Positions 1-46,306 of a DNA stretch of 46,306 nt are shown here, piece after piece. A program made the position numbers and the translations under genes. The stretch covers positions 1 to 46,306 of the forward strand of contig JAAUTZ010000019.1 in NCBI GenBank assembly GCA_012031225.1. The letters are read 5' to 3'. Within the stretch, counting starts at the first letter, position 1, and every line of letters starts with the position of its first letter. Under the pieces are notes generated by a model that was not told the origin of the DNA, ran no database searches, and worked only from the letters and a program-made list of their open reading frames with translations. The DNA is from Chloroflexaceae bacterium (GTDB lineage: Bacteria > Chloroflexota > Chloroflexia > Chloroflexales > Chloroflexaceae).

Positions 1-77
1 TGCAGCCGTATAGCCTACTGGTGGTGCAGCTCCAAGTCGCCGCCCGCACCGTGACGTATAGCCTGCTCATCAGCTAG
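1..77 (+). CDS. 3' end of an upstream protein gene (partial)
   Basis: Reading from base 3 gives an open frame of 24 codons ending in TAG at 75-77. The visible residues are mostly hydrophobic or beta-strand-like (LLVVQLQVAARTVTYSLLIS at the end). The start lies outside the window. The other two forward frames also stop early, so the choice rests on residue composition and on the promoter that follows immediately. No family can be assigned. Confidence 0.4.
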   Translation, partial: QPYSLLVVQLQVAARTVTYSLLIS

Positions 78-98
78 GGCGCAGCGCAGGCGGCACGT

Positions 99-127
99 TT
101 GGCAAATTCTGGAACTAGGGCTATACT
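99..127 (+). promoter_or_regulatory. SigA-type promoter of the polysaccharide operon
   Basis: A -35 box TTGGCA (99-104) and a -10 box TATACT (122-127) are separated by 17 bases. The predicted start is near 134, about 45 bases before the first methyltransferase. It is the only good promoter seen ahead of the operon. Confidence 0.65.
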
Positions 128-178
128 AGCGCGTGATATGCGAAGTGTGCGCAGGGGAATGCGGAGAGAATTTCGCCG

Positions 179-1111
179 ATGCATTGGAAGCGTAAAGCAG
201 CCATTCAAAACATGGTAGCCCGACTACCCGATAGTCTTAGCTATCAGGCGTATTATGCTCTACAGCGAACCCTTGGGCGGATCGAGAGCGTTGATTTGGA
301 GCGCGGCTTACGCAAAGGACTTCGCCTCATTGAGATGCTAGACACACACCAACGCGATCTGCACGGGGCTACGCTGCTTGAAGTAGGCACCGGACGACGG
401 CTTGGGGTACCGCTCGCCTGTTGGCTATGTGGCGCACAGCAGGTGCTGACCGTAGACCTTAACCCCTACCTGCGACCCGAATTGATTTTAGCTGATCTCG
501 CATATCTGCGCGGCCACGCTGATGACATCCGCGAGCTATTTGGATCATACGCGCATCGCCCGATCTTTGGTGAACGCCTTGACACCCTGCTGCACCACGC
601 TATCCCCGATTTGGCGGCATTGCTCGCACTCACCAATATTCATTATTTCAGCCCAGCCGATGCCCGCCAACTCCCCTTGCGTGAGCAGTGCGTAGATTAT
701 CATATCTCGACCAATGTGCTTGAGCATGTGCCCCCTCCCGCGCTTGCCGCGATTCTGCATGAAGCGCGGCGCACGCTCAAGCGCACTGGCTTGTTTGTGC
801 ATGTTGTTGATTTGTCCGATCATTTTGCCCACACAGACCGCTCAATCTCGGCGATCAACTTCTTGCAGTTTGATGATGCAACGTGGCACCAGTATGCAGG
901 CAATCGGTATATGTATCAAAACCGACTGCGGGCGAGTGATTACCTCGCCCTGCTTGATCACGCCCAGCTTGCGGTTATTGAACAACACGCGCACGTTGAT
1001 GCGCGGAGCCTAGCCCTGCTGCAAGCGGGCTTTCCGGTTGCAGCCCAGTTTCAGCAGTATGCCCCGACAGTCAATGCCACTGTGCGCCTTGATCTCGTTG
1101 CCCAGCCATAG
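179..1111 (+). CDS. SAM-dependent methyltransferase (first of three)
   Basis: A 310-residue class I SAM methyltransferase. Motif I is visible as LLEVGTGRRLGVPL near residues 66-79, with an acidic strand end (TVDLN) about 20 residues later. The post-II region DYHISTNVLEHVPP near 178-191 is typical of the Methyltransf_11 family. The long insert between these motifs is unusual. It opens a run of tightly packed genes and is followed after 20 bases by a second methyltransferase. In this setting it probably methylates a sugar or a lipid-linked glycan, which is inference from neighbours. The start ATG has a GGAGAG element about 11 bases upstream. Confidence 0.8.
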   Translation: MHWKRKAAIQNMVARLPDSLSYQAYYALQRTLGRIESVDLERGLRKGLRLIEMLDTHQRDLHGATLLEVGTGRRLGVPLACWLCGAQQVLTVDLNPYLRPELILADLAYLRGHADDIRELFGSYAHRPIFGERLDTLLHHAIPDLAALLALTNIHYFSPADARQLPLREQCVDYHISTNVLEHVPPPALAAILHEARRTLKRTGLFVHVVDLSDHFAHTDRSISAINFLQFDDATWHQYAGNRYMYQNRLRASDYLALLDHAQLAVIEQHAHVDARSLALLQAGFPVAAQFQQYAPTVNATVRLDLVAQP

Positions 1112-1131
1112 GAAAGAAACGAACACGGACC

Positions 1132-1962
1132 ATGCCTGATCCAATCAAAACCTTGACGGATGAGCAGCTCGCGGCGCGAGTCAAGCGTGAGCAGGAATTG
1201 CATGACCATGGCCTTGACCGGCGCGTGATTGAACGCCTGACTCGCTTTCTCAAGAATGATACCGCCTCGCAAGCACGCGATGCACTGGTACGTGAAGTTA
1301 TTGCGCGAGGGCAACACGGTATTGTCGTCGAACTTGGGACCAAGACGTGGCAACACTTGGTGAACTTTGAGCATACGCCCCCGCGTCAGCTGATCTGCAT
1401 GAACATTGCACTTGCCGAAGTCCAACGCCATAGCCACCGCGCTATCCCACCGGCGCACGCCCACCGCATCGCATTTACGGTGATGGACGCGCACCAGATC
1501 GCCCTGCCCGATCAAAGTGCCGATGTGATCTATGGGATTGCTATTCTGCACCATCTGGACCTTGCGGCCAGCATCCGCGAAATTGACCGCGTGCTGAAGC
1601 CGGGCGGCTCGGCCGTGTTTGTTGAGCCACTGCGCGATAATCCCCTTCTGAAGCTGATCCGCGCAGTTACACCACAAGCCCGCACCCCAGATGAGCTACC
1701 CTTTAGTCACCCCGAACTTGCCCACTTTGCGGAATACTTCCACGTCGAGTATCACTACAGCCAGCTCTTGAGCGTACCCGCCGCAGTGCTTTCTGGGTTG
1801 CTGCTTGGCTCCAGCGATACGCCCCTTGTGCGGGCTACGCACCGCCTCGATCAGGCAACAGCGGCGCACCTGCCAGCCCTGCAAACGTGGTTTCGGATTG
1901 TTACGCTGGTGCTGCACAAACCCCCTAGCCCTAACGCGAAAGGTGGTGCGGCTGATGGCTGA
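1132..1962 (+). CDS. SAM-dependent methyltransferase (second of three)
   Basis: A 276-residue class I methyltransferase. VVELGTKTW near residue 64 replaces the usual glycine-rich motif I and is degenerate (ELGTK rather than GxGxG). The downstream motifs are good: FTVMDAHQIALPDQSADVIY and then ILHHLDLAASIREIDRVLKP, as in Methyltransf_11. Its first codons encode KTLTDEQLAA, which recurs at the start of the next gene. The stop overlaps the next gene's ATG by 8 bases (ATGGCTGA), indicating translational coupling. The substrate is unknown; a glycan role is inferred from the operon. Confidence 0.8.
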   Translation: MPDPIKTLTDEQLAARVKREQELHDHGLDRRVIERLTRFLKNDTASQARDALVREVIARGQHGIVVELGTKTWQHLVNFEHTPPRQLICMNIALAEVQRHSHRAIPPAHAHRIAFTVMDAHQIALPDQSADVIYGIAILHHLDLAASIREIDRVLKPGGSAVFVEPLRDNPLLKLIRAVTPQARTPDELPFSHPELAHFAEYFHVEYHYSQLLSVPAAVLSGLLLGSSDTPLVRATHRLDQATAAHLPALQTWFRIVTLVLHKPPSPNAKGGAADG

Positions 1963-2692
1963 TCTTAAAACCCTGACGGATGAGCAGCTCGCGGCATTTC
2001 ACACCGAGTATGTGCGTGGCCCCCGCTGGCTTGCGCTGCTCGCCAACATCCAACGCGATTTCCCAGAAGGTCGTTTTCGGTTCCTCGATATTGGCGGCGG
2101 CAATGGCATGCTTGCCGATAAGCTGCTTGAACACTTCCCCCACGCCACTGGGGTGGTGCTGGATAACTCGCGGCTGCTGCTTGCCAAGAATACCAACCAC
2201 CCGCGCAAGCAGCTGGTGTGTGCATCGGCGGTCAGCCTTGCGGCCCTACCCGAACATCACTACGATCTGGTCTTTATCAACTGGGTGTTGCACCACCTCG
2301 TCAGCCCCACCTACCAGCGTACCACCCAGAACCAGCACGAGGCCCTCGCCGCTGCGGTGCGCTTGGTCGCATCTCATGGGCGGCTCTCGATTTTCGAGAA
2401 TATGTATGAGGGCGTGCTGTTCGAGAACCTGCCCGGCTACCTGATCTTCCAGCTCACCTCTGCGCCGCTCCTTGCCGGACTCACCCGCCGTTTCGGAGCC
2501 AACACGGCCAACGTAGGGGTGTGCTTTCGTTCGCAGCGTAGCTGGGAGCGGATGCTGACGGCAGCCGGGCTAGAGATCCTCACTACATCGCTCGATCCAA
2601 AGCCGTGGAAGTTTACCCGTTCGCGGAAAGCCGCACTGCACATCCGCTCGGTACGGGCCGCGCTCTTTTGGACACAGGTCAAGCCAGTATGA
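1955..2692 (+). CDS. SAM-dependent methyltransferase (third of three)
   Basis: 245 residues from the ATG at 1955, which sits inside the end of the preceding gene; a longer upstream reading would overlap that gene by over 150 bases and is rejected. Motif I is FLDIGGGNGMLADKLLEHFP near residue 45, followed by GVVLDNS, and the later motif is YDLVFINWVLHHLV. It has the full class I methyltransferase layout with a C-terminal lid (CFRSQRSWERMLTAAGLEI). The N-terminus shares KTLTDEQLAA with the preceding methyltransferase. The stop overlaps the glycosyltransferase start as ATGA. Confidence 0.82.
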   Translation: MADLKTLTDEQLAAFHTEYVRGPRWLALLANIQRDFPEGRFRFLDIGGGNGMLADKLLEHFPHATGVVLDNSRLLLAKNTNHPRKQLVCASAVSLAALPEHHYDLVFINWVLHHLVSPTYQRTTQNQHEALAAAVRLVASHGRLSIFENMYEGVLFENLPGYLIFQLTSAPLLAGLTRRFGANTANVGVCFRSQRSWERMLTAAGLEILTTSLDPKPWKFTRSRKAALHIRSVRAALFWTQVKPV

Positions 2693-3903
2693 AGATCCTC
2701 TACCTTGTGTCGTTCTTCCCGTTCCCGCCCCACTCCGGCGGCCCCTTGCGCGTCAGCAACATCATTCAGCAGCTCGCGCCGTGCCACGCCGTGCATCTGC
2801 TCGCACTGGATTACCTCGCACCGGCAGAACGCCAAGCGGCCTATCGCCAAGCGGCCCAGTATTGTGCTGCGGTGCTACCGATCCCGCACCAGCAATCCAA
2901 GCCGCGTGCGCTGTGGCGACAGCTGCGCCACGGGCTACCCTACGAGCTAGCCTACACCTACAATCCGGCGATGCAACGTGCGGCCCGCACCGCCATCGCC
3001 CGCATCCAGCCCGATGTAGTGCTGTGTAGCCGCCTCGCCGGGGCCCAGTTCTTGCCGCCCCAGACAACCGCAGTCACCGTATTGGATCAGCACGATCTCT
3101 CGCGCTACCTGTGGCAAACCTTCATTGACGGCAACCCCTCGCCGTGGATCCGCCTGTATGCCCGCATCAATCAGCTCTACGTCAAAGCCGCCGAGCAGCG
3201 CATCTACCGCAACTTCGATCTGGTGATCGCCGTCTCGGAAGCCGAACGCGACATGACCGCCGCCTTTGCACCGCCGCGCAATCAGCTGCTGGCCGCCCCG
3301 AATGGCGTAGATGTAGACTACTTCCGCCCCGATCCGGCGGTTGCGCCGGAGCCGTTCAGCCTTGTGCTGACGGGCGACATGGGCCAACGCCGCAACGTAG
3401 ACGCGGCCCTGTTCCTGTGCGAGCAGATTCTGCCGCTGGTGTGCGCACGCTACCCGCAGGTGCGCTGCTTCATCGTCGGGCGCAAGCCGGCCCCAGCCGT
3501 GCAGAGCCTCGCCGCGCTGCCGAGCGTAACCGTGACCGGGGCCGTGCCAGATGTGCGCCCCTACCTTGCCGCCGCCACCATTGCGGTTGCGCCGTATCGT
3601 TTTGGCAGCGGCGTGAAGCACAAAGTCCCAATTGCGCTGGCGATGGGTAAGCCGCTGGTGGCAACGACCAACGCGATTCAAGGGATTGCGGTTGAGGATC
3701 GGCGGCACGGCTTGATAGCCGATGATGCCGCCAGCTTCGCGGATGCAATCTGCGAGCTATTCGGCAATCCTGCGCTGGGTCAGCAGCTCAGCCGCAACGC
3801 CCGCCAACTGGCTGTGGAGCGGTATAGCTGGGTGGGCATTGTGCAGCAAATCGAGCAGGCGATACAGGCGATACAGGCGATACAGGCCCAGCGGCAGGGC
3901 TAG
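2689..3903 (+). CDS. Glycosyltransferase family 4
   Basis: 404 residues from the ATG at 2689, which overlaps the previous stop as ATGA. It has a two-domain GT-B arrangement. The N-terminus MKILYLVSFFPFPPHSGGPL holds the acceptor-side glycine motif. The linker NGVDVDYFRPDP and the C-terminal donor-binding region (GSGVKHKVPIALAMGKPLVA then GIAVED) are typical of GT4 enzymes that build exopolysaccharide or exosortase-linked glycans. It transfers a nucleotide-activated sugar on the cytoplasmic face; donor and acceptor are not predictable. The C-terminus carries a three-copy 9-base repeat giving QAIQAIQAIQ. Confidence 0.85.
   Translation: MKILYLVSFFPFPPHSGGPLRVSNIIQQLAPCHAVHLLALDYLAPAERQAAYRQAAQYCAAVLPIPHQQSKPRALWRQLRHGLPYELAYTYNPAMQRAARTAIARIQPDVVLCSRLAGAQFLPPQTTAVTVLDQHDLSRYLWQTFIDGNPSPWIRLYARINQLYVKAAEQRIYRNFDLVIAVSEAERDMTAAFAPPRNQLLAAPNGVDVDYFRPDPAVAPEPFSLVLTGDMGQRRNVDAALFLCEQILPLVCARYPQVRCFIVGRKPAPAVQSLAALPSVTVTGAVPDVRPYLAAATIAVAPYRFGSGVKHKVPIALAMGKPLVATTNAIQGIAVEDRRHGLIADDAASFADAICELFGNPALGQQLSRNARQLAVERYSWVGIVQQIEQAIQAIQAIQAQRQG
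3861..3887 (+). repeat. Three tandem 9-base repeats in the GT4 C-terminus
   Basis: GATACAGGC occurs three times head to tail, in frame, adding Gln-Ala-Ile units just before the stop. The period is a multiple of three, so copy changes would alter length without a frameshift. Confidence 0.85.
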
Positions 3904-3917
3904 CGGAAGGATCACGG

Positions 3918-5033
3918 ATGCACACGCCAGATACACGCCCTACTGTCACTATCGGCATTCCGACGTATAACGAAGCGGCCCACATTGAGCAGGTGGTGCG
4001 CGGCTTCTTGCAGAGCCGCTACCCGCACCTGCTTGAGATTCTGGTGGTGGATGGCGGCAGCAGCGATGGCACACAGGCGATTGTCGAGCGCATTGCGGCG
4101 GAGGATCAGCGCGTGCAGCTGCTGCCCAACCCGTACAAGATCCAATCCGCCGCCCTGAATCGGGCGATCCACCGCGCACGCGGGCAGGTGTTTCTGCGGG
4201 CCGATGCCCACGCCGAATATGCCCCCGACTATGTTGAGCAGTGCGTGCAGGCCTTACAGCACAGCCACGCCCTGAATGTAGGTGGGGCCCAACGCTTTGT
4301 GGCGCGGCAGCCGTTTCAGGCGGGGGTGGCACTGGCCGCGCAGAGTGTGCTGGGGCATGGCGGCGCGAAGTATCGCCTGCCGGAGTATGCCGGCTATGCC
4401 GAGACGGTCTATCTCGGCTGCTTCTGGCAACACGCCCTCGATCAGCTCATCGCCGCGCAGCTAGTGCCACCCGACGTGCCCGCCGATACCGCCGATCTGT
4501 ATACCCCGTTTGACCTTGAGCAAACGACGAACCAAGATGCAGAGCTGAACCTGCGCCTCTTGCAACTCGACCCGCACGCGATCTATGTTAGCCCACAGAT
4601 CCGCGTGTGGTACTACCCCCGCGCTACCCTGCGCGGGCTGTGGCGGCAATACTTCCGCTATGGGCGCGGGCGGTGTCGCACGGTGGAGCAGCACCCGAAT
4701 GCGCCCCTACGTGGACGCTTGCCGTTTCTGGTGCTGTCGAGTTTCAGTGTGCTGCTGTTGCTCGATGCGCTGCTGCTGCGCGGGAGGCTGCATACGCGCC
4801 TGTTGCTGGCGTTGGGGGTGACCGCAATTAAGGCTGAAGCCTTGCGGACGACATGGCGGCATCGGCACAGCTTTGCCACCGAGATCTGGCGCGGCGAGCC
4901 GCAACGCACACCGCCCTTCGGGGTGCGCTGGCTGTATTGCACCATCGCCCTGCTGACCAAGCCGCTGGGCCATTTTCTCGGCTACGCCTATCAGCTGTGG
5001 CGCATGCGCGTGCTGAAGCGCGACGAAACCTAG
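3918..5033 (+). CDS. Glycosyltransferase family 2 (ExoA-like)
   Basis: 371 residues with an N-terminal GT-A domain: VTIGIPTYNEAAHIEQVV, ILVVDGGSSDGTQAIVERIA, and the metal-binding stretch FLRADAHAEYAPDYVEQCVQ. The catalytic-domain tail NQDAELNLRLLQ fits the usual ED motif region, followed by RGLWRQYFRYGRGR. Two hydrophobic helices follow (about residues 265-295 and near 340-355), so the protein is membrane-associated. The layout resembles succinoglycan ExoA-type enzymes that extend a lipid-linked oligosaccharide. It starts 14 bases after the GT4 gene. Confidence 0.85.
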   Translation: MHTPDTRPTVTIGIPTYNEAAHIEQVVRGFLQSRYPHLLEILVVDGGSSDGTQAIVERIAAEDQRVQLLPNPYKIQSAALNRAIHRARGQVFLRADAHAEYAPDYVEQCVQALQHSHALNVGGAQRFVARQPFQAGVALAAQSVLGHGGAKYRLPEYAGYAETVYLGCFWQHALDQLIAAQLVPPDVPADTADLYTPFDLEQTTNQDAELNLRLLQLDPHAIYVSPQIRVWYYPRATLRGLWRQYFRYGRGRCRTVEQHPNAPLRGRLPFLVLSSFSVLLLLDALLLRGRLHTRLLLALGVTAIKAEALRTTWRHRHSFATEIWRGEPQRTPPFGVRWLYCTIALLTKPLGHFLGYAYQLWRMRVLKRDET

Positions 5034-5039
5034 CCAACG

Positions 5040-6269
5040 ATGCGTGCGCTGGCTCAACGCCTCACGGCACTGGAACTGCCCTTGATCGGGCTGGCGGTGG
5101 CGGGCTGTCTCGTGAGTGATCGGCTGCTGCTGCCCACGCTGGGCCTAGCCCTGCTCTTCTGGGGCTTGCACTGGCTGGCCTATGGCGCACCACGCCGCCG
5201 CACGCCCGCCGATCTGCCGATCATTGGCTTGGTGCTGTTGCTCCCGATGACGCTGTGGATTACGGCCCTGCCGGATGTGACCCAAGTGCAAGTGTTGCGC
5301 TTGCTGGTGGGCATTGCACTATACTACAGCATCACCACAGGGGCGGGCACGTTGCGTCAGCTCCAAGCAGCACTCGGTGGCCTCATTGCGGTGGGGCTAG
5401 GCTTGGCCCTTGCTGCGCCGGTGCTGGTGGATTGGCAGAGCTTCCCGCTGACGTTGCTACCGCCGGAGGTGTATGCGCGGCAACCATTCCTGCTCGGCGA
5501 TGGGGTCAACCCGAATGTGCTGGCGGGGCAACTGGCCCTGCTACTGCCGCTCACTCTCGCCCTGCTGCTTGCGCCGCAACGCGCCCCCATGCGCGGGGTA
5601 CGGCTGGGTGCGCTGCTGCTCAGTGGGCCACTGGCGGTGGCACTCGTGCTGACCGAATCACGCGGGGGCGGGCTAGCGGCACTGGTTGGGCTTGCTACCA
5701 TACTCCTGATCAGCGTGCGCTATCGAATCCTGCTGATGAGCGGGGTGCTATTTGCGCTAGCGGGCTTCACGCTGCTCGGCGGCTGGAATGGGCTGCTCGC
5801 CGATGACCCGCTCGGCGGCATTGCGGGGCGCATGGAAATCTGGAGTCGCGCCCGCTATATGCTGCACGATTTCGCTTTCACCGGCATCGGCATGGGGTCG
5901 TTCCTGTTGGTCGTCGAGACGCTCTACCCCTACACCCTCGTGCCGCCCGGACGCGGCGAACACGCCCACAATCTCCTGCTGCAAGTTGGGGTAGATTTGG
6001 GGCTGGCTGGGCTGGGGCTGTGGCTAGCAGTGTTGGGGCTGTGTACCCTAGCGGCAGGGCAGGCATATCGCCGTGCCGCAGCGGATGACGCGGGCTGGTG
6101 GCAACGGGCGATTGCGCTGGGCGTGCTGGGCAGCCAAGCCGCCCTGCTGACACACGGCATGGTGGATGCGGTGACGTGGGGCATGGTCAAGCCTGCGCCG
6201 CTGGTATGGGCCGTGTGGGGGCTGGGCGTGGCCGCCGCCGCAGGGGCGAGAACGGCTCCACCCAGCTAA
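5040..6269 (+). CDS. O-antigen ligase/polymerase-like membrane protein
   Basis: 409 residues with roughly ten hydrophobic segments. The central loop holds GDGVNPNVLAGQLALLLPLT and later ESRGGGLAALVGLA. A periplasm-facing loop with GIGMGSFL and PPGRGEHAHNLLLQVGVDLG has the conserved H-N-x-x-L pattern of the Wzy_C/O-antigen ligase family. Proteins of this family join or polymerise oligosaccharide repeats at the outer face of the membrane. Position directly after two glycosyltransferases supports a polymerase role in the same pathway; ligase versus polymerase cannot be told. Confidence 0.85.
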   Translation: MRALAQRLTALELPLIGLAVAGCLVSDRLLLPTLGLALLFWGLHWLAYGAPRRRTPADLPIIGLVLLLPMTLWITALPDVTQVQVLRLLVGIALYYSITTGAGTLRQLQAALGGLIAVGLGLALAAPVLVDWQSFPLTLLPPEVYARQPFLLGDGVNPNVLAGQLALLLPLTLALLLAPQRAPMRGVRLGALLLSGPLAVALVLTESRGGGLAALVGLATILLISVRYRILLMSGVLFALAGFTLLGGWNGLLADDPLGGIAGRMEIWSRARYMLHDFAFTGIGMGSFLLVVETLYPYTLVPPGRGEHAHNLLLQVGVDLGLAGLGLWLAVLGLCTLAAGQAYRRAAADDAGWWQRAIALGVLGSQAALLTHGMVDAVTWGMVKPAPLVWAVWGLGVAAAAGARTAPPS

Positions 6270-6364
6270 AGGATGGGGCAGGAGCACAGCAAGCCCAGTT
6301 CCGGTGACCCCACGCGCTGCTACTGGCGTACCACCAACGGCACCCGCACACCCCCCGCTCACTA

Positions 6365-6373
6365 TGGTATACT
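6365..6373 (+). promoter_or_regulatory. Possible internal promoter (extended -10)
   Basis: TGG followed by TATACT (6368-6373) matches an extended -10; no good -35 is seen. A start near 6380 would give a 20-base leader and excludes the earlier in-frame ATG at 6364, favouring the ATG at 6400 for the next gene. Confidence 0.4.
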
Positions 6374-6399
6374 GCCCTCGAAAGGATTGGGATTGTCCT

Positions 6400-8850
6400 A
6401 TGCAACGTTGGTTTCTGATTGGACTGCTCCTGCTTGCTGTACACCTTACCCCAGCCGCTGCCCACGCCGAGCTAAGCGCGGAGGGCATGACGCTACTTGG
6501 CATCCGCCAGCAGGATACGACTGGTGCTGGCCGCCCGAATGTCACGATCATTGATGCGGCATTTGCTACCGAGCGCGATCAAGTGCGCGTGTATGATCGC
6601 GGGCAGAATATGGTCGCATCCGATGATTGGCGCATCGCCACCGATTTCACCGACGACGTGTGGGTCTTTGATGTCGGTGCAGATGGCACAGCCCAGTTGA
6701 TTATCACCTTTCAGCAGACCGATGAAGGCTTGGTCGCGGAGCTGTGGGATGACCGCACCGGCGATGGGCGCGTGCTGCACCAGATCGAGCCAACGCTTGA
6801 ACTGCTCGATTCGCCCTTCCCGACGGTGCGGGTTCTTGCCCGCGATGGCTGGTGGCAACGGGCGGATCGCTCCAATTTCAATCTGCACCTCACGGTGGAT
6901 GGGCCCGTGCGGGCTTCGTTTGCAGCCCCCGCCTTCCTCGAATTTCTGCGCCACGATGGGGAGCCAGATTTTACGATCACCGTGCGCGATACCACCAACT
7001 CAGGTCGCCCCGATTGGCAGTGGGTGGATGCGTGGCCCAAAGCCCCCGAAACATCGGGGCCCGCCCGGCTCGAGGCGATCCAGAATGTGGCTGATGACGA
7101 ATATCCGATTACGGGCAGTATCTTCTGGTATCTGCTCGGCAGTGGTGAGCAGTACAACAAGGATTATCTGATTAGCCCGCCCCCAATCAAGATGGACTGG
7201 ACAACCGGCAGACTTGCCATCGTTGGCGAATTTGTCGCCTCGCGCTTCAATGATGATGTGTGGTTTATGTATTCGCAGTATCGGCCAACCCCCGCTGAAG
7301 CCGGGCCAGCCAGCTTCGAGTCGCCCTTTGGCTTCTACGATCTGGCGCAGGACAACGACGGCTACCCCGAACTACAGGTACGCATGGTTGCCAACCCGCC
7401 GCGCAACCTGTATATTACAGGCAGCAACGATAGCTGGACCCAACAGATTCGCTATTCGTGGGATCAGGCTAATACTACGACATGGGATTACAAGCTAGAG
7501 CTATTTGGGCAGCACCCAATTGAGACGATCACCCACCTGCCGGATTTCGCGGTGCAGATGATCGCCTACGAACAGTTGCCGCAGTGGGTCGTAGAGCGCG
7601 AGTGGAGTATTGATTTTGTCGCGGTGGAAAATACCGACTTGCCCTACTGGACGAGCGAAGGCATCTACGAAACACCCACTGACACCCGCCAGATGCTGGA
7701 CTACAATCTTGGCAACAGTGCCGAACGGCCCCGGCGCAGTGTTGATCTGCCCGTGGGCATGCGCCACGAATCCACCGATCTGGAGCAGACCTACCAGCCC
7801 TACCTCTACTTCAGCCCGATAGACGGCAAGCTGCACCTGCGCCACGCCACACAGGGTGCGTGGGATCTGGGCGATGCACGGGCCCTCTACTACGCCAATC
7901 TGAATGGCGATGCCTACCTCGATCAGTGGCTCTGGCTCCAGAATACGGGCGATGCGGACAACTACCGCACGATCTCGCGCCAACTCAATGTGACCGACGC
8001 GCACCTGATCTACAGCGACTCGGCAGTGGAGCAGGTGCAGCTGCGAGCGGTAGCGGTGCCGCCTAGCCTGTTCGAGACCCTGCCCCCCACCAATCATGCT
8101 GAATGGCAGCAGCTAGGATCCCAGCTTGCCCAGCACCAGCGAGACCTTGATCCGCACGATCTGCGAGCCAAATTCAACCAATTCGCGGGCGATACCCTCA
8201 CCCTCAACGGCGCACGCCTGCGCGATTTCCGCTTCACCGATGCCGGCGGCTTCCGCTTTGTGCTGACGGCACTGCCCCACTTCAGCCCACGCGGAGCCGA
8301 TGCCGCGCTGTTTGCGGGGCTTGCGCCGGGTGAGTATCTGGTCGCCTATACCGATCAGCTTCAGATTACACCCCTCCCCCCGCCCGATCTCACGCTGACC
8401 CTGCACCTTGCCGCACAGGGCGACACGCTGTCCCGCCTTGCGCCACGCGGGATCGAGCTGAGCAATGCGGAGATTGCCGATGCCAACGGATTAACCCTGT
8501 ACGTCGAAGCCCAACAAGGCGAGCAGCGTGTGCCGGTGCTAGAGCAGCGGGTCGGCGTACACGGCATGGATCAGCAGTGGGTCGCCCTTGATTGGCAACC
8601 GACACAGCTGGGAGCGTGGACTATCGTTGCGCGTTTGTTCGATCAGGATCAGCAACAGGTCGCACAGACCCAGCAGACAGTCACACTCGGCGCGAATGCC
8701 GCGACTGCCCCAGCCCATATCCTGCACCTCTCTAGCAACACCAGAGTGTGGTGGCAAGCCCCTGTGCTGCTGCTCGTGATCGGCGGGGTGATTGCCCTGA
8801 TCTTTAGCCGCCTTGCCCCGCCTGCACGGCCCACTGAACATACGCCATGA
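6400..8850 (+). CDS. Large exported, membrane-anchored protein, unknown
   Basis: 816 residues from the ATG at 6400. A signal peptide is clear (MQRWFLIGLLLLAVHLTPAA then AHAEL), and a single C-terminal membrane helix with an Arg-containing cytoplasmic tail lies near residues 782-803. The body is rich in Trp, Tyr and Asp. Several short Asp/Asn/Gly loops recur (DTTGAGRPN, DRTGDGRVL, DTTNSGRPDW, DNDGYPELQ, LNGDAYLDQ), resembling calcium-binding VCBS/FG-GAP-like loops. I do not recognise the whole protein as a named family. It lies between the polymerase gene and a membrane glycosyltransferase-like gene and overlaps the latter as ATGA, so a role in export or surface attachment of the glycan is inferred. 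Confidence 0.75.
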   Translation: MQRWFLIGLLLLAVHLTPAAAHAELSAEGMTLLGIRQQDTTGAGRPNVTIIDAAFATERDQVRVYDRGQNMVASDDWRIATDFTDDVWVFDVGADGTAQLIITFQQTDEGLVAELWDDRTGDGRVLHQIEPTLELLDSPFPTVRVLARDGWWQRADRSNFNLHLTVDGPVRASFAAPAFLEFLRHDGEPDFTITVRDTTNSGRPDWQWVDAWPKAPETSGPARLEAIQNVADDEYPITGSIFWYLLGSGEQYNKDYLISPPPIKMDWTTGRLAIVGEFVASRFNDDVWFMYSQYRPTPAEAGPASFESPFGFYDLAQDNDGYPELQVRMVANPPRNLYITGSNDSWTQQIRYSWDQANTTTWDYKLELFGQHPIETITHLPDFAVQMIAYEQLPQWVVEREWSIDFVAVENTDLPYWTSEGIYETPTDTRQMLDYNLGNSAERPRRSVDLPVGMRHESTDLEQTYQPYLYFSPIDGKLHLRHATQGAWDLGDARALYYANLNGDAYLDQWLWLQNTGDADNYRTISRQLNVTDAHLIYSDSAVEQVQLRAVAVPPSLFETLPPTNHAEWQQLGSQLAQHQRDLDPHDLRAKFNQFAGDTLTLNGARLRDFRFTDAGGFRFVLTALPHFSPRGADAALFAGLAPGEYLVAYTDQLQITPLPPPDLTLTLHLAAQGDTLSRLAPRGIELSNAEIADANGLTLYVEAQQGEQRVPVLEQRVGVHGMDQQWVALDWQPTQLGAWTIVARLFDQDQQQVAQTQQTVTLGANAATAPAHILHLSSNTRVWWQAPVLLLVIGGVIALIFSRLAPPARPTEHTP

Positions 8851-10454
8851 GCCAGCACCAACTACACGAGACGGACCGACCCTTGCCAGCAACCTTGCAC
8901 CTGCTGATCGCACTTGGCTTGGGGTTGCTGTTTGCCAGCTACGTGCTGCTGCGTTACGGTGGGCTGTGGGGCGAAGGCGATACCACCACCTTTGCCTTTG
9001 CGATCCAGCAAATGATTAGCAGCGAACAACTTATTCCTGACGTGAATCGTTATGCCAATGGCTATGGCTACCAAGTGCTTGCCACTTTCCTCAGCCAGAT
9101 CAGTGGCGCACCCATCGGCTTCATCCAACGCTACGCCGCGATCCTGCTGGCGATCTGGATCATCCCGCCCGCGTGGTTGCTCTACCGCGAGCTAGTCGGC
9201 TCGGCCCGCGGGGCAACGCTGGCGACCCTGTTTCTGCTGGTGCAGCCGGAGTTGCTGTTTGTGTTGTCACGCGGCACCCACGAGAAGTTCACTCGCGGGC
9301 TGATGCTCCTGAGCTTGTTCCTGCTGATCCGCAGCCTGCGTTCCACAGATCGGCTGTCGCGCTTTGCGAGCCTGATCATCTGCTTCTACCTGTGCATCTA
9401 TGCTGTGATTGCCTTCAACACCTTCCTTGCCAATTCGTTTGTCTTGGCCGTGTTACTCGCACTCGTGCTGTGTTGGGTGGTGATCCGTGAGCAACCACTC
9501 AGCCTGCGTCCGGCGGCACAGGCGGGGGTGCTGGTGCAACGCCTGCTATTTACCAGCGTGATCTGCCTGATCCTTGTCTTTGCCTTCATTTTCTACATCT
9601 ACCCGCCCGCCCAGATCAGCCTGCGCGTGCTCACAACTATCGCCGAACGCAGTGCCGCCCTAATCCTCGATGTAGAGCCAGTCCCCCTAGCGGGCGATGC
9701 AATCAATCCCTACGCCACGATTGACAGTGCGTGGATCAGCCGTGAAGCCTACGTGCTCCTCACCCTCTCAAATTGGCTGCTGCTTGGCGCATCGGCGAGC
9801 ATCTGGCTCTGGCAAACGCTTGCATGGGGGCTAGGGCGGCGGGCCCCGCCCGATCCGGCGGCGGTGTTGCTGTGGGCATTTTATGGAGCCTTTGCGATAC
9901 AGGGCGCGTTGAGTATTCTTGCCGATTTCAGCATCGGCGGCAATTTGCAGCACCGCGTATTCCCCTCGTTCACGCTGCTTGCCGTGCCCCTTATCACCCG
10001 TGCGGTCATCCAATGGCAGCCCCCGACACCCTCCATCCAGCGTAGCGCATATGCTACGCTGGCACTAGTGCTAGGGCTGCTGGCAATCCTCTCGACGCTC
10101 AAAGCGACGAATGAGCCGGTGCTGAGCAACAAGTGGATCTTCTACCATCCCAGCGAACTGCAAGCCATCACATGGGCCGATACGCACCTTGCTGAGCGTG
10201 GTCTCTGGGTCGGCTTTGATGAACGCTTGATTGCTGGCGATGCGCTTGCTACCGATGTTCAGCCGCGTGCGGTGCGCCTCGATGGGTGGGCGGTCGAGGC
10301 GGGCACGCGCTCCTTCCTGATCTCGGATGTAATCCGCAGTCGGGGTACGCGGCTCGGCGTGCCGCTCCCGATTACGAACGATGCGGCGATCACCTACGAT
10401 AACGGCATCACGCAAATCTATCGCCTACGCCCAGAAACACCCTACCAACGCTGA
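8847..10454 (+). CDS. Multi-pass membrane protein, GT-C-like
   Basis: 535 residues with about ten to eleven predicted membrane helices and a C-terminal soluble tail near residues 430-535. After the first helix the outside loop contains GEGDTTTFAF, an acidic motif placed where GT-C glycosyltransferases carry their catalytic Asp or Glu. That would suit a lipid-phosphate-sugar-dependent transferase acting on the outer face. Sequence support for a specific family is weak; it could also be a polysaccharide-associated membrane protein with no transferase activity. It is translationally coupled to the exported protein upstream and lies 12 bases from the DUF1616 gene. Confidence 0.7.
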   Translation: MSQHQLHETDRPLPATLHLLIALGLGLLFASYVLLRYGGLWGEGDTTTFAFAIQQMISSEQLIPDVNRYANGYGYQVLATFLSQISGAPIGFIQRYAAILLAIWIIPPAWLLYRELVGSARGATLATLFLLVQPELLFVLSRGTHEKFTRGLMLLSLFLLIRSLRSTDRLSRFASLIICFYLCIYAVIAFNTFLANSFVLAVLLALVLCWVVIREQPLSLRPAAQAGVLVQRLLFTSVICLILVFAFIFYIYPPAQISLRVLTTIAERSAALILDVEPVPLAGDAINPYATIDSAWISREAYVLLTLSNWLLLGASASIWLWQTLAWGLGRRAPPDPAAVLLWAFYGAFAIQGALSILADFSIGGNLQHRVFPSFTLLAVPLITRAVIQWQPPTPSIQRSAYATLALVLGLLAILSTLKATNEPVLSNKWIFYHPSELQAITWADTHLAERGLWVGFDERLIAGDALATDVQPRAVRLDGWAVEAGTRSFLISDVIRSRGTRLGVPLPITNDAAITYDNGITQIYRLRPETPYQR

Positions 10455-10466
10455 GGGATCATCACG

Positions 10467-11425
10467 ATGGAAACGCCCGATCTGCTCCCCACCCACACCG
10501 ATGCGCCCAATGCTAGGGCGGTTGGGCGCATCAGCAATCTTGCCGCCCTGCTAGGGCGTGATCTGGGGGCGGCCCTGCTGGGGTTACTGCTGCTGCTGCT
10601 CGTGCTCCTGCTCGAAACGTGGCTGGCGTGGCTTGCACCCGTGCGCCTAGTGCTAGGCTTCATCTCCCTCTTGTATGTCCCCGGCTACTGCCTGCAAGTT
10701 GCGCTCTTCCCGCGCCACGATGATCTGGATGGGTTAGAGCGATTCGGGTTGAGCTTAGGCCTCAGTGTCGCCGTGTTGCCCATCCTCGCCCTTGGGCTAC
10801 ACATCCTGCCGAGTGGCTTGAGCTTCCCCGCGTTAGTGCTGGGGCATGCCTTGCTCACCGTGTTGCTTGTTGGGGGGGCATCTGGCAACGCGCCCGCTTG
10901 CCCCATGCCACCCGCTACGCACCCGTGCTAGCACCGCGCCCGCGCCAGTGGTGGGCCCAGCGCACCCCGCTGGAACGCCGTAGCTACCGCTGGCTGGGGT
11001 TTGGTAGTGGGCTGGTGGTACTCTTGATTCTGCTCACCTTTGCTACACCGCCCGCGCCAGCCCCCACTGAGCTATATATGCTGGGGGCAGAAGGCCAAGC
11101 CGCTGCCTACCCGCGCCTTGTGCAGGTGGGCGTGAATCAGACAACCCCGATTGGCATTGCCAACCATACCGATCAGCCGCAGCACTACCGCCTTGAGGTG
11201 TGGGCAACGTGGGCGTGGCAGCCAGAAGCGTGGTGGACGCAACTTGCAGTGCAGGAAGGTATCACGCTGGCGGCGGGTGAGCAGCGTCTGATCCCAATTA
11301 CATGGCGCACAACGTGGGATGCTGATGATGTGCAGGTGTACTTCCGGCTCTACCCCGCCGATGCTCCGGCCGATGCGCCGCCCTACCGCGAGCTACTGCT
11401 GTGGCTGGATGTGCTGCCGGAGTAG
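10467..11425 (+). pseudogene. DUF1616 membrane protein gene split by a frameshift
   Basis: The first frame (10467-10931) encodes two DUF1616-type membrane segments with YVPGYCLQVALFPRHDDLDG, a family hallmark. The second frame, with its first ATG at 10898, continues to 11425 with a third helix and the DUF1616 outer domain (TELYMLGAEGQAAAYPR, then VGIANHT-like text). The break is at seven G residues, 10872-10878. Adding one G joins the frames as VGGGIWQRARLPHATRY, a natural continuation. So this is a sequence error, a true lesion, or a -1 slippage site. DUF1616 proteins accompany exopolysaccharide loci, as here; their function is not established. Confidence 0.8.
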
Positions 11426-11546
11426 CAGCCGATGGCGGGGGGCTGGGATGCGGGTGTCAAAGATTTGGGTACGGTAATCGGGCGTGCCCTTCCTGTGTTA
11501 CCATAGCGGCGGTGATCGTAAGTTCTGGAGAGAATAGGAAACCCTT

Positions 11547-12554
11547 ATGCAAAACCTTTTAGTGACGGGCGGGGCCGGCTTCATCGGAGCCAATTTCGTC
11601 CACTATATGCTGGCGACCTACCCCGATCTGCGCGTGGTCGTCTTTGATAAGCTGACCTACGCTGGGCGCACCGAGAACCTTGCGCCCGTCGCGCAGCACC
11701 CCAACTTTGCCTTTGTGCAGGGCGACATCTGCAATCTGGCGCAGGTGCAAGCAGCGGTTGCACAGGATCAGATTGATACGATTGTCAACTTTGCCGCCGA
11801 GAGCCACGTAGATCGTTCGATCCTCGATCCTGATGCGTTTGTCCAGACGGATGTCTACGGCGTGTATGTCCTCTGCGAAGTAACCCGCACGCTGGGCTTG
11901 CAACGCTTGCACCACGTCTCGACGGATGAGGTGTATGGGCCTATCCCCACGGGCAAGTTCCGCGAGGATGATCGCTTTCTGCCAACCAGCCCCTACGCAG
12001 CCAGCAAAGCCAGTGGCGAGCTAATCGCCCTGTCCTACTTTCGCACCTATGGCATCCCGCTCACGATTACACGGGGCGTAAATACCTATGGGCCCTACCA
12101 ATATCCTGAAAAGGCGATCCCCCTCTTCATCACCAACGCGCTCGATGATCTGCCCCTGCCAGTGTACGGTGATGGGCAGCAGGTGCGGGATCGGCTGTAT
12201 GTCAGCGACCACGCCCGCGCCATTGATGTAGTGCTACGGCGCGGCGTGCTCGGTGAAGCCTACAACGTCGCCGCCGATATGGAGCAAACCAACCTGACTG
12301 TCGCGCAGATGATTGTTGCGGCACTCGGCAAGCCACAGAGCCTGATCCAGTTTGTCAAAGATCGCCCCGCCCACGATGTGCGCTATGCCCTCGATGCCAG
12401 CAAGCTGCACGCGCTCGGCTGGCAGCCGCAGGTGGATTTTGCCACCGGCTTTGCCCAGACGGTCCAGTGGTATCGGGAGCAGGAAGCGTGGTGGCGGCCG
12501 ATCAAGTCGGGCGACTATCTGGCGTATTACCGCCAGCAATACGTCGAGCGGTGA
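11547..12554 (+). CDS. rfbB: dTDP-glucose 4,6-dehydratase
   Basis: 335 residues, the usual length. The extended SDR fold is shown by the NAD-binding motif LLVTGGAGFIGANFVHY, the conserved FDKLTYAGRTENLA, the AAESHVDRSI stretch, STDEVYG with the catalytic Asp-Glu pair, and YAASKASGE with the catalytic Tyr and Lys. VNTYGPYQYPEKAIPLFI and the RDRLYVSDH motif confirm the RfbB/RmlB class. It makes dTDP-4-keto-6-deoxyglucose for deoxysugars. A possible SD (AGGAAA) lies just upstream. Being last in the operon, it probably supplies a deoxysugar to the glycan; the other rml genes are not in the window. Confidence 0.92.
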   Translation: MQNLLVTGGAGFIGANFVHYMLATYPDLRVVVFDKLTYAGRTENLAPVAQHPNFAFVQGDICNLAQVQAAVAQDQIDTIVNFAAESHVDRSILDPDAFVQTDVYGVYVLCEVTRTLGLQRLHHVSTDEVYGPIPTGKFREDDRFLPTSPYAASKASGELIALSYFRTYGIPLTITRGVNTYGPYQYPEKAIPLFITNALDDLPLPVYGDGQQVRDRLYVSDHARAIDVVLRRGVLGEAYNVAADMEQTNLTVAQMIVAALGKPQSLIQFVKDRPAHDVRYALDASKLHALGWQPQVDFATGFAQTVQWYREQEAWWRPIKSGDYLAYYRQQYVER

Positions 12555-12600
12555 GGCCCGCCACGCGGACATGGGTGGCGCGGTACGGGGGCGCACGCGG

Positions 12601-13752
12601 CTAGTGCGCCACCGATTCGGCCCGCACTACGGATGTTGTCCGCACTGGCCGCGCACCGCCCGTTCCGGCTACAACGATCTGATCGCGCCCATTGCGCTTG
12701 GCGGCATACAGTGCGCTATCGGCGGCATACAGGCCCTCAGTAACCGTGTTGCCGTGTGTGGGAAAGGTGGCGACCCCAATCGAGACGGTGATCATGCCCA
12801 GTTGCTGACCACTATACATAAGGGCCAATTGCTGCACCGCCACCCGCAGCTGCTCAGCCCGTTCCACTGCTCGCTCTACGCCTAGCCCCGGCAGCACCAC
12901 CACAAACTCCTCGCCGCCCCAGCGTGCGGCAATGTCAGTTTCGGTGGTATTGCTGGCCAAGATCACCCCAACCGCCCGTAGGACGGCATCGCCAGCCGCA
13001 TGACCATAGGTATCATTGAACTGCTTGAAGTAGTCTATATCGAGCAGAAGTAGGCTGACGGGCGTGCTGTCTGCTTGGGTCCGTGCGAGCAACTGGCTGA
13101 GCTGATCATCGAGGTAACGCCGATTGTACAGCCCTGTCAGTGCATCGTGGAAGGCTTGATGTAGGGCGTGCTGAGCTTCGACGGCGAGATGTTCGGCGCG
13201 GTGCAGGCTGTGCAGCATCGTCTTCATCAAATTTAGGATCAGCGCACTGCTCATCGCGGTGAGCAAGATCAGGATAGCAATATCTATCGTCACGAGAATT
13301 GATTGGTAGGCTTGTTTCACGAAGAAGAACGAGAACGCGATCATTGCTGCAACCCACGTCCCCACGACAATTAAGCCCGCAACATCAAAGAACAAGATGG
13401 AAAGAATAATGCTCGCCTGCATAAACAGCAGGCTCGGCGGGCGCAAGCCATAGAGCGAGGCTTCAATCGAGCCGACCAAGAACATAATCCCAATCAGAGT
13501 GCCCACCCGCAGGATGTAGGGGATACGCGACACAAACGTAATCACGGCGACCCACAGATACGCCCCGACGTAGAACAGGGTGGGCATTGGCTGGCGGGTC
13601 TCGATCATTGTGAAAATATCAAGGGCAACCACTGGCAAGGCGAAAATGAGGACAATGCGGAGCAGCATTGTGAGGGCCTTTTGCCGCCACATAAAGAGGG
13701 GGCGGTCTGCGGCGTGGATATGCGGCTCGGTGTGATCCACAGCATACGACAT
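12601..13752 (-). CDS. Membrane GGDEF protein (diguanylate cyclase)
   Basis: 383 residues from the ATG at 13752; an ATG nine bases earlier sits only one base from the SD GAGAGGGA, so the inner start is preferred. The N-terminal half has about six membrane segments beginning RQKALTMLLRIVLIFALPVV. A GGDEF domain starts near residue 200 (DALTGLYNRRYLDDQL), with the LLDIDYFKQFNDTYGH metal-binding region and an active GGEEF motif near 279. The inhibitory RxxD site five residues before it is replaced by TETD, so product feedback is probably absent. It should make c-di-GMP in response to a membrane signal. The sensor half is related to that of the adjacent STAS gene. Confidence 0.88.
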   Translation of the reverse strand: MSYAVDHTEPHIHAADRPLFMWRQKALTMLLRIVLIFALPVVALDIFTMIETRQPMPTLFYVGAYLWVAVITFVSRIPYILRVGTLIGIMFLVGSIEASLYGLRPPSLLFMQASIILSILFFDVAGLIVVGTWVAAMIAFSFFFVKQAYQSILVTIDIAILILLTAMSSALILNLMKTMLHSLHRAEHLAVEAQHALHQAFHDALTGLYNRRYLDDQLSQLLARTQADSTPVSLLLLDIDYFKQFNDTYGHAAGDAVLRAVGVILASNTTETDIAARWGGEEFVVVLPGLGVERAVERAEQLRVAVQQLALMYSGQQLGMITVSIGVATFPTHGNTVTEGLYAADSALYAAKRNGRDQIVVAGTGGARPVRTTSVVRAESVAH

Positions 13753-13864
13753 TCGTAGCATTCCCTCTCAGGATGTGGAGAAAGCATTCAAGCCTTATGA
13801 CTGTACTCTTGTTGCAGGTGAGCCAAGAGTTTGGAAAAAACGAGGGCACTTAAGATCCGCTATG

Positions 13865-13905
13865 GATACCTGTTGAAACATCCCCCTTGTAATATAACAG
13901 GTATC
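13865..13905. promoter_or_regulatory. 10-bp inverted repeat across the GGDEF promoter
   Basis: GATACCTGTT (13865-13874) and AACAGGTATC (13896-13905) are perfect complements with arm centres 31 bp apart, about three helical turns. One arm lies in the spacer of the minus-strand promoter and the other just after the predicted transcription start. Since a transcript from that promoter would carry only the second arm, a DNA operator is more likely than an RNA hairpin. Confidence 0.6.
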
Positions 13906-13919
13906 TGCTGCGAAAACAA
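13891..13919 (-). promoter_or_regulatory. Promoter of the GGDEF gene
   Basis: On the minus strand TTGTTT (13919-13914) and TATATT (13896-13891) are spaced by 17 bases. The predicted start near 13884 leaves a leader of about 130 bases. It overlaps the inverted repeat described at 13865-13905. Confidence 0.55.
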
Positions 13920-13931
13920 GGCATTTCCGGA

Positions 13932-15073
13932 TCAATAACGCACCGCGGGGATGCTCTCAGCTACACCCGCTTGGAGGGTATTGTATGTGCGTATTCCAGT
14001 GAGCGCAACCCCCAACTGCACCAGCGCGTGGGCCGTGCGAGGCTGGATGCCGGTCAGCACCACCTGCGCCCCTAGCAACTGCACCCCGCGCAAGGTCTCG
14101 AGCAATGCCTGCGCCACCGCCCGATCCAACTCAGCAATACCCGTAATATCGAGGATCACCAGCCGTGCCTGATGGGCCGCAACCTGCTCCAGTAAGCCGC
14201 CCGTAATCTGCACGACCCGCTCGGCATCGAGGCTCCCCACCAAGGGCAACACGAGGGTATGTTCGGTGAGTGGCAACACCGGCAGACTCAGTTCATGGAT
14301 CAGGGCTTGCTGCTGCTGCACCACAGCGAGTTGCTGCTGCACTTCCTGCCGGGCTTGCTCAGCTTCGGCGTGGGCGGCCACCGCAGCATCGCGGGCTTGC
14401 ACCATTGCTGCCTGTTGCTCTGCCAGTGCCACCGCGTTTTGCTCCGCGTGGTGCTGGGCGGCTTGGGCCACTAGGGCCAGCTCTTCGGCTTGGCGCAGGC
14501 TAGCGAGGAGCGTGTGGGTGAGCGTCAACGTGAGTGTGACGATCATTGCGGTAAGAAGTACCAGCAACGCCAGATCGGTGATCTGAATCGTCAGCGCACG
14601 CGGCTGGCTCGTGGTTGCAATCGTTAACACCACCGTTGCGAAGGCAAGCCCCCCGCAATCAGCGCACCACGCAGATCGAGAAAGAGTGCGGATAGCACTA
14701 CAAACGTGAACATGAACAGCATGCCGCCTACCACAATGCCGTGCGAGAGCAGTTCGCTGGCCCCAATCAGATACAGCAAGCTGATCAGATACAGCACCCG
14801 CACCAGATTGGGCACACGCGGCACAGCCACCAACCCAACCAGCACAACGTAGCCGATGGCATACATGATGGTGGGGATGATCTCTTGCTGCTGTACCGCG
14901 TTGTAGCTATCGAGGGCCAGCGCGGGCAATGCCAACACCAACGCCACCCGGAGCAGATTGAGCAGGGCTTGCTGCCGCCACTGCTGCAACGGCTGCAGTG
15001 ATGTTGATGGATCGGGTGCGGGCGGCAATGGTTTCTCAGGGCGGGTCTGATGGTGAACTTGGTTGAGCTTCAC
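13932..15073 (-). pseudogene. Membrane-STAS signalling gene split by a frameshift
   Basis: The 5' frame (15073 down to 14624) encodes a proline-rich start and several membrane segments (WRQQALLNLLRVALVLALPA). The 3' frame (to 13932) continues with the last membrane segment, an Ala/Gln-rich coiled coil and a STAS domain (LVLPLVGSLDAERVVQI; LVILDITGIAELDRAVAQAL) like RsbR-type anti-anti-sigma proteins. The break is at six C residues, about 14649-14654 (G run on the coding strand). One added G restores AGGLAFATVVLTIATT across it. The joined protein would be about 380 residues. The sensor half matches that of the downstream GGDEF protein, so both probably respond to related signals. Confidence 0.8.
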
Positions 15074-15268
15074 AACACCTCTTACTTACATTTTCTGGAT
15101 TAGCCCGTACAAGCTACCGTACCCATCATACACAGCGCGAGGAGTACGGCACTGTCGCAAACCTCACACTGCCTGACCCTACCTGACACCGAATTGTGCC
15201 GCACAGCGGTACTCACGATTACAGCAATGCGTTCGAGTGGATCGTTCTTGGGTATTATACATAGAAAC

Positions 15269-15299
15269 GGGGTAAGCTGCACTATTTGCAGCTTACCCC
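15269..15299 (-). terminator. Hairpin terminator after the auracyanin gene
   Basis: A perfect 12-bp stem (GGGGTAAGCTGC at 15269-15280 and its complement at 15288-15299) encloses a 7-base loop. On the minus strand it is followed by GTTTCTAT, a weak U-rich tail. It lies 41 bases past the auracyanin stop. Confidence 0.75.
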
Positions 15300-15340
15300 A
15301 TTGAGGAGATCACACATCAGATATAAGAAACTGGGGTGAT

Positions 15341-15880
15341 TTACGGAGCCAGTGTAATCTCGCCGATCATACCGGCGACATAGTGGCCGGGCACGGTGCA
15401 GATGTAGTAGTAGGTAGCTCCCGCTTCGGGCGTGAACGAAACCGACTCCATACTGCCCGGATCGAGCAGGCTCGTGTGGGCCACCACTGCCGGGTCATCG
15501 GGCACGTAGGCGGCACTCGTACCAGCCTCCGCACCGGCATCATTCACTGCGGTGGTCACAGTGCGATCACCCTTAATCACCAGTAGGTTGTGTTGGTTGA
15601 TTGTGGACGTGTTGTTAAACGTAATCGTAGCTTCCGAGCCGGATGTGAAGGGTCCAATCTCATCTACGTTGAACAGCAGTTGCTCACCTTTTGCGGTCAC
15701 TTCAATCGAGCTGATCGGGGCACCGCCACCGCCTGCCGCTTCGCCGCCGCCACTCGCGGCACCACCGCCCGATGGGGCTGCTGTTGGTGCAGGCGCACTA
15801 CCACCACCACCACATGCCGCCAAGGTCAGTGCCATTACCATCGCCAATGATGCGACCCAGAACCGTACAATGTTCTTCAT
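15341..15880 (-). CDS. Auracyanin-type blue-copper lipoprotein
   Basis: 179 residues. The signal peptide ends in a lipobox (LAAC, Cys23), so the mature protein is lipid-anchored on the outer face. A Gly/Ala/Pro linker (24-55) precedes a cupredoxin domain. The type 1 copper ligands are visible as His97 (NQHN), Cys161, His166 and Met171 in ICTVPGHYVAGM. This ligand spacing and the surrounding sequence match auracyanins of Chloroflexus and relatives, which carry electrons between alternative complex III and the photosynthetic reaction centre or a terminal oxidase. The gene stands alone with its own strong promoter and terminator, as expected for an abundant carrier. The SD GGAGG/AAAGGA lies upstream of the ATG. 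Confidence 0.9.
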   Translation of the reverse strand: MKNIVRFWVASLAMVMALTLAACGGGGSAPAPTAAPSGGGAASGGGEAAGGGGAPISSIEVTAKGEQLLFNVDEIGPFTSGSEATITFNNTSTINQHNLLVIKGDRTVTTAVNDAGAEAGTSAAYVPDDPAVVAHTSLLDPGSMESVSFTPEAGATYYYICTVPGHYVAGMIGEITLAP

Positions 15881-16199
15881 TGATCCTTTTTCCTCCGCTA
15901 GAACCGTCTGTTATCTGTACATAATCGAATTTACCCGTACTATTGTAGCGATGCACCCAAGCCTTGTCAAGCGGATACGGCTCCTGACACGGGCTTTTTA
16001 TCTCTATTCTAGACCTGATGGGAATGAGAATTATGCCATTTAGATCAGCCCACTCTGATCATCAGGGTCCATATTGCTGAGAAGCCTGCAACGTCCTCGC
16101 AGGCAATTGCGTATTGCTTGGTAGAGTGGCGTATCATACCGGCATAAGGAGCATGATGAATTCATGCTGAGCGCAGCTTGATAGAAAGGATTGCAAGGT
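15881..16199. other. Intergenic region between auracyanin and DUF3592 genes
   Basis: This stretch holds the auracyanin promoter, a small hairpin with 6-bp arms (GCCTGC at 16084-16089 and GCAGGC at 16099-16104), and the SD GAAAGGA (16184-16190) of the plus-strand gene. A weak TTGCGT/TATCAT pair (16107/16132) with a 19-base spacer may drive that gene. I see no coding region. Confidence 0.5.
15942..15970 (-). promoter_or_regulatory. Strong promoter of the auracyanin gene
   Basis: On the minus strand TTGACA (15970-15965) and TACAAT (15947-15942) are separated by exactly 17 bases. The predicted start near 15935 gives a leader of about 55 bases. It is among the best consensus matches in the window. 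Confidence 0.8.
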
Positions 16200-16982
16200 A
16201 TGTCTGATACGGTGTTCGTCCTCAATCCGGACCACCGCGCTGTCGCGCACGGGCAGCAGCCCTACATCCTTGATGGTGCGGGTGTTTCGGTGTTGAGCTT
16301 GATTGCCCCCTTGTTCTTGCTCGTTGGCATTCTGATTAGCAGTGCGCTGATCCCACTCACCCGCCAAGCGTGGCACGAATACGACACGCTCATGGCAGAG
16401 ATGCAAAGCGGCACAGCGCAGGTGCTAGACAAACGCATCAGCTACGATGATGAGGGCGATGCTAGTTACTTCGTGAGCTACATCTTCAGCCACCCCCTGC
16501 CCAATGGCGAACCCTATCAATATGAGGCTACGGCAAGCGTCAGCCGCAGCCAGTACGAGCAGCTTGAATATGGGCAGCAACTGCCGATTGTGTTTGCCCC
16601 AAGCGACCCGACCATCTCGCGCCTCAATCCGCCCCACATTGCCGAGCCGATCCTTGCCACCATCTTTACGTTTGTGTGGCTGGTGGGCTGGAATGGCGTG
16701 GCGGGCTACTTCAGCTACCGCACCGTGCGCGATTGGCTAGGGCAGCGGGCATTGCGGCGGGGGCAGCTGCTGTATGGCACGCTGACGAAGATCACCGGCG
16801 TTGCCGAATCCACGCTGAATTACAAAATCACGGTGGACTACACCTTCACCGCCCCCGATGGCACACCAATCAGCGATAATGCCAGCCATTATAACAGCTA
16901 CCGGCCCGCTACACCCTTGCCCCCTGTTGGTACGCGGGTGGCAATCTGGTATGGCAATCGGCGTACCTATCGGCTGCTTTGA
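16200..16982 (+). CDS. DUF3592-like membrane protein, paralogue 1
   Basis: 260 residues from the ATG at 16200, placed nine bases after the SD GAAAGGA; the upstream TTG at 16191 is less likely. Two membrane helices flank an outer beta-rich domain of the DUF3592 type: about residues 32-58 (SLIAPLFLLVGILISSALI) and 145-165 (TIFTFVWLVGWNGVAGYF). The central part has AQVLDKRISYDDEG, YFVSYIFSHPLPNGEPYQYE and LPIVFAPSDPTISRLNPP. A second similar half follows the second helix and ends GTRVAIWYGNRRTYRLL. Function is unknown. It is the most divergent of three paralogues in a row. Confidence 0.75.
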   Translation: MSDTVFVLNPDHRAVAHGQQPYILDGAGVSVLSLIAPLFLLVGILISSALIPLTRQAWHEYDTLMAEMQSGTAQVLDKRISYDDEGDASYFVSYIFSHPLPNGEPYQYEATASVSRSQYEQLEYGQQLPIVFAPSDPTISRLNPPHIAEPILATIFTFVWLVGWNGVAGYFSYRTVRDWLGQRALRRGQLLYGTLTKITGVAESTLNYKITVDYTFTAPDGTPISDNASHYNSYRPATPLPPVGTRVAIWYGNRRTYRLL

Positions 16983-17036
16983 CCTAGAACGACCCACGTT
17001 ATGGTAATGAACTCAACCAGAAAGGATGCCCGCCCA

Positions 17037-17858
17037 ATGACAACCCAACCAATCCCTGAAGAGTATTTCACACCTGATGGAGTCTTTGTCCTTAAGCCCG
17101 ATTACCGCGAGGTGGCGATGGGGTTGAAGCCCTACCGCATCAAGGGGCAAGGATGTGCATTCTTTATACTCCTTTTTCCGTTAACTTTTTTCCTGATCGG
17201 CTTGGTGGTATCGTGTGGCTTATTGTTGCCTAGTGCAGTGGGTGAGTGGAATAGCTATTTCCGCTTGCGCGAGCAGCAAGCAACCACTACCGCACAGGTT
17301 GTAGATAAGAACTCCAGACGTGATGACGATAGCACAACGTACTACATCACCTATGCTTTCACCCACCCTGATCCCAATGGGGAGCCGCAACAATACACCA
17401 ACGAGGTAAGCGTTAGTGCAGGTGAGTATGGGCGATTGGACAGAGGGCAGGCGATTACGGTGTACTTTGTGCCCGATGATCCGACCATTTCCCAAGCGAC
17501 ACCACCCGCGATCTCCGATCCCATTAAAGTATCCCTCTTCAGCTTGCTCTGGGCGGGATTTTGGCTTAGTATAAGCGGCTTCATGACGTTCGTGGGTTTC
17601 CATAGCATACGCCGTGATGATCACCTTACAAAACATGGGCAACTGCTGCACGGAACCCTGACCCACATCAAAGGCGACACAGACTCGGACAATGACTACA
17701 TGGTGAAAGCCCGCTACCAGTTTGAGTCACCACTAGGCATACCGCTAGAGGGTAAGGATGAAGCGACCCGTAATCACCTTAAAAGCTATTCCTTACCGCC
17801 GCTCGGCACGCCGGTTGCGGTGTGGTATGCGGATGATACGAACTACACGTTGCTGTAA
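17037..17858 (+). CDS. DUF3592-like membrane protein, paralogue 2
   Basis: 273 residues from the ATG at 17037, ten bases after an AGAAAGGA SD that is repeated with its flanks before paralogue 3. It has the same layout as paralogue 1: the start IPEEYFTPDGVFVLKPDYRE, a helix near 45-70, the outer domain with YYITYAFTHPDPNGEPQQYT and ITVYFVPDDPTISQATPP, a second helix near 170-190, and a second domain ending VAVWYADDTNYTLL. The last 255 bases are almost the same as those of paralogue 3, so the two arose by recent tandem duplication or are kept alike by gene conversion. Function is unknown. Confidence 0.78.
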   Translation: MTTQPIPEEYFTPDGVFVLKPDYREVAMGLKPYRIKGQGCAFFILLFPLTFFLIGLVVSCGLLLPSAVGEWNSYFRLREQQATTTAQVVDKNSRRDDDSTTYYITYAFTHPDPNGEPQQYTNEVSVSAGEYGRLDRGQAITVYFVPDDPTISQATPPAISDPIKVSLFSLLWAGFWLSISGFMTFVGFHSIRRDDHLTKHGQLLHGTLTHIKGDTDSDNDYMVKARYQFESPLGIPLEGKDEATRNHLKSYSLPPLGTPVAVWYADDTNYTLL

Positions 17859-17887
17859 GTGACCCAACCAGAAAGGATGCCCGCCCA

Positions 17888-18706
17888 ATGGCTACCAAAC
17901 CAATCCCTGAAGAGTATTTCACGCCTGATGGGACCTTTCTCCTTTACCCGACGAACCGCGAGGTGGCGCTGGGGCTGAAGCCCTACCAATCGCACGAGCG
18001 GGGATGTATGACATTAGTTTTACTCGTTATGTTGGCTTCCTTTTTGATGGCACTAGGAAGCAGTGCATTTTTTTTGCCTGATACAGTAGATACTTGGAAC
18101 AATTACTCTCGCTTGAGCACCCAACAAGCAACGACTGAAGCGCAGATTGTAGATAAGAACTCCAGACGTGGTAACGCTAGCTCAACGTACTACATCACCT
18201 ATGCTTTCACCCACCCTGATCCCAATGGGGAGCTGCAACAATACACCAACAGGGTCAGCGTCAATAGTGATACGTATGAACAATTGGAAATGGGACAGGC
18301 GATCACGGTGTACTTTGTGCCCGATGACCCGACCATTTCCCAAGCGACACCGCCTTCAATCCGTGATCCGCTTATTACATCGCTCACTACTTTGATCTTT
18401 TGGGGAGCGTGGGTCGGTATCAGCGGCATCATGACGTTCGGGGCTTTCCAGAGCATACGCCGTGCTGATCACCTTACAAAACATGGGCAACTGCTGCACG
18501 GAACCTTAACCCACATCGAAGGCGACACAGACTCGGACAATGACTACATTGTGAAAGCCCGCTACCAGTTTCAGTCACCACTAGGCATACCGCTAGAGGG
18601 TAAGGATGAAGCGACCCGCAATCACCTTAAAAGCTATTCCTTACCGCCGCTCGGCACGCCAGTTGCGGTGTGGTATACGGATGATACGAACTACATCGTG
18701 CTGTAA
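17888..18706 (+). CDS. DUF3592-like membrane protein, paralogue 3
   Basis: 272 residues, starting 29 bases after paralogue 2 with the same upstream sequence around its SD. The start (IPEEYFTPDGTFLLYPTNRE), the outer domain and the C-terminal half are very close to paralogue 2. The first membrane helix (TLVLLVMLASFLMALGSSAF) and the second (LTTLIFWGAWVGISGIMTFG) have diverged. That pattern suggests the membrane parts are under different selection from the soluble domain, or that conversion is limited to the shared blocks. Function is unknown. Confidence 0.78.
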   Translation: MATKPIPEEYFTPDGTFLLYPTNREVALGLKPYQSHERGCMTLVLLVMLASFLMALGSSAFFLPDTVDTWNNYSRLSTQQATTEAQIVDKNSRRGNASSTYYITYAFTHPDPNGELQQYTNRVSVNSDTYEQLEMGQAITVYFVPDDPTISQATPPSIRDPLITSLTTLIFWGAWVGISGIMTFGAFQSIRRADHLTKHGQLLHGTLTHIEGDTDSDNDYIVKARYQFQSPLGIPLEGKDEATRNHLKSYSLPPLGTPVAVWYTDDTNYIVL

Positions 18707-18734
18707 CCAACCCAACACCGGCCCGGTTCCGCCC

Positions 18735-18763
18735 TTGACAGCAACCGCTAAGCGCACTACTAT
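18735..18763 (+). promoter_or_regulatory. Promoter of ychF
   Basis: TTGACA (18735-18740) and TACTAT (18758-18763) have a 17-base spacer. The predicted start near 18770 gives a leader of about 48 bases. Confidence 0.65.
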
Positions 18764-18817
18764 CCACAGGGAGATATGGGTGAGCTAGGGTAGCAGTGGC
18801 AGAAGGGATAATGAGCG

Positions 18818-19897
18818 ATGCGGATTGCATTGATTGGGCTAGCGAATAGTGGCAAAACCACCGTCTTTAATGCCTTGACCGGCAGCACGATAGAAACTGC
18901 GGCGTACTCATCGGGGCAGATCGAGCCGAATCTTGCGCTCGTGAAAGTTCCCGATGAACGCCTCGATGTGCTGACGCAGATGTACACGCCGCGCAAAACC
19001 ACCTACGCCGATGTGCAGTATGTGGATGTGGCGGGCATCAGCAGCGATACGCCCGGCCAAGGCTTGCCCCCGGCTCTGCTCAACTACATCAGCACGGCGG
19101 ATGCACTGCTGCATGTCGTGCGGGCATTTCGCGCTGAGACCGTACCGCATCCGGCGGGCACGGTGGATGCCGCCCGCGATGTCGCCACGCTTGATCTAGA
19201 GTTGGCGTTCTCCGATCTCGGCATCATCGAACGCCGCCTGACCCGCCTGCAAGCCGAGATCAACAAGATGGCGGCCCGCGACAGAGAGCTACGCCTCGCC
19301 GAACGTGAGCTGCTCGAACGGCTACAGGCGGCCCTCGAAAACGACACCCCGATCCGCAACGTAGCGATCAGTGAGGATGAAGCCCGCATGATTCGCGGGT
19401 ATCAGTTCCTCACCGCGAAGCCCATGCTGATTGTCGTCAACATTGATGAGGGGCAACTCAACGACCCGCCGCCGATCAGCTACTCGCACCAGCAGAGTGC
19501 AGTGGTAGCCCTAGCCGGGCAGATCGAAGCCGAGCTAGCCCAGCTTGAGCCGGCTGACGCGCAGGCTTTCATGGATGATCTAGGCATTCAGCAGCCCGCC
19601 CGCAACCGCGTGATTAGCCTTTCGTATGATCTGCTCGGCTTGATGAGCTTTCTCACTGCGGGGCAAGATGAAGTGCGAGCGTGGACGATCCGGCGCAACA
19701 CGCTCGCCGTCGAAGCAGCCGGGGCGATCCACTCCGATCTCCAACGCGGCTTCATCCGGGCCGAAGTCGTAGCCTATGCCGATCTGATCCGGGCTGGCTC
19801 GATGAACGAAGCTAAGAAGCAGGGCACGGTACGCTCAGAGGGTAAACAGTATATTGTGCAGGATGGCGACATCTGCCACTTCCTGCACAATACCTAA
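18818..19897 (+). CDS. ychF: YchF/Obg-family ATP/GTP-binding protein
   Basis: 359 residues, the usual length for YchF (about 360). The P-loop is GLANSGKTTVFNALTG at residues 7-22, an unusual form of the common GLPNVGKST. It is followed by VDVAGI in the G3 position and the coiled-coil insert near 125-170 (RLTRLQAEINKMAARDRELR). The C-terminal TGS domain carries AGAIHSDLQRGFIRAEVV and EGKQYIVQDGDICHF. YchF is a ribosome- and stress-linked P-loop NTPase, usually preferring ATP. It has its own promoter and is convergent with phoU. Confidence 0.93.
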   Translation: MRIALIGLANSGKTTVFNALTGSTIETAAYSSGQIEPNLALVKVPDERLDVLTQMYTPRKTTYADVQYVDVAGISSDTPGQGLPPALLNYISTADALLHVVRAFRAETVPHPAGTVDAARDVATLDLELAFSDLGIIERRLTRLQAEINKMAARDRELRLAERELLERLQAALENDTPIRNVAISEDEARMIRGYQFLTAKPMLIVVNIDEGQLNDPPPISYSHQQSAVVALAGQIEAELAQLEPADAQAFMDDLGIQQPARNRVISLSYDLLGLMSFLTAGQDEVRAWTIRRNTLAVEAAGAIHSDLQRGFIRAEVVAYADLIRAGSMNEAKKQGTVRSEGKQYIVQDGDICHFLHNT

Positions 19898-19941
19898 GCT
19901 GCCCAAGTGCGCCAAGCGAGCTATCGCTCACAGGTCGCGGC

Positions 19942-19975
19942 TACCCATCTGGTCGAGTTACCCATCTGGATTGAG
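19942..19975. repeat. Two copies of an 11-base direct repeat at the phoU end
   Basis: TACCCATCTGG occurs at 19942-19952 and 19959-19969 with a 17-base period. The second copy covers the phoU stop codon. It may reflect a small duplication near the convergent gene ends. Confidence 0.5.
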
Positions 19976-20635
19976 CAGCTTATACTCGCCTTCCACAAGG
20001 AAGATGATATTCTCGCCAATGTTGGTTGTGCGGTCGGCTGTGCGCTCCAGCACGGTGATGATTTCGAGCATCTCAATGCCCACATCCAGCAGCGACGGGT
20101 CGGCCCGCATCTGCTCAATCACCCGGCCGCGCAGGGTATGCCGTAGCGTATCCACCTCATTCTCCAGTTCCGCCAACTGCATCGCCAATTCCGTATTCTG
20201 GGCCAGCAGCGCATCCATACAGATTTGCACCATGTATCGTGCCAGTTCCGTCATCCGTGCCCATTGAGGATCATTGCCAAGCGTGCGTTGCAGCAGATTA
20301 GGATGCAGCCGCACCCGCCGTGCCACCGAGCGGGCGTAGTCGCCAATCCGCTCAAGCTCACCCGCGAGCGTGCTGACGGTAGCCAACAGACGCAGATCGT
20401 GCCCGACTATCGGCTGCTGGGTGGCCAGCATGGTAATCGCCCGTTCTTCGAGGTAGCGGCGCGAATCGTCTATCTCGCGGTCATTGTCAATCACCCACCC
20501 AGCGAGAACAACATTGCCAGTGTCCATGCTTTTCAAAGTCCGTTCCCACGCCAAATGTACCTTCTCGCCGAGCCGAACAACATCGCCATGCAGTTCATCC
20601 AGATAGTGTTGGTAACGCGCACGTAGCGGGATCAT
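19958..20635 (-). CDS. phoU: Phosphate transport regulator PhoU
   Basis: 225 residues, the normal length, all helical. Two PhoU repeats are visible: the first with HLAWERTLKSMDTGN and VIDNDREIDDSRRYLEERAI, then LRLLATVSTLAGELERIGDYA; the second with LARYMVQICMDALLAQNTEL, ELENEVDTLRHTLRGRVIEQ and EMLEIITVLERTADRTTNIG. The (E/D)xxxD metal-binding signatures ERIGD and ERTAD-type are present. PhoU restrains the Pst transporter and the PhoR kinase when phosphate is sufficient. No pst or phoBR genes are in the window, so it is an isolated copy. A GAGGGAGGG SD precedes the ATG. Confidence 0.93.
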   Translation of the reverse strand: MIPLRARYQHYLDELHGDVVRLGEKVHLAWERTLKSMDTGNVVLAGWVIDNDREIDDSRRYLEERAITMLATQQPIVGHDLRLLATVSTLAGELERIGDYARSVARRVRLHPNLLQRTLGNDPQWARMTELARYMVQICMDALLAQNTELAMQLAELENEVDTLRHTLRGRVIEQMRADPSLLDVGIEMLEIITVLERTADRTTNIGENIIFLVEGEYKLLNPDG

Positions 20636-20823
20636 TGGACTGCCCTCCCTCTGTTTGGTTTGTAGTTAACGCTTGTTTATGGTTCACGCGAGGCACACGC
20701 CCCAGCGCAGTCAGTCATCCCAGTTACCGCTCACTGCCAAGCGTAGCATACCTGCGGCTTTCAACGCCAGCACCGAAGATCATCCGTATTGTACCCTATC
20801 TGGGCAAGCCGGTGCAAACGCTA

Positions 20824-20832
20824 TGCTATAAT
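20824..20832 (+). promoter_or_regulatory. Extended -10 promoter of the deacetylase-his operon
   Basis: TGC followed by TATAAT (20827-20832) is a perfect extended -10. No good -35 is seen. The predicted start near 20839 leaves a leader of about 54 bases before the ATG at 20893. Confidence 0.65.
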
Positions 20833-20892
20833 ACCCGCAGGAAGAGTGTAACGGATCAGGATTGGCGCAGGGTACGGAGGCAAGCACGTAAC

Positions 20893-21939
<1,047 letters not shown>

Positions 21940-21958
21940 AAAGGAGCCGGCCCCGGCT

Positions 21959-22594
21959 ATGCTTGCAGTAATCAACTATGGTGCGGGCAATTTGCCGAAC
22001 GCCGTGCGTGCGCTCGAACACGTTGGCGCAGACTTGACCGTCACCGATGATCCAGCCGTCGTTGCCGCCGCCGATGCGGTGGTACTGCCCGGCGTAGGAG
22101 CCACCCGCGACACGATGCAGAGCCTCACTGCACTCGGTATGCACCGCGTCCTACCGGAGGTGGTGGCACGGGGCGTACCCTTTCTGGGCATCTGTGTGGG
22201 CATGCAGGTGCTGTGCAGCAGCAGCGCGGAGTTTGGCGTACACGCCTGCCTCGACATTGTGCCGGGCGTGGTCCGCCGCCTACCCGATGGGCAGAAAGTG
22301 CCCCAAATCGGCTGGAACCAGATCAACCTCAGCCCGGACTACGCCGCCCATCCGCTCTTTGCGGACATTCCCGATGGCTCGGATTTCTACTTTGTCCATT
22401 CTTATTTCTGCGATGTAGCCCAACCGGAACTGGTTGCAGCACGTACCGCGTATGGGCTAGACTTTCCGAGTATCGTGATCCGCGACAATCTCTATGCGGT
22501 GCAATTTCACCCGGAGAAAAGCGGCACACTGGGGCTGCGCCTGCTGCACAATTTTGTGGTGCTGTGCCAAGCGGCACAGCTACGCCGCACCTGA
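21959..22594 (+). CDS. hisH: Imidazole glycerol phosphate synthase subunit HisH
   Basis: 211 residues from the ATG at 21959, with an AGAAAGGAG SD about 12 bases upstream. It is a class I glutamine amidotransferase: the oxyanion strand PGVGATRDT, the nucleophile Cys79 in [11 protein letters not shown], and His184/Glu186 in VQFHPEKSG. HisH hydrolyses glutamine and channels ammonia to HisF, giving IGP and AICAR. HisF is not in the window; hisA follows at once. Family length is normal. Confidence 0.95.
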
Positions 22595-22610
22595 ACCGGG
22601 CAAGGAGTAG

Positions 22611-23354
22611 ATGACACGCATGGAGTTACTGGCTGCAATTGATCTGAAAGACGGCATGTGTGTCCGTCTGGTGCAGGGCGATTTTGAGCAGGTTACGGTA
22701 TTCAGCGATGACCCAGCCAGCACCGCCCGCCACTGGCAAGCACAGGGCGCACACCGCCTGCATGTGGTTGATCTGGATGGCGCACGCGACGGGCATCCCG
22801 TGAATATTGCGGCGATCAAAGCGATCCGTGCCGCCGTAGATATTCCCGTGCAGGTGGGGGGCGGGCTACGCAACGATGAAACGATCCGGGCGACACTGGC
22901 ACTGGGCGTTGAGCGGGTCATTCTGGGCACCGCAGCCGTGCGTGATCCCGGCTTGCTGACGCGCTCCGTCGAACGCTACGATGAGCGCATCATCGTTGGG
23001 CTGGATGCCCGCAACGGTTGGGTGGCAACCGCCGGCTGGACGGAGACCTCGCAGACGCATGTCCTTGAGCTATTGCAGCAGCTAGCGCACACCGGCGTAG
23101 AGCGGATCATCTATACCGATATTGGGCGCGATGGCACCCTCACCGAACCGGATTATGAGACGACGGCGGCCCTGATCCAGCCCGATGGCGCACCCCCAGC
23201 AGTGATTGCCAGTGGCGGGGTGGCCCGCGTTGAGCATCTTGTTCGGCTTGCCGCGCTTGGTGTGGAAGGAGCCATCATTGGGCGGGCTTTGTACACTGGC
23301 GATATTAGCCTACCGGCTGCGCTGGCCGCCCTCAGCAAAGGAGAATCTGCGTGA
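22611..23354 (+). CDS. hisA: ProFAR isomerase HisA
   Basis: 247 residues, a TIM barrel of the HisA/HisF family. The N-terminal catalytic Asp is in LLAAIDLKDG (Asp11), the phosphate-binding parts are VQVGGGLRND and GGVARVEHL, and the second catalytic Asp is in IYTDIGRDGT. It isomerises ProFAR to PRFAR. The start is uncertain: the SD AAGGAG lies 3 bases before the ATG at 22611 and 12 before that at 22620. Its stop overlaps the GTG start of the next gene. Confidence 0.95.
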   Translation: MTRMELLAAIDLKDGMCVRLVQGDFEQVTVFSDDPASTARHWQAQGAHRLHVVDLDGARDGHPVNIAAIKAIRAAVDIPVQVGGGLRNDETIRATLALGVERVILGTAAVRDPGLLTRSVERYDERIIVGLDARNGWVATAGWTETSQTHVLELLQQLAHTGVERIIYTDIGRDGTLTEPDYETTAALIQPDGAPPAVIASGGVARVEHLVRLAALGVEGAIIGRALYTGDISLPAALAALSKGESA

Positions 23355-24460
23355 ACCGTCCGCCCTCAAACATCACCTCCAAGTATGAAGAAGAACGCAT
23401 CCGCGCCGCCGATCAATCCCAATTTGTCCATCTGCAAAGCCAGATTGACGAACTGCGGCGGCTGCTCAAAGATCACACCAATCGCTACCAATTGATTACC
23501 GAGCAGACCCGCAAAACTGAATCAGCACTGGCTCAGATGCACGGCTTGATTGATGACCACCGCGAGGAAGTCACCTTGACGGTGGAGCGCACCCGCCGCG
23601 ACGTAGCCGAACTGCGCCGCGAAATGGCGGCAGCCCGCATACAGGTGGATGAGATGACTAGCCCGATCCGTGAGATGATTGCCCAGATTCAGCAACTCGC
23701 GGATGCCCGCAAGCAGGATCGGGAGTATGTCAGCACCTTTGTCGTGCGAATTGATGCACTGGAGCAGATCCAGCAGGGCGTGCATAATCAGATCAAGGCG
23801 ACGGAAGATAGTCACCGGCAGCTGGCCCTGCAACTGGATCGCCTGCGTGATGCCGATACGATTGCGCTGCAAGATATTCGCCGCCTGAGCGAAGAAGCCC
23901 AAGTCGAACGGCAGCAGGTGCGCCGCCAGATTATGGACACGGCGCAGCTCTTTGAGGGCAAGGATGAGGAAGTCAAAGCCCTCGCGCATCGGCTAGATCG
24001 GCTGGATGATTTGCAACAACGCTTGGAACTCACCGTGCAGATCTTCACCGAGCAGATCACCAACCTGAATAGCGAAGTTGTGATCCATGAGCGGGAGATC
24101 AAGCGCGTTGAGCAGATCGCCAACGATTGGTTTATGCTCAATCAAGAGCGGCTCGAAGAGCTACGGCAGCAATCCAATGAGAAACTGGATGAGCTGCGCG
24201 ACATTGACCAGAACCACCTGCAACAGCTTACCGCATGGCTCGAACGGCTGGATAGCCTGCTGCGCGAATTGGAGCAACGGCAGGGGCGCAGTGTCCATCG
24301 GATTGAGCAGGATTTGCAGCAACACATCCTGCGGATCCGCGATCTCGAACAGCGCAAGCTCACCTATGTCAAAGCTCTGGCGGAGGTGTTCAGCCGCCAA
24401 GCGGAAGCCGTCATCGAGGAGACCGAACGCAGTCGCCACGATGATCGCGGTAGCAGCTAG
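23351..24460 (+). CDS. Long coiled-coil protein, unknown
   Basis: 369 residues starting at a GTG that overlaps the hisA stop (GTGA). Almost the whole chain is predicted helical heptads rich in Glu, Gln, Arg and Leu, for example LQSQIDELRRLLKDHTNRYQ and the long stretch 60-330. No signal peptide or membrane helix is visible, so it is cytoplasmic. No catalytic motif is seen. Coupling to hisA suggests coexpression but says little about function; a structural or scaffold role is possible. A terminator follows at 24501. Confidence 0.75.
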   Translation: MNRPPSNITSKYEEERIRAADQSQFVHLQSQIDELRRLLKDHTNRYQLITEQTRKTESALAQMHGLIDDHREEVTLTVERTRRDVAELRREMAAARIQVDEMTSPIREMIAQIQQLADARKQDREYVSTFVVRIDALEQIQQGVHNQIKATEDSHRQLALQLDRLRDADTIALQDIRRLSEEAQVERQQVRRQIMDTAQLFEGKDEEVKALAHRLDRLDDLQQRLELTVQIFTEQITNLNSEVVIHEREIKRVEQIANDWFMLNQERLEELRQQSNEKLDELRDIDQNHLQQLTAWLERLDSLLRELEQRQGRSVHRIEQDLQQHILRIRDLEQRKLTYVKALAEVFSRQAEAVIEETERSRHDDRGSS

Positions 24461-24500
24461 CCCATAAGGGCTGGAGCAATTCAGCACACACTACGGGATC

Positions 24501-24527
24501 GGGCGGGGCCATGCTTCGCCCTATTTT
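24501..24527 (+). terminator. Terminator of the deacetylase-his operon
   Basis: GGGCG at 24501-24505 pairs with CGCCC at 24517-24521, extended inward by G-U and G-C pairs around a short loop, and is followed by TATTTT. It lies 40 bases after the coiled-coil gene. Confidence 0.6.
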
Positions 24528-24604
24528 GCGCTATCAGAAGCAGGCGCGGAGTGTGTCTGGCACGTCATTCACCGCAAATATCCCCCCAAGAGAGGATGAG
24601 TGTT

Positions 24605-26182
24605 ATGGCTCTGGATACCATATTTGCCCGACAACCAACAAATCCCTACACCCAGCACGAGATGCGTCGCTGGCGTGAGCAGGTTGTGCTGCTGACCTCG
24701 CGGATCACCTTCTGGCTCGCGCTGCCACTCAATATCTTCGGAACCCTGAATCTGTTGCTGCTGCAAGCCTACTGGCGCATCCCGCTCAATTTTATACTCG
24801 TGATGCTCTTAGGGGTGATTGCCTATTATCCGGCACTCAGTTTCCGCCGACGGGTGGTGCTGTTGTTCAGCATATATTATCTCACGGCTACAATCTGGCT
24901 CGCCTTTAGCGGGCTGGCCGGAATTGGGCGCAGCTTGTTTTTCTTGATAATTGTGTTAGCCGCGCTGATCTTTGAAGGGCGCACGCTCTTCGTCTTTCTG
25001 GCGAGCGTCTTGCTCACACAGGCATTCATCTATAGCGCATTCTTTTTTGGGATTATCCCGATTCCCTACACAGTGAATCCAGAGACGATATTTACCCCAT
25101 TTTCGCTAAGCTTGGTGTGGGTTTCACAGCTGATTCTCTCGATTGCCGTCGCAGTGGCGATTATCTCCACGCTCAATACCCTGCGCGAGAATCTGTACAA
25201 AGTCTATCTCGCCGAAACCGAACGTGTCCTTCAAGCGAGTGAAGAACGCTATCGGGCAATCTGGGAGACAGCGACAGACGCAATTGTGGTAGTTGATCGG
25301 CAGGGGCTGATCCGCTCGGCGAATCCGTCTTACTACGCCACCTACGGGTTCACGCCTGAACAAGTGATTGAGCAGCCATTTACGGTGCTGCTACCAGAGA
25401 GCAATCAGCAACCCGCATGGCCTGCATACACGCACATGTTCACGGAGGAGCACCCTGCACTGCGGCACGAAATCGTGTTGCGCCACGCCGATGGCAGTGA
25501 ACGCACGATAGAGGCGCATCTCGCGTTCCTGATGGAAGCTGACGAGCGGGTCGCGCTGATTGGGGTGCTGCGTGATATTACCGAACGCAAGGCAATGGAG
25601 CGCGAACTCCACCAATCCAATGCGTGGCTGCGTGAGCAGTCCATCCGCGATCCGTTGACGCATCTACACAATCGGCGTTACCTTGATGAACGCTTGCCGC
25701 AAGAACTGCAACGCGCAGCGCAGCAGCAGCTTCCGGTGGGCATCATTGTGCTTGACATTGATCGCTTCAAGAACGTCAATGATACTTATGGACACGATTG
25801 CGGCGATGAACTCCTGCAAACAATCGGAGCGTTTCTGCGTGGCAGGATGCGTAGCGAGGATATTGTCTGTCGCTATGGGGGCGAGGAGTTTGTCATTGTG
25901 CTGCTGGGTGCCACCACAACTGCAACCCACACACGGGCTGAGGATTTGCGGCTAGGACTGCATACCTTAGTGGTACAGAATGGGCCGTGCCAGATTGCCC
26001 AGATCACCGCATCGTTTGGGGTGGCGGTATGCCCGCAGCACGGCACATCCGCCGATGCTCTCTTTCGCGCTGCTGATCAGGCGTTATACGCTGCCAAGCA
26101 GGGCGGACGAGATCAAGTGGTGATTGCCCCCCTACCGCCACCAAGCACTATCGCTGCTAGCCCTGCTGCGGATGGCTCGTGA
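24605..26182 (+). CDS. Membrane PAS-GGDEF protein (diguanylate cyclase)
   Basis: 525 residues from the ATG at 24605, nine bases after an AGAGG SD. The N-terminus (to about 200) has five to six membrane helices starting with RRWREQVVLLTSRITFWLAL. A PAS domain follows near 215-335 (YRAIWETATDAIVVVDRQ, then VLRDITERKAMERE). The GGDEF domain starts near 348 (DPLTHLHNRRYLDERL), with IIVLDIDRFKNVNDTYGH, and GGEEF near 424. An RxxD inhibitory site (RSED) sits five residues before GGEEF, so c-di-GMP feedback is expected, unlike the other cyclase in the window. Its 3' end overlaps the convergent epimerase gene by 26 bases. Confidence 0.9.
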   Translation: MALDTIFARQPTNPYTQHEMRRWREQVVLLTSRITFWLALPLNIFGTLNLLLLQAYWRIPLNFILVMLLGVIAYYPALSFRRRVVLLFSIYYLTATIWLAFSGLAGIGRSLFFLIIVLAALIFEGRTLFVFLASVLLTQAFIYSAFFFGIIPIPYTVNPETIFTPFSLSLVWVSQLILSIAVAVAIISTLNTLRENLYKVYLAETERVLQASEERYRAIWETATDAIVVVDRQGLIRSANPSYYATYGFTPEQVIEQPFTVLLPESNQQPAWPAYTHMFTEEHPALRHEIVLRHADGSERTIEAHLAFLMEADERVALIGVLRDITERKAMERELHQSNAWLREQSIRDPLTHLHNRRYLDERLPQELQRAAQQQLPVGIIVLDIDRFKNVNDTYGHDCGDELLQTIGAFLRGRMRSEDIVCRYGGEEFVIVLLGATTTATHTRAEDLRLGLHTLVVQNGPCQIAQITASFGVAVCPQHGTSADALFRAADQALYAAKQGGRDQVVIAPLPPPSTIAASPAADGS

Positions 26183-27221
26183 TGTGGGCGATCACATCAT
26201 CGAGGATCGTCTCCAGCGTGCAGCGCGGCTGCCAGCCAATCAGCTGCTGAATCTTGCCCAGATCGGGCATACGCTGGCGCATATCCTCGAAGTCAGGAGT
26301 CTGATAGGCTTCGGCGTAGGGCACAAATTGGATCCGCTCGGCGATTGGCAGCGAGCTATGTACCTGCCCGTGCGTGGCGTGGTAGGCATCTACCTTGTCC
26401 AAAATGCGTTGGGCAAGGGCTAAGATCGTTGTTTCTTCGCGTGAGCCGACATTAAACACCTGCCCGATTGCCGCCGGATGGTGGGCTAGCCCGACGATGG
26501 CTTGCACGGCATCGGCAACATGCAGGAAGCAGCGTGATTGCTGCCCATCATCAAAGACCGTGAGCGGCTCCCCGCGCACAGCTTGGCGCACAAAACGCGG
26601 GATGACCATGCCATACCGCCCGCGCTGGCGGGGGCCTACGGTATTGAACAGGCGGAATAGCACCACCGGTAGCTCTTGTTCGCGGTAGTACGCCAATGCA
26701 AGGAACTCATCCAGCATCTTCGAGGCAGCATAGCCCCAGCGATTGCGGCTGGTAGGCCCCAGCACCACATCATCATCCTCACGGAAGGGGATGCGCGTGC
26801 CTTTGCCGTAGACCTCTGAGGTGGAAGCAATCAGCACTTTTGCACCGTAGCGCAGCGCAGCCTTGAGCACATGCTCCGTGCCCATAATGTTGGTCTCGAT
26901 AGTATGCACGGGGCGTTCGACAATCAGCTTCACACCGACGGCAGCGGCAAGGTGAATGACAACATCAGCTTGCGAAGTGAGCCGATCTAGCACCAGTTCA
27001 TTGGTGATGCTAGCGCGGGCAAAGTCGAAGTTCGGGTGCTGGCGGAGGTGGGCGATATTCTCTAACAAGCCGGTGGAGAGGTCATCAATCACGACCACCC
27101 GTTGCCCGTGTTGGAGCAACACTTCCGTAAGGTGCGAACCAATGAACCCTGCACCACCTGTCACCAGAAAGGTTTGCGGTGGGGTAGGGGCAACATGCTG
27201 AGGGGCGGTAGATGTTATCAT
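26157..27221 (-). CDS. NAD-dependent epimerase/dehydratase (extended SDR)
   Basis: 354 residues from the ATG at 27221, which overlaps the previous stop as ATGA; an earlier start would overlap that gene by about 30 bases. Extended SDR features: FLVTGGAGFIGSHLTEVLL, VIDDLSTG, HLAAAVGVKL, STSEVYGKG, and the catalytic YAASKMLDEFLALAYY. The tail has QSRCFLHVADAVQAIVGLA. It acts on a nucleotide sugar; UDP-glucose 4-epimerase-like or UDP-glucuronate-decarboxylase-like activity is possible and cannot be separated by eye. It is coupled to the UDP-glucuronate-epimerase-like gene upstream, so both may feed one activated sugar to surface glycans. Confidence 0.85.
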   Translation of the reverse strand: MITSTAPQHVAPTPPQTFLVTGGAGFIGSHLTEVLLQHGQRVVVIDDLSTGLLENIAHLRQHPNFDFARASITNELVLDRLTSQADVVIHLAAAVGVKLIVERPVHTIETNIMGTEHVLKAALRYGAKVLIASTSEVYGKGTRIPFREDDDVVLGPTSRNRWGYAASKMLDEFLALAYYREQELPVVLFRLFNTVGPRQRGRYGMVIPRFVRQAVRGEPLTVFDDGQQSRCFLHVADAVQAIVGLAHHPAAIGQVFNVGSREETTILALAQRILDKVDAYHATHGQVHSSLPIAERIQFVPYAEAYQTPDFEDMRQRMPDLGKIQQLIGWQPRCTLETILDDVIAHITSHPQQG

Positions 27222-28222
27222 GATTCCGTCTTGATGGTGCGTGCCCACGGTTCATTCACCCGATACCACGCGACCAGATTGGCTACGCCTTCCTGAAACG
27301 TCGTTTGCGGTCTCCATCCAAGCAGTTGCTCAGCTTTGCTAATGTCGGCCCACGTTGCCAGCACATCGGCGGGGTGGCGGGGATGGTAGACAATCTCGGC
27401 GCGGTTGTCAAGCAGGCGTTCGATCTCGTGCAGCGCATCCATCAAAACGACGGGCTGATCCGAGCCGAGATTGATCACCTCGTAGCCAAGCGGGCGCAGG
27501 GCCGCCACCGTGCCCCGCGCAATATCCGTCACATAGGTGAAGTCACGCTCTTGCCGCCCATCGCCAAAGACGTGGACGGGGCGTTCTTCGCTGATCCACT
27601 GCACAAAGCGGAACATGCTCATATCGGGGCGGCCTGCGGGGCCATACACCGTGAAGTAGCGCAACACCGTCGTATCAATGCCATACAGCGTGTGATAGGT
27701 AAAACACAACACCTCAGCCCCCTTCTTCGAGGCGGCATAGGGCGAGAGCGCGTGGCTCGTGTTGGCATCCTCGCGGAAGGGGCGCGGGTTATCCACCCCA
27801 TATAGGCTCGACGTTGAAGCGAGGACAAACTTCTGCACCTCGAATTCGCGGGCAATCTCCAGCAGATTCAGCGTGCCGGTCACATTCGTATCAATGTAGA
27901 CCCACGGGTTTTCGACGGATTGGCGCACCCCTGCGCGGGCCGCCAAATTGATGATGCTGGTGGGCGGCTGCTGCGCCACAATCGCACGGAGCGGGGCATA
28001 GTTGGCAATGTCGGCGTGCTGGAACTGAAAGCCCGGACGCGCTTGCAGCTGAGTGAGCCGCCATTCTTTGAGGCGCACATCATAGGCATCGTTCAGGTTA
28101 TCTATGCCGATCACCTGATGCCCCTGCTGCAACAGCAGATCGCAGACATTCGCACCGATAAAGCCAGCACATCCCGTGACCAGAATCGTCTGGGGCGCGA
28201 GCTGCACAGGCTGTCCAGTCAT
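27218..28222 (-). CDS. UDP-glucuronate 4-epimerase-like SDR
   Basis: 334 residues. The NAD-binding motif is ILVTGCAGFIGANVCDLLL. The segment IDNLNDAYDVRLKEWRL and the ARAGVRQSVENPWVYIDTN stretch are typical of UDP-glucuronate 4-epimerases of the LpsL/Gla type. STSSLYG and PYAASKKGAE give the catalytic Ser, Tyr and Lys; YFTVYGPAGRPDMSMF is also conserved. It would make UDP-galacturonate from UDP-glucuronate. Translationally coupled to the downstream SDR gene. Confidence 0.88.
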   Translation of the reverse strand: MTGQPVQLAPQTILVTGCAGFIGANVCDLLLQQGHQVIGIDNLNDAYDVRLKEWRLTQLQARPGFQFQHADIANYAPLRAIVAQQPPTSIINLAARAGVRQSVENPWVYIDTNVTGTLNLLEIAREFEVQKFVLASTSSLYGVDNPRPFREDANTSHALSPYAASKKGAEVLCFTYHTLYGIDTTVLRYFTVYGPAGRPDMSMFRFVQWISEERPVHVFGDGRQERDFTYVTDIARGTVAALRPLGYEVINLGSDQPVVLMDALHEIERLLDNRAEIVYHPRHPADVLATWADISKAEQLLGWRPQTTFQEGVANLVAWYRVNEPWARTIKTES

Positions 28223-28317
28223 AATGCAATCCCTTCAGCGTATTGGCGTATCATCTCCCGAGTATACTCACGCTTGCGCTCCTTGTCAAGATACGGAACT
28301 CGCCGCAAGCGGGCCGT

Positions 28318-29664
28318 TCACTGCCCGCGCTGCCACGCCGCAATCGCCAAGCCGGAGGTAACCCCCGTGAACACATCCATCTCGTGCAGCTTCTCCGCGC
28401 CAAATTTCTGGCTGAGCAGGCGCACAAAACGCGGAACCCGTGATGAGCCACCCGTGCGTAGCACCGTATCAATTGCGGCGGGCGTAAGCCCGGCGGCGGC
28501 AAGGGCCCGATCAATGCACTGCTCAACGTCGCGCACATCAGGCCCAATCAGGCGTTCAAAATCCCAGCGTGGCAACGGCTCATCAATCGCGAGGTCTTCG
28601 CGGTGCAAGCTAATCACGGCTGCATTGCTATCACTCAGGGCAACCTTCGCCTGCTCCACCGCCTCATACAGCAGCAAGCCGTAATTGCGCCGCACCAGTG
28701 CCCGCAACGCCCGCAGTTGCTCAGGGCGATCACTCATGCTGATGCCCTCATCAATAATGTCGAGATAGCGCGGCTGGGTCAGATCAACGATGCTCTGCCA
28801 TTCGCTGAGGTGTTCTAGCACATGCACCGGAAACGGCAGCTTGCGTGCGCCGAGCATTGCCCCCTCGCCGAAGTGCTTGAGCATGCGCCCCATCACGATC
28901 CGCTGATCGAGGACATCGCCACCCACCGGCACCCCATCGGTGGCAAGCACCTGCATCTTGCCGTGCCGATCAATCTGCATCACCGTCAGGTCCAACGTCC
29001 CCCCGCCAAAGTCAAACACCAGCACCCGCTGCGCGTGGCGGCTCTGGCGGGCATAGTCCAGTGCTGCTGCCGACGGCTCCTCAAGGAAGGTGACATTAGG
29101 CAGCGCGGCGAGCTTGCAGGCGTAGCGCATCCGCTTGAATGCGAGTGTATCTGCCGCCGGATCGGTGGCATAATGCACAGGTCGCCCAACCACCACCCCC
29201 GTGACCAGCTGCCCAAGCTGATCCTGCACACGCAGCAGGATCAGGCGCAACGCCAGCGCAATCAGTTCTTCGAGCGTATACGCCCGCCCAAACACACTGG
29301 TATGGGTGAAGCCCGCATCGCGTAGCCCCGATTTGAGCGACTGGAAGAGCCGCCCCGGTGCGCTATCATCCACATAGGCATATAAGGCTTGGATCACGCT
29401 CGTATCCATATCGGCAAAGGTTAGCTCGGCATCGCCAATATACTTCCACGCATAATCTATCTCGCGCCCCACATTGCCTTCAAGGAAGCGATCCATCGCC
29501 TCGCGCCCGATGTAGGCTACCCCCTCGCGGGTGAGAAACAGGCTGGAACGCAGCAGCCGCGGATTGGCCGTGTTACGTGGATCAAGCGGCAGCATGGTGA
29601 TCGTGGAGCCATCGTATACCGCCACACTCGAATTGGTTGTGCCGAAGTCAAGCCCAATCTGCAT
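28318..29664 (-). CDS. Hsp70-like ATPase (YegD type)
   Basis: 448 residues. The actin/Hsp70 ATPase fold is clear: phosphate 1 motif IGLDFGTTNSSVAVYDG, phosphate 2 VLVFDFGGGTLDLTVM, LEEPSAAALDYA, and the adenosine motif VLRTGGSSRVPRFVRLL. It ends after the nucleotide-binding domain, with no peptide-binding beta sandwich or lid as in DnaK, like E. coli YegD. Its role is unknown; a chaperone-like or regulatory ATPase is inferred. It has its own TTGACA promoter, which overlaps a divergent one. Confidence 0.88.
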   Translation of the reverse strand: MQIGLDFGTTNSSVAVYDGSTITMLPLDPRNTANPRLLRSSLFLTREGVAYIGREAMDRFLEGNVGREIDYAWKYIGDAELTFADMDTSVIQALYAYVDDSAPGRLFQSLKSGLRDAGFTHTSVFGRAYTLEELIALALRLILLRVQDQLGQLVTGVVVGRPVHYATDPAADTLAFKRMRYACKLAALPNVTFLEEPSAAALDYARQSRHAQRVLVFDFGGGTLDLTVMQIDRHGKMQVLATDGVPVGGDVLDQRIVMGRMLKHFGEGAMLGARKLPFPVHVLEHLSEWQSIVDLTQPRYLDIIDEGISMSDRPEQLRALRALVRRNYGLLLYEAVEQAKVALSDSNAAVISLHREDLAIDEPLPRWDFERLIGPDVRDVEQCIDRALAAAGLTPAAIDTVLRTGGSSRVPRFVRLLSQKFGAEKLHEMDVFTGVTSGLAIAAWQRGQ

Positions 29665-29704
29665 GCATCCCTCCTAAGCTGTGGAGCGTATCTGCCAAAC
29701 AGCA

Positions 29705-29733
29705 ATGGTAGTTGATTCAGCACCGGCTGTCAA
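29705..29733 (-). promoter_or_regulatory. Promoter of the Hsp70-like gene
   Basis: On the minus strand TTGACA (29733-29728) and TACCAT (29710-29705) are spaced by 17 bases, with a short leader to the ATG at 29664. It overlaps the plus-strand promoter at 29712-29742. Confidence 0.7.
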
Positions 29734-29742
29734 TGGTATAAT
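29712..29742 (+). promoter_or_regulatory. Divergent promoter of the 117-residue gene
   Basis: TGG-TATAAT (extended -10, box at 29737-29742) with TTGATT (29712-29717) at a long 19-base spacer. The two divergent promoters share their DNA, so binding of RNA polymerase at one should hinder the other. Confidence 0.6.
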
Positions 29743-29785
29743 GGGCGTAATGGGTGCGCTACACACGAAGCGAGAGGAGCGAAGC

Positions 29786-30139
29786 ATGGCCCGCAGTATG
29801 TGGCAGCAAATCGTGAAACGGATCAATACTGAGTATGAGCGGCGGCTCCGGATTGCGAGTGACCTCACCCCAGATGGCACGACGCTCCACCACCACGCTC
29901 CGTACACCGCCGATACGCCCGTGCTGATTGTTGAGCAGGCGCAGGAGGATTACCCCAATGCCGCCAGCACAGTGCTGATTGCCCGCTCCGATCTGGAACC
30001 ACCCGCGCTTGCCCATCCGCCGCGCAGTGGCTCCCCAGCCTTGCCCGATCCACCACCCGCCCAAGCTCCCGCCCCCGATGCAGACGCTGACGATGATGCC
30101 GTAGAGATTGCCAATATTCCACGCGGAACCCGTACCTAA
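29786..30139 (+). CDS. Small protein, proline-rich tail, unknown
   Basis: 117 residues from the ATG at 29786, six bases after a GAGAGGAG SD. The N-terminal 70 residues look like a small alpha/beta domain (MARSMWQQIVKRINTEYERR, VLIVEQAQEDYP, STVLIARSD). The rest is disordered and rich in Pro, Ala and Asp. It is not recognised. It is divergent from the Hsp70-like gene through overlapping promoters, so a functional link is possible. Confidence 0.65.
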   Translation: MARSMWQQIVKRINTEYERRLRIASDLTPDGTTLHHHAPYTADTPVLIVEQAQEDYPNAASTVLIARSDLEPPALAHPPRSGSPALPDPPPAQAPAPDADADDDAVEIANIPRGTRT

Positions 30140-30169
30140 GCGTTTTAACCAGCCCAACCTCACCCGCTT

Positions 30170-30192
30170 AAAAATGAGCAGTTGCTCATTTT
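30170..30192 (+). terminator. A/T-flanked hairpin after the small gene
   Basis: AAAATGAGCA (30171-30180) pairs with TGCTCATTTT (30183-30192), a 10-bp stem with a tight loop. The T run is part of the stem, so it can work in either direction. It lies 31 bases after the 117-residue gene. Confidence 0.6.
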
Positions 30193-30216
30193 CGGCGGGG
30201 CAGTGCGCGGACCGTC

Positions 30217-30244
30217 TTGACACATATGTGAAGCGGCGTACAAT
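30217..30244 (+). promoter_or_regulatory. Strong promoter of the DUF4397 gene
   Basis: TTGACA (30217-30222) and TACAAT (30239-30244) have a 16-base spacer. It drives the surface-protein gene through a long leader. Confidence 0.75.
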
Positions 30245-30487
30245 ACACATGGGGACAGGTCAGCAAGTTACGGATTTTAAACAAGTTGGAACTGCCCCTT
30301 AGCGTGGAAGTGTGTCCGAAAATATCGTGCGGAAATTGCACGGCTCGCGGCAAACCGCGTGCGTGGCAGATGCGGCATTGCGTTTGCAATGTTGGCGAGC
30401 GTGTGGGTTGCACACGTACTGCTGCCTACTTACCCAATTGCTGCGCCTGCAATCAGAAGTTCATTGTTTCGCCACAAGGAGGAAAAT
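30245..30487 (+). other. Long leader (about 235 bases) of the DUF4397 gene
   Basis: From the predicted start near 30251 to the GTG at 30488 no coding frame is convincing. The region contains several short complementary tracts (for example GCGGAAATTGCAC and GTTGCACACG) and could fold, but I recognise no riboswitch class. It may control a highly expressed surface protein. Confidence 0.4.
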
Positions 30488-32068
30488 GTGAAATTTAGTT
30501 TACGCATGTTCATGGTGTTGCTCGCTGTGTTAATGGTCGGGGCACTCAGCCCACAATCCTCAGCTCAAGCACAGGAAGGCACGACCCTACTGCGTGTGGT
30601 GCATGCCTCACCGGATGCGCCCGCTGTAGACATCTACCTAAACGGTGAAGCGGCCCTGCTTGACGTACCGTTCTTCACCGCGACGGGCTACATCGAGCTA
30701 CCTGCTGGAACCTACGCGGTTGCGATTGCGCCCGCCGGAACCTCGCTGGATGATGCGGTCTTGACCGCAGACGTAAGCCTGATGGCCGGCATGGCCTACA
30801 CCGCTGCTGCCGCCGGAGCGTTGGCTGATCTGCAACTGCTGGCATTCGAGGACAACCTCAGCCCAACGGCTGAAGGTGAGGCCCGCGTCGCCGTGTACCA
30901 CCTCTCGCCCGATGCCCCCGCTGTGGATGTCAAGCTAGCCGATGGCACACCGCTCCTAACCGACCTGCCCTTCTCCTTCGTCGGCACACTGGATGTGCCC
31001 GCCGCCACCTATGACCTCATCGTGACCCCCACCGGGAGCGATGCAGTGGTGCTTGATCTGGCGGGCACGATGCTCGAAGCCGGCAACCTGTACAGCGTCT
31101 TTGCTACCGACTTCGTGGGCAACCTAACGGCGCAACTCGCGGTAACAGCCCTGACCCAAGAAGCAGCTGCCCCCGATGAGCCGACCGCAGAGCCAATGCC
31201 GGAGCCGACCGCGGAGCCAATGCCGGACCCAATGCCGGAGCCAACCGCGGAGCCAATGCCGGACCCAATGCCGGAAGAGCCAGCCGTACCTGCGCTCCCA
31301 GCCAGTGTCCGTGTGGCGCACGCCTCGCCCGATGCCCCCGCCGTGGATGTGTATGTGAATGGCGACCTGACGCTGAGCAACGTGCCCTTCTTCACCGTCA
31401 GCGATTACCTCGAAATTCCGGGTGGCACGTACCGCATTCAAGTGACCCCGGCTGGATCCGCACCCGAAGATGCCGTGATTGATGCCGATGTGGAAGTGCT
31501 GCCCGGCCGCGCCTACACCATCGCTGCGACCGGCTTCGTAGCCACCATTGGCGCAAGCATCTTTGAAGATAACCTCAGCCCAACCAACGATGCCCGCCTG
31601 ACGGTTTACCACGTTGCCCCCGATGCGGGCCCAGTGGATGTCAAGCTGCCCGATGGCACGCCCCTGATCGAGGGCTTGGACTTCCTTGAGTACGCCACGC
31701 TCGAAGTGCCGCCGGGCACCTACAGCGTCAACGTTACGCCTGCTGGCAGCGATGCCATCCTGACCGGCTTGACTGACGCAATGCTGGAGAGTGGAGTCGC
31801 CTACGGCGTGTTCGCCTTCTTGACACCGGGTGCCCTAGCCCTCGATGTCGTGCCGGTACGGGTGAGCGAGGGCGTTGCCGCGCAACCCGATCCGACCCCG
31901 CCGCCGGTAGCCACCCCCATTCCGGCTCCCGAACCCACGCCTGTGCCGCCTGTCCGCCTCCCAGACACCGCAACCGGGAGCACGCTACCGATGGGTGGCT
32001 TGGTTGCTACCGCACTGTTGCTGATGGTTGCGGGTGGGGCTGCGCTTGCCGTGCGTCGCCGCCGCTAA
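30488..32068 (+). CDS. DUF4397 surface protein with LPDTA-like anchor
   Basis: 526 residues from a GTG five bases after a perfect AAGGAGG SD; an upstream in-frame ATG would add a second hydrophobic stretch and lacks an SD. A signal peptide (MFMVLLAVLMVGALSPQSSA then QAQ) is followed by two DUF4397 units, about 32-215 and 265-455. Each has the pair RVVHASPDAPAVDIYLNG / VYHLSPDAPAVDVKLADG. A Pro-Glu-Met repeat links them. The C-terminus has LPDTATGSTLPMGGL, a hydrophobic helix and RRRR, resembling a sortase-type signal but ending LPxTA rather than LPxTG. The protein is exported and cell-wall or membrane attached; its role is unknown, adhesion being one possibility. Confidence 0.85.
   Translation: MKFSLRMFMVLLAVLMVGALSPQSSAQAQEGTTLLRVVHASPDAPAVDIYLNGEAALLDVPFFTATGYIELPAGTYAVAIAPAGTSLDDAVLTADVSLMAGMAYTAAAAGALADLQLLAFEDNLSPTAEGEARVAVYHLSPDAPAVDVKLADGTPLLTDLPFSFVGTLDVPAATYDLIVTPTGSDAVVLDLAGTMLEAGNLYSVFATDFVGNLTAQLAVTALTQEAAAPDEPTAEPMPEPTAEPMPDPMPEPTAEPMPDPMPEEPAVPALPASVRVAHASPDAPAVDVYVNGDLTLSNVPFFTVSDYLEIPGGTYRIQVTPAGSAPEDAVIDADVEVLPGRAYTIAATGFVATIGASIFEDNLSPTNDARLTVYHVAPDAGPVDVKLPDGTPLIEGLDFLEYATLEVPPGTYSVNVTPAGSDAILTGLTDAMLESGVAYGVFAFLTPGALALDVVPVRVSEGVAAQPDPTPPPVATPIPAPEPTPVPPVRLPDTATGSTLPMGGLVATALLLMVAGGAALAVRRRR
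31178..31275 (+). repeat. Proline-rich linker repeats in the DUF4397 gene
   Basis: Units coding EPTAEPMP and DPMP alternate over about 100 bases between the two DUF4397 units. They form a flexible spacer and could change copy number in frame. Confidence 0.85.
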
Positions 32069-32103
32069 ATCGTAGCTTCACACTTTCCGCGCCCGATCTA
32101 CCG

Positions 32104-32137
32104 ACAGCCACTCCACAACGGGGTGGCTGTTGTATTT
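32104..32137 (+). terminator. Terminator of the DUF4397 gene
   Basis: ACAGCCAC (32104-32111) pairs with GTGGCTGT (32123-32130), followed by TGTATTT. It starts 36 bases after the stop codon. Confidence 0.75.
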
Positions 32138-32164
32138 GTGCGAAAAGCATGATTCTGGTACTAT
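32136..32164 (+). promoter_or_regulatory. Promoter of the DUF1269 gene
   Basis: TTGTGC (32136-32141) and TACTAT (32159-32164) are 17 bases apart, with an extended TG before the -10. It begins within the tail of the preceding terminator. Confidence 0.6.
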
Positions 32165-32236
32165 GCTAGTGTAAATCTGCAAGAAGTCTATAACGCCTTT
32201 GGATGATCTCTGTGTATGGAGAAGGAGTAACCCACG

Positions 32237-32734
32237 ATGAGTACGATGGTAGTGCTTGGATTCAAGACCGAAGATGGAGCCTCACAGACGTTGGGCTGGC
32301 TAGCTGAAGCGCAGAAGCAAAAGCTGATTGTCCTGCTCGATGCAGCAATCGTGACGCGCAAGGAGAACGGCAAGCCGAAAGTCAAGCAGCTCCACCATCT
32401 GGTGGCTGGTGGTGCGCTCGGTGGTGCATTCTGGGGTATGCTGGTCGGCTTGATCTTCCTGATGCCGCTCTTTGGGGCAGCCGTTGGCGCAGTGAGCGGG
32501 GCTGTTGGGGGCTTGTTCAGCGACATTGGCATTAGCGATGACTTCATCAAGAAGACTGGCGAGTCGATCCAGCCGGGCACGTCGGCTCTGTTCCTGCTCG
32601 TTGCCGAAGCAACGGTAGATAAGCTAGCGGAGCAGGCCAAAGCGGACAACATCGAATTCGAGATCATCTCGTCCTCGCTCAACAACGAGCAGGATGCCGC
32701 CCTCCGCGAAGCCTTCGGAGTGGATGCCGCCTAA
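32237..32734 (+). CDS. DUF1269-family protein with glycine zipper
   Basis: 165 residues. The N-terminal beta/alpha part (MVVLGFKTEDGASQTLGWL) and basic DAAIVTRKENGKPKVKQ lead to a Gly/Ala-rich membrane segment near 55-95 (GGALGGAFWGMLVGLIFLMP, GAAVGAVSGAVGG). The C-terminus, with SALFLLVAEATVDKLAEQ, is typical of DUF1269. Function is not established; these proteins are often stress-linked membrane proteins. The SD GAGAAGGAG precedes the start. It is a single-gene unit with its own promoter and terminator. Confidence 0.88.
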   Translation: MSTMVVLGFKTEDGASQTLGWLAEAQKQKLIVLLDAAIVTRKENGKPKVKQLHHLVAGGALGGAFWGMLVGLIFLMPLFGAAVGAVSGAVGGLFSDIGISDDFIKKTGESIQPGTSALFLLVAEATVDKLAEQAKADNIEFEIISSSLNNEQDAALREAFGVDAA

Positions 32735-32802
32735 ACAATAGGCGCCACCCGGGTGGGGCTGCAACCTCACATAGGCGTGCAGCGTTTAAGATCATAACAG
32801 GC

Positions 32803-32840
32803 AGAGCCGACTGTGATTGCCATAGTCGGCTCTCTGTATT
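32803..32840 (+). terminator. Terminator of the DUF1269 gene
   Basis: AGAGCCGACT (32803-32812) pairs with AGTCGGCTCT (32824-32833), an 11-base loop, then CTGTATT. A perfect 10-bp stem. Confidence 0.75.
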
Positions 32841-32871
32841 GAACTGATCTGAATCAGGAAAGGAAAACACT

Positions 32872-33240
32872 ATGCAGCTGATTATACGATGGCTGATTAC
32901 GGCGGCTTCCCTCGTTGTCGCGGCGTGGATCGTGCCGGGCATTGACATTACAGATAACAGTGGCTGGCTCGCGGTGCTTGCAATGGCGGCGATGCTTGGC
33001 TTGGCGAATGCCTTCTTGCGCCCGCTCCTAACGATTCTCTCGTGCCCGATGGTGCTCCTAACACTTGGGCTGTTCCTGTTCGTCGTCAATGCGCTCACGT
33101 TTATGTTTGCCTCGTGGGCCGCGCAAACGCTGTTTGGCGCAGGCTTTGTTGTGAACGGCTTCTTCCCCGCGATGTTCGGCTCGATTGTCGTGAGTATTGT
33201 GTCGTTTCTCTTGTCGGTGTTCGTGCCCGACAAAAGCTAG
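32872..33240 (+). CDS. YvlD/phage-holin-4 family membrane protein
   Basis: 122 residues with four membrane helices. LLIIRW-type start (MQLIIRWLITAASLVVAAWI), then PGIDITDNSGWLAVLAMAA, LGLANAFLRPLLTILSCPM and LGLFLFVVNALTFMF are the family pattern (Phage_holin_4_2, B. subtilis YvlD). Despite the name, most chromosomal members are not phage holins and are linked to envelope stress. An AGGAAAGGA SD precedes the ATG. No phage genes lie nearby. Confidence 0.88.
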   Translation: MQLIIRWLITAASLVVAAWIVPGIDITDNSGWLAVLAMAAMLGLANAFLRPLLTILSCPMVLLTLGLFLFVVNALTFMFASWAAQTLFGAGFVVNGFFPAMFGSIVVSIVSFLLSVFVPDKS

Positions 33241-33283
33241 CCCAACCCTTGCCCCCACCAACGCCTTGCCCCCTGAGCAACAA

Positions 33284-33317
33284 CGGCGAGACGGATCGGA
33301 GCCGATCCGTCTCGCCG
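33284..33317. terminator. Bidirectional hairpin between convergent genes
   Basis: A perfect 16-bp inverted repeat (CGGCGAGACGGATCGG at 33284-33299 and its complement at 33302-33317) with a two-base centre. It lies between the ends of the holin-like and CoA-transferase genes. There is no U run, but the stem is very strong. Confidence 0.7.
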
Positions 33318-33324
33318 CACCGGC

Positions 33325-35250
33325 CTACGTCAGCTGTTCGCGGGCTTCGGCGAAGTTCTTGTAGAACTGCTGCCCGATCTGTGCTTCAGCAAACTCCTCA
33401 CCCAACTGGAGCCGGAAGAAGGCATTGGTCGAGTAGCGGGTTGAGGAGAGGAAATACTTCTCTTGATTCTGGCGCACCATCTCGAAGAAGATCGGCTTGG
33501 CGCGGATGCCGAGCGTGAAGTTATCGTAGTTGACGATTACATTCACCTTGCGCCCCAAGCTCGCAAACCACTGATCGAGGAATGCCGCCAGCTCGTAGGC
33601 ATCATTCTCCGTCACCAGCGATAGCCCCTCGAAATTGGCATAGGCGACATTCTCACCCGCATTGTAGCTGACCCGCTCACTCAGCGGCTTGACCGACGAG
33701 TCGCGCAAGCCCATAAGCTCTGGGCGGAAGATGCGCTCATCCATCAGCTTCAGGTCAGCCACAATACGCGGGCGGAAATCCATCTGGGCCAGCACATCCC
33801 GCTCGAGATCAATGCCGGGCGCAATCTCAACGAGTTCTAGCCCCCCATCCACCAGCCGCAGCACGCACCGTTCGGAGATGAAATAGACCGGCTGCTTGCG
33901 CTGTGTGGCAAAATCGCCACTGAACGTGACCTGCTCAACCTGCTTGACATACTTCTTAATCTTGCCCTCACGCCCAATCCGTAGCTTGCCATCTTCAATG
34001 ACTATCTCGCCGCCCGCCGTAAATGTCCCCAGAAAGAACAGGGCTTTGGCGTTCTGGGTGATATTGATGAAGCCCCCCGCGCCCGCAAACTTCGGCCCAA
34101 ACTTACTCACATTCACGTCGCCGTTATCATCCACCTGTGCCGCACCGAGAAAGGCTTGGGTCAAGCCACCGCCATCATAGAAGTCGAACTGCGCGGACTG
34201 CGTGATGATGGCTTCTGGGTTGGCCGTTGCACCAAAGCTCTTGCCACTCGCGGGGATGCCGCCTATCCCACCCGGCTCAACCGTCAGCGTAATCAGATCA
34301 AGGATGCCCTCTTCATTGGCTACCGCCGATACCCCTTCAGGCATGCCGATGCCAAGATTGACCACCGCGTTGATCTGCAAGAACATCGCCGCCCTGCGCG
34401 CAATGATCTTGCGCTCATTCAAGGGGAGCGGCTGGATCTGACCGCGATCAACTTTGACCTCACCTGTATACGATGGGTTATACGCTTCGCCAAAGGTCTG
34501 CATATGCAGTTCAGGCGGAGCCACCACCACCGCATCCACCATCACGCCGGGGATCTGCACCTCACGCGGGCTAAGCACATGGCTTGTCGTAATCCGCTCG
34601 ACTTGGACAATCACGATCCCGCCAGAGTTCTTCGCGGCGGTTGCCATCGCAAGGCTATCCAGCGTGAGCGGCTCACGCTCCATCGTGATGTTACCTTCTT
34701 GATCGGCCGTCGTGCCCCGCACAATCGTGACATTGATCGGGAAGGCGTGGTAAAACAGATACTCTTTACCGCGCAGCGTCACCACCTCAATAATATCCTC
34801 AGTCGTGATGCTGTTCATCTTGCCCCCTTCGAGGCGCGGATCTACAAACGTCTGCAAGCCAACCGTCGTAAGCACGCCCGGCTTGTGCCCCGCAATCGCC
34901 CGATACAGATGCGACACCACGCCCTGCGGCAGGCAGTAGGCTTCAACCTTGTTCTCTAGGGCGAGCTTGCCCAATTTGGGGGCTAGCCCCCAGTGCCCGC
35001 CAATCACGCGCCGCAACAAGCCGGCATGCGCGAGGTGGTTCAAGCCTTTGTCTACCCCATCGCCCTGCCCCGCCGCATACAGCAGCGTCAAGTTGCGCGG
35101 GCTACCCGTCTCCAAAAACCGTTGCTCTAGCGCAATCGCAACCGCTTCAGCAAAACCTGTCCCGATAAACCCCCCAGTGGCGATCACATCGTTGTCCAGA
35201 ATGACCTGCACGGCTTCGTCTACCGAAATCACCTTGTTGCGTTTCATCAT
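33325..35250 (-). CDS. Acyl-CoA:acetate/3-ketoacid CoA transferase, extended
   Basis: 641 residues. It is a fused alpha-beta class I CoA transferase like YdiF or propionate CoA-transferase: [20 protein letters not shown] and [13 protein letters not shown] in the first half; [20 protein letters not shown] in the second, with the catalytic Glu expected in the EEG motif. [20 protein letters not shown] and [20 protein letters not shown] follow. The core would end near residue 520, the family's usual length. About 115 further residues form an extra domain ([31 protein letters not shown]). It moves CoA between acyl groups and acetate or a 3-ketoacid; the physiological pair is unknown. Confidence 0.9.
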
Positions 35251-35300
35251 CTGCGTGTTCCCTTGTGTGTATTGAAACCTGATACCACTTCGACGGGCAG

Positions 35301-35597
35301 TTATCGTGCGGATCGGCTCAAGGCCAGTAAGCCCCGTTGCATCAGCACGCCAACAAAATGCAGGGTGTCCGCTTCGGCTTGGGCCTGCGTGACATCATAT
35401 TCGCAGTAGATCGTCGCGGCAATCTCGCGCACGCTGCGGCTGCCATCGGCTAACTCCCAGATCCGCCGCCCAACCGCGTTAATGGCCCGCACACTGCCTT
35501 GCTGCGGCAGCAATAGCACCAACTCATCGCCAATCGGTTGGGCAAGGGCAGACGGGCTAGGCTGGGGATAGCTCTCAAGGGTAAGGGCGGTGTTCAT
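35301..35597 (-). CDS. PqqD-family protein (RRE-like)
   Basis: 98 residues with the PqqD fold: [39 protein letters not shown] and [20 protein letters not shown]. PqqD-like domains bind leader peptides of ribosomally made, modified peptides. No radical SAM enzyme, cyclase or obvious precursor is nearby. Its start overlaps the peptidase gene as ATGA, so the two are coexpressed and probably work together. It could also serve a non-peptide role, as some PqqD proteins sit in polysaccharide loci. Confidence 0.82.
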
Positions 35598-36118
35598 AGG
35601 TGGCTCCGGGCCTGCCAGCCAGCGAGCCGAATCAGCCCCCGCCGCACCTGTTGCGTCAGCCCGCGCACCCCAGCCGAAACGACACCGAGCCGCAGCGCGG
35701 CGGCATCAAGGCGGCTGAGGGCAAGCTGTGCGTGTCGGAGCCAGCGCGGTTCAGCAAAGGGGGCAGAGGCGGGGCGCAGAATGGCTTGCACCCGTCCGAG
35801 CAGCACAGCAGTGGCAAGCGGCGCATCGCTCTGCACACAGGCATCACCGCGAGTGTACAGGTGCGTGGCAGATCGGGCAAGCAGGCGGTGGGTTCGCGGC
35901 TGTGCTAGGGTTGCCGGATCGTGGACAACAATGATGTCGCCCACCTGCACTGCTGTAGGCCCAACCCGCTCAACAAGGACACTATCGCCCGCCCGCAGCA
36001 GCGGGCGCATACTGTCGCTCACCACCTCCAACTGAAGCTGTGCGCCAAGTGGCAGCTGCGCGACAAGCTGGGCAACCACGCCCATCAGAAGAGGTTGAGT
36101 TGCAGCTGGATCCCCCAT
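35594..36118 (-). CDS. S24/S26-family peptidase (signal-peptidase-like)
   Basis: 174 residues. The catalytic Ser lies in LEVVSDSMRPLLRAGDSVLV near residues 30-50, the GDIIVVHDP strand follows, and THRLLAR carries the His expected in the Ser-His type of signal peptidase rather than the Ser-Lys type. YTRGDACVQSDAPL holds the GD motif. No strong membrane helix precedes the Ser, so it is unlike the main LepB. A AGGAGT SD lies seven bases before the ATG. Coupled to the PqqD gene; it may cleave a leader peptide, which is inference. Confidence 0.8.
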   Translation of the reverse strand: MGDPAATQPLLMGVVAQLVAQLPLGAQLQLEVVSDSMRPLLRAGDSVLVERVGPTAVQVGDIIVVHDPATLAQPRTHRLLARSATHLYTRGDACVQSDAPLATAVLLGRVQAILRPASAPFAEPRWLRHAQLALSRLDAAALRLGVVSAGVRGLTQQVRRGLIRLAGWQARSHL

Positions 36119-36236
36119 CGCCTGTACTCCTATGCCTGCTTACGCCTGCACACTACCCCTAGCAACGCAATGCCGCTTGGCACCTTGCCAACCTACCCCG
36201 CAGCGTCATCTAGCGCGGTCGGCGATCCACCCCACC

Positions 36237-36440
36237 TTAGCCATACGACTCCGGGCTGCTGTCGGAAGTGCGTTGTTCATCACGCGCCACGATCTCAAGC
36301 CGCAGTGGGTTGCGCTGGGTTACCCGCAACATCTCGTTGCAATCCCGATGGGCGCACACAATCCGCGAACCAACCTGCACATACGCTTGCACACCCAGCT
36401 TTTGCTTTCCACACGGGCATTTCACCACTTCCACTGCCAT
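36237..36440 (-). CDS. LysW-like zinc-ribbon mini-protein
   Basis: 67 residues from the ATG at 36440, nine bases after a GGGGAGG SD. VKCPCGKQKLGVQAYVQVG and IVCAHRDCNEMLRV show Cys8 and Cys10 plus a second CxxxxC pair, followed by PLRLEIVARDE. The order and spacing resemble LysW/AmCP carrier domains, though the first pair is CxC rather than CxxC and the C-terminal EDWGE used for amino-acid attachment is absent (ends SSPESYG). It is 28 bases downstream of ftsY. It may be a simple zinc ribbon; function is unknown. Confidence 0.7.
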   Translation of the reverse strand: MAVEVVKCPCGKQKLGVQAYVQVGSRIVCAHRDCNEMLRVTQRNPLRLEIVARDEQRTSDSSPESYG

Positions 36441-36468
36441 TCGTGTTTGCCTCCCCTTTACTCGCCAC

Positions 36469-37446
36469 TTACTCGCCGAACAACGCATTGACAAAACTCT
36501 GCGCGTCGAACAGAGCCAGATCGCTGATCTTCTCGCCCGTACCAATGTAACGAATCGGGCGTTCAATATCTTGGGCTATCGCCAACGCAATCCCGCCCTT
36601 CGCGGTTCCATCCAGCTTGCTCACGGCAACATCAGTCACATCCGCCGAGTCGCGGAAGGCTTTCGCTTGCAGCACACCGTTTTGGCCAGTGGTGGCATCA
36701 ATCACCAGCAGCACTTCGTGCGGGGCATCGGGCACACGCCGCCGGATAATGTTGCGGAGCTTTTCCAGCTCGCGCATAAGGTTATACTTGGCTTGCAAGC
36801 GGCCCGCAGTATCTACAATCAGAATATCGATCTCCTGCTCCGCCGCCGCATCCAGCGCATCAAACACCACCGCGCCCGCATCTGCACCCTGTTCGCGGCG
36901 AATAATCGGCACTCCCGCCCGCTCGGCCCAAATCTCCAACTGATCGCTTGCAGCAGCGCGGAAGGTATCTGCCGCCGCCAGCATCACCTTCTTGCCGTAG
37001 CTCTGATAGCGATGCGCGAGCTTGCCAATCAGGGTCGTTTTGCCTGCGCCATTCACCCCCACCACAAGGATGATGTAGGGGCGGGCGGTAAGCGTGGTCG
37101 GGCGCACCTGATCCTGAAAGATCCGCACCATCTCGGCTTTGAGCATCTCCCGCGCTTCACGGGCTTTCTTCACCGCATTGCGGTTGCAGCGGTCTTTGGT
37201 GCGGTTGACGAGATAGAGCGTCGTTTCCACACCCACATCGCCCTGAATGAGCAACTCCTCTAGCTCATCCCACAGTTCATCAGTGATCGGCTCATCCGTT
37301 GCAAAGAGTTGCGAGATGCGCCCGAACAGCCCCTGCCGTGATTTGTCAAGGCTCTGCTCAACTTTGGCTTCTTCCTGCTGGGCTTCTGCTTCGGTGCGCG
37401 GGGCATCTTGCCCGCCGCGCCCAAACAGCCGCTTGAAAAGAGACAT
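36469..37446 (-). CDS. ftsY: Signal recognition particle receptor FtsY
   Basis: 325 residues. The N-domain helices (LDKSRQGLFGRISQLF; LWDELEELLIQGDVGVETTL) precede the G domain: G1 VVGVNGAGKTTLIGKLAHRY, the insertion-box motif AADTFRAAASDQLEIWAERA, G3 DTAGRLQ, G4 near VSKLDGTAKGGIA, and GTGEKISDLALFDAQSFV at the end. The acidic N-terminal A-domain is short (about 25 residues). FtsY docks SRP-bound ribosomes at the membrane. It follows the FmdB-type gene after 24 bases. Confidence 0.95.
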   Translation of the reverse strand: MSLFKRLFGRGGQDAPRTEAEAQQEEAKVEQSLDKSRQGLFGRISQLFATDEPITDELWDELEELLIQGDVGVETTLYLVNRTKDRCNRNAVKKAREAREMLKAEMVRIFQDQVRPTTLTARPYIILVVGVNGAGKTTLIGKLAHRYQSYGKKVMLAAADTFRAAASDQLEIWAERAGVPIIRREQGADAGAVVFDALDAAAEQEIDILIVDTAGRLQAKYNLMRELEKLRNIIRRRVPDAPHEVLLVIDATTGQNGVLQAKAFRDSADVTDVAVSKLDGTAKGGIALAIAQDIERPIRYIGTGEKISDLALFDAQSFVNALFGE

Positions 37447-37470
37447 ACGCGCTTTTTCCTATCTGCCGCC

Positions 37471-37848
37471 TCAGCCCCAGCCGAGATCGTCGCCCGTGCC
37501 ACCACCGGAGCCAGTGCTGTCCTCGCCGCCTAGTTCGGCTTCGAGCAACTCCTCAACCATATCATCCCAATCTGCCCCCGCATCCTCACCGAGTTCTTTG
37601 CCGAGCTTGCGGGCCCACTGCGCCACCGAGCGCGGATCGGTCTCATCCAAGCCGGTAAACGTTGCCGGATCAGCCAGTGCCTCGAGCCGCGCCTCTTCCG
37701 ATTTGAGGGTGGCGAAACGCGACACCAGCCGATCCAGATCGAGGCTAGCGCAGCGCGGGCACTGCAAGCCGAGCGGATCGCTGAAGCCCTGCACCAGCTT
37801 CTGAAAGTGTCCATGGCACTGCCGACAGCGATATTCATAAATTGGCAT
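37471..37848 (-). CDS. FmdB-family zinc-ribbon protein
   Basis: 125 residues from the ATG at 37848, eight bases after a GGAGGT SD. It begins with the FmdB signature MPIYEYRCRQCHGHFQKLVQ and GLQCPRCASLDLDRLVSRF, giving two CxxC zinc pairs. The C-terminal half is acidic and Gly/Asp-rich. These proteins are thought to be regulators but are not well characterised. It lies just ahead of ftsY in the same direction. Confidence 0.88.
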   Translation of the reverse strand: MPIYEYRCRQCHGHFQKLVQGFSDPLGLQCPRCASLDLDRLVSRFATLKSEEARLEALADPATFTGLDETDPRSVAQWARKLGKELGEDAGADWDDMVEELLEAELGGEDSTGSGGGTGDDLGWG

Positions 37849-37977
37849 CTTGCTTGACCTCCGCAACCATGCTACCCATGCTGTTTCCACAGCCCATACC
37901 GCAACCACGTACACCCCAACCCAACTCGCAGACTTGCACGCGCATGTGCTTCAACGCCCTCGCGGCACGCCTCCTGC

Positions 37978-39291
37978 TCAGTATTCTACCACTTCTGCAA
38001 TCAAGGGCGGCGGCGCAGCAGGCTCTAGCCCAATCGTGTAGGCTTTGAGCAGGCGCAGCGTCACACGCTGCACATCGTTCCAGTTGCGGGCGTGAATATC
38101 GAGCAAGGCTTCGCCGGACTGGACCGCATCACCGACATGCTTGGCAACCATCAAGCCCACCGCGTGGTCAATCGTATCGCCTTTCCGCATGCGCCCGCCG
38201 CCGAGTTCACCGACTGCTACGCCCAACTCCTGTGTATTGATCGCCGTCACATAGCCATTGCTTGGGGCCCGTAGCGGCTCGATCACAGCGGCATGGGGCA
38301 GGCGATCTGGATGATTGATGACCGTGACGTTGCCACCCTGATAGAGGATCATCTCGCGCAACTTTTCGAGCGCGGCTCCGCTCTGCAACACCTGATCGAG
38401 CTTAGCGCGAGCCGTATCCAGATCGCTGTACAGCCCCGCCAAGCGCAACAGGTAGGCTCCCAGCTCGCGGGCCAAGGCGATCAAGTCGGGCGCACCTTCG
38501 CCGCGCAAGGCCGCAATCGCCTCTTTGATTTCAAGGGCATTGCCCACCGCCGTGCCGAGCGGCTGCTCCATCGAGCTAATCACGCCCGTGACTTTGCGCC
38601 CGCAGCTCTGCCCAATCCCGACCATCGTCTGGGCAAGCAGGCGAGCATCATCAAGGGTGTGCATAAAGGCCCCACTGCCATACTTCACATCCAGCACGAT
38701 GCAGGTTGCGCCCGCCGCAATCTTCTTGCTCATCACACTTGCAGCAATCAGAGGCACTGACTCGACAGTGGCTGTTACATCGCGCAGCGCATAGAGCTGC
38801 TTGTCGGCCGGGGCGAGGTCTTCGGTTTGAGCGGCCACCACCAGCCCAATCTCACGGAAGATGCGCCGGAACGAGTCGCCTGAGAGTTCGGTACGAAAGC
38901 CGGGGATGCTCTCCAGCTTGTCAATCGTACCGCCACTGAAGCCCAAGCTGCGCCCGCTCATTTTGGCTATCGGCAAGCCTGCCGCCGCAACCATTGGCGC
39001 AAGCACGAGCGTGGTTTTGTCACCTACTCCGCCGGTCGAGTGTTTATCCCCCACAACGGGCGCAATATCGGACAGATCGAGCATCGTGCCGCTCCGCGAC
39101 ATTGCCAGCGTGAAATCTACCGTTTCGCGCAGGTTCATGCCACGCAACAGCACCGCCATCGCCCACGCCGACATCTGGTAATCGGGGATGTCGCCACGAG
39201 CATAGCTCGTCACCAGCCAGTTGATCTCAGCCGTATCGAGTTCCTGCCCGTCGCGTTTGCGGGCGATCAGGTCTACCATTCGCATCAGCAT
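37978..39291 (-). CDS. pdp: Pyrimidine-nucleoside/thymidine phosphorylase
   Basis: 437 residues, the usual length. The N-terminal helical domain (MVDLIARKRDGQELDTAEIN; WAMAVLLRGMNLRETVDFTL) is followed by the phosphate-binding GDKHSTGGVGDKTTLVLAPM and the signature SGRSLGFSGGTIDKLESIPG. VLDVKYGSGAFM and the C-terminal barrel-sandwich domain are present. It phosphorolyses thymidine or uridine to base and (deoxy)ribose-1-phosphate. Pdp versus DeoA is not settled by eye. Its start overlaps the nnr stop by one base (TAATG). Confidence 0.9.
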   Translation of the reverse strand: MLMRMVDLIARKRDGQELDTAEINWLVTSYARGDIPDYQMSAWAMAVLLRGMNLRETVDFTLAMSRSGTMLDLSDIAPVVGDKHSTGGVGDKTTLVLAPMVAAAGLPIAKMSGRSLGFSGGTIDKLESIPGFRTELSGDSFRRIFREIGLVVAAQTEDLAPADKQLYALRDVTATVESVPLIAASVMSKKIAAGATCIVLDVKYGSGAFMHTLDDARLLAQTMVGIGQSCGRKVTGVISSMEQPLGTAVGNALEIKEAIAALRGEGAPDLIALARELGAYLLRLAGLYSDLDTARAKLDQVLQSGAALEKLREMILYQGGNVTVINHPDRLPHAAVIEPLRAPSNGYVTAINTQELGVAVGELGGGRMRKGDTIDHAVGLMVAKHVGDAVQSGEALLDIHARNWNDVQRVTLRLLKAYTIGLEPAAPPPLIAEVVEY

Positions 39292-40943
39292 TACCCCGCT
39301 TTCAGGGCACGGATTACCAGTGGCAGGCGCGGCAACAGGTCACTGGCAAGTGTGCCCATCTCGCCGAGTTCATCGCGAAGCATTGCGCCCGCCGCGCTAT
39401 GCAAGTATACACCCAGTGTAGCGGCATCTGCGGTGGCAAGGCCTTGGGCCAGCAGCGCGGCAATGATCCCGGCCAGCACATCGCCCGTGCCGGCCGTAGC
39501 CAATGCCGGATTACCCACTGCGAGGATGCGCGTTGCGCCATCGGGAGTGGCCACAATCGTTGTGGCTCCTTTCAGCACCACCACCTGCCGCCACGCTTGG
39601 GCGGCATCAGCCGCAACCTGCACCAGATCGGCGGCGAGTTCATCCTGCTTGAGCAGGCGGCGCATCTCGCCGGGGTGCGGCGTGAGGATCAGCCGCTCGG
39701 CGGGCAGGCGGGTAGGCCACTCCTCGATCTGGGCGAGGAGGTTCAAGCCATCCGCATCAATCACCGTCGGGGGCAGCTGTTCAGGATCATACAGCGGATC
39801 GCTGGAACGATCCGAGCCTGCTGCCTCCGGCAAGCGAAAGCCAACACGGGGCGCGGTATGGGGCTGTTCGTAGCCCAACACGCGCTTGAAGAACTGCGCG
39901 GTTGCTTCCTCAGTATCCAGCCCACAGCCAATCAATAGCGCAGCATAGTTTCCTTCGTCAAGGTGTTTCCGCACAGTTTCGGCGGCAGATGGGGCAATTG
40001 CGCCACTGCTCTCAGCAAGTGGCAGCAGAGTCACTTCAGGCGTGCGGAGGGCTAGCGCGGCTATGCTACGCGGCGTTGCCAGTGTTACTAAGCCTGCTCC
40101 CGCCCGGGCGGCGGCGGTACTTGCCAACGCTGCCGCCCCCGAATAGGCCAGCGAGCCAGCCACCACCAGCACCTTGCCAAACGTGCCTTTGTGGGCATCA
40201 TCAGGGCGCGTGGGCAAAAGGTTGCCCACGCTCTCTTTATTGATCTGTATACTCATGATCTGCTCCAGTTCTTGTGGCGGGATGCCTATCGGAACCACAA
40301 TATGCTTGCCAACCGCACAACGGCCCGGATACAGCAGGATGCCGCGCTTGGGCAAGCCCGTGGCAACCGTGAGATCAGCATGCAGGGCGATCCCATTGAT
40401 CTGCCCCGTATCGGCGTGTACGCCCGTTGGTATATCTATGGCAACCACCCGCACCCGTTGCGCGGTGGCTTGCGTTTGCCCAACAACCGCATTGAGTGTT
40501 GCGATGATCTGCGCCAACAGACCCGTGATTGGGCGGTTGCCACCACTACCGAGTAGCCCATCCACGATGATCTGCGTCTGTCCCAGCAGTTCCCGCAGGC
40601 GGTGCTGCTCTGGATCGGCGTGGGCATCTAGCTCAGGTAGCCCGCGCTGGCGGCACTGCTGCCAATTCGCGTCGCTGGCAACCTCAGTCCGCTGCCAAAT
40701 GTACAGTGTGGGCAGTGCGCCCGCATCGTGCAGGTGCCGTGCCACCACCAGCGCATCGCCGCCGTTGTTGCCAGAGCCAACAAGGATCAGCACGCGCTTG
40801 CCCGTTGGGGTGCCGAGCATCCGTTGCACCACTTGGGCAACCCCGCTTCCGGCGCGTTCCATCAGTTCCGCCCATGTACCGGCTCCGGCAGCAACGCTAG
40901 CGGCTTCGATTGCTCGCATCTGCGCGGCAGTGACAACGTGCAT
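39291..40943 (-). CDS. nnr: Bifunctional NAD(P)HX epimerase/dehydratase
   Basis: 550 residues from the ATG at 40943; the earlier ATG at 40973 lies within the predicted -10 (TACAAT, 40977-40972), so it is not used. The N-terminal epimerase (YjeF_N) has VLILVGSGNNGGDALVVARH and DGLLGSGGNRPI. The C-terminal ADP/ATP-dependent dehydratase (CARKD) has KVLVVAGSLAYSGAAALAST, VIDADGLNLLAQ, LTPHPGEMRRLL and the GTGDVLAGIIAAL motif. It repairs hydrated NADH and NADPH. It heads a minus-strand run. Confidence 0.94.
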   Translation of the reverse strand: MHVVTAAQMRAIEAASVAAGAGTWAELMERAGSGVAQVVQRMLGTPTGKRVLILVGSGNNGGDALVVARHLHDAGALPTLYIWQRTEVASDANWQQCRQRGLPELDAHADPEQHRLRELLGQTQIIVDGLLGSGGNRPITGLLAQIIATLNAVVGQTQATAQRVRVVAIDIPTGVHADTGQINGIALHADLTVATGLPKRGILLYPGRCAVGKHIVVPIGIPPQELEQIMSIQINKESVGNLLPTRPDDAHKGTFGKVLVVAGSLAYSGAAALASTAAARAGAGLVTLATPRSIAALALRTPEVTLLPLAESSGAIAPSAAETVRKHLDEGNYAALLIGCGLDTEEATAQFFKRVLGYEQPHTAPRVGFRLPEAAGSDRSSDPLYDPEQLPPTVIDADGLNLLAQIEEWPTRLPAERLILTPHPGEMRRLLKQDELAADLVQVAADAAQAWRQVVVLKGATTIVATPDGATRILAVGNPALATAGTGDVLAGIIAALLAQGLATADAATLGVYLHSAAGAMLRDELGEMGTLASDLLPRLPLVIRALKAG

Positions 40944-40971
40944 ACTGGCTCCGTTTCTGTCTCTCTGTTCC

Positions 40972-40977
40972 ATTGTA
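40972..40977 (-). promoter_or_regulatory. -10 element of nnr
   Basis: TACAAT on the minus strand; no -35 of quality is seen. It decides the nnr start at 40943 rather than 40973. Confidence 0.4.
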
Positions 40978-41029
40978 CACGAGATCAGGCGTGGGCGGGG
41001 CAGAGCCTACGCATGGGCAAATAAAAGGC

Positions 41030-41058
41030 TTCACACATCGCTTCAGATGTGCTATAAT
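41030..41058 (+). promoter_or_regulatory. Promoter of the toxin-antitoxin pair
   Basis: TTCACA (41030-41035), a 17-base spacer and TGC-TATAAT (41053-41058) with an extended -10. It leads to the antitoxin ATG at 41114. Confidence 0.75.
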
Positions 41059-41113
41059 GACGAAACAAAAGAGACGGCAAATTGTACGCTACAAGCAGCA
41101 AGGAGATCCGCAC

Positions 41114-41422
41114 ATGGCCCATAATACCGATATAGCAATCCATGCGCCGAGCCGAAACGGTGCGCTTTACACAACTGAATCTCCCGCCGCATCCACGCCG
41201 AGCTATGCCTACGAGCGGATCCTGCGCATGCTGCCCCTGCTAACCCCAGCCGAGCGGTTGCGCTTGATCGCGCACATCGCTACGGCAATCGAGCAGGAAC
41301 TCCCCACCCCGCGCCGCACGGCAGCCGAAATGCTTGCCAACCCGCCCAGTGGGCGGGCCTTCCGTGATGCCGCTGAAGTTCACGCCTACCTCGCCGAAGA
41401 GCGGGCAGCATGGGCCGACTGA
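41114..41422 (+). CDS. Putative antitoxin of a PIN-domain pair
   Basis: 102 residues from the ATG at 41114, after an AAGGAG SD. The N-terminal third is polar and probably disordered. The helical LTPAERLRLIAHIATAIEQE and the acidic C-terminus (AEVHAYLAEERAAWAD) resemble the toxin-binding tails of small antitoxins. No known DNA-binding family (AbrB, RHH, Phd) is recognised by eye. It overlaps the toxin by 13 bases and has a strong promoter, the usual antitoxin-first order. Confidence 0.65.
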   Translation: MAHNTDIAIHAPSRNGALYTTESPAASTPSYAYERILRMLPLLTPAERLRLIAHIATAIEQELPTPRRTAAEMLANPPSGRAFRDAAEVHAYLAEERAAWAD

Positions 41423-41862
41423 ACCTGCCAGCGCATGGCAGTTATGTCTATCTGGATGCCTGCATCCTGATCTATACGCTTGATCGTATCCCTCCCTACG
41501 CCGACCTGCTGACTCCATTCTGGTCGCAGGCTGCGCTAGGGGGGCTTTCCTGCTTTACCAGCGAACTATCGCTGCTGGAAACACTGGTTAAGCCACTTCA
41601 GACTGCGGATCGAGAACTGCACCACTACTACTTCGATTTTCTTACCAATAATGACAATTTGCAGCTTCTCCCAATCACCAAAGAAATCCTGATTGAAGCG
41701 GCCCGGCTCCGAGCCAGCACCAATCTCAAAGCCCCCGATGCGATCCACATGGCAACGGCGATGTTCTATGCCGCCGATCTCATTCTTTCCAATGATACCG
41801 GCTGGCAACGGGTTGCCGGTGCGCCGCTGCTGCTGCTCGATCAAGCGTTAGCTACCCCCTGA
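41410..41862 (+). CDS. PIN-domain toxin (VapC-like)
   Basis: 150 residues. The PIN ribonuclease fold has four acidic positions: Asp16 (YLDACILIY), Glu52 (TSELSLLE), Asp110 (KAPDAIHMATA) and Asp129 (LSNDTGW). The core looks complete, so it is probably an active RNase. It is coupled to the preceding antitoxin-like gene. Its tRNA or mRNA target is unknown. It ends 20 bases from the convergent priA end. Confidence 0.85.
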   Translation: MGRLNLPAHGSYVYLDACILIYTLDRIPPYADLLTPFWSQAALGGLSCFTSELSLLETLVKPLQTADRELHHYYFDFLTNNDNLQLLPITKEILIEAARLRASTNLKAPDAIHMATAMFYAADLILSNDTGWQRVAGAPLLLLDQALATP

Positions 41863-41881
41863 ACCTCTACCGCGCATATTC

Positions 41882-44458
41882 TCACAAGAGCTGCAACGGA
41901 TCAATGTCTACCTGCCAGCCATGCAGCGGGCCAAGCTGCGCCAATACCGCGTGCGGCTCTAGCGGCGGCAGCAGGCGCAGCAGCATATGCCACCGCCACC
42001 GTCCGCGCTGCCGCTCCATGAAAGCCGGCGCAGGCCCAATGATGCTCAGGCTGGCAGGCGGGAAGTGGCGCATACTAGCTTGCACCCGTCCGGCGAGTTG
42101 AGCCACCTCACGTTCGCAGGCAGTGCAGCTGCTGTGGGCATACACCAGACGGATAAGGCGACTATAGGGCGGGTAACGCAACTGCCGCCGGAAGGCGATT
42201 TCTTGGATATAAAAGCCGGGATAGTCGTGTTCCTGTGCCGCCCGCAGCGCATAGTGCGTCGGGTCGTAGGTCTGGATGATGACCTGTGCGCCCGCACTGC
42301 GCCGCCCGGCCCGCCCAGCCACTTGGGTGAGCAGCTGAAAGGTGCGCTCGGCACTGCGGAAGTCTGGGAGGTGCAAGCCCATATCGCCTGCGATCACGCC
42401 TACTAAGGCCACACGCGGCAGATCAAGCCCTTTGGCAATCATCTGGGTGCCGATCAGCACATCGGCTTCGTGGCGCAAGAACTGCTCCAGCAGGGTGTGA
42501 TGCGCGTGCTTGCCACGCACCGTATCACTATCCCAGCGCACCACGCGAGCCGTAGGGAAGGTCTGCTGAATATGTTGCTCGACGCGCTGCGTACCCACCC
42601 CAAAGCCTTTGATGCGCGGACTGAGGCACTGCGGGCAGATCGCGGGCTGCGGGCTACGCTGGTTGCAGGCGTGGCAGATCAGGGTGGCGTGGGTCTGGTT
42701 GTCCTCATCGCTGGTGTAATGCACAGTGAGGCTGGTGTTACAGCGCGGACAGCGCAACACATGCCCGCAGTCGCGGCATAATACGAAGCTCGCCGCACCG
42801 CGCCGATTGAGGAACAGGATCGCCTGTTCGCCGCGTTCGAGGGTGGTGTGCAAGGCGGCGTGCAGGGCGCGGCTGAGGATGCTACTATTCCCCTGCTGAA
42901 GCTCTTGGCGCATATCTACGAGGCGCACCGGCGGCAACGGCAGCGGGCGGGCGAGGGGCAAGCCATTTGCGCCGATCTCGCCTCCGACCCGCTCGTGCAG
43001 TTCAAGCAGCGTGTAGTGCCCTTGCTTGGCGGCGGTGTAGCTCTCAAGGGCGGGCGTGGCACTGCCCAACAGCACCACGCTCCCCGTGCGGTGGGCAAGC
43101 TGCAAGGCAACCTCGCGGGCGTGGTAGCGCGGCTGATTGTCCTGCTTGAAACTCGGTTCGTGTTCTTCGTCAAGGATAATCAGGCTTAGGTCGGGCAGGG
43201 GCGCAAACACGGCTGAACGGCTACCGATCAGCAGGCGGGCTTCGCCGCACCGCAGCTTACGCCACGTATCGTAGCGTTCACCGATGCTGAGGTGGCTGTG
43301 CAGTACGGCAACTTTGCCCGGCAAGCGGGCCACGAAGCGGCGCACCAGTTGGGTGGTGAGCGCAATTTCGGGGACAAGCACAAGGGCTTGCCGTCCGAGC
43401 CGCAGCGCACGGGCTATCGCCCGCAGGTAGATTTCGGTTTTACCGCTGCCCGTTACGCCATGCAGCAGAAACGGGCGCGGCGGTTCGGGCGGCTCTAGCG
43501 ACTGGGGGGCCTGCTGTTGCACGGTGATAGCCTGCTCTAGTGCGGCTTGGATCGGTTGCCACACCCGCGCTTGGAGCGGCGTAAGCGGTGGCGGCTGATC
43601 CGGCGCAACGACCAAATGTGCGAGTGGATCCCGCTGCTGCTCACGTTCGTGCATGCTAATCATAGCGCGTTGGCGCAGGGCTTGCAGGCTCGGCTGGCTC
43701 GCCCCAACGGCGGCGTTCAGGGTTTTAAGCGGGGCGGTCTGGTCTGGCTGCGCGGCGAGCCAGCGCACGATAGCCTGCTGCTTGGGAGCGCGGCTCAAGC
43801 TGGCAAGGGCGGTGTCTAGCTGGGCTGGCGTGATGGTCAGCTGGACAAGGCGTTCAATGCTAGGGCGGGCACGGGGTTGGCTTACGTCGCTACCGGTTTC
43901 GAGCAAGCCCCGTTCAAGCAGGGCCACGCCTGCGTTGCGGATTGCGGCGGGGGTACTGCGGAGCAGTGTGTGCAGTTCGCGCACGGCGGTGGGGCCCTGT
44001 GTACGGAGGGTGTAGAGCAATGCTCGTTCGAGCAGTGGCAGATCGCCGAGATTGGCGTGCATGCCCACCGCCGATGCCCGCCATGTTGTCACTGCCGATT
44101 GGCGCACGCCCGGCGGCAGGAACAGGCTCAGCGCATCATATAGGCTGGTCTGCGCGGTCTGGCTGAGCCATTGGGCGAGGGCGATGCCACTCGGCAAGAT
44201 GGCTACTTCTGGGTCAGCTAGCCCCAGCACATCGCGCACCTGCCCGTGATACTGGGCGGGCGCGGTGTGATCGAGGGCAACCACAATGCCCTGCATCTGC
44301 TTGTGCTGTACGGGAACCCATACGAGCTGCCCGATGCCCAGTTCAAGCTGCGCTGGCACGCGGTAGGTGTAGATCGCGTTGTGCTGCGGAGCCGGGCTGA
44401 GCGGGAGCGCAACATGGGCATATTGTGGCGGGGGTGATGTATGTATCATACCGGACAT
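41882..44458 (-). CDS. priA: Primosomal protein N' (PriA helicase)
   Basis: 858 residues from the ATG at 44458; a second ATG at 44449 is possible, and neither has a clear SD. The 3'-DNA-binding domain (AHVALPLSPAPQHNAIYTYR) is followed by the helicase: Walker A LLHGVTGSGKTEIYLRAIAR, LIILDEEHEPSFKQDNQPRY with the DEEH box, GSATPALESY, and the later VIAGDMGLHLPDFRSAERTF and VAGRAGR motifs. The zinc site has CRDCGHVLRCPRC and CHACNQ/CPQC. It restarts stalled replication. Residues near 170-290 form the winged-helix part. Confidence 0.93.
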   Translation of the reverse strand: MSGMIHTSPPPQYAHVALPLSPAPQHNAIYTYRVPAQLELGIGQLVWVPVQHKQMQGIVVALDHTAPAQYHGQVRDVLGLADPEVAILPSGIALAQWLSQTAQTSLYDALSLFLPPGVRQSAVTTWRASAVGMHANLGDLPLLERALLYTLRTQGPTAVRELHTLLRSTPAAIRNAGVALLERGLLETGSDVSQPRARPSIERLVQLTITPAQLDTALASLSRAPKQQAIVRWLAAQPDQTAPLKTLNAAVGASQPSLQALRQRAMISMHEREQQRDPLAHLVVAPDQPPPLTPLQARVWQPIQAALEQAITVQQQAPQSLEPPEPPRPFLLHGVTGSGKTEIYLRAIARALRLGRQALVLVPEIALTTQLVRRFVARLPGKVAVLHSHLSIGERYDTWRKLRCGEARLLIGSRSAVFAPLPDLSLIILDEEHEPSFKQDNQPRYHAREVALQLAHRTGSVVLLGSATPALESYTAAKQGHYTLLELHERVGGEIGANGLPLARPLPLPPVRLVDMRQELQQGNSSILSRALHAALHTTLERGEQAILFLNRRGAASFVLCRDCGHVLRCPRCNTSLTVHYTSDEDNQTHATLICHACNQRSPQPAICPQCLSPRIKGFGVGTQRVEQHIQQTFPTARVVRWDSDTVRGKHAHHTLLEQFLRHEADVLIGTQMIAKGLDLPRVALVGVIAGDMGLHLPDFRSAERTFQLLTQVAGRAGRRSAGAQVIIQTYDPTHYALRAAQEHDYPGFYIQEIAFRRQLRYPPYSRLIRLVYAHSSCTACEREVAQLAGRVQASMRHFPPASLSIIGPAPAFMERQRGRWRWHMLLRLLPPLEPHAVLAQLGPLHGWQVDIDPLQLL

Positions 44459-44477
44459 GGTAGCACAGATCAACGCG

Positions 44478-44508
44478 GGTGGGCGGGGGATCGGTCTCTC
44501 CGCCCACC
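44478..44508 (-). terminator. GC-rich inverted repeat upstream of priA
   Basis: GGTGGGCGG (44478-44486) pairs with CCGCCCACC (44500-44508), loop 13. No U run follows on the minus strand. It lies just before priA and may end transcription from above or act in its leader. Confidence 0.35.
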
Positions 44509-44541
44509 AACCCACCCCGCCCCACCCCGCCCCCGATCTGC

Positions 44542-45011
44542 CTATGCCGTCACCAGCGAGGGGTAGCTGTGGTGGCGCACCAGCAACAGTCTCCCCAGTG
44601 CCAGCAGGAAGCTCGCCAGTGCAATCACCCCGCCTGCCAGCGGGATCGCGCTGAGGGTTGCCAGCAGCAGGATGTCACCAATCAAGCCCACTGGATCCCC
44701 TTGTTCACGCCCGCCAAGCTACCCATAAATACACCGAGCAAGCCGGCAATCACGAGCGTGGTTATCGGGATGAGGACAAAGCTCACCGCCACCACCAGCC
44801 CATACAGCACTGCATTGACCGGACGCGCCGCGAGGGCCCCCAGCGGGCTTGCCGATGCTGTCCGGCCCGAAACGCAGCAGCAACAGAGCCAGCAGCGGAC
44901 AAGCAGATCGGCGGCACCACCGAACAGCAGCAGGCTCCCGCCGACTTGCCCATCCGCTGTCAGTGCCAAGCCGGACATGGCAGGGCCAGTGTCGAAGGGG
45001 AACCGAGCCAT
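44542..45011 (-). pseudogene. Fragmented membrane-protein gene
   Basis: Coding-like stretches lie in two frames on the minus strand: GQVGGSLLLFGGAADLL (frame 1), LLALLLLRFGPDSIGKPAGG (second frame), LAARPVNAVLYGLVVAVSF to GVFMGSL (frame 1), then REQGDPVGLIGDILLLATLS to the TAG at 44544-44542 (second frame). At least three shifts are needed, near 44900, 44835 and 44720. The joined text resembles the membrane C-terminus of polymer-forming cytoskeletal (bactofilin-like) proteins, tentatively. It is a decayed gene or a poor-quality stretch. Confidence 0.55.
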
Positions 45012-45249
45012 TCCGTCACCGCTTACCTCGTTCCCCTACCACTAGTTCACATCTATCTCACTGACATTCAGGTGGTTCCCGCTCATACTCATTACTATGA
45101 CGCGCACCGCAGATGTTGCTACGGGCAGAGGTTAGGGATCAGGCAGCAGGGGGCAGCGCGAACAACCCAACTAACGACGAAAATCCGCAGGGACCGCAGG
45201 CCGCCCGTGCGGTGACAGGGGCGTGACATGCCCTAGCCCCTTAACCCCA

Positions 45250-46050
45250 TCAGCCCACGCTACTCAGCAACACCTCGCGCCGCCCGAAGGTGAACAGGGC
45301 AAGTGACAACAATGCCACCAACAGCGAGAGTTGGGCAAGCGGGATGACGGCTGCCGCACCGCTATAATCCCGCGAGATGGCGAGTGCGAAACCACTGAAG
45401 GCGGGCACGAGGGGCCAGCTCAGAATGGTCTGGACACCCCGCAGGATGTTCTGCACCAGTGGATCGAATGAGTCAATCCGCGCACTGCCGAAGAAGCTAC
45501 TCGAAAACGCGAGCGCAATCAGGCTCAACACAAACAGCCGCCAGAACGTGGTCAGCACCAATGGCGAGAGCAGCACCAACAGCGCACAGAGCAGAGCCAC
45601 ATTCAGTAGCAGCGGGAGCGAGCCAAGCAGCCATCCGCGCACATCCGTACCACCCAAACCGCCTGTCAGCGCAGTGAGCATGCTCAATGTTGTGTACACC
45701 GTAGTCAAGATCAGCATGGCACTGAGGAACAGCCCCAGCAGATAACTCACCCGCTCCGGCTGGCGGGCAAGGATAACATAGCCCTGTGGACGATCACCGA
45801 GCGCGAGCATACTCGACATGGTGTAGACTGCCAAGCCAAGCATAAACAGCCCCATAATCAGGAAGAACTGATCGGCTTGAATACCGCCCCCGCCCAGAGG
45901 CCTGAGGAACACCACAAAACATGCCGCCGATGCGCCGACCTCAATCCAGATGCGCCCCGAACGCAGATACTCGGTGAGCGTAAACTGCACGAAGATGAGC
46001 AGGCGCACCAGCGCACTACCGCCCCCCGCTGCTGGCTGCGGCTCAGGCAT
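45250..46050 (-). CDS. ABC-2-like multi-pass membrane protein
   Basis: 266 residues from the ATG at 46050, which overlaps the preceding stop by 8 bases; the ATG at 46122 would overlap by 80 bases and add a Pro/Asn-rich lead. About six membrane helices are visible (SAACFVVFLRPL; LIMGLFMLGLAVYTMSSMLA; YLLGLFLSAMLILTTVYTTL; and three more). The layout fits an ABC-2 permease, but family motifs are not strong. If so, the preceding gene might be its ATPase partner, which the window cannot show. Confidence 0.65.
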   Translation of the reverse strand: MPEPQPAAGGGSALVRLLIFVQFTLTEYLRSGRIWIEVGASAACFVVFLRPLGGGGIQADQFFLIMGLFMLGLAVYTMSSMLALGDRPQGYVILARQPERVSYLLGLFLSAMLILTTVYTTLSMLTALTGGLGGTDVRGWLLGSLPLLLNVALLCALLVLLSPLVLTTFWRLFVLSLIALAFSSSFFGSARIDSFDPLVQNILRGVQTILSWPLVPAFSGFALAISRDYSGAAAVIPLAQLSLLVALLSLALFTFGRREVLLSSVG

Positions 46051-46306
46051 CGTGGCGGTGGATGGTGGCAGGGTCGGATTCGGGAGTTGGTTCGGCTGGG
46101 GGGTGTTGGTAGGCTGATTCATGATTCGGCTCGCTTTTCTCCGTATAGATATACGCACGCGGATCGTGTTCGCCGACGATTGGCGGGGCGGGTGATGCCG
46201 GTTGCGGGGCAGGCTGCAACTCCTCACGTTGCGCCAAAAGCTGGCTGAGTAGCCCATCGGGGCTTGCGGCAGGCGCGGGCGGCGCGTAGCTCGGCGGCGG
46301 CGGGGC
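46043..46306 (-). CDS. 3' part of an upstream gene, proline-rich tail
   Basis: The frame is open from the window edge to the TGA at 46045-46043, 87 codons. The visible part is rich in Pro, Ala and Glu (SPDGLLSQLLAQREELQPAP; VGEHDPRAYIYTEK) and looks disordered. No domain is identifiable. The start lies outside the window. Confidence 0.6.
   Translation of the reverse strand, partial: APPPPSYAPPAPAASPDGLLSQLLAQREELQPAPQPASPAPPIVGEHDPRAYIYTEKSEPNHESAYQHPPAEPTPESDPATIHRHDA

Follow-up and report, generated by a model that had tools for sequence, protein, structure and literature searches.

The locus analysed here raises the question of whether one membrane sensor has been joined to different outputs, and whether such exchange links c-di-GMP with a STAS pathway. 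The window, by which we mean the whole 46,306-nucleotide stretch of Chloroflexaceae DNA that was analysed (contig JAAUTZ010000019.1 of assembly GCA_012031225.1), encodes a GGDEF protein, a neighbouring STAS protein and, farther along, a PAS-GGDEF protein, at positions where a preliminary description had placed them and where open reading frames were found. The STAS protein is not a single reading frame in the assembled sequence: a one-base frameshift splits the gene in two. The features are as follows.

12601-13761, minus strand: MASE11-GGDEF protein, 386 amino acids, a predicted membrane-bound diguanylate cyclase
13192-13737, minus strand: MASE11 sensor of the GGDEF protein (PF20969, 29.8 bits; clade profile, 132.8 bits; six hydrophobic segments)
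12679-13155, minus strand: GGDEF domain of the MASE11-GGDEF protein (PF00990, 170.7 bits)
13932-15073, minus strand: MASE11-STAS gene, in two frames as assembled (14624-15073 and 13932-14633)
14645-15028, minus strand: MASE11 sensor of the STAS protein, the portion ahead of the frameshift (PF20969, 58 bits)
14649-14654, minus strand: run of six G at which the reading frame of the MASE11-STAS gene breaks
13971-14273, minus strand: RsbR-type STAS domain (PF01740; PDB matches to RsbR), with R and A at the positions of Listeria RsbR T175 and T209
24551-26182, plus strand: MASE11-related PAS-GGDEF protein, 543 amino acids, with an alternative ATG start at 24605
24623-25204, plus strand: MASE11-related sensor of the PAS-GGDEF protein (clade profiles; below Pfam detection)
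25244-25579, plus strand: PAS domain of the PAS-GGDEF protein (PF00989)
25643-26116, plus strand: GGDEF domain of the PAS-GGDEF protein (PF00990, 161.5 bits)

Three proteins share a MASE11-type membrane domain

The GGDEF, STAS and PAS-GGDEF proteins begin with membrane domains that are homologous to one another. Pfam scans identified the family as MASE11 (PF20969), which matches the GGDEF protein at 29.8 bits and the STAS protein at 58 bits, both above the curated cut-off of 27.3; the sensor, for which no named domain had been recognized, therefore has a name. The PAS-GGDEF protein, described earlier as more distant, had no match to Pfam MASE11 at E ≤ 1 and falls in another MASE11 subclade, and we term its sensor MASE11-related and do not count it as a Pfam member. 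An HMM of 31 related domains, trained with the PAS-GGDEF protein left out, gave 102 bits to this sensor and at best 7 bits across 500 shuffled sequences. With an HMM trained after every sequence from the window's genus had been removed, the STAS, PAS-GGDEF and GGDEF sensors scored 115, 110 and 92 bits, respectively, and nothing among 105 unrelated membrane ORFs and 600 shuffled sequences exceeded 8.8 bits. Because these scores lie far above both kinds of control, the three regions can be regarded as homologous with more force than the preliminary description had claimed from short motifs. The LALP that it gave for the GGDEF protein reads IFALP.

Hydropathy analysis predicted six segments in each of the GGDEF and PAS-GGDEF sensors. 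An AlphaFold2 (AF2) model of the GGDEF-protein sensor, made from an alignment of low depth, was all-helical with a pLDDT of 80, and a Foldseek search with this model returned no structural relative at E ≤ 0.001 and Rv1625c/Cya only at an E value of 2.7. The window's genome contains a fourth MASE11 member on contig C120, whose closest relative in a congener (genome G022) is a 985-amino-acid kinase-like protein.

Both GGDEF-containing proteins carry the GG(D/E)EF active-site motif (RWGGEEF or RYGGEEF) and the motif for metal and substrate (DIDYFK or DIDRFK). In the MASE11-GGDEF protein the GGEEF site is complete, and the inhibitory RxxD site reads TETD and lacks its arginine; the PAS-GGDEF protein keeps this site as RSED. 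Like other MASE-type membrane diguanylate cyclases, the MASE11-GGDEF protein has a multi-TM N-terminus that runs directly into the GGDEF domain, but it differs from them in having MASE11 as its sensor and in lacking the arginine of RxxD.

MASE11 carries many outputs in Chloroflexota

Of 41 genomes of the family, 28 had MASE11 domains above the cut-off, as did 57 of the 399 genomes in a phylum sample. A Pfam domain scan of 142 Chloroflexota MASE11 proteins identified HATPase (30 proteins), STAS (18), HD_5 (8), GGDEF (4) and class III cyclase (1) outputs, and GAF domains in many proteins, often without a recognized enzyme output. The three outputs of the preliminary description are thus a sample of a larger set, to which histidine kinases, HD-GYP and GAF domains also belong. 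The window's GGDEF and STAS proteins resemble the rest of the family in joining a multi-TM input to one of many outputs, whereas the PAS-GGDEF sensor stands apart in escaping Pfam detection. Among 48 long MASE11 proteins, 7 contained HisKA_7TM, and one protein (L133:3013-6465) has tandem membrane input domains, HisKA_7TM followed by MASE11, and then GAF domains and HD_5. Tandem arrays of MASE11 proteins of approximately 550-650 amino acids, mostly with GAF domains and with no recognized enzyme output, were seen in Chloroflexota family f13 (L125, L129, L137, L138 and L139).

Alignments of the MASE11 family contain only two or three nearly invariant columns. Such low conservation would suit a domain that serves solely as a membrane anchor, without sensing, so that swaps would merely relocate outputs to the membrane. 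We consider this unlikely, given that a pattern of WR..L, R and GxxGxG recurs in MASE11 and that the domain is attached to allosterically controlled outputs (kinases, GGDEF and HD-GYP). We favour the reading of MASE11 as a six-TM membrane-associated input domain.

Outputs were exchanged on one sensor lineage

We built a tree of 89 MASE11 domains, with outputs labelled by simple motifs. The sensors of the window STAS protein, its G022 orthologue, the window GGDEF protein and one G022 GGDEF protein form a single clade (support 100/99). The PAS-GGDEF sensor groups with kinases in another clade (100/97). The sensors belong to a known MASE family, but those of the STAS and GGDEF proteins are nearest relatives and not unconnected members of it. 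Output changed at least 23 times on this tree, compared with a possible minimum of 3 and with 42 for shuffled labels. The domain scans and this tree support the earlier suggestion that outputs are exchanged on a common membrane sensor.

The output domains point the same way. In a tree of 79 RsbR-type STAS domains, which rests on 120 columns and has many unresolved forks and some long branches, the window and G022 STAS domains nest among 45 STAS domains that lack MASE11, and the 18 other MASE11-STAS proteins, from Chloroflexus, Roseiflexus and their relatives, fall in another clade (100/95). A single origin of all 20 MASE11-STAS domains was rejected (p-AU 0.0003). Because the window's STAS domain is separate from those of the other MASE11-STAS proteins and a single origin is rejected, MASE11 and an RsbR-type STAS domain were fused at least twice; the window pair arose when outputs were exchanged within a single lineage of sensors. 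The other STAS clade, which has LETP as its signature, also holds proteins with other, unnamed membrane N-termini, so that exchange runs both ways. These include L247:2560-4925, L248:3644-5826, L252:542-1516 and L244:2791-3861, for whose N-termini no Pfam sensor family scored above the cut-off. In Roseiflexus, one membrane-STAS gene of the LETP clade directly precedes a MASE11-STAS gene.

The STAS domain is of the stressosome RsbR type

The best PDB matches of the window STAS domain were RsbR chains of stressosomes, with E values of about 1e-21 and Listeria RsbR as the most similar. In Listeria RsbR, T175 and T209 are the sites phosphorylated by RsbT (PMC6614362). At these positions the window and G022 proteins have R and A, the sole such pair among the 79 STAS domains; both threonines are kept in 14 of the 20 MASE11-STAS proteins, and one or both are missing in a small number of further domains. 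As both phospho-acceptors are missing in the window's genus, normal RsbT control of this STAS subunit is unlikely. Many of the 26 STAS matches in the window's genome are RsbR-type, and an RsbS-like gene (VVDSF) lies next to an RsbT-like ATPase gene on contig C84, away from the window STAS gene. When a Chloroflexus-type MASE11-STAS protein was modelled with AF2, at a low pTM of 0.42, a single helix, residues 167-243, ran from the last TM segment into the STAS domain, and the STAS part of the model matches stressosome structures.

MASE11-STAS is thus likely to be a membrane-embedded RsbR-type input subunit whose phospho-control was lost in the window's genus, as judged from sequence. It shares with the RsbR co-antagonists (Bacillus RsbRA, Listeria RsbR1 and YtvA) a C-terminal RsbR-type STAS domain behind an N-terminal sensor and helical linker, and a genome that also has RsbS- and RsbT-like genes, but its sensor is a multi-TM MASE11 domain and not a non-haem globin or LOV domain, and the window copy lacks both phospho-threonines. 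It is difficult to see how an RsbR embedded in the membrane would be accommodated in a closed cage of 60 subunits. It is possible, and we offer this only tentatively, that integral-membrane RsbR proteins evolved at least twice in Chloroflexales, once in the LETP clade, with its MASE11 and unnamed membrane N-termini, and once in the window's genus, and that they hold stressosome-type complexes at the membrane and pass membrane signals directly to them, with the genus version a non-phosphorylatable and permanently set tether. Neither MASE11-STAS nor an integral-membrane RsbR was described in the literature searched, which lay mostly outside subscription journals.

The STAS gene is probably intact in the organism

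The one-base frameshift lies at the G6 run 14649-14654 and leaves the two halves of the MASE11-STAS gene in different frames. The G022 orthologue (L051:2620-3783) is intact, with 388 amino acids and 83% identity over the STAS half, and the codons past the frameshift have a dN/dS of 0.14, which indicates purifying selection. A second window gene (10467-11425) is also broken, at a G7 run (10872-10878), and is a single 323-amino-acid ORF in G022. Since two genes are broken at G runs and both are intact in the congener, homopolymer errors in the assembly are likely, and we consider such an error more likely than a pseudogene as the source of the STAS frameshift.

In the one-contig genome G006, a MASE11-STAS gene (L058:6871-7960, minus strand) is broken by a two-base deletion and is probably a true pseudogene, so that loss of a MASE11-STAS gene is possible. 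If the window gene had decayed in the same way, as its own frameshift would allow, only the GGDEF and PAS-GGDEF proteins would function here; the selection seen downstream of the break and the second G-run break in a gene that is intact in the congener make this improbable. A programmed frameshift was discarded, because the G006 break lies elsewhere and is a two-base deletion, which leaves no common slip site.

The pairing of STAS and GGDEF genes is not conserved

The STAS gene lies upstream of the GGDEF gene on the same strand, separated by a gap of 170 bp. On either side of the GGDEF gene, G022 and the window are collinear (window 17736-13925 and 12550-6340), but G022 has 143 bp at the site where the window has 1375 bp with the GGDEF gene. 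The nearest MASE11-GGDEF protein of G022 is 47% identical and adjoins aroC, and no GGDEF gene stands at the corresponding aroC site of the window's genome. No GGDEF neighbour was found in the other MASE11-STAS loci within a few kilobases on either side, as far as the sequence extended. A conserved STAS-GGDEF operon was rejected on this synteny, and the earlier suggestion of a link between c-di-GMP and a STAS pathway is not supported. The idea that a mobile element had brought in the GGDEF gene was also rejected: there were no notable terminal repeats, the 170-bp gap held a single inverted repeat of 10 bp, and scans for promoters and terminators gave results near chance level. Elsewhere in the window, at 16191-18706, are three tandem paralogous ORFs (263, 285 and 272 amino acids) whose congener counterparts are 35-89% identical.

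Coupling of this kind has precedents in other bacteria, but none for this gene pair. Control of a diguanylate cyclase by RsbT in Moorella is cited in PMC12143880 and PMC4976288, and Pseudomonas partner-switching pathways are reported to be connected with diguanylate cyclases (PMC7647112, PMC6482189). The window's organism resembles Moorella thermoacetica in having a stressosome-type pathway and a GGDEF protein together, but the GGDEF protein here lacks the RsbU-type N-terminus of the Moorella diguanylate cyclase MtG and the gene pairing is not conserved. That the two neighbours work as one unit, in which paired membrane sensors couple STAS partner switching with c-di-GMP synthesis, is quite improbable: the shared strand, the short spacing, the sister sensors and the analogy with the Moorella stressosome and the Pseudomonas Sia and Hsb pathways speak for it, but the congener lacks the GGDEF gene at this locus and has its relative beside aroC, the other loci examined have none, and MASE11 stands where MtG carries its RsbU-type N-terminus.

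A model for an interchangeable membrane sensor

We consider it probable that MASE11 is an interchangeable membrane sensor of Chloroflexota, one lineage of which was joined to both GGDEF and an RsbR-type STAS domain in the window's genus. The last TM helix of MASE11 would extend as a cytoplasmic helix into the output, as modelled for the Chloroflexus-type protein, and a signal arising in or at the membrane may pass through this helix to dimeric outputs. Joined to GGDEF, the genus lineage would form a predicted membrane diguanylate cyclase; joined to the STAS domain, it would form a predicted membrane-embedded input subunit for a stressosome or a partner-switching pathway, and other parts of the genome encode the RsbS- and RsbT-like partners. 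The PAS-GGDEF protein, with its more distant MASE11, would have acquired its GGDEF domain separately. The STAS and GGDEF proteins may respond to a related signal at the membrane, each through its own pathway, and their adjacency would be recent or incidental.

Exchangeable sensors on coiled-coil linkers have been proposed for phosphatases, kinases and diguanylate cyclases (PMC12143880), and the locus, where the exchange of outputs within a single sensor lineage is well supported, fits this picture of a modular toolkit of sensors. The locus also bears on how signals from the membrane are conveyed to the cytosolic stressosome. For Listeria, Prli42, a separate membrane mini-protein, has been invoked (PMC6614362); a multi-TM sensor fused to an RsbR-type STAS domain would be a natural way to achieve this with a single protein.
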